DNA of 64,000 bases, taken from contig NC_088910.1 in NCBI RefSeq assembly GCF_963576675.1, positions 88,356,104 to 88,420,103 on the forward strand, written 5' to 3'. Positions 1 to 64,000 of this stretch are shown in pieces. The position numbers and the translations under genes are program-made. Source of the stretch: Euphorbia lathyris. Taxonomy: Eukaryota; Streptophyta; Magnoliopsida; Malpighiales; Euphorbiaceae. Each line of letters starts with the position of its first letter. Positions within the stretch are counted from its first letter, which is position 1. Below the pieces are notes generated by a model. It was not told where the DNA came from. It searched no databases and was given only the letters and a program-made list of their open reading frames with translations.

Positions 1-342
1 TGTTATGGTAGGAATAAAATGGAGTAATTAATGATTAATTAGTAAAAAAATGATTAATGATCAATTAGTAAAAAAAGATTAATGATCAATAATGACATCC
101 TTTTATTTATTCTTTCAATGTAGCAATTAATGATAATTATTTTTCTTATCTAGTGCCTCGGGACACTCATTAGCGGGCTCGTTTTTAAAATTAATTTAAT
201 TTGAATTAAATCGGAGGATTTGGGGAGGGGGCACGGTGGATCGCAGGCGGGCAATGGGGATTTGGGCCACCGTTGTGAGTGAAGGAGGCGGTAGGGGGCG
301 AAGCAGGCGGGTGGCGCAGCTGTGGATAGCGCGTTTGTGGGG
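1..342. other. AT-rich flank and presumed 5' leader of the first LINE
   Basis: Positions 1-100 hold about three imperfect repeats of a short unit containing GATTAATGATCAATTAGT and an A run. From about 200 the sequence turns G-rich, as in the 5' leader of the LINE that follows. I see no gene here. I could not find a clear target-site duplication matching the sequence after the LINE poly(A) tail, so the left boundary of the LINE is uncertain. Confidence 0.4.
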
Positions 343-1995
343 ATGGGGTTGGGCGCTGGATTGATCCAGGTGGGCGGAGGTGAATCGGGTAGGGTAGGGA
401 TTGTGCGGGCCGAGGCTAGCGCCTTGGGGATGGTGGACGCTGGTCGGATCCAGGCGGGAGGCGGGGATTCAGGTAGGTTAGGAGATTTTAGAGGTGGTCA
501 GGTTCAGGGGAACGCGGCTTCCTCCGAGACCCGGGTTGGTGTGAATGGGTCTCTTAATCCTATTGGAGATTTGGCGAATAAATTTAATTCTGATCTTGGA
601 ATGGGGAGAATTTCATGGAAAGATATGGTGATGGGTGTTGTCGAGGAGGAGCCTTGTGTGAATGAAGATTTGATGGAGGGTGATTCGGAAGAGGTTTATT
701 CAGAGTCAAACGAAGAGGACGGAGATCAAGATGATCCGCTTTGTCCTGTGATCCGGCTTTCCTCGGTCGATAAGCGTGCTGCTCTTAGGGCTAAATGGAA
801 GCTTTCTTTAATTGTAACAGTGCTTGGTAAAAGAATTAGTTTTAACTATTTCGCTCAGAGGATCCAGGCACAATGGGCAAAAAAAGGGAAAGTCAGTATT
901 ACTGGCTTAGAAAATGACTACTATGTAATTAAATTTACTAGGGCTGAGGACTTTAATGTTGTGATTAATGGGGGTCCGTACATTATTTCTAATCAAGTTC
1001 TGGCCTTAAGGCCATGGGTTCCCAATTTTAATCCACATGATTGCTCGGTGAACAGAATTTTGACATGGGTTAGGTTCCCAGGGCTTCCAATCGAATATTA
1101 TAATGAAAGTTTTCTTAATAAGATAGGCGGGTTTGTTGGCAAGGTCCACCATGTGGATAAAACTACCATTGGGGCTATTAGAGGTAAATTTGCGAGAGTG
1201 TGTATTGATATTGACCTTACTAAACCCCTTTTGTCAAAATTCTGTGTTCATAATAAGGTTTACTTTATTGAGTATGAAGGTTTACATAATATTTGTTTTG
1301 AATGTGGTATGTATGGTCATACATATGAGGGCTGCCCCAAGAGGGAGAAGGTGTTGGAGGAGGTAGTTGAGGTTGTTGATGGAAGAGCTGAAGGGATCCA
1401 AGGAGATGGGGGGAATTTTGGCCCCTGGATGGTTGCTAAGAGGCCGGGTAGACGAAGGACACGTCCATCTGTTGTTCAGAATCGTACCCCTGACATTAAT
1501 ATCGAGACTTCTCTGACTCATTCAATTTCTAATCTTGTTGTTAAAGAGAAGCCTAGCCCAAAACATACTGAAGGTTCTGGGGTTGCTTCGGTCATCACCT
1601 CAGGGTCCAGATTTGGGGCTCTGACTATTGAGGAGGTTCAAGACTCTGTCCAGTCTGACGAGCACATTGAGCAAAGCATGCCAGGCTTAGAATCTGATGA
1701 GCCAACAAATAATGTGGTTGAGACTGTTAATCCTCTTTTTATTTCCAAAGGTGAAGCCCAGAATGGATCCCAAGCTCACGCTTCTTAAGGAAAGGAGAAG
1801 TTAAAAGAGGTTAGTGTCCCTAATTTTTGTGTTGAGCCTAGTATTTGGAAGGCTATGGGTGTCCACAAAATTAGTATGAAAAAGCCTAAGGGTAAGCAGA
1901 AAAATGTCCATAGTTCTATGGATTTGTCGGATAAGAGGGGGCCTGCTGGTACCTCTGCGAGGCTCTCAAGAGCCCCTAATAAGTACCTGGTTTAG
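343..1995 (+). pseudogene. LINE ORF1 (nucleic-acid-binding, CCHC knuckle), one in-frame stop
   Basis: This is the RNA-binding ORF1 of the family A LINE. The first ATG in frame is at 343. An acidic stretch around codons 110-130 is followed by a DUF4283-like region (from about 780, starting around RAALRAKWKLSLIVTVLG) and then a CX2CX4HX4C knuckle at about 1300-1340, seen as CFECGMYGHTYEGC. A TAA at 1786-1788 breaks the frame, but the same frame stays open to a TAG at 1993-1995. The stop is therefore probably a C-to-T change in a longer ORF1. In life the product would bind element RNA with the ORF2 protein. Confidence 0.8.
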
Positions 1996-2911
1996 GGTAT
2001 TGGGTGGGGTCAGTAGTCCTCCTTTCTATAGATTTATTGGTTTGGAATGTTAGAGGAGCGGCTAGCAAGGCTACCCGTATCCATGTTAAAGATTTAATTA
2101 AACAGTTTAATCCTTCTTGTTTTGCTTTAATGGTAACTAAGATTAGTGGAGTTAAAGCAGATGAGGTGGTTAACAAGTTTAGAAACTGGAATTGTGTTAG
2201 ATCGGAGGCTACTGGTCGGGCTGGTGGGATTTGGCTTTTCTGGAAGCCAGATCGAGTCCATTTTGATATTGTTAGTATGGATAAACAGTTTATTCATAGT
2301 AAAGTGATTTTTCCTAGTAATAAACCTTTCTTTATTACCTTTGTTTATGCTGATCCTGTCCTGGCTAATCGGAAACGGCTTTGGGAGGTTCTTTATTCTA
2401 TGAGTGTAAGTATGACTGAGTCTTGGTTTGTGGATGGAGATTTTAATGATATTGCCCTTATGAGTGATCAGAGAGGGGGTGCGAATCACTATGTTAATCG
2501 TTGCCTCAATCATAAGCAAAGTATGGATTTATGTGGGCTTTCTGATCTGGGTGCCGCTGGTCATAAGTTTACTTGGAAGCGTAATAGTACTTTTGTTCAT
2601 TTAGACAAAGTTTATGCTAACGTTTCAACTCAAACTAGGTTTCCTGAAGTGTCTGTGTTAAATCCCCCCTTCCGGCACTCGGATCACTGTCCTATCTTAG
2701 TCAGGCTGGTGAGAGGCCATCGGCCTAGAGGGGATAGACCGTTTAGGTATCAGGTGGCTTGGGAATCTCATCCTGAGTTTAAAAACTTTGTTCAAGAGAA
2801 CTGGAAGCCTCACTCTAATGTCTTACAAGCTGCTGAGTGCTTTAGAAAGAATGTTCTGGGGTGGAATAAGAACGTCTTTGGTCATATTATTAGGAGAAAG
2901 AATAAATTATT

Positions 2912-3057
2912 GAGGAGTTACTTTGGTTTCAAAAATCTAGGAAAGCCTGGATTAAAGATGGTCTTCTCAGAACCCTTCAGAAGGAGTTGGAAGCTGTGCT
3001 TAGACAGGAGGAGTTACTTTGGTTTCAAAAATCTAGGAAAGCCTGGATTAAAGATGG
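2912..3057 (+). repeat. 50-bp direct repeat, offset 96 bp, inside LINE ORF2
   Basis: The segment at 2912-2961 is repeated exactly at 3008-3057, starting with GAGGAGTTACTTTGG. It lies between the endonuclease and RT parts. It shifts the reading frame and is absent from the expected protein order, so it looks like a local duplication after insertion. Confidence 0.85.
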
Positions 3058-4358
3058 AGATCGGAATACCAGGTATTTTCATCTCTCTACTATTATTAGA
3101 AGACAAAACAATAGGATTGATGCTATTAAAGACTCAAATGGAGAGTGAGTTTATGAGGATGAGGATATTCGTAACTTGGCCCTTAATTTCTATAAAGAGT
3201 TATTTAAAGAGGACCTTGTGGATCTGGATAAAGCTCAGACTGTTTCTACTTTTCCCATTTTGGGAGATGATAAAATTATGGAAGCTTTCCATCCTATTAC
3301 CCAAAAAGAGATTGATCAAGCTATATTTAGCATTGGGGCTACTAAAGCTCCTGGAGTTGATGGTCTGCCTGCTGGTTTTTATCATAAGCACTGGGAGGTT
3401 GTTAAGGAAGACATTTATAGTTTTATTAAAGGAGTTTTTAATGGTTTTCAGGATATTAGGCTGGTGAACAGAACTCTTCTAGTTCTGATTCCTAAAGTAG
3501 AGAAGCCGTCTTCTTTCTTACAAATGAGGCCTATTAGTCTTTGTAATGTACTTTATAAAACTATTACTAAAATTGTGGCCAATAGACTCCGTTGTATTCT
3601 TCCTGATATCATTAGCCAGAATAAAGAAAGCTTTGTTCCTGGTAGACAAATGATGGATAATGTGGTCATAGCCCAGGAGATGGTCCACTCCATGAAAATC
3701 AAAAAGGGGAAGAGGGGTATTGTGGCTCTGAAGTTGGATCTGGAAAAAGCTTATGATCGCATAAACTGGATTTTCCTTCTTGATAGTATGAAGAGAGCAG
3801 GGATTCCTGATAACTGGAGGAGTTTAATTGAGGTTTGCATCTCTTCTCCTGTTTTTCAAGTTTGGATCAATGGGGATATGTCGGAGGAATTTTCTCCTTC
3901 CCGGGGTATCTGTCAAGGGGACCCTATGAGCCCTTTCTTATTTGTTATTGCAATGGAAAGACTGACTCACCTTATCCAAGAAGCTATTGGTAATGGGAAA
4001 TTCCACCCGGTGTCCATCAATAAATTATGTCCCTAGGTTACTCACTTGTTCTTTGCAGATGATGTTTTGATCTTTGTGGAAGGAAATGAGGAGCAGATAA
4101 GTGTGATTATGGATATCCTTAACTGTTTCTGCTCTGCCTCTGGTCAAAAGCTTAATATCCAAAAGTCTAGGATGATGTGTTCTAAGAATATGAACCAGAG
4201 AGCCTGCAAAAGGTTGAGTGATTTATCTGGTATTCCTCTGACTAATTCTCTGGGTAAGTATCTAGGGACTCCCCTCCATAGTGATAGAGTTTCTAAAGCT
4301 TCCTTTAAGGATACATTGGATAAAACCAATAAGAAGTGTGACGTTTGGAAAGCTAAGA

Positions 4359-4378
4359 CTCTCTCTCTCTCTCTCTCT
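4359..4378. repeat. (TC)n microsatellite causing an ORF2 frameshift
   Basis: A run of alternating CT at the sequence encoding TLSLAG in this family. The frame before and after differs, so slippage at this run explains the break. Confidence 0.8.
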
Positions 4379-6180
4379 TGCGGGCTGCCTTACTTTGATT
4401 CAGTCTGTCAATTGTGCGGTTCCTAATCATATTATCCAGGCTTGTCGTCTGCCTGAGCCTGTTCTCAAAGATCTTGATAAAATTAATCGTCGTTTCCTGT
4501 GGGGGGAAGCTGAGGAGGGGAGGAAGATTCACCTTGTTCCTTGGAATGAGGTTTGTCAACCTAAGAATATGGGAGGTCTGGGGATTAGGAAAGCCAGAGA
4601 TAATAATAAAGTGTTATTAATGAAACTTCTGTGGAGAATGTGGAAACTTCCGTCAGCTCTTTGGGTTCAATTATTATGCGGTAAATATAGAAAGGATAAG
4701 ATTTTTGGGGGTCCTAAGGAGAGAGTGGTTAATTGTTCTTTTCTTTGGAAAGGCCTTAGTGCTGTGTTTTCAGAATTTTGCTCTGGGATTGGGTGGAATG
4801 TGAGAAATGGTAAATCTATTAACTTCTAGAATGATATCTGGATTGGTAAAAAGCCTTTATTAGAGGTTTGTGAGTCATTACCGCCTTTAGAAATTCAGAA
4901 CTGGAGGATTGCAGATGTGGTGGATTCTGAGGGTGATTGGATTTGGGCGAAGTTTGATTCTTACCTCAGTCTGGAATCGCTCCTGAGAATTAGAGGAGTT
5001 CAGATTAGTAGCAAGGAGGAAGACATGGATAGTTACTGTTGGTCTTTGACAAACAACGAGGCTTTTTCTTGTAAATCGGCTTTTGAGGCTTTCAATCAAG
5101 GGTTGGAAACTTCGCACCCAGAGTTGTGGAAGACGATTTGGGCCTTAAAAGTGCCTTACCGTATTAGGAGCTTCCTGTGGCTAGGTGTTAAAAATAGGTT
5201 GCTTACTAATTCTGATAGGAAAACGAGGCATTTGGTGGAGTCTAAAGCGTGTAGTAGATGCAGAGGGCATGAAGAAACTTTGTGCCATGCTCTCAGAGAC
5301 TGTGCGAAGAGTAAAGAGGTGTGGAAAAAAGTTCTCCCTATAAAGTTGTTGTCTACTTTTTTATCCTACTCTGATCTTGATTGGTTTGTGGATGGGGTTA
5401 GTGGGAAGCTTTTGGCTGATCTAAAGCATGGTGTCCTCTTATTTGTGGTTGTCTGTCATCAGATTTGGAAATGGAGGAATGAGGAGATTTTTGGAGGAGA
5501 TACGGTTGTTATTCCTAATGTTTTTGATTTCTTTTCCAAAAAGATTTGCACATTTGTTGATAGCTTCAAAGAGGATTCCTCAGCTAGGGCTATTCAGAGG
5601 AAAGATGTCCACCTCTTAGGCTGGTGTAGACCTACTGAAGGTGTGGTTAAGTTAAACACTGATGGCTCCTGTCTAAAGGACGGGAGAATTGCCGTGGGAG
5701 GGGTTCTAAGAGATGATGGTGATGGTTGGGTTTCTGGTTTCTCTCAGAATTTGGGTATGAGTTCTTCTTTTTCTGCGGAACTTTGGGGGATTTTTTCTGG
5801 CCTTAGGCTAGCTAAAAATATGGGGGTGAAGAATCTTCTTGTGGAATCTGATAACCTCGAAGCTGTCAGAATGATCTCGGAGAATAATGCTATTTGCTTG
5901 AATAGCCAAAATTTAATAAAAGGGATTAGAAGGATTTGTTCTTCCTTTGATTCTTTTAGCTTCGGTCATATTTATAGGGAGCAAAATCGGGTGGCGGACC
6001 GCCTTACGGCTGAAGGTCATACCAGGATGTTGGGTCTCTCAACCTTTTCTTCTCCTCCGGTTTTCCTTTCGTCTCTGATCTTGGATGACATGGTGCGAGT
6101 CAGCTTTCCCAGGCTGATCCCGGGTTAGGCGGCTTTGTTTGTTTGTTTTTCTTTCATTTCCTACCAAAAAAAAAAAAAAA

Positions 6181-6324
6181 TATATATATTAATTTCAAAT
6201 ATACATAATATAAAAAAATTCATAACATGATATAAAATTACTTAAAAGTAAATATGTCAATTTATTTATTTATCTAAATTATATAAAAAATTATATCCTG
6301 TGCATCGCACGGATTTTCCACTAG
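6181..6324 (+). mobile_element. 3' end of a Helitron (rest not identified)
   Basis: The sequence ends with a GC-rich imperfect palindrome, CTGTGCATCGCACGG, a few bases, then CTAG at 6321-6324 followed by T. A short hairpin followed by CTRR and a T is the classic Helitron 3' terminus. A related terminus occurs at 58050-58081. The LINE poly(A) tail abuts the left side, so the LINE may have inserted inside this Helitron. No 5' TC terminus was found upstream within the window. Confidence 0.55.
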
Positions 6325-6773
6325 TTCTTAAAAATTACTAAGAAATTTTTAAATCCAACACTAAGATGTTTTTATATATTTTTATTTGTAAAAATTAAAA
6401 TCAGTCATTCAAAGTAGTTTATCTTCTAGTTATGATTTTTTTTTTTGTTTCATAAACTAGAAATTAAATTAAGACCTAATTTAAGAGATTAGAGATCCTT
6501 ACAACTCAATCCAACCTTAAATTGGTTTTAATTAGTAAAACACTAAACATCAATTTTTTTATCCTTAAATTTAAATTTTTTATTATCTTAAACCTTATAT
6601 TTAATAAATCTACAAGTGCCTTACTAATCATATTTACATTTTTAATTATAAAAATTGAGGAAACAAGTAAAACGGTACGTTTTATGGTTGAGGAATGACG
6701 AATGGAGCAATGGCATAAATCCCTATCCAACAAATGTATGAATAGTTTGTTTCACCTGAGTTATCGTCCTCCA
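6325..6773. other. AT-rich gene-free upstream region of the methylthiotransferase gene
   Basis: About 450 bp of AT-rich DNA with no ORF or repeat that I recognise. It should hold the promoter of the next gene. An upstream in-frame ATG at 6735 lies in the likely leader. Confidence 0.4.
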
Positions 6774-9346
6774 ATGGCGTCGTCAGTCCCCTCATCTCTC
6801 TCAGCAATTCTGAAAAAGCCTCACCGCTTCCATAAAATCCCAACTCAATACTTCTTCTTTCGTACCAGATTTCTCTCCTCCAAGAACCCCCAGGTTTTCA
6901 ATTCCTACTCCTGCTCCCAGCGGCTCTCTCTTGCAAGGAAGACTAGTTCTTGCAGTCTTTCTAGAGGTTTCTCTCGCTCTCTCCATTCTTCTTCTGATAA
7001 GAAAGATGGTCCTGGTCTTCAGCACTTCGTTGCTCAGGCTGCTCTCTCTGCACAATCCGGGTGAGTACTCACTATTTTATATGGATTGTGTTGATTCTAG
7101 TTGGGGAATTTAACAACCTTAAATTGATTTTCACTCGTCATTACTAATAGAAATTTTAATTCTAGTTTTAGTTTTCGTTACTGTTAATTAAGATGTCCAT
7201 ATTATTGTTAGCTTCACTTTGTTTATACTCTTTCTTTGCTGTTTCATTGTGTTTGGGAGTTATTTAATTTCTTTAGTGTGTTTAAAGTGGCATACTAGAC
7301 TCAGCTCATGTTTCAAATAGATTGTATAAACGGTTTGTCATCAAACCACATATTAGCCTACTTCTAAAGAAATCCAATGTAAATTGACAAACGCAAATTT
7401 GAAATTATTCAATAATTGAAGCAAGTTTTGCTTGTCATATATGATGCAACCTGATTTTTCTCGGGGTGAATCTTCCCTATTTGATCTTTCTCCTCTATTA
7501 GTAATCTTATGTCAATGGAGCATAATTTATTTTGTTTTTAGAATTCGTACATTAATTGTTTCAGTTTTCTTTTCTGTTCAGTCTTGTATCTGCTTTAGAA
7601 GTTCCACCAGATACTGAAATTCCATCGATAGGCCGTGTTTACCATGAGACTTATGGATGTCAGATGAATATCAATGATATGGAGATTGTCTTATCCATTA
7701 TGAAGAATGCTGGATATAATGAAGTTGTGAGTGATCCTGAAAGTGCTGAGATCATATTCATTAATACTTGTGCTATAAGGGACAATGCAGAGCAAAGAGT
7801 GTGGCAGAGACTTAATTACTTTTGGTTTTTGAAGAGACATTGGAAGAGCAATGTTGCTACTGGAAGATCACAATCCATTCGGCCCCCAAAGGTTGTTGTA
7901 CTGGGATGTATGGCTGAGAGGCTAAAGGAGAAGATACTTGATGCAGATAAGATGGTTGATGTGGTCTGTGGACCTGATGCCTACAGAGATTTGCCTCGAT
8001 TACTTGAAGAGGTAGAATACGGCCAAAAGGGGATCAATACTCTTCTTTCACTTGAAGAGACATATGCTGATATTAGTCCAGTTCGGATTTCCAAAAATTC
8101 AATTAGTGCTTTTGTCTCGGTGATGAGGGGTTGCAATAACATGTGCTCATTTTGCATTGTTCCTTTTACTAGAGGCAGAGAGCGGTCACGTGCTGTGGAT
8201 TCAATAGTGAAGGAGGTAGCAGACCTATGGAAGGAAGGTGTCAAAGAAGTAACTCTTCTTGGTCAGAATGTTAACAGTTATAATGATTCATCTGGGCTTG
8301 GGGTTGAAGAGGTTCAGTCCGGATCTGATTGGAAATTAAGTGAAGGCTTTTCTAGCATGTGCAAGGTGAAAAAGATGGGATTGCGTTTTTCTGATCTCCT
8401 GTATCGGCTTTCCTCTGAATTTCCTGAGATGCGGTTCAGATACACTTCTCCACACCCTAAAGACTTTCCAGATGACTTACTATATGTTATGAGAGATAGA
8501 TACAATATCTGCAAATCTATCCATTTACCTGCCCAAAGTGGGAGTAGCACAGTCCTCGAGAGAATGCGCCGAGGATACACCAGAGAGGCTTACTTAGATC
8601 TTGTGCAAAAGATAAGAACAATCATGCCAGACATCGGTATAAGCAGTGACTTTATTTGCGGTATGAGGACTTACTTATTGAACTATCTTATTTTCTAATG
8701 ACTATGCTGGCTTGCCAAACTCTGTTCGTATTTAGATTATGCAATTCAATTTCACACTACATGCAGTTTATAGTATAAAATGCTCTTAAGGATCTGAGTT
8801 TAGATATGACGCTTTACAATTATGTTCTTTTCTACAGGTTTCTGCGGAGAGACAGAGGAGGACCACGAAAAAACACTTAGTCTTGTGAAAGCAGTTGGTT
8901 ATGATATGGCATACATGTTTGCATATAGCATGAGAGAGAAAACCCATGCTAACAGGAACTATAGTGATGATGTTCCTGATAATGTGAAACAAAGGAGGCT
9001 TTCGGAACTGATTGAGGCTTTCAGGGGGAGTACTGGTCAGTGTTTTGACTCTCAAATTGGATCGGTCCAACTTGTGTTAGTCGAAGGGCCGAACAAAAGA
9101 GCTCCTGATACAGAACTCATTGGGAAGACAGATAGGGGGCATAGAGTTTCATTTGCCAAAGTGTCAGTACCAATTAAAAGTGAGGATGGAAGCGAAGAAC
9201 GGAAGCCTGTGATCGGTGACTACGTGGAAGTTGAGATATTGAAATCTACTCGAGCATCACTTTCCGGACAGGCTCTTGGTATTACTAAATTGAGCTTATT
9301 CTACATCAATGTGAATGAAGAAGCTGTTGCCTGCGCAAATGCTTGA
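6774..9346 (+). CDS. CDK5RAP1/MiaB-type tRNA methylthiotransferase, organelle-targeted
   Basis: Three exons: 6774-7060, 7582-8660 and 8838-9346, all with GT-AG introns and matching phases, giving 624 residues. The family is a radical-SAM enzyme that adds a methylthio group to N6-modified adenosine 37 of tRNA, using two 4Fe-4S clusters. The first 95 residues are rich in Ser and Arg with few acids, as in a mitochondrial or plastid transit peptide. The UPF0004 domain has Cys122 (in ETYGCQMN), Cys158 (in FINTCAIRD) and Cys204 (in VLGCMAER). The radical-SAM motif is CNNMCSFC (Cys279, 283, 286). GFCGET marks the next conserved part, and a TRAM domain fills roughly residues 520-615. All key cysteines are present, so the gene looks intact. 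An upstream in-frame ATG at 6735 exists, but 6774 starts a better leader. It could be plastid, mitochondrial or dual targeted. Confidence 0.93.
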
Positions 9347-10388
9347 CCTGCGATGTTCAGTTCTGACTGAGTTCCCAACATAATTTTCAAAAATAGTTAA
9401 ATTGTTGAGAATGGTTCTCTTCTTACTTGATTTCATATGCTATATGATCAATGAGGGATTCCTACAACTCGTAATCTGATTGAACAGAGACTATGTATTC
9501 TGTATGCTGATGAGGGATTCCTACAAATTTGTCCCATCGTTTTTTTTAATGGCGGAATGCAGCAAATCCCCGGCCATGCTGGTTCTTCCCTCCACGTTCT
9601 CAAACAAACCGGTTGATAAAGTGAAGTACCAGAGGATGCAGCAGAGGAGGCAATGAGGGATACTCACTGTTACTGTGCAGATTTGTCCTTAAATGTACGG
9701 AATGATATAAATGTACTACTAACGTTTCCAAGCAATATCAAATTCTATTCATATCTAAATACTTCAATTGCTTTTCGAATCCTCCTAATTATGACAAGTC
9801 CTTGTATATGCTGAAAGAATTTTTCCGAAGTTAAAATTCTTGAAAAACTGTTCGAGATCATTAACGTCGTAAGAAAGATTGGATGATTTAGGCATTTTAT
9901 ATATATATTGAGCATATATTGATGTTGACGTTATTATTAGTTATTCTACATCTAGAAATGTTCATAAACAATGTTTTGTATGAGCATATGGGTACTTAAA
10001 GTGAAATAAAATGTTTATTTTATATGAAATTGAATGTTTTTATTAGATTCTTTGTTAAGTGTAATAAAAATGTGTCATTTTTAAGTAATTTTTCTTCTAC
10101 GTAATTGATTTTTCTACTTTAATTTTTATTTGTACTTATTTATTAGGGCTCTTATTTGCTACTTGGTCCATAAGCTTCCAAAATTTCAGAAACGAGTCTG
10201 CATGTCATCTCTAACAATTCTTCCCATTCCCATTTCTTTTTTATTTTTTTATCATTAAAATTATTATGTATTGTTATATTAACAATCAGTGGGAGTTTTT
10301 TTATCATTAAAATTATTATGTATTGTTATATTTAACAATCAGTAGGAGGAGTGTGACTCAATAATGAGGAAGGAAGTGGGACTCCTTG
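9347..10388. other. Gene-free spacer with a short tandem duplication
   Basis: The first part is the likely 3' UTR and flank of the methylthiotransferase gene, in which GATGAGGGATTCCTACAA and a near copy occur about 60 bp apart. A 35-codon ATG-started frame at 9549-9656 is too short to support. At 10251-10350 a unit of about 52 bp (starting ATCATTAAAATTATTATG and containing AACAATCAGT) is repeated in tandem. Confidence 0.5.
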
Positions 10389-10429
10389 GTGCCCTTTGGT
10401 TTTCATTGAATAAAGTAAGAATAAAATTA

Positions 10430-10727
10430 GGGGGCGTTTGGTTTGGGGTCTTTAGGAATGGGAATGAGAATGAGAGGGTTTCATTCCCTTTGTTCTTGTT
10501 TGTTTACAAAAAAAACTCATTCCCTTTACCCACTTTAGGTTAATCCATTACCCCACTTTAGGTTAAACCATTATCCCATGCCCTCTAGGGAATTGGATTC
10601 CCTTTACCTCATTCACTTTCCTAAACATATCCAAACACATAGGGGAATTAATGGTTATTCCTTTCCTTTCCTTTAGTTTTCATTTCTTGATTCCTTTTCC
10701 CTTACCCTTTGTGAACCAAACGCTCCC
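10430..10727. mobile_element. PIF/Harbinger (Tourist-like) MITE, 298 bp
   Basis: The termini are GGGGGCGTTTGGTT on the left and, as reverse complement, GGGAGCGTTTGGTT on the right. The element is flanked by TTA at 10427-10429 and 10728-10730. A TTA duplication and this kind of terminal sequence fit Tourist-like MITEs. The interior is rich in TTCCCTTT and has no coding capacity. Confidence 0.8.
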
Positions 10728-11742
10728 TTAGTTATTCAAGATTCCAATTCCAAATGGTTTATTATTTTTTCATAAAATAGCTATTTCACGGAATTTGTAT
10801 TCCACAATTTGTGGAATAGAAATTCCTTAATTTAACATAGAAATAGCTATTCTATAACTAATATTTTCTTTGATTAAAAAATTACTCATTTTATATCTAT
10901 GGATCATCGGTTTCATATTTCACGTGAAAAATGCTAAAACATAAAAAAACACAAAAAAGTGAAAATGGTAAAAATGTAAAATAAAAACTTGAAAATTTGT
11001 AAAAAAGGGGAAATCGATAGAAACGGAAAAACATAAAAAAAGGTAAAAAGTAAAAAAGAAATGTGAAAAACTACATCGTTTTTTCTTTTCTTTCTCATTT
11101 TCATCATGTTCCTATAAACATATAAATCAACTTTTTTTACATCATCTTCTCATCTGCTCCTTCCTCCACCGCCGGCCGTTTTTCCGTCCGCCTCTCATCC
11201 GGGAACTGGCGGTTGGCAGAAGATAAGCACCGTCTCACCTCACGCTACCATTCTCTCGTTTGTTCCTTCCCTCACCACCGACCACTTCTCCGTCCGTCGT
11301 TCATTCAAGCTGATGCCGCCGTGCGTGCGTCTTCTCCTCCACGTCGTCCGATGCTGCTGCCGTCTCTCTTCCGCACCGTCGTAGTAGTCTGCTGCTGTGC
11401 CGTCGCAGTGCTGGTTTGGATTTAGGAGTCGTGAGTTTCATCAACATTTCTCTTTCTCTGTGTTTTATGTTGGTTTCTTTGGTTGGACAAATGAGGGTAT
11501 AAAGTGTGTAGGAAAGCTTGGGTTGTTGGTTGGTTAGTTGGTTGTTTGTCTGTTTGGTTGAACCTTACTTACCGGAAAGTTGATCCCGTTGAATTTGGAG
11601 TTTCGGGGTTCCAAATGAGTATCAGATTGATTGAACCTTCCTCATCAGTGCTATGAATTTTCCTCAAGTTATTTTTCTCTGCTAAACAATGCTTCTTCAA
11701 AAGTTCAAAGTGAGGAATTTTTACGGATGAAAAGTTGGTGCC

Positions 11743-13176
11743 ATGGATGAGCCCTTCGGTCACGCGGCTCTTTTTTCCTTTGCTGCCCCTCGCAAAACGA
11801 CACCAAAACCTGACAGCACAGCCTCTTATGTGAATGCTTTGAAATCCGACTTGAATTCTACAGAAACTGTTCACCCTTATGTACCCGTTATTCAAGACCT
11901 TGACGAGTTTAAAGCAATCAAAATCTCACAGCAGCTTTATGATAATCGTGTGGAAGCATGTAAACATTCGGTTATCGGCAGAATAACCTTGGCTAAAGGT
12001 GATTTACCCTGAAAACATCCTGACCTTAAACTGAAACTTAATACTATATGGGGATTGAATATGAAGTGGAAATTGATTTCTCTGGGAAAAGGGTTCTTCC
12101 ATATTATTCTCAATACTGCAGATGATTTGAATATTGTTTGGAGCAAAGGTGCTTTGGCTTTGAAGCCGGGAATTCTACGCCTCTCTCTGTGGCAACCAGG
12201 ATTCAATCCTGTAAATCATAGATCAACGAGCGCGCAAATCTGGGTTCGGCTTTACAATCTCCCATGGGAATTCTGGGATAAACAAATTATCACTGACATT
12301 GCAAGAGTAATTGGAGTGCCGCTTAGTTTTGACAAGAACACAATCAACGGGGAGTTCGTTCACTTTGCAAGGATCTTGATTGATATAGATCTTTCCAAGC
12401 CATTACAGAAGGAGATTAGAGTTGACACTGATAATCTAATGGTTTGGACACAAGTATTTTATGAAAACTTGTCGGGTTTTTGTTCGGAATGCAGTTCTGT
12501 GGGACATGTGATAGCCAATTGCAGAAGAGTGCAGGACAAAGGGAAGCCGGATAGCAAAGCCCCTCTTGATAAAGGCAAAGCAATAGCACGATAGGAAACA
12601 AGGAAGGAGCCTCCTAGACGCCAATTTTGGCAACGTATAGATGGTGCCGAGGGTTCCAAAAATCCTACCTTGGATCATACGGAACCGCAAGCCTTGAAGG
12701 CGCAGCCGATGCCGCCACTCTCTCTTGCGATGGAGGGTGAACTCTCTTCTCCTCCAGTCGACCCAAACAAACCTCCTAGAGTTGACCCTATTCAGAAGCA
12801 GACAATTGATAATGACTCCTCGGATTGCGATGAGACGGAATCGGTGTATCACGGAGTAATGGATACTGCTATAGCTAATGATGGGCAGATGGTTATTTTT
12901 GAGCCTCCGAAAGCCATTGAGCATCCAATGCCTTTACAATCAATTCATAGCACTGATGAAGCTCCTCTTCAGGAGGTGACTGCGACTGCAAAATCTAACT
13001 GGGTAGATGAATGCGATTTTGAAGAGGAGTCAACCAAACCTGATAAAGATGATAATGATTGGACCCCAGTTACTTCGAAAAAGAAGAAGCGCAACAAGAA
13101 TAGGAATCAGCAGCAGCAGTTGGTTCCTCTGCGGACTTCAGGTAGAACTACCCAGTCACCTCTCCGTCTCCGATGA
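11743..13176 (+). pseudogene. LINE ORF1 of family B, two in-frame stops
   Basis: One frame runs from ATG 11743 to TGA 13174-13176, broken by TGA at 12010-12012 and TAG at 12592-12594. Both are single-base changes, from Trp and Gln codons judging by context. The middle part is DUF4283-like (around LNTADDLNIVWSKGALALKP) and is followed by a CX2CX4HX4C knuckle, seen as CSECSSVGHVIANC at about 12482-12523. The tail is acidic, then basic (SKKKKRNKNRN). The product would be the RNA-binding partner of ORF2. Confidence 0.8.
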
Positions 13177-16100
13177 TTGCAGGGGAATTGCTAATGCCTC
13201 CACTCAGCGACAGCTGCGTAACATCTGTTTTGCTCACAAACCTGATGTTCTGTGTCTTGCGGAGCCAATGGTTAGTTTCAGTTCTCTTCCTCCTACCTTA
13301 TGGATGAATTTGAATATGGATTTAGTTTTTATAAATCCACATAATTCTTTGTGGATATTTGTCACATGCGATACTCCCGTTTCTTTAATTGCTAGACATG
13401 GACAACATATTACTTTTAAAGTTACGGTTGACGATATGGAAGTTTCTCTCTCTATTGTTTATGCTACTAACTGCCATGTTGCTCGACGTGATCTTTGGGA
13501 TAGTTTGATTTCAGTTGCTCAAGTTTGTTCTGGCCCTTGGGCAATGATTGGTGACTTCAATGTGGTGCGTGGTTCCCATGAGAAATTAGGGCTTCCCCCT
13601 AACCGTTTTGCTTGTGACGATTTTAATAATTGCATTGCTCAGTGTGATATGTCTGATATTGTTACTAGAGGTGCGTTTTATACTTGGTCTAATGGTAGAA
13701 GAGGTGACCAACGTGTTGAATGTAAGCTTGACAGGGCGGTTGGGAACTTTAATTTTTCAATGTTTGGACCTCTGTGCACTGTGTTGCTCTACCTAGACAC
13801 TGTTCCGATCACACACCATTGCTTCTGGATTGTGCGGTCAACACTAATATTATCCCTCGGTTTCGGTTTCTTCAAATGTGGGTCACTGACCCGTCTTTGC
13901 GGGATAATATTGTTTCTAGTTGGACCGAACCCACCTCTCCTTTGCATCCCATGCAGCATTTGAGCTATAAGCTTCGACGACTTAGACCGATTATTTGGGA
14001 TTGGAACAAAAACAGCTTTGGCCATTTGTGCATCAAAATTGATTCTACTGCTAGGGCTCTCTCCGAGGTTTAGGAACGAATAGCCAGAGAAGGTTTTTCT
14101 GATTCACTTCATCAGCAGGAGCTGCAGGCTCATGCTAACTATGAAGCGTCCCTTTTACAACAGGAAATTTTCTACAAGGAGCAAAGTAGAACCAAATGGC
14201 TTAAGGAAGGAGACCGTAACACAAATTTTTTTCATCTGAAAGTGGTTAGGCGCAAATCCAAGATGGGGATTCGTCATCTGAGAATCAACGATGAGCTTTG
14301 TTATGATAGTAGTATAATCGAACAACATATCCTGGGGTACTATTCGGAACTGTTTACTGCCCCTGATATGGGGAATCAGGATTTTACTATTGTCAGGGAC
14401 ATTATACCTAATTTGGTGTCTGCTGCTGATAATGATATGCTTACAGCTATTCCTAACCCTGAGGAAGTTAAGACTATTGTTTTTCAAATGGATGATCAGA
14501 GTGCCCCTAGTCCTGATGGTTTCACTGGGGCTTTCTTTAAAACTTATTGGGATATTGTCGGTGCCGATGTTTCCGCTGCAGTTCATAGTTTTTTCTATAC
14601 TGGTTGGATGTCTATGGGTTGGAATTCTAATCTCATGGTACTTTTACCTAAGGTGTCTGATGCAATTACAATTGACCAGTTCCGCCCCATTGTCCTGAGC
14701 AATTTCTGCTTTAAAATTGTGACTAAAATCCTGGCTGCTAGACTTGCTATCATTGCTGAATCTATTGTTTCTCCTCAACAATTCGGGTTTATTAGAGGTC
14801 GTTCTATTTCTGATTGCATCTCTGGAGTCTCTGAAGGGGTTAACCTTTTAAATAAATCCACGTTTGGGGGCAATATGGCTGTTAAGGTGGACATCAGGAA
14901 AGCGTTTGATACTATGGATTGGGATTTCTTGAGGGAGGTTCTGGGTTCTTATGGCTTCAGTGATAAATTCAGAAATTGGGTGCAGAGCATTTTTAATTCC
15001 TCTAGAACCTCTATCCTAATTAATGGGGCTGCCAAGGGTTATTTCTCCTACACTCGTGGTGTTCGATAGGGGGACCCTCTTTCTCCTTTGCTTTTCTGCA
15101 TCGCAGAAGACTTTCTAAGTAGGCTTATCACGCAGAGAGTGGATATTGGGACAATTCAGCCGTGTATGTATTCCAGGAATATAAGTTTTCCTAGCCACCT
15201 TTTATATGCAGATGATGTCATTTTGTTCCTGAGGGCCACTAAACGCAATGTTAGAGCAATGACAGATATTTTTCATATCTATTCTACTCTTTCCGGTCAG
15301 AACATTAATTTGAATAAGTCCACTTTCTTTGTGGGGAACACTCTCTCTTCCTCTCGGGCTCTTGAGCTCCGGAATCTGATGGGTATGTCTCAAGGAAGCT
15401 TTCTGTTCAATTATTTGGGGGTCCCTCTCTTTCTAGGTGCACCTAAAAAGTGTTGGTTACAATCTACTGCAGACAAAGTTATTTCTCGTTTTGGGAATTG
15501 GAAAGGTAAATCTCTCTCCATGGGTGGCAGGCTTGTCCTTATTAATTCGGTAATTAGCAGCTCCTTGCTTCATTCATTTGCTGTTTATCGTTGGCCCCGT
15601 TCTCTTCTTAAGAGAATTAATCAGGCTATGCGAAATTTCTTGTGGTCTGGGGATATTCATTCTAAAAAGCTAATCTCGGTTACTTGGAGTACGGTTTGCA
15701 CTCCTCGGTCTGCCGACGGTTTAAATGTCCCCAATATTACCGACGTCAATACGGCTATGCTCCATAAATTATCTTGGCGGGTTCTTCATGAGGACAACTT
15801 GATTCCTAAACTGTTAAGGGGTCGGCTTCTTACTGGAACCATTGGGGTCTCTCTTCGTTTCAGTCTCATTGCTGTACGGAATAATATTTTTTGGACCATC
15901 GGTGTCAATTCAAGACTTTGTTTCTAGACTGATAATTGGATTGTCCCTAATATTGCTACTCAATTGCAAATTCCTCTCTCTGCGCAAAAGGCTTTGAAGG
16001 ACAAGGTCTCAGATTTTATTGCTGATGGCACTTGGAGACCTAACCTGCCGGTCAGCGCCAATATTGCTCTCTCTGTTAACCAGGTCCGACTTGGTAGTCA

Positions 16101-17148
16101 GGAAGACGATGTCTGCGCTTGGAAACTCAGCTCAAATAGGGTTTCTACGGTGAAATCTGCTATGTCTATCATCCGTCCTGCCCGTTCAGTTGATTGGGCG
16201 CGTTTCCTTTGGAAAGAATTTTTGCCACCTTCAAGATCTATTGCTTCGTGTTGCCCTCTATGCGAAAGGAGTGAGGAGTCTATCGCTCATATTTTTCTTC
16301 ATTGTCCGTTTTCTTCACAGGTTTGGCTGAGTATCGGAGATGCTTTTGGGACCTCTGTTAATTGCACCTCGACTATTAAAACTTTAATTATTTCGGCGAA
16401 CCTAGCAAATTTCAGCAGTCAAATTTTTCAATTATGGAATTCGGCCATTGTTAACGGTTTCTGGACTCTATGGAAGGTTAGAAATGACATCGTCTTTAAT
16501 GATGTTAAACCTTCTATTATTTCCACACTGAAGACTATTTGGAAGTGTGTGAAGGAGGCTAGCATCGGGATGAAGGGATATATGCACAATACCGTTCTTG
16601 ATAAGAAAATCCTGGACAATTTCGGTGTCAAGGGAATTGCTCGGCCGGTTCTTACTATTTTCTCTCTGAAATGGCTGCCCCCTCCTCAGCGGTGGATTAA
16701 AGTTAACACCGACGGGGCAGCAGGCTTGATGGGAGCAGGCGCTGGCGGAATTTTTCGAACTTGCCGTGGTTTTCCTTTAACTTGTTTTGCGCATCCTTTG
16801 GGACAACAATAAGCTTTCATGGCAGAGCTGAAAGCGATGACCATTTCTATCCTCAAAGCAGCTGAGCGGAATTGGTTTCCTTTGTGCATTGAGAGTGACT
16901 CAATCTATGCGGTTAAGTTACTGAAATCGAGATCGAGAAATGTTCATTGGAGCCTTCTTTCGGATTGGTTGATTTGTCTTGACATTATTCGTACTCGTGC
17001 AGTTCGAATTTCTCATGTGTTTAGGGAGGGGAATGCAGTTGCAGATTGTCTCTCCAAGTTTGCTGTCACAGCTACCGCTGACTGTTGGTGGAACTCTTTT
17101 CCTTACTTTTGCTCTAATACTGTGTTTAGAGATGCAAATAGGACATAA
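13160..17148 (+). pseudogene. LINE ORF2 of family B (endonuclease, RT, zf-RVT, RNase H), broken
   Basis: The endonuclease starts near CRGIANASTQRQLRNI, overlapping the end of ORF1, and has MIGDFNV and a split SDHTPL motif. A frameshift lies at about 13770-13800. After it one frame continues to TAA 17146-17148 with stops at 14071 (TAG), 15067 (TAG), 15925 (TAG) and 16810 (TAA). The reverse transcriptase shows KVDIRKAFDT and LLYADDVILF (intact YADD). The zf-RVT region has CPLCERSEESIAHIFLHC, and RNase H starts at KVNTDGAAG. Most stops look like CAG-to-TAG changes, consistent with C-to-T decay of a methylated transposon. Confidence 0.85.
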
Positions 17149-17531
17149 TATTTTCGCTTTGTTAAGTAGGCATTTGCTTACATTGTACTGTACTTTTCTT
17201 TTCTTTTTCTCTTTAATAAAGCTTTTTTGGTTTCTTGGTTGGGGTTTGGTTGCTTGGTTAATGTCAACCTAGTTGGGATTAACCTTCTTCCTTCCCTCCT
17301 TGAAACTCAGTTTCACTAAAAAAAAAAAATCAACTTTTTTACAACATGAATTTTCAAAAGCAATTAATCTTCTAGCTGCTCGAAACTCACAGCAACAACC
17401 AATTCTCAAACAATCAGTAGAGAATTGATCAAATGTTCATTTGTTACCATTTTTCGGTTCAATACTAAATATGAGATAGAAAGTGTTTGGTAAAATTTCG
17501 AAACACCTGCTTTTTTACATAAAAAAAACAA

Positions 17532-18090
17532 GGGTAATTAATTTATTAGTCCCTATATTTTAACAAAACACACTGTTTAGTCCCTGTATTTTCAAAAACA
17601 CATGATACAGTCCCTAACTTTTTTCCTAATGAACTGTTTAGTCCCTAACGTTTTTCTCAGTGAACTGTTTAGTCCCTACCGTTAGACTCTCATGAAGATT
17701 TTGTTAGTCAATTTGGATTTGCGTTCTTCTTTTTTTTATTTTCCTTTCCGTTACACTCTAATGCATCTGAAATCAACTTTGAGTATTCTTCTTCTTGATG
17801 TTCTTCTTAATCGTTCAAATTCGTAAGCATTGGATCTGTTCTTTTTCTTGTTCTCCATACAAATAGCTTCTTTTTCTAAATTGGATTTTCTCTTATGAAG
17901 TTTGAAGGTAAATAGTAAAGGGTAATTTAGTCATTTCCGAAGTCATAAACAGTAAAAAATCTAAGAAACAGACGGAAGGACTAAACAGTTCACTGAAAAA
18001 AAGGTTAGGGACCTTACCATGTGTTTTTCAAAATATAGGGACTAAACAGTGTGTTTTGTCAAAATATAGGGACTAATAAATTAATTACCC
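17532..18090. mobile_element. Mutator-type MITE, 559 bp, 9-bp target duplication
   Basis: The termini are GGGTAATTAATTTATTAGTC and its inverse at the right end. The inverted repeats extend inward through repeated TTTAGTCCCT blocks for over 100 bp. The flanks are AAAAAACAA at 17523-17531 and 18091-18099, a perfect 9-bp duplication as made by Mutator transposases. There is no coding capacity. The right flanking copy is also the left flanking copy of the next element. Confidence 0.85.
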
Positions 18091-18099
18091 AAAAAACAA

Positions 18100-19522
18100 G
18101 TGAAAAGTACAAAAATAAACATTGTGTTACATCCATTTTTGAACAACACCCATGTGGTTTAAAAGTTTGCAAAGTGGTGCCATGTATCTCATTCCGTTAG
18201 CAAACACATACCAAATTGACTAACGGTGTTAAAAGTCAAAGGGCAAAGAGTTAATTTGGTCCTTATATTTATTTATTTTTATAAATTGACCCCTTTATTA
18301 TCTAATTATCACAAACAAACCCTAAAATAAAAAATAAAAATCAAATATACCATCTTCTCCAACTCTCTTTAATTTCTTAATTTTTTTTCTTCTTTCTCTC
18401 TCATCTCTCTTAATTTCTCTCTCTAAAATAAAGCTATCCCCATCAACACTTTCAAAATTTCTATATATATATACATTTATTAATCTCCCCTTCAAACACT
18501 TACATACATTTGGTCCATAATTAAATAAAACTCTCTCTGAAATTTAAACTAAGAGAGAACCAGACCAATTTCGGAAGACCATACAAGCAAGAGGGAATCA
18601 GACCAGTAAATAAGTTATCAGATAAGTCAAATCTAACTACACTTGAAAGATTACATGCTTCGATAGGAATGCTTCTGTGATAAGTTTAACCAATTGAGTT
18701 TCGTGAGATTAAAAATGGAAGATGGCAACATACCACTGAAATTGCTGCTTTCAAAAGATATATGGAGTAGATTCCTGAGATTCCCGAAAACATTTGATAT
18801 CTCCCCTGTCCAATTGTTATTCGAAAGATCTAGCCTGATTAGCTGTTCGAGGTTACCAAAAGACACAGAAATTGAACCAGTGAAACCGCAGTTATCAAGG
18901 TCCAACACCACCAGGGACGTGAGATTACCAATTGAATTCGGTAATTCTCCGGCGAAACCGGTGCTGCTGAGACTCAAAAGTTGTAGAGGAACACTCCAGT
19001 TTGACTTTGGTAAATGGCCTTGTAAATCAGTGTTAAGAATTAGATTCAGATACAGAAGATTCGGAGACCAGAGAACTGTTTCAGGAAATTCACCATAATT
19101 ATGGACTAAATGTATGCAAGTGTTTGAAGGGGAGATTAATAAATGTATATATATATATAGAAATTTTGAAAGTGTTGATGGGGATAGTTTTATTTTAGAG
19201 AGAGAAATTAAAAGAGATAAGAGAGAAAGAAGAAAAAAAATTAAGAAATTAAAGAGAGTTGGAGAAGATGGTATATTTGATTTTTATTTTTTATTTTAAG
19301 GTTTGTTTGTGATAATTAGATAATAAAGGGGTCAATTTATAAAAATAAATAAATATAAGGACCAAATTAACTCTTTTTCCTTTGACTTTTAACACCGTTA
19401 GTCAATTTGGTATGTGTTTGCTAACGGAATGAAGTACATGGCACCACTTTGTAAACTTTTAAACCACATGAGTATTGTTCGAAAATAGGTGTAACCACAA
19501 GGTTTATTTTTGTACTTTTCCC
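18100..19522. mobile_element. Pack-MULE carrying a receptor LRR gene fragment
   Basis: Long inverted repeats of about 425 bp (18100-18523 and 19096-19522) start GTGAAAAGTAC on the left and GGGAAAAGTAC on the right and match in detail, including the CTCTCT-rich inner part. The flanks are AAAAAACAA at 18091-18099 and 19523-19531. The 570-bp centre encodes a leucine-rich-repeat segment on the minus strand. A Mutator-like element that has picked up a piece of a host gene is a Pack-MULE. It carries no transposase. Confidence 0.88.
18651..19100 (-). pseudogene. Captured LRR receptor-like protein fragment
   Basis: The minus strand reads as a run of plant-type leucine-rich repeats. Examples are GELPNSIGNLTSLVVLDLDN, GSISVSFGNLEQLIRLDLSN and GMLPSSIFNLTKLNWLNLS; upstream in the same frame are GEFPETVLWSPNLLYLNL and GHLPKS. 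These fit the extracellular repeats of Cf-9/RLP-type or LRR-RLK receptors. There is no signal peptide, membrane segment or kinase, and the frame stays open across almost the whole centre of the element, ending at 18651. The parent gene is not in the window. An antisense or inverted-repeat transcript could in principle affect it, but that is speculation. Confidence 0.75.
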
Positions 19523-19756
19523 AAAAAACAACAACTAATATCTAATGACTATCAGCAGTAACAAACAACAAGCAGCAAATATGAACAACTGAAACAAACG
19601 GACCCGATTCGTCCATTGAGTTTTTTTCCCCTAAATTAACTGACGAGAAAAGCATATATATAATTCTACTTGTAATGATCGCGATGGTGAAGGAAAGAAT
19701 TTAACATGATTATGCATCTTATTTTTTTAATCATCTGATAATTGTCATTTAAGTTA

Positions 19757-21397
19757 GGGAAAATTACAAAACTAGGTCAAATGGGAGACCCATTTACATA
19801 TTTAACTCATTTACTCAACCTACTACATATCTAGACTGTTTTTGTGTGACTTTCCCATAATACCCGTAACCTTCCCAGTTCCCACAACGCGAACGGCCGC
19901 TCCCCCCCTTTTCCTTGGTTACGTAAAAAGTTGGCTCCTCCATTAATGATTTCAAGACTTTTGATCTTCCTATCTTCCTTTAAATTGCACGAAATCTGCA
20001 CCATTTCGCCAAATCACAATGAATTTCTCTTTTTCCTCTCTTCATCTCTTGATTCTGCAACTTCCTAATCCTAGAAAACGAAGCCATGGTTCTTCATCTT
20101 CCTGATCCTGCTCGTTACTTGGTTTCTTTCTTCTTGTTACCATCAAAGAAATGGTTATTCTAGGTTATTTCAATCGTTTTTCCCGGTTTATCATATTGTT
20201 ATTGTCGCTTTTAAGGGTGAAAGGCACGAAAAATGTAAGTATCTACTGTTTTAACTGCGTTTTTTCATGAATACACTTCGCGTAGTTGATGATTTCGCGA
20301 AGATCTGCGAAGAGAAAGAGCTTGAAACGTGACGATCTACTTCGTGAATCGATTAGTTCGCGAAGTCTGCTAGTAGAAAGTTCATGATTTCCCTCGCAGA
20401 CTTCGCGAAAGCATCTATATGCGACGTAGATCGTCACGTTTCAGACCTCGCATACCTCGCAAAAACATCGATTAGTGAAGTAAAATCACCTCTTTCCCTG
20501 CACATTTACATTCGCATGCTTCGCTAATCCTCATTTCCCGAAGCCAAAATCGTCTTTTTCCCTGCCTAACACGATTAATTTTTTCTGAAGGTGGTTGATT
20601 ACATAACATCCATTTCTAGAAGGCGGCGTCCTCGGATGCAGAGGAGATAACTTTCCTTCCTGTACAAGGAGAAATTTCCCTCAAGATTGGCACATTCACT
20701 CCTAAAATGGTTGGTTAGGAGAGATTGTGCCAATCTTGGTGTGCACCATGGGACACGTCCATCCCAAAAGGTCCGGACTTCCATTTCTCATCCCAAAAGA
20801 TCTGGACTTCCTGTAGAGAGAGAAATTACTCATCCGCTTCAAAATTGGTACCGGATTAATTAGTTCACTTTGAAGTGATTTGTTAGGAGTTTATTGTGGC
20901 AATCTTGTTGTAAATTTTGATAATATTATGATTTTAATGTTGTTATTGTGGCAATCTTGTTGTAAATTTTGATAATGTTATGATTTTAATGTTAGAATCC
21001 GTTGTTGTTTGACATTTTTTTTTTGTTATATATCACTTCGCGAATTAGCTTCAAAACACATTCAGGCTTCGCATATGCTAATTAAATTCATCAAGTAAAC
21101 CAAACATTAGCTTCGCAGGCTTCGCATATGCTAATGAAATTCATCAAGTAAACCAAACATTAGCTTCGCAGGCTTCACATATGCTAATTAAATTCATCAA
21201 GTAAACCCAAACATTAGTTTCGCAAGCTTCACATAATATCGAATCTGCGAAGTCAGACGGGAGGAGGCGAGACGCACGTAAATATTGAGGGTATTATGGG
21301 AAAGTCACACAAAATCAGTCTAGATATGTAGTAAGTTGAGTAAATGGGTTAAATATGTAAATAGACCTCCCATTTGACCCATTTTTATAATTAACCC
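19757..21397. mobile_element. Mutator-like non-autonomous element, 1641 bp, perfect 9-bp target duplication
   Basis: The inverted termini are GGGAAAATTACAAAACTAGG on the left and a match (GGGTTAATTATAAAAATGGG) on the right. Similarity continues for about 110 bp through ACATATCTAGACTG and CTTTCCCATAATACCC. The flanks are TTTAAGTTA at 19748-19756 and 21398-21406. The centre has no convincing gene. Instead it holds clusters of TTCGCGAA and TTCGC (20270-20460), a short tandem duplication at about 20890-20990, and three copies of a unit of about 60 bp containing GGCTTCGCATATGCTAAT at about 21070-21235. Confidence 0.85.
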
Positions 21398-21406
21398 TTT
21401 AAGTTA

Positions 21407-22025
21407 AGACCAGAATACATATAAAATTAAGCACTTTTACTAATACTCACGTATATGATCATTGTTATCACTCACCATAAATTGCATCTTGTGGATATTT
21501 GTTTAAGTCTTCTAATTAGCTTTTGCTTAGTTTTCCTTGTTTCGAATTTTCTTATAATCCATGTTTTCTTTGTCGGCTTAATACATGCTCCATTAACTTG
21601 TTGAAGAACCTTTAAAGTGTCTAAATATCTCTCTCAACTTGTATACAATGTAATCAATTTGTGACTCGGTTGTAGAAAAGTAAGTTAAATGTGAAATATA
21701 TATTACACGCGTCTTAGAATGTTATTACATAATTCACAGAATAAATTAAAATGGAAATTCTTACTTGCTCAATTATAAAACTTGTCTTCTTTAATATTAG
21801 AACGACATACTCCGACCTTACTTGTTTTTTTTAAGATGCGGATAATACATCTTCCGCACTTAACTTATATTTTTTTTGCAACCGAATGATCAATTGGTTA
21901 TATTTTACGCAAGTTTAGGAGGCTAACTAAACATTTTATGTATATTGAGGGCACCATCGGGATAATTTGAAAATTCAGGAGCCAATCAAGTTTTTTGGAC
22001 AAATTCAGAAAGCAAAAGATATATT
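21407..22025. other. Gene-free AT-rich spacer
   Basis: I see no ORF, RNA gene or clear element in this stretch of about 620 bp. It probably belongs to the old sequence that the surrounding elements inserted into. Confidence 0.4.
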
Positions 22026-22034
22026 AAACATTTT

Positions 22035-22289
22035 GAGGCTTCGTCCTGCCTTTGAGTATCTTAATTTCTCCCATATTTTTAGGGAGCAAAACCGCGTGGC
22101 GGATCGCTTAGCAGCTGCTGGGCATGGGAGAATGTTAGGTGTTTCTACCCTCTCTGTTCCTCCTTCTTTTCTTTTGCCTTCTCTCCTAGAGGATAGGATT
22201 GGGGTCAGCCTTCCTAGACTGATCCCGGTGTAGGTTTTTTGTTGGTTTTGTTTTTTTTTCCTTTCCTTTCTTACAAAAAAAAAAAAAAA
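22035..22289 (+). mobile_element. 5'-truncated LINE end, family A
   Basis: This is the last 250 bp of a family A LINE: the end of RNase H with FREQNRVADRLAAAGHGRML and stop at 22231-22233, the 3' tail CCTTTCCTTTCTTAC and a poly(A) run. AAACATTTT at 22026-22034 and 22290-22298 is a candidate short target duplication. Truncation at the 5' side is typical of aborted reverse transcription. Confidence 0.8.
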
Positions 22290-22298
22290 AAACATTTT

Positions 22299-23064
22299 TT
22301 TCCATTTTTCATATTTTACCTTTTTCTTTTTGTTTTTGATGTTTTTACTAGTTCTCTTTCTCTAGTTTTTTCCTATTTTTACCGTTTTTTAGTTTTTCAT
22401 ATATTTACCATTTCTTCCATTGTTTCACATTTTTTAAATATTTTTTCATGTTTTTACTTTTTTTTTTCATTTTTCCCATGTTTTTATTGTTTTCGTGTTT
22501 TTACTTTTTTTTTTTTTCATTTTTTGCATTTTAACTGTTATTAATGTCTTGCATGTTTTTACCATTTTCACTTTTTTTTTTTTTTTACATTTTTACTGTT
22601 TTCCACATTTTCCTCGAATAATGTATATTAAATATTTATATAATTAATGCGAATAATTAAAGTTTTAAAATAAACTAGTTGTTTCATCTTATTTCATTCT
22701 ATCAACCAAAAAATAAGAATAATTATTTCCAAAGAATACACATTCTATTAATTGGCAATACATATATTTTATTCCATTCCATGAACCAAACGACACCATA
22801 GTGATTTAAGAAGTAACTAAAAGTTTGTTGGAGTTGAATTTCGTTACAAACTACTCAAGATTTAATTTAAGAGCCTAATATAATGAGTGTCTCTCCTCTT
22901 ACTGTTGGTAGATAAATAATAAATAAAGAGTAAGTATGAAAAATATTGCTAGAGAGTAAACTTGATAATGCTCTAAGAATCAATTGTCTCTTAATACTAT
23001 TTTTAGAATGAAGTAAATTTAGTTTGAACCTCAAAGCAAATATGGAAACAGCAGCATGAAATAA
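22299..23064. other. T-rich low-complexity tract and AT-rich spacer
   Basis: Positions 22299-22610 are T-rich with many variants of TTTTTACCATTTTTC, the mirror of an A-rich tract at 10930-11080. The rest is AT-rich with no gene. GAACCAAACGACACC at 22785-22799 resembles a DNA-transposon terminus. Confidence 0.45.
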
Positions 23065-25446
23065 TTAGGCCACAGATTTTTTCTTCTCTTCGTCAATCTT
23101 CTGTAGCTCTACTAATCTCTGAGCCCATTCTCTTTCTCTAGCCACTGCAGCCATCTTACGCTCTACTCTCTTGGTCATTTTCTTCCTGTTAGCTTCTTGT
23201 AACTGAGCCTTTCTCTTCTTTGCTTCCGACTGTAGATATTCAAGACCCATACATCAGTTTCTCAATAATATCTACTTAAATTCTCATGTTAGATAAGTAC
23301 ATATCATCAAGATCAATTCCTGAACTTGACATAAGGGTTTGAGTGGAAGTATAAACCATTGTTAGTATATTGTATATAGGATGTTTATATATTAGCGTCT
23401 GTACAAATAGTTCTACTTACCTTAGCTTTACCTTTATATTAATTGTTTTGTATATATATTTGTTTACTGTGATTAACAAAGTTATCAGATCATTTGTATC
23501 CATATTCGTACACCCATGCGTACAAAGACAATCAATCCTATTCCTATCCTAGTAAACAAAAAATACTTTTAAGTTTTCACCTATGTTTTCATAGAAAGAA
23601 ACAGAGGATGGTAGGTATATACAAAGAGAAACAGAAAAGCAAGATTGTATGAGGATTACGTTTCATTTCTGACTTTAATCTTGTGACTGTGAGCATTTGT
23701 TTGTATTCACATACATGCACTCATTTACGAAATAAACAGGGATAGGCCTATGGCTATTGGGGTGGAGCGATTTAGACCAAACATACAAACTGATGCAATC
23801 TGAAGCCTACGTTCACTAACAGAGCAATTTCAAGCCTCATTTAGCGCCATGTCATGCCTTCTTTGTCTACGTTGCATCCCAACTTAACACATCATCCATA
23901 TCACATGAGATGCACACATGCCAAACCCTTCCTCCTCTCATCTTCATGGATCTGATCCATCCTCCTCTCTCCTCTCTTCCCTTTTTCTTTGCAATCTCTC
24001 ATCTAGAACATGGAACCCTAATCTTATCTCCCTCTATATTCATCTATTGCGATTGCATAAAGCCCTAACCTCGAGATGAAGGTTTACTGTTTTATGCAAT
24101 CACCAACCTAAATTAGTTTTGACTTAGAGTTAATGATGTCAAAATATTCCTTTTTGGTGTCTATTAAACACAAATTGCAATTGTGGCCAAGGACAAATTT
24201 CTGGCCACAATTGAAGCATAGACCTTTGTCATGAACGAGTTGTTGCTGTTTAGAGTCCTAATTAGTAGTCATGCATTAACTAGTTTCCATCTAGGATCTG
24301 TTTCAAATCACACCATTTTGTACCTTAGGTCAAAATCCGCTCTCCTGAATAACCGTAAGGCTAATTCCCTAATAAATAAATAACAGCTTGAAGAACATAG
24401 CCTAATAGTCTCCTACTATTTCTAGAACATAATCAACAGCTCATGTTTGCATGTATATGTGAAATCAACCTAAATAGTTAATGCCTATCGGGATTTATAT
24501 CATTGGCCATTAGAGCTGACAGCATTTAACAGATTGTCAACAACCAATGTAAGTCTGTTGTAATTTTCATCAAATTATTTCTCGAGGTTATTAAGGTACT
24601 ACAAATTCTAAATCACATTTAAATTCTTTTTGTTCATTCAAGTACACATATAGCTCCTATATTCATCCACTGGTCCAGAAGCTCACAAACTACTGTGATA
24701 TCAGAACTGCAAAAACTAAAACTACAACTGCAATCTATCATTCATTCTCAGTAATCAAATCTCATATATCCTTATATCAGCTCTCTCTTAAACATAACTG
24801 AAGATATGTCAGTCAAACAAATATAATGACTTCATCAACAACAACCATAACAAGAGCACCACTTTTTAATCAAACAGCGATCATTTATTGATATAAGAGG
24901 AAGACAAACCTTCACAAAGGCGTGGTGCAGCTTAATGCGCTTTTTTTCATTCCTTCTCTTCACACTCCCTTTATTCGGATTATTGGGTTGAATAGGTTGA
25001 CCCTGTTCATGCTTAAGCCAAGCATACGGTCCTACATTCAATTAGGTATTTAAATCCAGAAACACTCTAAATCACTTTCATAACCCCATTCTCATTACAA
25101 AATTAAATAAATAAAATGAATCAAAGAGCAGTTCAAATTGAGAATTTAAATTAGACTAATAAGCAGTACCTGGAGGCTTTAAGCTCGATCTTTTCCGACG
25201 AGACTTATCAAGGGGTCTACGCTTTGGGAAGCGGGAATCAGTCAAGCTGTCAAAATGGTTCGACTCAGAGAAAATGCTGAAATGGCGCCAACTCCGGGTG
25301 ATGAAGGAGCTGTCACGTAGGAGTCGGAAGTCGATTATCGGAGACGGAGAAGAGCGAGAAAACGATGTCGTTGAGAGAGTAGTAGTACGCGATATTAGGG
25401 TTGTCGACAGTGAACGAACTGTGCTTCTTAGAGCTCGAAATCCCAT
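23065..25446 (-). CDS. Small basic, probably mitochondrial protein of unknown function
   Basis: Three exons on the minus strand: 25446-25170, 25031-24910 and 23229-23065, with GT-AG introns and consistent phases, giving 187 residues. The first 60 residues are rich in Arg, Ser and Thr with no acid before residue 39, a likely mitochondrial leader. The mature part is very basic: SRRKRSSLKPPG, PYAWLKHEQGQPIQPNNPNK and then RRNEKKRIKLHHAF, ending in a helical Lys/Glu/Arg segment (AKKRKAQLQEANRKKMTKRV). The pattern resembles a conserved plant family with a PPG-x-AW core, but I cannot name its function. A ribosomal or RNA-binding role would fit the charge; that is inference. The second intron, 1680 bp, is large and holds no recognised element. 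Site II promoter motifs lie just upstream. Confidence 0.75.
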
Positions 25447-25510
25447 TTTTGAAGCGATGGCAGATTGATGGACTGGAAGCGAGACGAGGAGGAAGAGAGT
25501 GACAACTCTA

Positions 25511-25525
25511 TGGGCCTAATGGGCC
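25511..25525 (-). promoter_or_regulatory. Pair of site II (TGGGCC) elements
   Basis: TGGGCC occurs at 25511-25516 and 25520-25525, 65-80 bp upstream of the start codon of the small basic protein gene. Paired site II elements bound by TCP factors are common in plant promoters of mitochondrial and ribosomal protein genes. This fits the predicted targeting of the product. Confidence 0.5.
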
Positions 25526-25613
25526 TTCTTGCATATTGATTTCAAAATAACGGGCCTTCTTGCATATTGATTTCAAAATAACGGGCCTTCTTGCATACTG
25601 ACTCTTCAACTGT
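25521..25613. repeat. 31-bp tandem repeat, three copies
   Basis: Units start at 25521, 25552 and 25583 with GGGCCTTCTTGCATA. The first two are identical and the third diverges after the start. Each unit adds a GGGCC, so the repeat may multiply the promoter motif. Confidence 0.85.
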
Positions 25614-26695
25614 ACAGGTTTTTCAAATAGTTTTTGTATTGAATTAATGAGAAAATTACACAGAAATTCATCTTTTAAAAACTATTTCCAACTATATCAA
25701 GCATTAATTTTGGATTATATCAAACTAGTAAAATCAGTAATTTTAATATATTTTAAGGATTAGAATTTATAAATTAGAAATCTAGAATATATTTTCTAGG
25801 GTTTATGATTTATGAATTGGAGTCTAGATTTCTTAAATTATGATGAAAAATTATAATATAGAGAGAATAATGACATATTAAGAATTAAATTTGGTGATTG
25901 ACTTAGTTGTAATTTTATACTTAATTAAGATATTCATGTATTTGACTCATTATTAATTGGTTGTGAATTGGTTTTAACGGATTAATTGTTTTATCCAAAG
26001 TTCTCCAATCCGACCAATTCCACGTAATTATCAATATGATTTTCATATGTCATATGCCTTGAACCCTCCGATGTACTATAATCCCGACGATTATTTTCCT
26101 CCCATGAGCGTGTATTCATCCAATGATATCAAGATACTATACTTGTACCCCATATCTACAAGAACCGTATATGGTTCTTGAAAATACGAGAAGAGACAGT
26201 TTCATATCATCCATCGTGCCAAAAGAATCTCCAAATACCGGTTTCGTTGCTGAGTCTGATGTTCCGGTAGTGTAGGAACCAAATGCAAACAATAAAAAAT
26301 CAACGAAAATGAAGTGGAACAATGTACGTGATGTACATTTATGCAGAGTTGGCAGATCATAACCACATATGCAATTGTGGAAACAGATCAAACGAGGAGG
26401 AAAGGTTATTGGAAGAAAATTGCAAATGGATCATAATTTATAGATGTAGGATGATTTACTTCTAAAAATTCAAAATTTTCATTATTACTTCCAAGATTTT
26501 AAAATTTTCATCGTATTAGAAACACAATTTCCATAGAGTTTTAAACTCTGACAAAAATAACAATTACCAAATTAAATCAGTAAAGTATTTAATTTAAGAA
26601 TTAAATTCAATTGAAAGTAGGATCTAAAAGTTACTTGTATAAATGCGTATATAAAAGCATTTTGAAATTAATAATAAATAAGTTAAGTTTTACCC
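25614..26695. other. Gene-free AT-rich region
   Basis: About 1.1 kb with no supported gene. A minus-strand frame at 26137-26391 lacks similarity I can recognise and is probably chance. Confidence 0.4.
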
Positions 26696-27835
26696 GTTAA
26701 GGTTCGTGAAACTTTTGAAATCATCCTAAAAAGACATGTCATCTTTTATTACTTAATATTGTGTGTTGTTTTTGTGGGTTAAGGTGCAAAAATACCCCAA
26801 ACGTTTTGGGTCAGGAGCAATTTTACCCCTAACGTTTGTAACCAAGAGCAATTTTACCCCTAACGTTAATAATTTGGGTCAATTTCAGACATTATTATAG
26901 AACACATACATTTTTGTTCTTTATTTTGCACAAATTGCATATCAATTCATTCTAAAAAAAGGATTTCATGTTTTTTGTAATTTAATAATAGAATTGGAGA
27001 TTAATATTTATAAATTCGGTGATTTTTTTGAATTTTTTTGTCTAATTCGTACAAAAGACATTATATTTTTTTATATTTTTTATATTTTTTTCACATCCCA
27101 ACATATGTTTGTGATTTGTTACTGATAAAATGACACGCGTATGAAGTGTAGATGATAATATTCAAGGATGAGACGACAGTTTGATGAATTATTTATCAAA
27201 TTGACCCAATTTATCAATGTTAGGGGTAAAATTGCTCTTGGGTACAAACGTTAGAGGTAAAATTGCACCATTTTAGACGTTAGGGGTAAAATCGCTCCTG
27301 ACCCAAAACGTTAGGGGTATTTTTGCACCTTAACCCTGTTTTTTTTTTTCATTTTCAATTTGAATTTTGCGAGAAGTTCATAAAAACTCCTTATGGTATA
27401 GTGGTCTAATACTTTTCAGGATGTGTTTCAATTTGCAAAAACTGCTGTGTTGTTCCATTTTGTGATAAGGTCTACTCTCCTTTTATTAATGATTGTCAAA
27501 AAAAAAAAAAAAAAAAAAATACCTTCCTAAATTAGCACATGAAAGATTTAGAAATGAAAACAATAGAATTATCAGCTGCAAATGGAATTGAATAATACAT
27601 AATAGGCAGCAAAAACAATAACATTATCAGTCACAAATGCAATCAAACAAAATAAGGAGCACACCATTTATTTATGTACATTAAGGATAATCTCATTCAT
27701 CCATTAAGCAGTTGAGAGCTGGTTCAGCACATAAAAGAAATAAGTAAAAATAAAACACACCATTTATATATCTTTCTATACTAATTAAGTATATATATAA
27801 CCAAGCGTAATAATTCCACCAATCAAAAGAGCGCA
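26696..27835. repeat. GST 3' flank, one copy of a segmental duplication
   Basis: Parts of this stretch match 45028-45745 closely. The segment around CATGTCATCTTTTATTACTT, the segment around AAAACTGCTGTGTTGTT, and the segment CCATTAAGCAGTTGAGAGC to AAAAGAGCGC occur in the same order and orientation. The match ends about 17 bp short of the GST stop codon. This copy contains the MITE at 26776-27336, and the other copy does not. Confidence 0.75.
26776..27336. mobile_element. Mutator-type MITE, 561 bp
   Basis: The inverted termini are GGGTTAAGGTGCAAAAATAC and its inverse. Inward they contain repeated ACGTTAGGGGTAAAATTGC-type blocks. The flanks are TGTTTTTGT (26767-26775) and TGTTTTTTT (27337-27345), 8 of 9 matching. 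The related sequence at about 45107-45120 lacks the element and shows what the empty site looked like. There is no coding capacity. Confidence 0.82.
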
Positions 27836-27851
27836 CTTGCTGCTTCTCGGC

Positions 27852-28668
27852 TCATTCATCGAAAGGAGTAGTTGAGAGATGGAGGACCTTCTTCCAAGAT
27901 GGTCTGTTGCTAATATCATCCCACCAAGCACTGAGGTGCTTTCTATTCCTTATCATATACTCCTTTTTCATTGGACCAACTAAGTAGTGAGTAAAGGGCA
28001 AATGACTCAGATCTGCAAGGCTAAAGAAATCCCCACCTAAGTATTTGGTCTTTGATAATCTTTCCTCATATACATCTAAAACCTTTCCTAGTTTTTCTTC
28101 ACTATCTTTGATTAATTTCTCATCTGCTGTAAAACCTAATGCTGAGGCAAACAAAATGTGAAGGGTCATATCGTAAATAGGAGGATGGAAGTTTTGTGCT
28201 TCAACCTCTAGCCATTGTTCAACAACTCCTCTCTCTTCTATTGTTTTTCCAAGCAAATCACTGCCCTGTGATTTGAATTTTTCCGAGTAGTATCTCATGA
28301 TTGCTCGCGATTCTATCAAATTCAATGGTTATTACGATTATTCAATTGATCTGAAAATTAGAGAGAGAGATAGAGTGATTAAGGATTTTACCGAAGAGTG
28401 TGAAATCTCCATCTTCAATTACGGGAACTGCTCCGAAAGGCTATTCGGTTGGAGAACAGATGAGGAAATGAATTTCAGAAGAAAAACGTTAGGGTAAAAG
28501 AAAAAGAAGAGAAAAAGGGGAAACCTGTAACTTGAGGAATTCTGGAGTTCGATTATCTCCTTTGATGAGATCAACAGGAACAGTCTCAAATTCGATTCCC
28601 TTCTCAACAAGGCAAACCATGACGCGCTTAGGAGAAGCATAAGCCGGACCGTACACCTTCACCACCAT
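27852..28668 (-). CDS. Phi-class glutathione S-transferase
   Basis: Three exons: 28668-28525, 28440-28392 and 28312-27852, with GT-AG introns, giving 217 residues, the usual length for plant GSTF proteins. The small second exon is also typical of the class. The enzyme conjugates glutathione to electrophiles in the cytosol and may bind flavonoids or auxin-like ligands. The thioredoxin-like N domain has VKVYGPAYASPKRV with the likely catalytic Ser12, FGAVPVIEDGDFTLFESRAI with the glutathione-binding ESRAI, and then the helical C domain (LEVEAQNFHPP, GGDFFSLADLSHLPF, HLSAWWDDISNRPSWKKVL). No defect is seen. The exact member cannot be named. A degraded duplicate of its 3' flank lies at 45 kb. Confidence 0.93.
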
Positions 28669-28758
28669 TTTTTTGGTTATCTTATCTCTCTAAAGTGACG
28701 AGTGAGGAAACACTATACTATATATTTATTTTTAGAAACCTATACTATATATATATTT

Positions 28759-30085
28759 GGGTAAATAATTATAACGTCTTGTAATACACTACTTAGTTTT
28801 TTATATTTTTTTAAAAAAAATTATATAGTCTTGTCAAAAAAAAAAAATATATAGTGTTCTAATTTTTTTGTTAACTCCTGGGTCTTTATGCTTGGGTCAA
28901 TGGTTAAATTATACTAAATAAATTTTAAAATATCAAAATTATCCTTTACTTTATGTTTTAATAAGGCAAAAAGCATATTTAAGTCCCTGAACTTTATCTG
29001 TTTTAAGGATCAAGCCCCTGATCAATTATTTTTCCACATTGAGCTCCTGAATATTGATTTTGTTATGGTTTAGGCCCTTATTTAACTTTTTTTTCGAGTT
29101 TAGGAGATGAGAAGATCGATTTGGCAATTCTAATGTTGAAAATCACAAAATGGGAGAGAAGAAAATCGAGTTTGGAAGAATATACTGAAAATTAGTTTCT
29201 ATAATTTCGTTTTAATTTTTAATTTTTATCTCTCCTAGTCAAAGAAATCTTTTTTTTATTTATCCATGTCAACAAGCCGAATCGCCCTAACGATGTATGC
29301 AGTCCAAACTCGACAGAAAAGTTAAATAATGGCCTAAACCATAACAAAATCAATGTTCAGGGGCTCAATGTGGAAAAATAATTGATCAGAGGCTTGATCC
29401 TTAAAACAGATAAAGTTCAGGGACTTAAATATGCTTTTTGCCTTTTAATAATAAAACATCTAATTTTTCTATTTTCTATATTTTTTCTCTTTTTTCCTAC
29501 ATAATCACGATCTTTCCATTATAAACTCCAATATAAAGTAATTGATTTATTAATTTTTATAAAATTATAGAACTTTAATTTAATAACGTAAAATCTTCTT
29601 TCAAAAAAAAAAAATTAATAACGTAAAATCTATTGACTAAAAAAATAAATGAAAAATATTTCAAAAATTATTAAAATATGAGTAAGACTATTATTGTAAA
29701 AAGGTTTTACAATTCTAATAAATTTTACGAATGAAGAAAAAAATATATGAATTTTAAAAAATTATAATAATATTTAATGTTAGTTTAAAGATATTATATC
29801 AAAAAAATAATTACAATTTAAGAAAATTAATAATACATTTTTCAAGTATATTAATTTCGGTGTATATATAGTTCAAAAATTTCATTAAAATTAATTAGAT
29901 TAAATTTGAAACTAAAAGATTAATTTTTTAATATATATAACTAGGAGTAAATTTGGACTTTCATTTACAAAAACAGATGGAAGGATTAAAGAATTGATTA
30001 CGATAAAACTTAAAGACCTTATAATAATATGATGGACTTACTAGCGTGTTAAGTAAAAATGTAAGGACCTTATAATTATTTACCC
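28759..30085. mobile_element. Mutator-type element, 1327 bp, with a second one nested inside
   Basis: The inverted termini are GGGTAAATAATTATAACGTC on the left and GGGTAAATAATTATAAGGTC on the right (as reverse complement). The flanks are TATATATTT at 28750-28758 and 30086-30094, a perfect 9-bp duplication. Without the inner element it would be about 840 bp. The interior is AT-rich and non-coding. Confidence 0.8.
28965..29442. mobile_element. Mutator-type MITE, 478 bp, nested
   Basis: The inverted termini start GGCAAAAAGCATATTTAAGT and match for about 130 bp through AAGTCCCTGAACTTTATCTG. The flanks are TTTTAATAA at 28956-28964 and 29443-29451, a perfect 9-bp duplication. It sits inside the element at 28759-30085, so it inserted later. 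There is no ORF. Confidence 0.88.
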
Positions 30086-30571
30086 TATATATTTTAGGAA
30101 TACTATATACTTTTTTTTTTTTTTGATGAAGGAATACTATATACTTGAAATACGTAGTATGTATATTATATATATATAAAAAAGGTTTTATTGTATAATT
30201 TCATTCAATAACAATTATTCCTCCAAAAAAAAAAATCTAGCCGCCAAGAACATTTTTTCTTTGTTTAGGTTTAGAAGATTTTTTCTGAAGATTTTTGCTG
30301 ACTTTTGGGGTATGAAAAACTCATTCTTTATTTTATTTTGTTTTCTTTATTTGAATAATTTTTTCATTATGCTAGATTTAATAGTTCTTCTTTATTTGTA
30401 ACATCCTTATACTGGTCGCAATATGTCTCTCTATATGAATGCTATCATATTTTTTTCATAAAAAACAGAAGTTTTTTTTTATATCATCAGATACATGTGG
30501 CTCATTGAAATATCACAATGTCATTTTTAGAGAAAAAGACCATGAATTCGATTCTAGGTGTAATGTGTTTC
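30086..30571. other. Gene-free AT-rich spacer
   Basis: I see no gene or recognisable LTR here. The 3' LTR of the adjacent gypsy element would be expected in this area but is absent. Confidence 0.45.
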
Positions 30572-31921
30572 TCACCATTCGATTTTGTCTGCTTTACGGA
30601 GTACGAGGTCTCCCACATTCAAGTTTACAAGTTTGGCATTCTTGTCATGATAAGATGCGATCCGCTGCTTATAAGCCGCCATGCGTACGTATGCCTTTTC
30701 TCGCCTTTCCTCCACTTGATTAAGACTTTCTTTCAACTTTTGGTTGTTTTCATCCTCGCAATAGAATACAACTCTGTCACTGGGGACCTGTATTTCGACC
30801 GGAATTACAGCTTCGACGCCGTGACAAAGGGCGAACGACGTCTCACCTGTGGCTGTTCTGGGAGTGGTGCGATACGCCCATAGGACGCTCGTTAACTGAT
30901 CCGCCCATTTCTTGTCATGCTCTCCCAATCTTTTCTTTATTCCTTTAACGGTCATTCGGTTCGTAACTTCAGTCATACCATTTGACTGAGGATAATAAAC
31001 TGAGGCGAATCTGTTCAGAATGCCCAATTCTTCACAGAAAGTTTTAAACTCTGCACAGTTGAATTGCGTTCCATTGTCAGCGATAATCGTATGAGGAACT
31101 CCATACCTTCCTACGATGTTATCTTTGACGAACTCCACCATTCGTTCGGCATTGATAGAGGAGACAGCCTCAGCCTCTACCCATTTGGTGAAATGATCCA
31201 CAGCCACTACAACATACTTCCATTGTCTTCTAGTGGGAGGAAATGGTCCAACTATATCAATACCCCAGGCCGCAAAGGGTCGACCTTCGATGATGGGCCT
31301 TTGAAGGTGTTTAGCGGTGTGTGATTCATTTGCATGAATCTGACAATTATGGCAAGATTCCACCAATTTTTGTGCATCAAGTTCCGCTGTTGGCCAATAA
31401 AATCCTGCTAACCTGGATTTCTTCAAGATGGAGGCGGATGCCTCATGGGCTCCACATGTTCCTTCATGTAGCTCCTTGAGCACTTGTTGTCCCTCTTCTG
31501 GCAAAATGCATTTTAACCAAGGGTGGCTAAAAGACTTTCTGTAGAGGCAACCATTTATCATGGAAAAATAGGCCGCCTTCCTGACTATCCGTCGAGCTTC
31601 TTCCTTGTCCATAGGTAGCGTTCCATCTATCAGATATTGGTGGATTGTAGATCTCCAATCATTTTCTACTATTGTGAGTATGGTTACCTCCTCCAAGGCG
31701 AATGCGGGGGCTGCTTTGACTTCGAATGGGCATTGTCGATCCGCCCAGTTCTCCTTGCTGGAAGCCATTTTAGCTAAGTGATCCTCTTCTGTGTTTGATC
31801 CTCGAGGTACATGAATCAGTTCCCACTTAGTTTCTTTGGCTTCAAGGTGATCCAGCAATTTTTTGACCTCAGCAACGTATTTGGCCAAAACATCATCTTT
31901 TACCTCGTAATTTTTGATCAC
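30572..31921 (-). pseudogene. pol 3' part: end of second RNase H, and integrase
   Basis: The same frame as the RT part, separated from it by a TAG at 31922-31924. The first residues complete the second RNase H. The integrase shows a CHNCQIH zinc-binding part, WGIDIVGPFPP (first catalytic Asp) and GVPHTIIADNGTQF (second Asp), with the Glu expected after YYPQSNGMTE. The C-terminal part stops soon after GDLVLRKAD and lacks the usual end, so integrase is truncated. No chromodomain is seen, as expected for the Tat group. Confidence 0.85.
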
Positions 31922-33589
31922 CTAGTTGACCATTAACTTGGAATCACTATAGATCACAATCCGCTCGGGAGTGATTTCTTTCAGCAGGCGTAGCCCCAAT
32001 ATTAAGGCCTCATATTCCGCCGCATTGTTAGTTGCAAGGAAATCCAATTTTACTGCGTACCGTAGCTTTATATATTTGGGACCTTTGATCACGATGCCTA
32101 TTCCTGCACCGTCTGCTGAGGAGGTTCCATCCGTATACATCGTCCATTCCTCGACTTTAGATTTGGGGAAATTCATCCCCTCTTCAGTGAATTCATTCAC
32201 AAAGTCTGCTAAGACTTGACTCTTCAAGGCTGATCTGCTCTCATATCGTACATCAAATTCTCCAAGGCGGATTGCCCACTCCATCAATCTCCCCGAAGTT
32301 TCTGGTTTTTGCAATACCTTCCTCATGGGTACACTTGTATGAACTATGACAGTATGTGCTTGAAAGTAAGGCCTGAGGTGTATGGAGGTGGTGACGACGG
32401 CCAGTGCCATTTTGTCCAGCTTGGAATATCGGGTTTCAACATCTTTTAATACTTTGCTCACGTAATAGATAGGATATTGCTGGCCCTCTTCTTCCCTTAT
32501 CATGACCGTGCAGACAGCCTTATCTGTAACTGAAACATACATGTAGAGATTCTCACCTTTCAAGGGACGACTCATAAGGGGTGGTTCCGTGAGAAACCGT
32601 TTGATCCCCTGGAAAGCTTTTTCGCAGTCCTCGCTCCATTCAAACGCCTTTTGCTTCTTGATTACTTCATAAAAGGGCTGGCATCGTCGGGCTGAACATG
32701 AGATAAACCTGCCTAAGGCTACGATACGCCCATTAAGACATTGTACTTCCCTAATATTCTGTGGCGCTTTCATCTCCAAAACCGCTTTGATTTTATCAGG
32801 GTTTCGGCTCACTCCTTTCTGGCTAATCATGAACCCCAAGAACTTTCCATATGTCGCCTCAAAGGTACATTTCTCCGGGTTCAACTTAATGTTGTGATAT
32901 CGGAGTACACCCAGTACCTCCTTTATGTCATCCGCATGTTTCTCCACAGTGGTACTTTTGATGATCATATCGTCCACATAGACAGAAAAGTTTTCACCTT
33001 TGCTTTCTGCAAATATTTTGTTCATCATCCGCTGATAGGTTGCACCTGCATTCTTAAGCCCAAAGGGCATGACTTTGAAGCAATAGGTGGCTTGGTGAGT
33101 CACGAACGAAGTTTTGATCCTATCCGAAGGCTCCATTGGGATCTGGTGATAACTCGACTTTACGTCAGTGAAGGAGTACATGGCGTGTCCCGCGGTTCCA
33201 TCTACTAGGATATCAATGCATGGCAAGGGGTAGTTGTCTTTGGGACAAGCTTTGTTGAGATCTGTAAAGTCAATACACATGCGGTATGATCCGCCAGCTT
33301 TCTTGACTAGAACCACATTCGCCAGCCATTGTGTATAAAGTACCTCTTCGATGGCATCTGCCCGTATGAGCTTGGTGATCTCTTCTTCTATCACCTTCTG
33401 CCTCCCAGGGCCATGGTTTCTTCGTTTTTGGGCCACCGGTACCGCGTCTTTGTCGATGTTGAGTTTGTGAGTGATCACATCTGGACTAATCCCGGGGAGA
33501 ATCTCATCTTTCCATGCAAAGACATCTTCTGACTCATGGAGAACCTTGGTGATAGCTTCCTTAATTTCTCCCTTTAGCCCTTTAGCCAT
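31922..33589 (-). pseudogene. pol: reverse transcriptase and RNase H domains
   Basis: The RT domain contains KLNIDKDAVPVAQKRR, RMCIDFTDLNKACPKDNYPL and YVDDMIIKS (catalytic YVDD). The connection region and first RNase H follow (YYVSKVLKDVETRYSKLDKM). A second, archaeal-like RNase H begins at WTMYTDGTSSADGAGIG and has NNAAEYEALILGL. A TAG follows DSKLMVN, apparently a changed Gln codon. Upstream another TAG separates it from the protease frame. Confidence 0.88.
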
Positions 33590-33595
33590 CTGTAC

Positions 33596-34147
33596 CTACT
33601 TTTCATCCGCCATGAGGTACATCTCTGTTTCGCCCAAGGCCATTGTGACAAGCTCTTCCTCATCCTCATCCTTAGACTGTGGGCGAATCATTAACGATGC
33701 TGAATACGTCTCCTGAGCCACTTTTTGGCTTCCTCTGATCATTACACCTCCTTTGGCCGTGGGGATGTAAAGAGTTAAGTGGCGTATGGAGATAAGAGCT
33801 GCTGCCTTGGAGATAAAGGGTCGCCCAAGGATGATATTGTAAGCTAATTGGCCATCCAGGATGGAGAATTCCAGATCGCCTTTCCAGATTTGATGTTCAT
33901 CTGCTAACTCACAATCTAATGTTACCTGGCCCTTTGTTTGGACGGTGTGTCCTGTTACTCCCAGAATGTCCACTATGGTGGTTTCCACTTGGATTGGGTC
34001 GACCATGAGTTTGGAAAATGCCCCTCTTGTGATGACATTGCACGAACTCCCAGTATCAATCATCACTCTCTTCATCTCCCAACCTTCCACCATCATAGTA
34101 ATGACCAGAGCATCTGCATGTGGAGAGATCTCCGGACCGGTATCCAC
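33596..34147 (-). pseudogene. pol: aspartic protease domain
   Basis: The active-site motif is VMIDTGSSCNVI, followed by ILGRPFISKAAALIS, typical of retroviral-type pepsin-like proteases in plant gypsy elements. The frame is offset by one base from gag, and no ATG is seen at its start, so expression would need a frameshift. It ends at a TAG just before the RT frame. Confidence 0.85.
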
Positions 34148-34157
34148 AAAAGGGCGA

Positions 34158-36149
34158 TTAAGTGATGCCCTCTAGAGCAGTGGTTTTTGCCTTTTTCAAC
34201 ACAGGTTGGTACCCAGGTCCACCTGCTATGACATTGATGGTCCCTTTTGCCTTCTTCTTCTGATCATCTCTGGATCTATCACCATCTCCCTTCTTGCCAT
34301 CATTTTGGACGAACCGGTCCAACTTTCCTCTTTCGATAAGCCTTTTTATCTCTCTGGCTAATTCCCAGCATGCGTCAGTGTCATGGCCATTCTTCCTGTG
34401 GTATTTGCAATAATTTTTGGGATTTTTCCCAGTGTTGGTGTACTCCCCCCCTTTTGGTTCGGGGTATGAAATGCTCCGCTTGTACTGACTGTTCTCAATC
34501 CACATGAGCACTTTGATTTTAGAGGCATTGAGCGGCGTAAATGTCGACACAAATGCTGATTTGTTCTTAGAGCCTCTTCGCCGACCCCTAGAGGATGAGT
34601 CTTGGTGCTTGTCTTTTTCCTTATCTCGATGGCGAGATTCACCTCTGTCCTTCTTGGGTGGAGACAATGACTCCCTGCGAATGTCATCTACCTCCATGAA
34701 GTCCTTGCATCTTTCAATTAATTCCGCCATGCTTCTGGGCTTCTTTTGAATTAAATCTTCCTGCAAGTTTTTACACGTGGTGTTTTTTGCTAGAGCCTCC
34801 GCTGCCATGGAGACATCCACATCAATAATTCGTATACACAATTTGTTGAAATTGTCTACATACTCTCGAAGAGGTTCATTCGCCTTCTGCTTTAATTCAA
34901 AAAGCTTCCGTGACTTTACCACTAGAGGAATACATCCGGCGAATTTAGCACAAAACTCTCTACTCAATTGATCCCAACTGTCGATTGATCCAGAAGGTAA
35001 AGATTGGAACCAATCATAGGCGGGGCCTCCTAAGGTGGTGATAAACATCCGGCATAAGACTGCCTCACTTGCACGGTTAAGGCTGAACAACATTCGGTAC
35101 TTTCTTGCATGGGCCTCCGGGTTGTCCGCACCCATGTAAACGGGTATATTAGGTATTTTAAAATGCCTCTCCGTTTCTTCAGCTTCGATCCATGCTGTAA
35201 AGGGCGAATCACGATTAGCGAATAGATTATGTCGGGCATTCTCTTCATTAATGCGAAGCACCGCAGCTATAACATGATCATCAAAATTCTCTGGACCCAC
35301 CCTCGGCGGTCTTCTAGGAGGAGATCTACTTAGAGAAGATGAGGAGCTAGACCCGGATGATGGATCTGATGGCGAATGCCCCCCTCCACCACCCTGTCCT
35401 CTAGGAGGAGCTTGGCCGTTATCCCCTTTGTGGTCTCCCGGAGGAGCGTGTCTATCCTCTCCCTGGTGTGGTGGTGGCGGAGGCCTATCTGATCGTGGCG
35501 TCTCTACTGGCCTTTTGCTCTGTCTGCGACCGGTAGATGGGGGTGATCTACCCCGACGGGAAGATCTCTGTCTCGGGGGCGAAGGTGATTTCGACCGCCT
35601 GCTTTTCCCCTTTCTCCGCTTTTTGTGCTTTCGACCTTCTGATCCGCCTTCGGGGAGAGTCGACCGCGGGCGGCTTGGGTTACCTGATCCGCCCAGATTT
35701 ATCCCTTGGCCTGCGGATCCCCCAAGGGGAGTTTGGTTATTCCCACGACTTCCTCCCGCTCCATCAGAAAATAATTGCCGATTGAGTGGCGGATTATTGC
35801 CTGCTACGGTAGTAGTCACCATGGAATCCGTGGGCTGAATTTGGAAGAATGAAGAATTATGGGCGTTTGATCCTATAGTGGCTTGTTGCCATTGAGATGA
35901 CGTAGGATTTGTGCGCCGAAGCTCTGGTACTATCATGAACGACCTTAGGCGTCTTTCCATCTCAGGGCCAAACGCTCTTCCTATGGATTCCGCACATGTT
36001 TCAACGAATGTATCCGGCGACATACTCCTTCCATCTTGCACCGCAGGAGTGCTCATATCAATGCGTCCAGCGCTTGTTTCAGGTTGACTTGATGGTGTTA
36101 CCAATGGTGTATCAATCCCCGAGGAGGGGTTCTGTTCTCCATTCGTCAT
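34158..36149 (-). CDS. gag polyprotein of the gypsy element
   Basis: An open frame of 663 codons. The N half is a Ser/Pro/Arg-rich, low-complexity region (RKHKKRRKGKSRRSKSPSPP). The retrotransposon gag domain lies at about residues 310-430 (CRMFITTLGGPAYDWFQSLP, REFCAKFAGC, LREYVDNFNKLC). A knuckle-like CKYHRKNGHDTDAC is near the C end. The frame is uninterrupted, unlike pol, so the capsid protein could still be made. The ATG is at 36149, 63 bp from the LTR. Confidence 0.85.
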   Translation of the reverse strand: MTNGEQNPSSGIDTPLVTPSSQPETSAGRIDMSTPAVQDGRSMSPDTFVETCAESIGRAFGPEMERRLRSFMIVPELRRTNPTSSQWQQATIGSNAHNSSFFQIQPTDSMVTTTVAGNNPPLNRQLFSDGAGGSRGNNQTPLGGSAGQGINLGGSGNPSRPRSTLPEGGSEGRKHKKRRKGKSRRSKSPSPPRQRSSRRGRSPPSTGRRQSKRPVETPRSDRPPPPPHQGEDRHAPPGDHKGDNGQAPPRGQGGGGGHSPSDPSSGSSSSSSLSRSPPRRPPRVGPENFDDHVIAAVLRINEENARHNLFANRDSPFTAWIEAEETERHFKIPNIPVYMGADNPEAHARKYRMLFSLNRASEAVLCRMFITTLGGPAYDWFQSLPSGSIDSWDQLSREFCAKFAGCIPLVVKSRKLFELKQKANEPLREYVDNFNKLCIRIIDVDVSMAAEALAKNTTCKNLQEDLIQKKPRSMAELIERCKDFMEVDDIRRESLSPPKKDRGESRHRDKEKDKHQDSSSRGRRRGSKNKSAFVSTFTPLNASKIKVLMWIENSQYKRSISYPEPKGGEYTNTGKNPKNYCKYHRKNGHDTDACWELAREIKRLIERGKLDRFVQNDGKKGDGDRSRDDQKKKAKGTINVIAGGPGYQPVLKKAKTTALEGIT

Positions 36150-36189
36150 ATTTTTTTTAACGTGAACGAAAACCCTTTATTTGATTAAG

Positions 36190-36209
36190 GTTCCACCTTC
36201 ACCGCACCA
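36190..36209 (-). other. Candidate primer-binding site
   Basis: Two to three bases after the LTR end (reading on the minus strand) comes TGGTGCGGTGAAGGTGGAAC. A TGG start complementary to a tRNA CCA end in this position fits a primer site. I did not identify the tRNA. Confidence 0.55.
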
Positions 36210-36211
36210 AT

Positions 36212-36702
36212 TGATGACTAGTGGAGAATTTTCGATTGACTTCCGTCTCTGTGGGGGTGTCGTTGGGTTCGACGGAGCTCCGATGCCAAAGTCAGTATAG
36301 AAGAACAAGAGAGCAAACTGAATTGACAAAGGGTGAGTGTATATGTACCTTGATAGCTCGAGATACTAGCTATATATAGTCATGAAGTTGTAACCTTTAG
36401 TAACTAGAAAGTCTCCATTAATGCTCCATTAATGGCGGTTTCGGGTTTCCTTTAAACATGTCCGTTAGGAAATTGATTGCTTATTAATGGTCTTTATTGC
36501 GGGACCAGTTCAGCTGTTTCAATAGCGGATTGGGCGGTTATGGCGATTCGCCTCGTAGGTTCGCCCGCGGATCTCTTGTGGTGAGATGTTGGTGATCCGC
36601 CTGTCGGATCCCTTTGCTTAATGCACCGTGATACTCCGGTATTAGGTGATCAACACGTGGCGCTCTAGGCGAATATCCCTTTTGATCCTTGGGATAATAT
36701 CA
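36212..36702 (-). repeat. 5' LTR of the gypsy element
   Basis: About 491 bp, bounded by TGAT and ATCA. It lies directly outside the primer site and contains several GGCGAA and GGATCCGCC-like words. The outer end is chosen from the TG...CA rule and the return to AT-rich coding sequence, not from a second LTR copy, which is missing. Confidence 0.6.
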
Positions 36703-37351
36703 TTATGTTATCATTTATGTTGCTGGATGAAGCAGAAAGTATGTTTGAGGAGAATGATTTACCTGTATGAATGAATACATTTGTTGAGAATATTTTTATG
36801 AAGTACAGAGTGAGGAAGGAAAAGAGGATGAGCCAGCGTTCCGAGCGAATGGCAACAAGTCAGCATTCAGGAAAATTATTTAAAGAATCTGATGAGGATA
36901 ATGATTTTTTTAATCTTCCTGGTTTTTGGGAAGAATATAATGTTGTTGATGAAGAATACAACAAGCATGTAGAGAGAAAGAGAGCTGAAGGTTTAGAAAA
37001 AGAGAGAGGAGGAGCAGAGAAGGAGAAGAAGAAGAAGAAGAGAGGAGTAGTGAAGAAAGTTAGAGGGAAAGTAGAGTCAGCTGAAGGACTGAAGTTGAAA
37101 ATAAAGATGAATTCTGCTCCTCAATTTGAGTTGTTAAGCCAGTCCTTAGCTGATGAAGCTGTTTCATCTGAAATGTAATTTATTTTGTTGGAATAATTCG
37201 TTATTTTTGTTTTAGAGCAACTTAATTAATATTTGTGAATTAATTGATATTTTATGTTGTTTGTAGGCCTGGTGCTTTAGTTTGTATAAATGAACATCAA
37301 GGCGATGAGGTTGTTGATTGTACTGGTGAAATTGTGTAAGTGATTATGTGT

Positions 37352-37402
37352 GGAACAAATGGTTCAGTTGTTTAGAACCTTTCTTATTTATGTGTGGAAC
37401 AA
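37352..37402 (+). repeat. 22-bp-period repeat, array 1
   Basis: GGAACAA at 37352 and 37396 with AGAACC at 37374, 22 bp apart each. It lies in the intron before the Asp-rich exon of the ULP1-like gene. Confidence 0.65.
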
Positions 37403-38497
37403 TGTATTTTTTTTGTTATATATTTGAGTTGTTTTATATTTTCAACAGTGATATCGATGATGGAATTGAGACAGAGATGTCCGATGATGATGATGATGAT
37501 GATATAGACTTGGAGTCTTTGCCTGAAGATGTTCCAGATGAATTTGCAGATATGTGCAGATGGGTTAACAAGTATGTATGTCATGGGAGGACAGTTTTCA
37601 CCACTTTTGAAGATTACATTTTTGGTCATGCGGTGAATGCATGAGGTAATAGGGTGTGGCCCAATTGTTTAGTACATGAGGTATTTTTTTAATCTATGAT
37701 TCCATGTTTGTATTAGTGATTATATTTTTTTTTTGAATGGCATGTTTACTGTATATGTTTTGTGTGTGTGTTGTACATGCACCTCCATAATGTGATTCTG
37801 AATAACGATAGATTGGATACCACCTTCTCCCTTGTTGATCCAAACAGAACTAATAAATTTGAAAGAGTTAATACGATAGAGGAGAAGATCAAGTTTTTGA
37901 CAGAGAGATATGAACAGTGCGACATCAAATGTTTGTATCTGATACCGCGAAACAAACAGTATGCATTATTTATCTATACTGATGATTTATTTTATTTGGT
38001 TAATAATGTATTTTAGTTGTACTAATGTGTTTGTTTTCTTAAGGTATCATTGGACTTTGACTGTCGTTGATCTTGAGAGGAAACGTGTTTTTCTGTTGGA
38101 TCCATTGAAATCTCGTTTGGGCGTGGAAAAAGATCAATAGAGATTTGTTGTTGATGAGTATGTTTAATAATCAAATGCCTTTTTATAATGTATTTTATTT
38201 TTTGAATGCAATAGTTTGACATATATATGAATTTTTTTTGTAGATCTATTAATTCTTTTTATCATCAGAAGTTTTTGGTACAATGGATTTGCCTTGTGCT
38301 ACGTCTTTAATTTGTATGTATATTTGTATATTTGTATATTTTTGTTTTATTGTTTTTAAGTCGTTTGTATTTTATTTTGCAGAATATTCCAACTCAGACG
38401 GATACCACAAGCTGTGGTGATTATGTAATGAAATACATGCGTGATATAGTGTTTGAGAAAGTGTTGAAGATTGATAATATTGTAAGTGTTTATTCTT

Positions 38498-38563
38498 TGA
38501 ACAATTGGTGTTTCTTCTTTGAACAATTGGTGTTTATTCTTGGAACAATTAGTTTTAATATAT
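38498..38563 (+). repeat. 22-bp-period repeat, array 2
   Basis: TGAACAATTGGTGTTT at 38498 and 38520, and GGAACAATTAG at 38542. It lies in the intron after the catalytic Cys exon of the ULP1-like gene. Confidence 0.85.
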
Positions 38564-39173
38564 GACATGTTGAAGTTATAGTTTTGATGCATATTTTTAA
38601 TTGTGATATTCTTTTTAGTGTGATAAGGATCGTAGGAGGTTAGGATACAGTATAGATGTGTTAAACGAATTACGTCGAGATTTGGGAGAAATTGTTTTGA
38701 AATGTGGTGTTGATAATGAAAATGGTGAAGGAGGGCGTGTAAAGATGACTGTTAAGGAATCTAAGTACCTCCGTTCTCCTTTTATTTCTCGGCATCCAAA
38801 GTTGCTGGAGAACATCGATAGTCGTAAAAGGAGAATTGTTGAATTTGCACTTAGTCCTGGTGAAAGCAGGTAAGAAGTTGAAGTTATGTTGTTAGATGAA
38901 TTTATATGTTATTTTGGCATATACTGATAGTTTTTTTCTTTGTTTTGAAGTGATGTATTTTTTAGTGATGGACAAACGTTTATTGATAAACATGAGATAT
39001 TATCACTTTCTGGCAATGATCATCTTGTCAATAATGTTGTGAATGCCTGGAGTTCAATTTTGAACAGTGAAGAATTGAAGAAATATAATGGAAAACTGAA
39101 AAGATTTTTTCTCACAACCACTTTATATACATCATCCATTTAATAAACATCATTTTATTAAACAAATTGTGTT

Positions 39174-39366
39174 GGAACATAGTACTAATTATGTTGGAAT
39201 GAGAAATGAATTTAGATCACATTAAAGTAATTAAAAAGAATGTAACTATTTCTGATGGAACAATTTAATATTTATTACGGAACAACATATGTATTCGGTT
39301 TGAACAATATAGTTAAAGGAATGGAACAGATTATGTATACCGTTGGAAGAATATAAGAGTATATCC
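39174..39366 (+). repeat. 22-bp-period repeat, array 3
   Basis: Units start at 39174 and 39196, then at 39257, 39279, 39301, 39323 and 39345 (GGAACAA, GGAACAA, TGAACAA, GGAACAG, GGAAGAA). The array is intergenic, after the last ULP1-like piece. Confidence 0.88.
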
Positions 39367-39894
39367 AATGGATCAGTAAGTTTGCTTTTGAGGCTTCTTC
39401 CTGTAAAATAGAAAATGAAATGATATAGTTACATTTGTTTCAGTAATAATGGATCAATAAGTAATCACTGTTTGTTTGAATATAATATGTTTCATTAAAG
39501 TTGTAATTGTTAATAAAATGAATACATATTTATTTTAATCTGATTTTAATTCATCCTCTTTGCAATAATAAATAAATGAGGAAATAATTACTGATTCTGA
39601 TAATTTATTATTAAATTTCAATTAATATAGGAAATAATACCAATAGTTTAAGAGACTGATTAACAGATTTATTTTAGTTTGCATTTAATAAAAAATTTGA
39701 TATATGTAATAATCTTAAGACTGCTGAGATTCCCAATATACATTTATTTTGAATGAAATGGCGTGTTTCATTGTAGAAAAAGTAGAATTTGAAGAGACTC
39801 AATAAATTAAAGCTGTTGAGATTCCCAATAGATAATCATTTGAATGAAAGAAAACGTGTTTGACAGTAGGAAGTTGAAGAGACTAAATAATATT

Positions 39895-39904
39895 CTATAA
39901 ATAG
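39895..39904 (+). promoter_or_regulatory. TATA box of the 114-codon ORF
   Basis: CTATAAATAG lies 55 bp upstream of the ATG at 39959, a good plant TATA sequence at a plausible distance for a short leader. Confidence 0.6.
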
Positions 39905-39958
39905 TATCGTTCTCTCTATTGTTCGTATTTTTTTAGTAGAAGTTGAATTGAAGCAAAG

Positions 39959-40303
39959 ATGTCAGGAAGCAGTTCGAGTTCTTTGAAGAGAAAGAGGTTT
40001 TCTTTTCCTGTTGAACAATCAGTACGTAAAGCAGGGAGTGAAATTCCTGATGAGCTATTTAAAGTTATTGAAGATATGGAGGAAACTTTTATGGAAGGGG
40101 ATATTGACGACATCATAAAGAAGCTGAAGGGCATGAAGGCTTTCATGTCTTTATTTTGTGACTCAATGATGTCTTTCATTGAGAAAGGAGAGGAGGAGAA
40201 AGCGGAGTTGAAGGAGGAGCTGGAGGAAGTGAAAATGAATCTGAAGAACAAGATTCAGCAATATAACAATGAGATTTTAAGTCCTGATAATGATTTTATT
40301 TAA
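39959..40303 (+). CDS. Small coiled-coil protein of unknown function, element-borne, intact
   Basis: An unbroken frame of 114 codons starting at ATG 39959. The N end is Ser-rich with a basic patch (SSSLKRKRFSF) that could be a nuclear localisation signal. The middle has DELFKVIEDMEETFMEGD, and the C half is a Lys/Glu-rich helix (EKGEEEKAELKEELEEVKMN) with heptad-like spacing, probably a coiled coil. No domain is recognised. It lies between the ULP1-like gene and the transposase in an intron-free stretch with its own TATA box. It is the only unbroken gene in an otherwise decayed element. It could be a regulatory protein of the element. It might also be chance that a short frame survived. Confidence 0.6.
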   Translation: MSGSSSSSLKRKRFSFPVEQSVRKAGSEIPDELFKVIEDMEETFMEGDIDDIIKKLKGMKAFMSLFCDSMMSFIEKGEEEKAELKEELEEVKMNLKNKIQQYNNEILSPDNDFI

Positions 40304-41785
40304 TATTTTTTTTATTGTGAACAATTGTTTTGATTTTTATGTTTGCATGTTTTTTATGTTTATGTTTTTATGTATTTTTTTATTTAATGATATATTTTGT
40401 TATGTTTTTACTTATTTCTCCCAGAAGTTGCTTTTTTTTACTGCTATATATTATTGATGTCCATATATTATTAATGTAAACACATGTTGTTCGAAATTAA
40501 AACACAGGTTTTTGAAATGAAGTCAAATAAGTAAATATACTGCTAGAGGAAAGAAAGTTTAGACATAGGGAATTTACCTTATTTTTTTGCTTTTTCTGGA
40601 CAGTTTCTAATGTCGTGGTGGCACAATTGATTACAACCTTTGCACATCCTTTGTTTTTTCTGTGTTTGTTCAATTGCTTTCTCTTTTTCTCCCTTCAATC
40701 TTTTCTCACTGTTTGTAACATGAATCCCAGTTCCTTTGTTTTTTGAAATTTTAGGTTTTTTGATTATAACTTTAGAGGGCCGACTTGTTCCAACCAACAT
40801 CTCTATGTCTTGAATTTTAGTAGAATTGTTGATGTTCTTTCTTTTCTTTGCTTCCAACTTTGTCCTCAATGCTTAAATGTTTCTTGTGAGATTATTTAGG
40901 TCCTCTTCATCCCCTTAAGCCAAGCACACAGTCATGTGAATCTCAGACCATAAGTTATTCAACATTATTTTCTTACCCATTGTTCTAGCACATTCTTCTA
41001 TAACATTATTTTGCAATGTTATCTCTGGTAAGATTTTCCATCTGTTTAGGACATACTGCTCAGGAATTCTCTCCAGCATTCTATCTTTCCATACGAACAC
41101 CATATGTCTACAAGGAATTCCTGCTCTATTGAACATCTTGCACGAACATCTTGTGTCACTGTTGTCTGTATTATAAACAACCTGATATGTTGTTTTTTTT
41201 TACCTTTTTCCCTTACAATGATTATGCATTTATCATTGTATTTCTGTATATCATCAACTCCACAGTTAAAGGAAGCATCTAGCACTTGTTTTTAAAATTC
41301 ATAAAAGATTGTTCTTGTAAATACTTCTGATCCATGTTTTTCAATAGGAATTGGTGTTTGAGATATAGGTATTGAATGTTTGGAATCATTGTCATTTTTA
41401 CCTTGTGCATGTCTTTGTGCTTCCATTGCACCCTCAAACCGGAGGAGGAATTCTATGAGAGTTAAATGACTTTTTGTGAAAGAAGTGAAGAAGTGATTTT
41501 CACTTTCTGACCTTGATGTTGTTCTCATTAAGCCGACTAGGAATGAGTCTCTGAAATAAGCAGGAATCCATGTTGATCTTATATCATACATGTGTTTCAG
41601 CCATCCATGTTTTTCTAAATTGAATTCCAAAATTATTCCCATCCATTTTTCCTCAAACTCTTCTGGTTCCAATTCTACACTCCACACGCAAAAATTTATC
41701 TTTGTGATAAAATTTATTTCTTGCATTATTTGTCGTCCTGTATTAGTAACAAAAGAGTTTTAGAAGAAATTGAATGTATGTATAT

Positions 41786-41873
41786 TGAACAACACATATA
41801 TTCTGTAGGAACAATTTATGTATTATTATGGAACAACACATGTATTATTTGGGAACATTTTATTTATTAAATG
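41786..41873 (+). repeat. 22-bp-period repeat, array 4
   Basis: Units start at 41786 (TGAACAA), 41808, 41830 (GGAACAA) and 41852 (GGAACAT). The array is in an intron of the transposase pseudogene, which reads on the opposite strand. Confidence 0.88.
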
Positions 41874-42234
41874 GATAATAGAAAATAAAGGGCATAGAAT
41901 GATTTTTCATACCTATTTTGTCTGACATCTTCTTCATAATGTGCCACATGCAAAATCTGTGTTATATTTTTTTTAAAACATTTTTTATTGCAACTATCAT
42001 TGCTGGATCTTGGTCTGTTATCAAGCAAGTCGGCTCATTATTGTCCATTTCTTTGAGAAATATTCTAAAAACCCACTCAAATGATGTAATATCTTCGTTA
42101 GCCACAAAACAAGATGCAAATGTAATACATTTTTTGTGGTTGTCAGCCCTAGTAAATGGTCCAAATATCATATTGTACCTGTTCAGTGTAGCATAAAAAT
42201 AAGTTTTTTGTTTGAAGAACATGACATTTGTATT

Positions 42235-42278
42235 GGAACAACATAAGTTTTTTGTTGCAACACCAGTATATGAAGAGC
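42235..42278 (+). repeat. 22-bp-period repeat, array 5
   Basis: GGAACAACATAAG at 42235 and GCAACACCAG at 42257. It lies within the intron between the TTYSTN and NMIFGPF exons of the transposase. Confidence 0.6.
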
Positions 42279-43290
42279 AGAAACCAATAATTTTATGTCA
42301 AAGATTATTATGTAGTACATGTTTGTGCTATATGTGGTGTCAAATGAGACCATATCACCATAAAAAGCATAGTTTCTGATACATACATGGTCTGCCCATA
42401 AAGCTTTACAGAATCTGCCATCTTGATCTACTTCAAATTCGAAAAATAATGCACTCCATAACTCCTTTTTTTTCTATATCTACGAACATTTGTGCATTTG
42501 AATCCTTAATATAGGCTTTCAAGTCTATCTGAAAGTTTTTAAAATCTATCTTCGATGCACCAATATTTTCATATCCTCCATAAAGTTCCTTTGCTTGTCT
42601 ATAAGTTTTCAGAGGACCAACATTCATCTATTCAACCAAATGAGATTTTTTATTTTTAGATGAAATGAGCAAAATTATATAACTAATCAGTTTAGTATTT
42701 ACAATGGATAACTATTATGAAGAAGATGGTTTACCTTTGCATTATTAACTACCATCTTTTTTAGTAGAAGGTTCATGTTCCTGCCCTCCTTTTGATATTG
42801 TACACATCCTGGAGTGTAAAGAATATGATTATGTTCTTCTTTGAACTGTGTAACTTCATAGATTCCATTGTCAGAAAGTTTGATAATCATTTTAGCACTG
42901 CATCCTATACGACTGAGTGTCCTTTTTTTGGTTTTTACATCACTGGATGTCGCTTTTTTCTGTGATATTTGTAACCTTCTTTATTACATATAAAAAATTG
43001 TTCTTTTATAACACCTTGTTTTTTTCTTGATGTTGATACCCTACTACTAAATCCAGCAGCACATGCATATGATTTGTAGAATTCTTGAGCTTTATCATAA
43101 TTCTGAAATATCATTCCAAGAGCAGGTTTTAACTCATTTGAACAATTAGGCACCCATAATTTTGTTCCGTTAGGACTGAGTCTTGTAATTACTTCTGGTG
43201 TGTAAGGTACAATTGCAGTAGAAGAGTAACTAGGCGAAAGCAAATCTACAAAACAGGTAAGAGAATCGAGATTAGGACAAAGATGTACTT

Positions 43291-43378
43291 GAAACAAATG
43301 GTACATTATTTCGGAACAAACCATACATTTATTTGGAACAATTGAGCCATTCATTTGGAACCAATGATATAGTTACAT
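43291..43378 (+). repeat. 22-bp-period repeat, array 6
   Basis: Units start at 43291 (GAAACAA), 43313 and 43335 (GGAACAA) and 43357 (GGAACCA). It lies in the first intron of the transposase. Confidence 0.88.
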
Positions 43379-43523
43379 GTCAACTCTGAAATCAGCTATT
43401 ATTCAATAAACTTCCATTGTGTCACATTTTTATATCTTTAACCAAATATCCTAAAACTAATCATAGCTATTATTCAATGATATAGTTACATGTAACAAGT
43501 GGTACAATTTGTTAGAATTTAGA

Positions 43524-43832
43524 CTACAGTTTTTGTGAATAATTAGTGTAAGAAATCTATTATCAAGACAGTGAATAAATTGTTAATGTAAACAGATGTC
43601 AATATTTTCAATATATAGCAGATATAATTCATTCGGAACAAACCATACATTTAGTAGGAACAAACCATATATTTAGTAGGAACAAATGGTAAATTCAGTT
43701 GGAACAAATGATATAGTTACATTGAACAACTGGTACATTCAGTCTACAGCCTTTGTGAATAATTAGTGTAAGAAATCTATTATTAATGTGAATAGATCTC
43801 AATATTTTCAATATATATCAGATAAATTTCGA
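43524..43832. repeat. Direct duplication, offset about 220 bp, in the first transposase intron
   Basis: A segment with GTGAATAATTAGTGTAAGAA and ATATTTTCAATATAT occurs at 43524-43630 and 43744-43832. The offset, about 220 bp, is ten times 22 bp. Confidence 0.75.
43635..43744 (+). repeat. 22-bp-period repeat, array 7 (best conserved)
   Basis: GGAACAA at 43635, 43657, 43679 and 43701, then TGAACAA at 43723. The first units share GGAACAAACCATA and ATTTAGTA, giving the clearest consensus. Confidence 0.92.
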
Positions 43833-43949
43833 GTTGCAGATATAAGCAAAATACCAGAAGATGATGTTGTTCTGTGTGTCATTTTGGACTGATTATGGTC
43901 TTCATATTCCATATTTTGGTGTTCGGATTCCATATTCAGAGTAAATTAT

Positions 43950-44170
43950 ATGAATACAGATGAGAAATCGATCGATAATGTTGAGGATAAGAGAATCGAC
44001 CAGTAATGTTGAGAGAATAAAATCGATCGATAACTCAGAGGAGAAAAAAATCGATCAATAATGGTGAGGAGAAGAAAATCAGAGATTAATCTGAATACAG
44101 ATTACAAATCGATCGACAATGGTGAGTAGAAGAAAATCGATCAAGCATGGTGAAGAATGAACTTTGATTC
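43950..44170. repeat. Clustered ATCGATC-type motifs in the subterminal region of the Mutator-like element
   Basis: AATCGATCGATAATG and near copies (AATCGACCAGTAATG, AATCGATCAATAATGG, AATCGATCGACAATGG, AATCGATCAAGCATGG) recur at irregular spacing upstream of the transposase. Repeated short motifs in the subterminal region often bind transposase. Spacing is irregular, unlike the 22-bp arrays. Confidence 0.7.
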
Positions 44171-44319
44171 GCGCGTTTTTTGTGTGAGGAAGGCAGGAGA
44201 ATGAAGTTGACGCGTGTTTTTTTAATTGAATTTTGTTGCCAAAACTACGTAGTTTTGTTATGTCACACAATAAGCTTCTTGTCGCACCGTAAGCTCTTGT
44301 CACACTGGATCTCATCCCT

Positions 44320-45027
44320 ATATATATATATATATATATATATAGTAAAACATCGATAAATAATAATTTTCTTTGGTCCCGACTTGGACTAATAGGATAA
44401 ATAATAACCTCGTTAAATGCATAAGATAATAATTTAAAAAAATTCATTAAGACTCACTGAAAATATAAAATAATAATTCATTAAATACATATATAATTCA
44501 TAAAATAAAGCACTTCCTAAACCTTTTTATTTCAAATTTTATGCTTTTTTAAAATATGTCTGTATAGGCAATTGTTTCTTCTTTTCATGTGAACGGAACT
44601 CAATTTCATCTTTAACTTTTTGGATGACATAAACTATATTCGACAATAAACCTGTCACAGGATTCACTATCGTCTGATGATACTTACGGTTGCAATCTGT
44701 CATCTAAAATAACTTAGACGACAGTAACCAAATTGCTACTTATATGACAAATTATTTAATAATAACTGTCACCGAATTTAAGTTCTCATAAGACTGTGTT
44801 TAAATAATGTGTCATATTTATAATTAAAATAAATTATACATAAAATAATAATTTGTGGCAACTTTTGGAGTCGCTTAGCATTTGAGCATTTTCTAAAAGA
44901 AGGTTGCCAAAAAGAATATTAATGAAAGAAAAAATAAAATAATATATTTTAAAATAATGTGTTAAATTTTGACAAATTTTAAAGTTGCAAAGTTGCTTGC
45001 ATTTGGAAATACTCTAAATAATTGGTC
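44320..45027. other. (TA)n run and AT-rich gene-free spacer
   Basis: A (TA)n run at about 44320-44342 flanks the end of the Mutator-like element. Next, TAAAACATCGATAAATAATA and GATAAATAATAACCTCG look like a decayed copy of a plant MITE with GTGAAACCTCTATAAATTAA termini. No gene is seen. Confidence 0.4.
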
Positions 45028-45745
45028 ACTAAGGTTGGTCGAAACTTTTGAGATCATCCTAAAAGAGGCATGTCATCTTTTATTACTTAATATTGTGTGT
45101 TATTTTATTTTTTCATTTTGAATAGGTTTCTCTATTGAATTTTGTGAGAAGTTGATCAAAACTCCTTGTGATATAGTGGTTTGACACTTTTCAGGGTGTA
45201 AAAACTGCTGTGTTGTGTTGTGTTGTGTTGTGTTGTTCCATTTTGTGATGAAGGTCTACAGTCTGTCCTTTTATTGAGGATTGACTAGGCAAATTTGTAT
45301 TGTTACTGTTATAACTTATATTGCATTTTCTAAACAAGTCCATAAGGTATGTTAGACGAAGCCTTGAATGAAGGAAAAGAGATTTCTGGCACATAGGTAC
45401 TGAATTGATACACAAATTCAATGTGTCAATACCTCGAAATTCTGCTTCAGCCAACTTGCAAATTCATTGTCCTACATCAGCTGTGGAAATTGACTCCAAA
45501 TATCTGCTGTAAATTGACTACACCGACTTTAACAGAGAACTTCCCTTCTTATCCAAGCTCCCTGTGAACTTTATTTATTTATGTATATTAAGGAATCAAG
45601 GATAATCTCATTTATCCATTAAGCAGTTAAGAGCTGGATCCGGACACAAAAGAAATAAGTAAAAATAAAACACCATTTATATATCTATCTATACTAATTA
45701 AGTATAACAAACCTTAGGTGTAATACACGTCAAAAGAGCACGCGT
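45028..45745. repeat. Second copy of the GST 3' flank (segmental duplication), no gene left
   Basis: Matches 26696-27835 in parts and order, without the MITE. Examples are GGCATGTCATCTTTTATTAC, CCATTAAGCAGTTAAGAGC and ATATCTATCTATACTAATTA. The middle (about 45300-45560) differs. A (TGTTG)n run lies at 45209-45237. The match ends where GST coding would begin, and no GST sequence follows, so the duplicate gene was lost or never copied. Confidence 0.72.
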
Positions 45746-46422
45746 AACATGATATAAGAGATTATCAGAATTCCAAAGATAAAAACGTGTCAACTAAAGA
45801 TGTAAACACTATCCCCATAATTATCTTAATCAGATAGACCTTAATCATATTCATATTCATATTGTGCTGATAAATGTAAACACCCATCACCATTTCAATC
45901 CAGTGCAACACTATAATTACAAGTCAATCCCTATTATTATCTTAATCAGATCAACCAAATCCAACCTTAGAATTACAAGATACATAAGAGGATTATCTCA
46001 AGTTCCTGACAAAACTTCATTTCCAAATTCCATCAAATTTGGCTCAGTTGTTTGTAGTTAATCATCCAACATTTAAAAATTGAAAAATTCCAAAATTTTA
46101 TGGAACACAGAGCCTAACTCAGACGATTGAGACTTGATACAAATACCAAGAGACAATAATAAGATATAACAAATGCGAAAAAAGCGCTGCGAAGGGCTCT
46201 CCAACCATCAATTGGTTGGCATCTAAGACATTATTAGCACATTGTAGGAAAGATGCTGGCCTCACCACAAATCAATATAGGCCTCCGTATATTTCCTTCT
46301 TCACCAAAGGAATAGCTATCGGCTCAATCTGATTCTCCGGTACTAAGATCTATAAATTGCTATGTACTTCAGATATAGATAAGTATATATTATTACTAAT
46401 GGATGATCTTTGCACCCGCAGA
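45746..46422. other. Gene-free stretch downstream of the IF-3 gene
   Basis: AT-rich sequence that includes the likely 3' UTR of the IF-3 gene. No other feature is seen. Confidence 0.4.
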
Positions 46423-49400
46423 TCACTTGGATATCCTATTTGGATTCACACTAGGGCCATCTTTACTGAATACCCCCCATTTTGGTTGTTCTCTGCCATC
46501 ATCTCTGGGTCCTTGGCTGCCTCCAAATCCTCCTGTGTTTGAATTCCCGCCCAAATTATTCGGTTTTTCTTCAGTGTTGTTATTGACTTGTGATGCTACA
46601 CCTTGTTTTCCAAGAGTACTTGACTTCATATTGCTAAATATCCCATAGCTAGAAGGCTGAGCATTGGGAGGATTAGGAAGATTATTTCTAAAAGTAGAAG
46701 AATCAGTTTGAACTGGTTTCCTTTCTCCCATTGCAGTAGAGGGATTTATGCCCAACTGTGTTTTCCCAGTTGCGAACTGTGGTGGCGTTATCCTGAACGA
46801 ATCTATCCTATAAGGGGCTCTATTCTCCCTTGGCGGAGTAGGTGGCCGTTCTCTCCCACTTTGATTTGAGAACTGTGGTGGTGTAATCCTGACAGATTCC
46901 GTCCTATTAGGGGCACTATTATCCCTTGACAGAGTCGGTGGGAACTGTTCTCTCCCAATTTGATTTGAGAACTGTGGTGGTGTAATCCTGAATGAGTTCG
47001 TCCTATCAGGGACACTGTTATCCCTTGACGGAGTTGGTGGGAACTGTTCTCTCCCTCTTTGATTTGAGAACTGTGGTGGTGTAATCCTGGATGAGTCCGT
47101 CCTATCAGGGGCTCTATTATCCCTTGGTGGAGTGGGTGGGTACCGTTCTCTCAGTTCACTTCTTTTATACCTGTTTTCAGCTTCAAATGACTGATGTGGC
47201 GAGGAAGGAACTCCCACTTCTGGCGAAACTGGAATATTTTGTGTGTAATTAAGACTAGGCTCCTTGCCATCACCTTTGACATCAAATACTGTGTCAAAAT
47301 CATCAACTGAATCAGCAACAGACCAAGCATTTTCACTATCTTCATTAGTAAGACTCTCATCTTCAGTTTCGGCGCCAGATTCTACAGAATCTTCTTCAAC
47401 CATATCTGAACTTCCAATAGGACCAGAATGGCTAGTGGAGACTTTTCCAGCAACCTTCATTTTTTTTGCACCACCTTTCTTTGGTCCAAACTTAGCATGC
47501 CTAACTACAACAAATGCTTGTTTTTTCTCTGCCCTTGGTCCACTCTCCAAAATATATTCATCTCCAATCTGTAGAAAGTTGAAGATCAATAGCAAGTATT
47601 ATCACTTAATACCACGTAAGAACAATCAATGGCAGAAAAACAAGATAAAAAATGAAGAAAAATAAGCAGTACCAAAGCTGTGAGACGGGATAGAACTTCT
47701 TTCAATCTCTCTTTTTCTTCTTCTTCTTCTTGTCTTCTAATCTCTGCTATTTCCTGCTCAGTTAACTCCTCACCACCAGAGCTCTTCCACGACGCTGCTC
47801 TACCACCCTTTTTTGGTGAACCTACAGCCATACACTGACCCACAGAATTTTTTCTTTTTTCAATTTCAAGAATAAAGAGAGGCTTCCTAATTTCTTTGAT
47901 AATTAATAGTTCACTGTAAATATTAGAAGCATCTATAATCAAAGCACAATTTAACATGAGTTTCTACAGTAAACCAAAAATACTTTATCAGACATTCAAA
48001 TAAAATATTAACTTCCAATTCCATTTTCACGAATATAAAGTGACTTAATATGCACACTATTTTTTGCTACTTTCAACCAAGTTTCTGAAATTGATACAAA
48101 CGTGAAATATCATAATGAAAATTGGTTAAAATTGATAAACCAAATAAATGCATGGATTATTGTAGACATTTATTTTTATATAGAAACAAGATCAATATGT
48201 CAAACTAACAAAACATGAAATAAAAACCAACTTTTCCATATGTTCCATTAATCATGTAAACTAGAAGCATCCAATAATGCGAAGATGTTTTATGATAGAA
48301 GCCAGTAGTAATGGAACATGCTCTAGTATAGAAGAGAGAAAATACCTTGACTCGATAACCACGCTCCATCAACCTCACAACAGAATCTGCTTTCATTTTT
48401 AAGTCTTTTAGTTCCTGAAAGCAGAAGGCTTAATTAATTTCAGAACTTCAATAATCCACAAGACAGGACTTTAGGATCTCTTGATTGCTCTTTTATTCAA
48501 ATGTAAAATATCACAATTAATTTCAGAACTTCAATTATCCACGGGACAGAACTTTAGGATCTCTTGATTGCTCTTTTATTCAATTTTAAAATATCATAGA
48601 TGGTCTACTGATATTGCAAAGATAATGATACAGAACAAGTTAGTAGTAGGCCAGTCTTGGCCCATTTTACTCCTGCTCCCTAAAGTGTGTGTGGGGAGTT
48701 TATACTAGAAGGCCCAAGGGTAGAAGGGCAAAGGGGTGTGAGCTGGCAAACTTAGTTATTGCCTTGGGAGAAGAAAAGTTAGTTATATTACTGTGTGTGT
48801 AGGGGTGAGGTGTGACTGATGGTCCCATTTTTGGGCTCTTAGTTTTTCAGCTTTGAGAGAGAGACCTTCCCTAGAAATCTTCTTTTGAGTATTCTGTTAC
48901 GTATCAGCGTAAGAGTAAAGGGATCAAATAAGATATTTGCCTTCAAGTTAGTTTAATTAGTTATCAGCATCTTTATTTGCTCTTATATGTATTTTTGGTT
49001 TCAATCTATTTCTGCTGAGTCATATTTGTCCTGTAGCTAGCTGTTAGAAAGGTATCATTCTATTTCTGCAGTGAGTCACATTTGTCCTGTAGCTAGTTGT
49101 TAGAAAGCTGTTTTTCCAGCTGGCACAACTGTGGAAATGGTACTATCTGTTGCATCAGGTAGTCCTTTCTTATTCTATAAATGTAGTGCTTTGTAAGGAT
49201 GAAGGATCATTGAAGAATATACAAATATCCTACTTATTCCTTTCTACTTCTGTCTATCTTTCTCCCTATTCTCCTATCTTTCCCTTTATTCCATTCTAAT
49301 TCTATTTCTCAGAGCTATAATCTGACATATTCCTTCTATCAATATATCAGTTCTTCTTCATCTTTCTATTTTCTGGTGTTTCGCTTGCTTATTGTTTGTT

Positions 49401-52400
49401 GCTGTGTTTTGGTTTGAGTTTCTCAACGGACAATTGGACATCAATTAAGCAGTCAGCATCTGTAAACAAAATTTCATTGAACTAATTTTAAGTACCACTG
49501 GAACTACTGTTCATGCATGAATCAAACAATTAAGGACTTTTTGATATCTAGTCTGTTTTTAGTTTTCTATTTCAACTTTTTTGAAAAAATATAACTAGGA
49601 AAAATATTTGAAGAAACAAGGAGAAACTATTCTTTTTCTTTTACTCTGTTCATGCATGAATCAAACAATTAAGGACTTTTTGATATCTAGTCTGTTTTTA
49701 GTTTTCTATTTCAACTTTTTTGAAAAAATATAACTAGGAAAAATATAAGAAACAAGGAGAAACTATTCTTTTTCTTTTACTCTTCACAGTTATTTTGCCT
49801 AATTGGTTTTCTGTTCAAGTCATCAAGTCATTGCACCCAAAATTAATCCTTTTCCTCATTAAAATTATTTCAAATTATGAAAACGGAAACCTAAAAAATA
49901 ATAATAATAATAACAATACTGTGAATCATTACTTTAATTGCAGAATACTGTGAAGGGTGCTTAGAAAGTTGATAGGTTATGATAAAGTTCAATTTCTATC
50001 AGCGGGTTCTTCATAGATATTGAACATGGGAAAGTACAAAAAAAAGATCTGTACCCTAGCCTTCTGACATTTTAAGCACTGCAATTTGATCTGTAATAAA
50101 CTAGTACACTCGGTATTTTACTTTCTGTCAAATGCTAAAATTTCACATCTTATAATCAATTACGACGACATCATTGGTATGTTCAATCATTTATAAGAAT
50201 CTCAATTAACGTTGGATGAGCAACAAATCAGGTTTTGGTAAGACCACAAAAAGATACAAATCAAACTACAATACTTAAAGCAGAAAACTAGAGAGAGAAT
50301 TTTTCACTCAAAATTTTTTACAACATGAACAATAGAGATTACTTGTAGAGACTAGAGAGAGAGAGAAAGAGAGTCGAGTACATAACATCAACAACGCAAG
50401 AGGCTTTCTTGTAACTTCGAGTATATGATTAGGAATGTCTATTGTCACCGAAGAACCACAAAATTAGTTATGCAAATTTTGCAGGATTAGATCCCATTTT
50501 TTAACTTTAAATCAGTTTGGGTCTACCATGATGTATTCATGTCTCACTTCAAACATATCCTACCTATCCTAAAATGTCATCTGTTATTGTTCCTTATATC
50601 CTAAATTCTTGAGGCGAAAGCTTGATACGAATAAACGCATTTTTGTTCTACGTCTCCGAGCTATATATCCTCGTCTAATTCTGGTCATTGATTGATGAAT
50701 AACTAATTGATTTCTTTTCTTTCAGTTATTCTTTTCCCCCTTTATCTATAATAACAAAAACAGATTTTTCCAACGGCTTTTGCTACTATATAACAAAGTA
50801 TATTTGACAGTAATGTTGCTCCAAATAATGGTTAGCACCAATAAATGTAGAAGGATGTAAGGTTGGCATTGAATTTCAATTCCTACCATAAAAGCAAAAG
50901 GCGAATACAAAAAAGAAAAAAAAAAACCAAACAGAAACAATAAAGAATTAAAGAAAAATTGGCCATATTCTGACAAAAGGATTCTTTGAGAAGGAACTTA
51001 CAGTTTTCTCCAAAAATCGAACTTCTTTGCAACTGCCTTTTTTTAATGTCACCTCTTTCTGCATGACAAGTAACCGGTAGAATATTAACACAGTGGACTA
51101 TCCAGAGGGAAAAAAGCATCTAGCAAGATACAAGCCATAGCCCAAGGATTTATAAAAGTGAAAACTAGTTCTAGATTTCTCGAACAGAATTGTCAGGTCA
51201 AGGTTTCCTATAATACCAGAAAAGATCAGTAAAATGATCATTTATCAACTTTCCACCAATGGATTGCTCATAAAAATCAACATGCAATGATCAAGTGAGG
51301 AAGGAAAAAGTAAGAAGTAGAAAATTTAAAAAAAAAGTATTGCTTGCCTAACTAAACCTATATTTTATTTCTATCATCATTGAAATGTTAGGCGTACACT
51401 AATTTCCTCATTGTAAATCATCAAATATTTTCACAACTAGGTGACTTTTGTTCAGATTAATTAAAGAAAATGCAATAAATTAATTTTATTTGACGCGCAC
51501 TTTGAATATTTTTTTACCAAAATGAAATTATAAAAAAAAGAACAATTTCAAAAAAGTAAAGGAGAAGATCCACGAATGAGCATGTTTCAAATAATAACAC
51601 TTTAATCATTGACCAACCATTAGAATATCATTACTTGTTACAAGTATTCCTTGCATTCAAATGATAACAATCAAATATTCAATGTGTAACTAAATATTTG
51701 ATAATCAAGAGGGATCCACAATAAAAGATTTCAACATGACAGAAATTTGCAAGATTCCAAAATAACACATCAACGATGAAACCAATCAATGAGACCAGTG
51801 AGTTTATAGGTTACCAAGCTAGTACTTTGCAGAACATTTCACATTAGCTGGTTTACATGGAACCGTTGCATTCATCATGCTTTCATTACTTGGTAATTTT
51901 GCATCACCAATCTACTTTCAGCATAGTGAAAAAGATGAAGAGTTCCAAATTTGCAGAGAATATCATACAAAGAATAATATCATCAAACAGAAGAAAAAAA
52001 GAAGAGCACAAATACAGAACCTAAATTTTTCACAGTTGAATAAAAATCAATCAAGTCAATTTGAAATCAAAATTAATGAATGATATGCACAACAAGGGGT
52101 GTGTGAAAGAGAGAGAAAGAGGCAGTAGAGGTGGAGGGAGAGGAATGGTGTTATCATGTGAGATGGAGACATCACTTTGTTTTGGAGCCTTGCACCCAGC
52201 AGAAAGCATAATTATTATTTTATTCCCCGTTTCTACACATCATAACATGTTTTTAAGTGTGTGAGACTATGCATTTTTCAGTTATCAACAGTATCCTAGA
52301 TACATGTGATCCTGATTATTTTTCATAAAATCCAAATTCCAAAAATACACTGAAAATTTGTTTGACAATGCATTTTTACCTTTTCTTTAGCACGGTCCTT

Positions 52401-54004
52401 TTCCTGCATTTTTCGTTTGTACTGCTCTCTTTTGAAGTCCATAATTTTACAGACAGGTGGATCAACACTTCCTTGAACCTGTAAGAAGATAGCAATGCTT
52501 ATAACTTTTTTAGATTACCGACAGTTTAATATGAAGAGACACATGGATACTTTTCAGATATGAAGGGAAAGGATTTCTCAAAACACTCGTCTTTACTAAA
52601 TTAAACAGTTTAGACAGCTGCTTCGTGATTCATCAAATATGTCCGTAATCTGCAGAATGCATTTCTTATAGGAAATTTAACAAAAAGGTCGTTCAACATT
52701 TATGAGCTGAGGAAGACATGTACCTGTACTTATGAAATAACAAAAACCTACACTTACAGAAATTACCTGAACTAAATCAAGGTTGAGTCTCCTTGCACGT
52801 TCTCTCGCTTCTCGTAATGAGATAACAAAATGCCCTGCATAAAAATCAGTTATAAACATGCATTAAAAAGAGTTTATGTTGTTTCATAGTATACATATTT
52901 ACCTTTTATATGTCATTATAACTATTACAGAAATTTTTTGACACAATATGGAATGTATTTTTCAAATTATCTACCATATATCGGCATTGATTTACATCTT
53001 CCAAGGAAACCTCGATGCAATTGTAATAGTCATTACATACTTAACGTTGACTTAAAATTAATGCAAACAAATCCTCGTTACATTTTAAATCACAATTTAA
53101 TTGATTCTCAATTCGACCTGCATGTTTTGTGTGCCTTTCTAAAAAATAACAAATATAGACTGACAGCAGAGCCAAACAGAGCTTGCAAAATACTCACTTC
53201 TACGTTCAAATGCATCAATAGTTAAAACTAGCAGACCAGGAGGCTAGCTGGTGGTGGTGGCTACAGAAGAACAAACAGAGTGAATGACAGTACAGTTAAA
53301 TTAAAAAGTCACACAACTTAACAAGCATTTTTCATTATGGCCATTAAAATTGTGCACGCCATTTTTAGATCTAAATTCTAACATTTCAATGCATCTATAA
53401 TCTTCTTTAGTTCTTTCTCAGCTCATTTAAAAAAAATAGAGAAAAAAAATTCAAATCATGAAGTTAATGAATTCAGATAAGAGCAAAATCAATAGCCAAC
53501 TTCAAAACACAGAATTTCTCATCAAAAGAAAAATTACCTTCTTCAGTTACCAGCCTAACAGTCTGAGCTTTGATTTCGTCATTTAATAGTTTACCGCCAT
53601 TGGCCTTCTCATCCTTCTTTGCCTTAGCCTAAAATAAAGAAATATATTATAATCACCAAGTAATAGTAATAAAAACCACATAATAAGAATCCAAGTGACC
53701 TACATTTGCCCAAAATATATATGAAGTCACCTCTCAAAGCAATAAAAAAGGAGAATGAGAAACCCATGAATTAGTAAACTTGAGTTCCACGTATTACCTG
53801 AAATGAAGTAGCAAAAAACCTCACATTGTTGAAAAGATCAGTGGATCTTCTGGAAAAGTCTCGAATTGGGCTTGCTATTGCACATATTGGGTTTCTCACA
53901 ATGTAATTAGACAAAGAAGCATGAGGTGTTTGAACATAGCATCTGCTTAATTGATGTGACAAAAATTTAAGCTTGGATTGGTTAATTCTATGCCACAAAG
54001 CCAT
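46423..54004 (-). CDS. Organellar translation initiation factor IF-3 with long C-terminal extension
   Basis: Eight exons: 54004-53798, 53628-53538, 52834-52767, 52478-52380, 51058-51002, 48414-48346, 47834-47673 and 47568-46423, all GT-AG and in phase, giving 632 residues. IF-3 binds the small ribosomal subunit, keeps subunits apart and checks the start codon. The first 69 residues form a Ser/Arg-rich targeting leader, probably mitochondrial. The N domain has [20 protein letters not shown] and [19 protein letters not shown], and [15 protein letters not shown] leads into the linker helix. The C domain has [17 protein letters not shown] and [19 protein letters not shown]. Exon 7 inserts an acidic segment ([16 protein letters not shown]) in the C domain. 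The tail after about residue 290 is acidic, then holds four Pro-rich repeats. Such tails are absent from bacterial IF-3. No defect is seen. Confidence 0.92.
46774..47142 (-). repeat. Four Pro-rich protein repeats in the IF-3 tail
   Basis: Residues about 394-516 hold four repeats of about 30 residues with the core [10 protein letters not shown] and [16 protein letters not shown] or variants. The DNA copies differ at many sites, but the frame is kept throughout. This suggests selection on the protein or a young expansion. Confidence 0.88.
48432..48597. repeat. 83-bp tandem duplication in an IF-3 intron
   Basis: Two copies, starting at 48432 and 48515 with AATTAATTTCAGAACTTCAA, nearly identical through CTCTTGATTGCTCTTTTATT. 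It lies just upstream of exon 6 in gene order. Confidence 0.85.
48605..49440. other. Possible solo LTR or other insertion in IF-3 intron 5
   Basis: This part is richer in GC than its surroundings and has LTR-like words: TGTTAGAAAGCTG, a block GTCCTGTAGCTAG present twice, and TTGAAGAATATACAAATATC near a TATA-like CTATAAATG. I could not fix TG/CA ends or a 5-bp duplication, so it stays tentative. Confidence 0.25.
49508..49785. repeat. 139-bp tandem duplication in IF-3 intron 5
   Basis: Two nearly identical copies begin at 49508 and 49647 with TGTTCATGCATGAATCAAAC. The copies differ by a short indel near the end, so the duplication is recent. Confidence 0.9.
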
Positions 54005-55782
54005 ATCTTTCAATTGAAAGTACCAAACAGTTGCATTATATATGGTAAATTTGGGATCCCCCTAGCTGCAGAAACCTTGCTTCTTCAGTCAGAACAGAGA
54101 CACAGACAACTGCACCAAAGTTAGCCACAATTAAAAAAACAGGAGATATTCAAAAAGAAAAGTAGGAACTGGAAAAAGAACATCAGCACGTGCAAATTGA
54201 GATGCTCAGAAAAATTGAAGAACAAGAAACAAAGATTATAAAATATCAACAGTCACAAAAATATCAAACTCTGGACTTTCTAATAACAGAAGTGAAGTAC
54301 CCAGAAAGAACATGTTTACATGTGAATGAAATCTGAAGTTAATTTAAAGGAATAAGGTACCAAAATAAGCCTATGGTTTTTGGGGAAGTATCAATTTAGG
54401 CTCCACGTACGAAATAGCACCAATATAGGCTTAACGTTTAAAAAATGGTACCAATTTAGGCCTCGATAATGGAACGAGACACGTCATTGATATTACTCTG
54501 TTAGGCCTATTTTGGGCCCTTATCCCAATAAGAAAATAAACATGTGGATGGAAATGTGGGTGATTTACATCTATAGTTCCTAAATTTTCCAGTTTATAAC
54601 ATAACCATAAAATTTAAACTCATAACAAGAAACTCTCTGAACTTTAATTTTTTTTCAATGGCTTCTCTTATGGACAGAATTCAGTTCCAAAATTCATTGC
54701 AATAGTGACATGGCTCCGCAGACATCCAACACAATATGCCAACATGACATAAACAGTAATTGATTTTTTTTCTTCTTTAAAGGGAAAAAGCCACAATCCC
54801 AATAAACCGTAGTCAGAGAAACCTTCTTCTAATCTGCAAGTGAAATGGAGATGGATTTTGGTTGTTGTTGTTGACAAAGTTAAGAATAAGAGCATGCTCA
54901 AAGGAAACCTAACAGCACATAGCTGCAGTAAGAGTATCCAATGATTCAGACTGTTGGTTTCAATCCAATGAACCAAATAGTAAAGTAAGGACTCTAATTT
55001 CAACTCATTGGTAAAAAAAAAGATAGCAGTATGGGTTTATGAATTGACTTCAATCAATCAGACAACGAACACACAAGTGAACTGAGAATTTAGATAAAGG
55101 AAATATTTCAGTAATTCTATTATACAAATGGAAGAAAAAAAAAAATCATTCCAATTCAAGAGACTTATCAACCCTAGTATATATAGTCTTCCTCGTAAGC
55201 ATATAAACAACTCTTCATTGTATTTTATATAAGTTACCAGATACAAGATACTACCCAATCAATTCAACCCTAACAACTATATATATAACACAAAAAAAAA
55301 AAAAATAATAATAACCTTTTGGTACTGTTACCATAGATAACACTGCAACCATGGCTGCGGAGTTGCTGATAAGTATTAGAGAGAAGATAAATCAGAGTAA
55401 AGAGAGAAATACTTAATAGAAATCTTACAAATTATGATTGTGGTTCTAGTCCTCTGGAATTATGGAATGAACAGAGTTCGGAGTGGAGAGTCCAAAGAGA
55501 AATTCGGTTGGAGGTTTTGTTATAGTCCCAATCAAAGTCTGAGTTCAGATCCAAGTGAAATAAGAAATTCGTAATTGATTCAAACTAAACCTAGAAAAGG
55601 ACAAAGAAAATAAAGAACCAAATATATAGAATGGAAACGGCGGCAGGCTGTGAGATCTCTTGGACGGCAGTTTACGATGAGAGAAATGTCCCACCGGGCG
55701 GCAGTCTGGAGGAGAGCAACGGATGGGCGTAAAGCTCTAATGTGGAAGCCGCAGTGGAGATGTTTCAAAAATAAAAAATGAA
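54005..55782. other. 5' flank of the IF-3 gene, with a small MITE-like element
   Basis: No coding gene is supported. The region near the IF-3 start should hold its promoter and perhaps leader exons. At 54349-54526 the sequence starts GGAATAAGGTACCAAAATAA, and its right end, as reverse complement, is GGGATAAGGGCCCAAAATAG. This fits a short decayed inverted-repeat element; I saw no clean 9-bp duplication. Confidence 0.4.
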
Positions 55783-56572
55783 GGCTTAATATACAAACCG
55801 CTCCCTAAACTTGACCAGAATTGCAGATTCGCTCCCTTAACCTTTAAAAAGTATTTCATCACCTCTCAAACTTGCTTATATTGTATAAACACAAAAATCC
55901 AGGTGGCATTTTGCGTGGGGTTTGAAAGAGTAATGGCGCGTGAAGAGAGCCAGCATTTCCTACCTTTATATAGCAATATCTTTTTTTCCTTTAAAACCTC
56001 AAACTCTAAAAATCCAACTTCCTCTCCTGCTAACAGAGCAGAGAACACACCGATTGAATCCATGATCTCTTGCAAGCAGATCAATTTAAAATTGGGTGTA
56101 TCGATAAGGAACTGAAGAGGAGAAGTAGTGAAATTGAGTGGAAGATGAAGGAAAAAAAAAGGTAAAGATGTGTGATTTGTTCCAGATTTGAATCGATTTG
56201 GGTATAGCTGGCAGGAATATTTGAAGAGGAGAATCAAAAGGAACAAGAGGAGCTTCTAGATTTTTACAGAAAAATAAGGGAAGATTAACTCCCTTTTTGG
56301 TCCATTTAATTTTTGAGGTTTTTATCTTTCAATTCCAATTCCAATTTTAGGATTTTTAGTATTCTGTCAAGTCATTTTCCACATCAACGGCGTGTGTATT
56401 TCACGATCTCTAAATTTAGTTTTCTGTCAAGTCATTTAGGATTAATAGTTCATGTAAATTTGTGTTTATTTTAGTACTATATAAATAAGTTTTGTAAAAG
56501 TTAAGAAACCAAGCTGTAATTCTGTACAAGTTAAGGGAGCAGGTGCTATATTGGAGAAGAAAGGGTAGGTTA
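55783..56572. mobile_element. Decayed inverted-repeat element, Mutator-like, with possible captured sequence
   Basis: The left end has GCTCCCTAAACTTGACCAGA and the right end, read inverted, GCTCCCTTAACTTGTACAGA. Similarity continues through GAATTRCAG and CTTAACYTTT blocks. The centre is GC-richer, and on the minus strand an ATG at about 56062 opens a frame of about 65 codons starting MDSIGVFSALLAGEEVGFLE. It resembles no family I know. The exact ends are not resolved. Confidence 0.4.
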
Positions 56573-56611
56573 CAACACTGGATCAATTCTCCAAGGGACC
56601 ATTCCAGCTAG

Positions 56612-57036
56612 TAGGGTCGTAATAGAGTCGAGCCAAGCTTTGGCCTATTTAAGTTTGACTTGTCAAAAAATTTACTAGCTCTAAATTTGTTTATGAACTA
56701 CTCATGAGCTATTCACAAGCTTATTCATGAGTTTTGCTTGCAAGTGGCTCGTTAATTCAGATCATGAATTTCGTTCGCGAACAACTCAGTAATTATGTTC
56801 GTCAATTATATTATTTAAACTTTCTTTACGGAACTACATAGTTTTAGAACCTATAAAACTAAATTTTATATAAAACTAAGTTGTTTTACATTTTCCTTTT
56901 ATAGAAATGTTACTATTAAAAAAATAATTGAATGAGGCTTGCTCATTAACGTGTTCACGAACATTATAATCACGAATTTGTTCATGAACCTATAATTGAG
57001 TGTGCTCAAGCTCGGCTCGGCTCATTTACAGCCCTA
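56612..57036. mobile_element. hAT-type non-autonomous element, 425 bp
   Basis: The left end is TAGGGTCGTAATAGAGTCGA and the right end, inverted, TAGGGCTGTAAATGAGCCGA, a terminal sequence widespread in plants. The interior repeats GAGC, TCATGA and GTTCGCGAAC-like words. The flanks CCAGCTAG and CCGACAAG share 5 of 8 bases, a possible worn 8-bp duplication. Confidence 0.65.
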
Positions 57037-57067
57037 CCGACAAGCTATAAGTCTAAGGTGATATTTG

Positions 57068-57579
57068 GGGCAATTAATATCTATAGTCATTAAAGTCTGA
57101 ATAGTATCCTCAAAAGGTTACAGAAAAATTTAATTTGTTCCAATCAAATAACTTAAGTTTGCTTTTGTCCCAATAAAATCACTTTGAATGTTTTTCAGTT
57201 ATTTTTTTTTTTTGTTAAAAGTGCTGACGTGACATCTCAACATCACGTCAGTACCACCTGGCATATTAAAAAAATATAACAACATATTTTAATTCACAAT
57301 CGATATGTTACATCGGTTAATTTGTAGTTGAAATTTTAATTGATAATCCTTATTTATTTAGGTTAATTTATCGTTAATTTTTTTAGTATACCACATGGTG
57401 TTGAGATATGTTATTAGATGTCACGCAATCAATTTCGGCGAAAAATTGATAGGAAAACGTCCAAAGTGACTCTATTGGGAGAAAACAAAGTTAAGTGATT
57501 TTATTGAAATAAATTATACTTTTATGATTTTTTGAGAACATTATCCAAACTTTTGTGACTATCAATATTAATTAGCTGT
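57068..57579. mobile_element. Mutator-type MITE, decayed
   Basis: The ends match as inverted repeats of about 115 bp: AATTAATATCTATAGTC with AATTAATATTGATAGTC, and CCAATAAAATCACTTTG with CCAATAGAGTCACTTTG. The centre contains ATCACGTCAGTACCACC. Target duplication not resolved. Confidence 0.55.
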
Positions 57580-57617
57580 GATCTTTGAAAAAAAAAATAA
57601 AATTAATTTGATAATAA

Positions 57618-58081
57618 TCTATATATAATATAAAACAGTAACGATGGGACTGAGGTGTCACTTCCTCCTTTTTTAGTGATAAAAAATTTAATATATTAAT
57701 TTTAATTTTATTATGTATATTTATCTATAAAAAGATTATTTTATCCCATATATCTAAGAGTACTACAGAATTTAAATTAATCCCTAAAATCTCTCTAATT
57801 CTCTATATATCTATATATAATATAAAACAGTAACGATGGAACTGAGGTGTCACTTCCTCCTTTTTTACTGATAAAAAATATAATATAATATATAATATAT
57901 TAGTTTTTATTTTATTATTATATTTATCTATAAAAATATTATTTAAAGTAAATGTGAAAATCAAATAATAATATTTAATTTATATAACACATTTATGTCA
58001 TTAATTGTAATTATTAGATTGTATTTTTATTAATATTTATATATTAAGATGAATCCGTGCATCGCACGGGCCAAAAACTAG
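57618..58081 (+). mobile_element. Short non-autonomous Helitron with a doubled 5' end
   Basis: The 3' end has the perfect hairpin CCGTGCATCGCACGG, then CTAG at 58078-58081 followed by T. Two 5' ends start TCTATATATAATATAAAACA at 57618 and 57810, both followed by GTAACGATGG and TGAGGTGTCACTTCCTCC. The complete unit is 57810-58081 (272 bp) or 57618-58081 (464 bp). The doubled start suggests insertion of one copy into another or tandem insertion. No coding capacity. Confidence 0.75.
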
Positions 58082-58168
58082 TTAGTACTTAAAAGTGCTC
58101 AATGGTATAAAATGTATTAAATTATTTAAAAAAACTAAAAAACGTGTTAAATTAAAAAAAATTTAATT

Positions 58169-60364
58169 TAATTTTTTTTGGTAAGAAAGGAAAGGGAAAA
58201 CAAAACAAACCAAAAAGCCTACACCGGGATCAGTCTAGGAAGGCTGACCCCAACCCTATCCTCTAGGAGAGAAGACAAAAGAAAAGAAGGAGGAACAGAG
58301 AGGGTAGAAACACCTAACATTCCCCCATGTCCAGCAGCTGCTAAGCGATCCGCCACGCGGTTTTGCTCCCTATAAACATGGGAGAAATTAAGAGTCTCAA
58401 AGGCAGGACGAAGCCTCAAAATAGCTTTGATGAGATTCTGGCTCTTCAGACAAACAGCCTGGCTATCCGAAATCCTGTTAATAGCCTCCAAATTATCAGA
58501 CTCCACCAAGAGCCTTTTAACACCCATGCGAATGGCGAGTTTAATACCCGACAAAATTCCCCAGAGCTCCGCAGAAAAGGAGGAGCCCGTTCCCAAGTTA
58601 TGGGTAAACCCCGCCATCCAAACGCCACCAGCATCCCGAAGAACTCCTCCAGCAGCAATTCTGCCATTGCTAAGGCAGGAGCCATCAGTATTCAACTTGA
58701 CAAACCCTTCTCTGGGCTTACTCCAGCCAACTAAAAGGATCTCTTTATCCGGGGAGGGGCGAACAAGGGGCTCTCTTTCAAAGCTTTTTGTAATAACAGA
58801 GAGCTTTTTCGAGAAGAAAAACAGTAAATCAGGAATAAGGACAGTCTTACCAGCAAATAATTCTTCATTCCTCCATTTCCAGATTTGGTGACAAGTAATA
58901 GCAAAGAGGATGGCACCGTGCTCCATATTGGCCAACAAATTCGCATTGGCTCCTTGAGAGAACCAGTCACCTTCAGAAAAAGCCATGAAGGAAGGGAGGA
59001 TGTGATGAGGGAGGATCCCTTCCCAAATCTTTTTACTATTTGGGCAATCCCTCAAAGCATGGCACAAGGTTTCCACATTGCCCATGCATCTACTACAGGC
59101 ACTGGACTCAGCCAAGTGCCTTCTGTGCCTATCCGCATTCGTGAGGAGCCTGTCTTTGACACCCAGCCAAAGGAAACTTCTGATACGGTAAGGGATCTTG
59201 AGGGACCATATGGACTTCCAAATCTCCAAAGGAGGATCAGCCCTATTAGGGGTAAAAGCTTCATAGGCCGATTTACAAGAATAAGTACCATTATTAGTCA
59301 AGGCCCAGCAGTGTCTGTCCTTATCCTCCTCTTGATTGCTAATCTTCACTCCTCGAATGTTAAGGAGGGTCTCCAGACTAAAGAAAGAGTCGAACTTCGA
59401 CCAGATCTAGTCTCCCTCCGAGTCCACCACATCAGCAACTTTCCAGGAAAGGAGATCAGCCGGCGGAGGGGCACTACACACTTCAATCAGCGGTTTATCA
59501 CCAATCCAGGTGTCATACCAGAAACTGATAGATCTACCATTACCCACCTCCAGGCCAATCCCCGTACAGAATTCAGCAAACACGGCACTAAGCCCTTTCC
59601 AAAGGAAGGAACAGCTGACAACCCTCTCCTTCGGGCCACCAAAGATTCTATCTTTCCGATACTTCCCACACAAGAGACGGACCCAAAGGGAGGAGGGGCA
59701 TTGCCACATTCTCCAAAGAAGCTTCAGTAACAGGACTTTATTATTGTCCTTAGCTTGCCTTATACCAAGACCCCCCTGCCTTTAGGCTGGCAGGCTTCCT
59801 TCCAAGGGACCAGGTGAACCTTTCTCCCATCTCCAGACTCACCCCACAGGAAACGCCGATTAATCTTATCCAGGTCATTAAGGACAGGCTCAGGGAGCTT
59901 ACAGGCTTGCATGATGTGGTTCGGAGCAGCGCAGTTAACCGACTGGATTAAAGTAAGGCGACCTGCAAGGGAAAGAGAATTAGCTTTCCAGCTAGCACCC
60001 AAACCGTTAGTTTTGTCCAAAATGTCTTTAAAAGAGGCTTTGGAGATCCTGTCACTGTGAAGAGGAATCCCAAGATACTTCCCCAACGAGTTAGTCAGAG
60101 GGATGCCAGAGAGCTCACTCAGTCTTCTGCACAAGCTGTTGTCCATATTCTTGGAACAAAGCATACAAGACTTTTGGATGTTAATCTTCTGGCCAGAAGC
60201 CTCACAAAAACAGTCAAGGATATCCATTACCGCCTTAATTTGCTCCTCATTACCCTCAACGAAAAGCATGACATCATCAACAAAGAGTAAATGGGTGATA
60301 GGGGGGCAATGTCTGTTGATAGAAACAGGGTGGAGAGTCCCTTTGCACATTAAAAAAAAAAAAA
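58169..60364 (-). mobile_element. 5'-truncated LINE, family A, perfect 19-bp target duplication
   Basis: The minus strand holds the last 2.2 kb of a family A LINE, from the middle of the RT to the 3' tail CTTTCCTTTCTTACC and a short A run. AATTAAAAAAAATTTAATT flanks it at 58150-58168 and 60365-60383, identical, so the insertion is recent compared with the copy at the window start. Confidence 0.88.
58219..60350 (-). pseudogene. LINE ORF2 C-terminal half, frameshifted
   Basis: In minus-strand order: the end of the RT with LLFVDDVMLFVEG (FVDD in place of the usual YADD or FADD), the RT thumb, a frameshift near 59780 after KEACQPKGRG, then KVADVVDSEGD followed by TAG at 59407, then zf-RVT (ACSRCMGNVETLCHALRDC) and RNase H (KLNTDGSCLSNGRI) ending at 58219. 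It corresponds to about 3990-6128 of the first copy and is close to it in sequence. The missing 5' part means it was dead on arrival. Confidence 0.85.
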
Positions 60365-60383
60365 AATTAAAAAAAATTTAATT

Positions 60384-60609
60384 GATGTTGTTGAACTTAA
60401 AATTTTAAATTGAAAATTTTAATATAAGTTATTATTTTTTGAATTAAGTGAAATTTTTAAGTTTTTCCAAAATAGTTAAATAAGTTTTTGAAACTCTAAT
60501 TCTCGTTTGTTAACGTCATTGCTTGATGAGAAAGAATTAAAAATGTCTCGCTTTTGATGAGGGTTTTATCTTTATCTTTTTTACACCGATTGTCAATTTT
60601 ACAGCCATC
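60384..60609. other. AT-rich spacer before LINE C
   Basis: Short gene-free stretch; it may include the leader of the LINE that follows. Confidence 0.35.
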
Positions 60610-61414
60610 ATGTCGATTAATCCCGACGATTCAACGCTAATCACGCTAGCTTCGGAAGTTGGATTATGGGAATCAACACATGGATGAAGTTATTTCTCTA
60701 ATAGATTTATGGGTTCAGGTGTATGAAGTCCCCCTAGGTTTTATGCCAGAACGGGTGGCTGTTAGTATCGGGAATTTTCTAGGTAACTTTGTTGATTCTA
60801 ACCCTAATAACTCCATATGGGCCAACCGACTGTATATGTGGATTCGGGTTTCTCTGAATGTGCTGCAGCCACTGAAACGGAAAATGAAGATTGCCAAAGC
60901 TGGCAGTGAGTTTTCATGGGTGTTTTTTAAGTATGAATGTTTACCTACATTCTGCTTCTATTGCGGCTTGATTGGTCATGCAAATATATATTGATTTACG
61001 CTTCCGGACCACCCCAATCCCAATCAAGTGGAAAAACTATATGGGCCTGCTCTCCGAGCGCAAACGAGGCGTATGTTATCCCAGCCATAGTCTAGATGGC
61101 TTCTTGATGGGCCGCCACTTACTGTTATACCTGACTTAATCCTCAACATGAAGGAAAACATTCCACCTGTCCCTAGGGTCGTTTTTTCATCGACGGGAGC
61201 TACGACATCATTGTCAAAGAAAAATGAGATATCAACGTCAAGGGTTGCCATGGGTATTAATAGTTTGTTAGTTTCGACGACAATGCATGTTCTGGAGCAT
61301 GGTACTAGGTTCGATAGCACCTCGGTGGTAAATGATGAGGGTGTCTTTGTTGCCGAGGCTAAACAACGATGGCAGGATCAAACGAATACTGGGTCAAATG
61401 ACGAGTCTGGATAG
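60610..61414 (+). pseudogene. LINE C ORF1 remnant
   Basis: ATG at 60610 opens MSINPDDSTLITLASEVG, then the frame changes. The conserved part is VYEVPLGFMPERVAVSIGNF and SLNVLQPLKRKMKIAKAGSE, followed by a knuckle CFYCGLIGHANIY that lacks its last Cys. A later open piece runs from 61148 to 61414. Deletions and frameshifts are evident. Confidence 0.7.
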
Positions 61415-61693
61415 CCCCCAAAGGGACCAATGGATTGTGATGATGGTGTCAGGGAGTCAAATATAGGAAGTCGGCGGGTTTTGGTGCTCAGACCCACCAT
61501 ATTTTATGAGTACCCTAACTTGAAACTACCGGGGAATGGGCAATGCCCGCACAATTTGCATATTATCGGCCTTGGTTGGTAAACTTCAGCCTAAGTTTAT
61601 TTGCTTAGTGGAAGTTAAATGTAGCAGAACAAAAATTGAAGTGATTAAACACAAGTTGTCGTATACTAGTTTGTTCTTTGTGGATCCTATCAA

Positions 61694-63328
61694 AAGGGCC
61701 GGTCCAGGGCCTTGATTTTTGGGGCGCAGGCCCAGGGCCCATATATTTAAGGGGCCCCAAAATTTTTTTTTAATATAATATATAGGTAAAAAAAATTAAA
61801 TCGTAACCTACTTGTGTTGTATCGCCACGTTGCTGCTGTTTGCGATAGGCTCTTTCTTTCTTCCTGTTTTCTGCTTCTTTCTTCCTTGAATCAGATTTTC
61901 TTCCTTGCTATTTGCGTTTTCGTCATTCTGGTTTCTCCTACTTGCTGCTGCGCATCTTCTTCTGCCTTCGGTTCCGTTCTGTTTTACCGCTGCGTTTTGC
62001 CGTCTCTTCCGTTTACTGCGTTTCTACTGTGAGTTTTTGCTGCGTCTTCATAAATTAGGATTGTTTGTTTATTTTAAAGTCTTATTTTTATATGATATAT
62101 GATTTTGATGCTTGCTTTGCTTTTATGATATGATTGATGAATATTGATTTTTTTTCCTATTTTTATATACCTAATTCGTATAGATCAGAAAATAAAAGGT
62201 TAAAATTGAGTTAGGGTTTTTATTACCCAGATAAAATTGAACTCAAGTCAAGAACAATGTTGAACTATTTATTTTGTATGATAAGTGTAGAACTTTGTCA
62301 AAGAAGCTGTAGAACTTTGTCTAAATGCTGGTGTGAAGGTAATTCTAAGATATAAAAGTCTATGTATTGACGATATGTATTGTGGGCTCTGTTTGTCGTT
62401 CTGCTGTTTAATGCAATATGTATTTTCTGTCATCACCATTTACTTTTGGTCGTTAAACCTGAAGAAATGTTCTCAAAAGAACAAATATTCAAAGAATACA
62501 TCTGTTAATAAATCTAGGATTAAGATCATCAATCATCGTTCACATTCCTGTACAACTAAATATTTCACATTGAACACTACATTTCTAATTACTACAGGTT
62601 TTTTTTTCTTTCCTCATGTTACACTTTTGAGAAATGCTAGCATTCCTCTCCTTCCATTACCAGTAAACAGAAGCTTCTACAATCTGCTCTTTTAACAAAT
62701 CAAATCACAGTCTTTGTGCCCTTCTAAATTCTTTGGCTTATTCCACCTCTTCGTAAATTTTTCCATCATATTGTTTTAGAAAACTGGTATTTGAAAATTT
62801 GCTTCACAGTTTTGTTGTACTATTACAGAACAGTAACACAAACAGTGTTCATGACAACGCCATGTTAGAAGTCTATCATTTAACAGTTAGCTTATTCCCA
62901 CATAGTTTTTAGTACTGACCATATCACCATCAAAGTTTGTCACTAATTTCAATTTAAATGCATATATATACAAGAAGACTTCTTGTGTTGTTGCAATGCA
63001 TTGATTATTTTCTCATTATTTTTTGGATGCCCTGCTGATATATAGTTGGAAAAATACATGTATTTTCTAATTTCTAATGTATTGAATGCTTTGCTTAATT
63101 ACGTTTTTGTTTCTAGCTTGAGTAATGATGTAGTAATTTGACTTGATTTTATCTTTTGGTAATTTTATATGTTACTGTTAGGAGGTTGTTAGGGGGTGCC
63201 AATCTAGTTAGGATGTCCGACAACCTCTATTTTAACTTTTAAATAAATTTTATTTTTAAAATTTTTGTATTAAAGGGCCCAATTTTATTCTCTCGCCCCG
63301 GGCCTACAAAAGGTCATGAACGACCCTG
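61694..63328. mobile_element. hAT-type element, 1635 bp, perfect 8-bp target duplication
   Basis: The flanks are CCTATCAA at 61686-61693 and 63329-63336, identical. The left end starts AAGGGCCGGTCCAGGGCC and the right end, inverted, CAGGGTCGTTCATGACC. The subterminal parts carry GGGGCCCC and GGGCCCAA words. An 8-bp duplication and CAGGG-like ends fit hAT. The interior has a CT-rich, GC-richer part near 61810-62040 that looks like a promoter and leader, but no transposase, so it is non-autonomous. It interrupts the LINE C endonuclease. Confidence 0.85.
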
Positions 63329-63517
63329 CCTATCAATACTGGAGGTGGGTTAGCACTACTATGGAAGCATAGTGGAGTGGCTAATTTGTTGGGTTTCTCT
63401 AATGAATTTTGTGGATATTAAAGTCATTTTACAGGGTTTGTCGGAGTATCGGTTAACCGAATTTTATGGTTTTCCAGAGAGATCTCGATGGAAAAATTCT
63501 TAACAACTGATTAAGAG

Positions 63518-64000
63518 TGTTGGCCCCGTGTGATTAGTTCCAAGGGGGGGTTAGGAACTAATGTAACTTTTTCGCTTAATTATGCTGACTTAATCGATTC
63601 TTTAAGTTACTTGACTTAGTTTAGGTCAGCACGGCCGAGAAATGTAAGACAGCTTTAGTCAGATGCTGACTAGAACTGTTTTACTTGTGAGTTGGGAATT
63701 AACACTTGAGGTCAGCTTCCAACTCAGCACCAAGATTACTCAGTGTCAGCTTTTACAATTTATATCCTGAGCAATTTAATCAAGCAACACATATATAGAT
63801 ATATTGAGAGAGAGTTAGAAATTACTCAGCACGACTTATCCTGGTTTGGCCTCTCCGCCTACGTCCAGTCCCTAGAGTCCCTCCAGGCTTTTTCAATCCA
63901 ATACTGCGCTCTTTAAAGGTAGAGCACAAACCATTTACAAGGCAGTTGAATATGCAAGAGTACCTTCATCTATTCGTTTACTCAACTCCTACTGAGCGCT
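63518..64000. mobile_element. LTR retrotransposon end (probable LTR), continues past the window
   Basis: TGTTGGCCCCGTGTGATTAG at 63518 starts a sequence with LTR character. It later contains a CTCAGC-rich stretch and GGTTTGGCCTCTCCGCCTAC, a block I associate with plant LTR elements, and has no coding frame. It cuts off the LINE C endonuclease. The other end is outside the window, so the type (perhaps Ty1/copia) is uncertain. Confidence 0.45.

Follow-up and report, generated by a model that had tools for sequence, protein, structure and literature searches.

Within the literature examined, in those portions of it covered here, only the Arabidopsis VANDALs are documented as transposons with sequence-specific anti-silencing. 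As the sections drawn on describe them, the targets of VANC21 are dense, short motifs lying in the same orientation in introns, intergenic and terminal regions, and they arose in tandem-repeat form, with differences from one related element to another (PMC5735166). A second point of comparison is provided by the MuTAnT (PMC4486113) and SaTar/AgS-MULE (PMC5907723) groups of Mutator-like elements (MULEs), which, in the parts of the reports considered, have (TA)n flanks and autonomous and short non-autonomous members with common terminal repeats, as does the family described here. Unlike AutoMuTAnT, an element of 4.9 kb with one ORF for a Jittery-like transposase, this family measures 12-15 kb and carries Ulp1-type and 114-aa genes (PMC4486113, in the part considered). 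In the same parts, we found no report of internal motif arrays for MuTAnT or SaTar/AgS-MULE (PMC4486113, PMC5907723). The arrays that we describe in Euphorbia lathyris appear to parallel those of the VANDAL/VANC system, in a MULE lineage that seems to be a different one.

The host element

The arrays lie in a degenerate, left-truncated MULE copy at positions 36714 to 44344 of a 64,000-nt stretch of the E. lathyris contig NC_088910.1 (the window, to which all coordinates refer). The copy adjoins TA repeats, its right end being a (TA)n run (44319 to 44344). Its left end was not found within the 64,000-nt window; homology to two fuller copies, E18 and E21, begins at 36714-36716 and continues to the terminus, and the left ~2.7 kb of those copies has window matches only in terminal-repeat-like pieces, arrays and one 34-bp stretch. 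Next to the (TA)n run are the right terminal repeat (44240 to 44318), which the termini of non-autonomous copies match at 75-93% identity, and, separate from the arrays, ~6.4 copies of a subterminal 28-bp repeat with ATCGAT (43965 to 44144).

Gene models, built from splice signals and homology without RNA, give the element a FAR1+MULE+SWIM transposase, a 114-aa protein and a Ulp1-type gene. The transposase gene, frameshifted and on the minus strand (40579 to 43930), has matches to FAR1 (PF03101, E = 8e-7), MULE (PF10551, E = 8e-13) and SWIM (PF04434, E = 3e-8), a combination that by domains fits the Jittery dicot/monocot group and not the VANDAL group, as the relevant part of the source presents them (PMC6446971). 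On the plus strand lies the broken 3' part of a Ulp1/DUF1985-like gene (36771 to 39143), with an in-frame stop and in places shorter than in E18; the N-terminus of its protein is lost in the window copy, and a query that combined exons of L018 with those of the window matched Peptidase_C48 at E = 2e-8. Kaonashi-type MULEs carry Ulp1-like coding sequence, and the present element is like them in this respect, as they are usually described. The gene of the 114-aa protein, also on the plus strand (39959 to 40303) and present in two copies in L018, L021 and L044, yielded no homologue (7 candidates, none at E <= 0.001), and the single-sequence structure model of the protein (mean pLDDT 76) is mainly a long predicted C-terminal helix that indicates no function. 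The model of a related protein, P0123, was set aside as a basis for a fold search at pLDDT 34. Values of dN/dS were 0.16-0.38 for the transposase and higher for most accessory pieces, so the transposase is conserved above most of these, like that of VANDAL/VANC elements in the portions of the reports covered (PMC5735166, PMC10398659); the second copy of the 114-aa gene is slow-evolving (0.22-0.26).

Period-22 arrays in introns and spacers

Between 37352 and 43729, KGAACAA (K = G or T) is repeated with a period of exactly 22 bp in a number of distinct introns and spacers. The original prediction claimed 14 exact GGAACAA words on the plus strand, and 14 were counted, from 37352 to 43701; its further claim that all GGAACAA of the element are on this strand applies to these 14 and missed two exact copies on the minus strand, at 40785 and 43162, both within predicted exons. 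The 28 positions that it listed comprise the 14 exact words, 11 one-base variants (5 of them TGAACAA) and 3 decayed units (37374 AGAACCT, 39196 GGAATGA and 42257 GCAACAC). Over both strands, the window contains 30 GGAACAA against an expected mean of 12.6, a number reached in 0 of 100 shuffles. The exact spacing within clusters was borne out by 13 in-register KGAACA pairs at lag 22 on the plus strand, with 0 on the minus strand and 0 in the remaining window, against a null mean of 0.004 and maximum of 1 (2000 dinucleotide shuffles). Most plus-strand KGAACA sites (23/29) fall outside predicted exons. Tandem Repeats Finder, which is blind to the motif, detected period-22 repeats at five places in the element, with GAACAA in the consensus at 38486-38557, 41787-41869, 42199-42262 and 43621-43713, and without it on the plus strand at 40478-40518. 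Core positions are common to different arrays and the spacers between cores differ, a comparison in which core conservation is inflated because the units were chosen by their core.

Two of the arrays, all of which are on the plus strand, lie in introns of the Ulp1 gene: A1 (37352 to 37403), with three in-register units, one of them decayed, and A2 (38498 to 38549), with three units, the matching intron of a copy from a sister subfamily (L043, see below) containing a 21-bp array. The spacer between the Ulp1 and 114-aa genes holds A3a (two units, one decayed) and A3b (five units) at 39174 to 39351, a segment of which E18 and E21 have three copies each. In the transposase gene, A4 (41786 to 41858) has four intronic units, while A5 (42235 to 42263), with one exact and one decayed unit and a weak unit at 42213, sits in the intron directly preceding the MULE-domain exon, where E18 and E21 have no exact unit. 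Intron 1 contains both A6 (43291 to 43363, four units) and A7 (43635 to 43729, five units); in E18 and E21 the intron has one 5-unit array.

It is extremely improbable that the arrays act at the RNA level, as splicing enhancers or a source of small RNA. Introns do house most of them, but, as originally claimed, a single orientation is kept across introns of genes on opposite strands (the Ulp1 gene plus, the transposase minus, the window arrays all plus), so that array RNAs would carry opposite sequences.

Conservation and change among copies

A comparison of array positions across related copies, proposed in the original prediction, found the arrays present, most of them at corresponding positions of E18 and E21 and in altered copy number. 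All 50 intervals of 15-30 bp were equal to 22 (window copy, E18 and most of E21). Such arrays might also be the product of minisatellite drift, the 22-bp unit having arisen once and spread without function through slippage and segmental copying. Array-bearing segments of ~0.4 kb are indeed duplicated in E18 and E21, and array segments together with their flanks are common to the intergenic arrays of E18/E21 and to transposase intron 1 of the window; duplication therefore accounts for part of the dispersal, which weakens to that extent the earlier argument that slippage leaves the separate sites unexplained. Changes in core and spacer numbered 4/94 versus 52/287 among the window copy, E18 and E21 (p = 6e-4, with arrays chosen in the window copy), and 6/130 versus 23/389 for E18 against E21, a nonsignificant difference (p = 0.66) that favors drift. 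Among non-autonomous repeats, at loci chosen by exact pairs, the values were 0.006 versus 0.042-0.046 (p ~0.06, three overlapping sets) and, in one small set, 0.014 versus 0.024 (p = 0.49); one further set had too few hits. Selection on the core between copies appeared in one comparison and was absent in another. Drift is harder to reconcile with arrays placed outside predicted exons, whose core and exact spacing are constant despite diverging spacers, and drift of a single unit poorly predicts sister arrays with another motif and period at equivalent places. We consider it a doubtful account, if one to be taken seriously.

A sister subfamily with another motif and period

Transposase matches in the genome numbered 216. 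In a sister subfamily, whose transposase is ~65% identical, the equivalent places carry arrays that differ in motif and period, DGAACAT at 21-bp intervals being the prevalent form (4/4 copies read, of ~50 listed). The period-21 arrays of L043 have DGAACAT in 12 of 17 units; 6 pairs were counted on the opposite strand to the transposase, where shuffles averaged 0.006, and three further sister copies share its array preceding the MULE exon. Outside the window, the claim of one orientation holds for E18 and E21, which like the window copy have no array on the minus strand, and fails for the L044 stretch and for L043, where 2/12 and 3/9 pairs, respectively, are reversed.

A short motif arrayed regularly in non-coding DNA would also fit internal enhancers of the element genes, bound by a host transcription factor with no element-encoded binder, and such a binder is itself only putative. 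This seems distinctly unlikely, as two subfamilies in one genome differ in motif and period, a difference more readily understood with a reader that changed as well, and as the arrays are still there in the 17 of 20 array-bearing loci without any match to the protein pieces of the window.

Distribution in the genome

In the 1.02-Gb genome, GGAACAA pairs at 22 bp occur at 5117 places versus 19 for the reversed pattern, and at 15 longer spacings combined there are 2197 pairs versus 431 for the reversed control. The original prediction had suggested examining whether arrays are confined to related elements; among the clusters holding the first 100 of the 5117 places, on one chromosome arm, 30/30 lie inside the MULE family, either in autonomous copies or in a ~2-kb non-autonomous family with common termini. 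Within this sample and the copies compared above, neither of the two outcomes named as refuting the original prediction, an unrelated common satellite or a lack of arrays in related copies, was observed. Flanks of (TA)n were found at the right end of the window copy and of E21, at both ends of E18 and L024, and at the transposase-side end of L043. The termini of non-autonomous L024 and L017 match both the left and right of E18 at 90.5-92%. Relatives are found in spinach, quinoa and Euphorbia peplus.

Non-autonomous copies retain the arrays along with the common termini, and L024 and L017 (the two tested) are without ATCGAT repeats. This, together with the FAR1 DNA-binding domain of the transposase, would suit subterminal transposase-binding sites serving transposition. 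Nevertheless, that role is very improbable, given that in-register pairs are spread over 0.06-0.96 of the length of E18/E21 and 0.31-0.60 of that of L024/L017 and not placed near the ends, that autonomous copies own separate subterminal ATCGAT repeats, and that the terminal stretches compared among family copies show no GGAACAA by eye.

A candidate binder and the parallel with VANDALs

The domain encoded by E18 and E21 has DUF1985, a VANC domain, as its sole Pfam match. In E21 the match covers profile positions 18-140 of 141 at E = 2.2e-5, with 24.9 bits, below the Pfam cut-off of 35.1; E18 alone is also below the cut-off (E = 0.052). Among five related proteins of other plants, none matches DUF1985 and two match PMD weakly. 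The domain is very common in the genome (150 of 1063 candidates scored, the listed matches all above the cut-off) and hence does not single out VANC. A DUF1985 gene in L042, ~7 kb from a sampled array, was considered for a link with that array and the link was dropped, because there is no in-register KGAACA pair nearby and the non-autonomous element starts ~6 kb away.

As far as the portions covered describe Arabidopsis VANDAL/VANC elements (PMC5735166, PMC10398659), the likeness extends to dense short motifs in non-coding introns and intergenic regions, their tandem-repeat form, variable copy number, a motif that differs between related families, and an encoded DUF1985-type protein, a weak match here. 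Unlike the YAGTATTAY or AGTTGTCC/AC of VANDALs, as given in the same portions, the motif is KGAACAA or DGAACAT; the period is a strict 22 or 21 bp, the flanks are (TA)n, and the DUF1985-like domain belongs to a gene with Ulp1 domains, with DUF287 not found alongside it by Pfam profiles in E18/E21. The VANC-like reading first proposed gains from the divergence of motif and period in the sister and from the DUF1985-like domain in the two fuller copies, but the better candidate binder would be the DUF1985-like/Ulp1 protein, with the originally suggested 114-aa protein ranked second.

The explanation that we tentatively favor, as close to an even prospect, is that the arrays are cis target sites of one TA-flanked MULE family, read by an element protein with an anti-silencing effect. 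The element would encode, or would once have encoded, a sequence-specific DNA-binding protein recognizing the GAACA core, presumably the DUF1985-like/Ulp1 protein. Many sites in introns and spacers, stacked at intervals of about two helical turns, would permit dense loading of this protein on the element's own copies, and the binder would load on non-autonomous relatives too; on the model of VANC and the VANDAL elements, such loading may remove or block silencing marks.

It is possible, if short of probable, that non-VANDAL MULEs have a second, separately diversified system of sequence-specific anti-silencing, with period-locked 22/21-bp arrays, motif and period switching together at equivalent places and a DUF1985-like/Ulp1 fusion as the reader, common to a large non-autonomous family. 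Two subfamilies in one genome, differing in motif and period at equivalent places, constitute a natural experiment on the joint change of transposon and motif. If the interpretation is true, non-coding minisatellites inside transposons would merit reading as functional landing sites.

Structure of the window copy and its arrays

The window copy of the Mutator-like element (W, 36714 to 44344) encodes a transposase with FAR1, MULE and SWIM domains on the minus strand, while an Ulp1-type gene and the gene of a 114-amino-acid accessory protein both lie on the plus strand. It is damaged: the transposase is frameshifted, the Ulp1-type gene carries a stop, and the left part is lost and was not found elsewhere in the window; homology to two fuller copies, E18 (C1:13227807-13240163, 12.4 kb) and E21 (C1:16060856-16075533, 14.7 kb), begins at 36714-36716. 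A different dispersed repeat (36200-36712; copy at L017:2103-2611, 83%) adjoins the truncated side. Subterminal 28-bp repeats with ATCGAT (43965-44144) lie in the stretch that separates transposase exon 1 from the right terminus; ATCGAT clusters are found at the matching place in E18 and E21 and are absent from the non-autonomous loci L024 and L017. Outside the element, a tandem repeat has 3.9 copies of a 99-bp unit (46770-47152).

The original prediction of 14 exact GGAACAA words on the plus strand was borne out, all of them lying between 37352 and 43701, and together with the variant TGAACAA they form clusters at the proposed spacing of exactly 22 bp. Two further GGAACAA words of the element are on the minus strand, in predicted exons. 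Gene models from splice signals place arrays A1 and A2 in introns of the Ulp1 gene, A3 in intergenic DNA and A4 to A7 in introns of the transposase gene, in agreement with the claim that the introns of two oppositely read genes are occupied. For KGAACA pairs (K, G or T) at a lag of 22 bp, the plus strand of the element has 13 and its minus strand none, and there are none in other parts of the window (mean 0.004 and maximum 1 over 2000 shuffles). Tandem Repeats Finder called period 22 at five places in the element, with GAACAA in the consensus at four of the five. One period-22 repeat called by this program lacks GAACAA on the plus strand (40478-40518); the reverse complement of this short repeat resembles a decayed array unit.

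Carriers of the arrays in the genome

In the 1.02-Gb genome, GGAACAA-N15-GGAACAA occurred at 2457 + 2660 places; the reversed pattern, as a control, occurred at 12 + 7. Spacings N16 to N30 pooled gave 1127 + 1070 places versus 210 + 221 for the control and, among the matches listed, were mostly recurrent sequences with spacings 33 and 30. Carriers were sampled as the first 100 of the 5117 N15 places, which our grouping reduced to 30 clusters (C1, 0.75-29.4 Mb), all examined. The arrays of all 30 sat in W's family, as expected if they are confined to related elements: 28 in a non-autonomous family, one in an autonomous copy (L021) and one in both (L018/L019). Loci L026, L027, L035 and L036 fell below threshold against the reference copies, as did single arrays in L016 and L039; the four loci match further family members over ~700-1080 bp, and these matches take in the arrays of L016 and L039 as well. 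Since L026 and L027 are near-copies (97.6% over 3.9 kb), the clusters are not fully independent.

The non-autonomous L024 and L017 (~1.9 kb) match both E18 ends at 90.5-92%, and (TA)n flanks L024. Relative to the ends, both carry their arrays in the orientation opposite to that in E18. One array of L044, lying upstream of the transposase, is reversed and, by eye, closely resembles the non-autonomous L036, which suggests that the non-autonomous family may derive from an L044-like element. At L019:2155-5797 a non-autonomous copy abuts the right end of E18, inside a common TA run.

E18 and E21 share the gene content and order of W, and comparison of array positions showed most of their arrays at W-matching places, with differing unit numbers. 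Transposase intron 1 holds two arrays in W and one each in E18 and E21; of the intergenic array segment W has a single copy, E18 and E21 three each. A2 is one unit shorter in E21 and is partly decayed in E18, the exact A5 unit of W is missing from both, and both carry an extra plus-strand array near the left end, in the presumed first intron of the Ulp1 gene. KGAACA intervals of 15-30 bp equal 22 without exception (50 of 50) in W, E18 and the greater part of E21; in the remaining loci this spacing accounts for 75 of the 96 intervals between 13 and 30 bp. The predicted single orientation held for E18 and E21 (arrays on the plus strand only) and failed for L044, with its reversed array, and for the sister copy L043, with three pairs on the other strand. 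Compared over loci L018/L030 and L021/L029/L041, E18 and E21 differ by ~14% in the left 4.3 kb (the DUF1985-like/Ulp1 side) and by 5-6% in the two other long stretches, which would fit an exchange of the left part.

Conservation of core and spacer

Between arrays, identity was 80-100% at GAACA positions and 43% in spacers (58% within arrays), the units having been chosen by core. Across six regions matched between W, E18 and E21, with arrays chosen in W, 4 of 94 core columns varied versus 52 of 287 in spacers (p = 6e-4); in flanks, exons included, 129 of 998 did (core-flank p = 0.012), and spacers varied more than flanks (p = 0.03). E18 against E21 alone gave no significant core-spacer difference (6/130 vs 23/389). 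In non-autonomous repeats, at loci selected by exact motif pairs, minor-allele rates of core and spacer were 0.006 and 0.042-0.046 in three overlapping sets (p about 0.06); a small set gave 0.014 and 0.024 (p = 0.49). Taken together, these comparisons suggest purifying selection on the core but do not establish it. The main rival, that the arrays are a drifting minisatellite, seems to us rather unlikely.

Coding capacity

The transposase gave dN/dS of 0.16-0.38, excluding the MULE piece (no clean frame in W), and pieces of the Ulp1 gene 0.28-0.90, apart from a short one at 0.11. For the 114-amino-acid gene, the first copy gave 1.1-1.6, resting on 3 to 5 synonymous changes, and the second 0.22-0.26. 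The Ulp1-type gene has an N-terminal domain, lost in W, whose sole match was DUF1985 (E = 0.052 in E18; in E21, E = 2.2e-5 over profile positions 18-140 of 141, at 24.9 bits, below the 35.1 cut-off); a shortened 246-residue stretch of the E21 domain gave no match. Five relatives of the domain were hit in spinach, quinoa and Euphorbia peplus, plants also among the closest transposase hits; none of the five matched DUF1985 and two matched PMD weakly. DUF1985 is very common in the Euphorbia lathyris genome (150 of 1063 candidates scored, the listed matches all above cut-off). The Ulp1-type gene has two Peptidase_C48-like stretches at L018 1600-3300 (E = 2e-8 with a query that combined exons of L018 and of the window, 2e-4 with an L018 query).

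A sister subfamily

Searching for the transposase gave 216 matches, with 150 of 1403 candidates scored. Among the matches listed, about 100 had, by eye, 82-97% identity and about 50 had 63-66%, and four copies of the latter group were examined. L043 (9.9 kb) is 49-74% identical in transposase pieces and 31-56% in Ulp1 pieces; this stretch, which stops within the Ulp1 gene, gave no match to the 114-amino-acid protein or the DUF1985-like query. It lacks KGAACA pairs at 22 bp and has GAACA arrays of period 21, with six pairs opposite the transposase strand (500 shuffles: mean 0.006, maximum 1) and three further pairs on it. Its units read DGAACAT in 12 of 17 cases and AGAACAC or AGAACAA in five. 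The four opposite-strand arrays occupy the types of site used in W: one is 5' of the FAR1 exon, one within the intron preceding the MULE exon, one in intergenic DNA and one in an intron of the Ulp1 gene; the two remaining arrays are intergenic. Short stretches of L045, L046 and L047 have an L043-type array before the MULE exon (3, 2 and 3 units). Judged from these copies, related elements retain arrays at equivalent places with a different motif edge and period.

Comparison with known systems

PMC5735166 describes YAGTATTAY, the motif bound by VANC21, as dense and in one orientation across the introns, intergenic stretches and terminal regions of VANDAL21, its arrays being made by tandem repetition and differing among relatives; VANC6 has different motifs, present also in the unrelated AT9TSD1, and VANC proteins, the anti-silencing proteins of VANDAL elements, are shown with two domains, DUF1985 among them. 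Most of the VANDAL21 array pattern so described is repeated in W's family, whose FAR1-type transposase is a better fit to the Jittery group than to VANDAL (PMC6446971). The (TA)n flanks are as in MuTAnT and SaTar elements (PMC4486113, PMC5907723). We tentatively read the arrays as putative binding sites of a protein made by the element itself, with the DUF1985-like/Ulp1 protein as the foremost candidate and anti-silencing as the likeliest effect.
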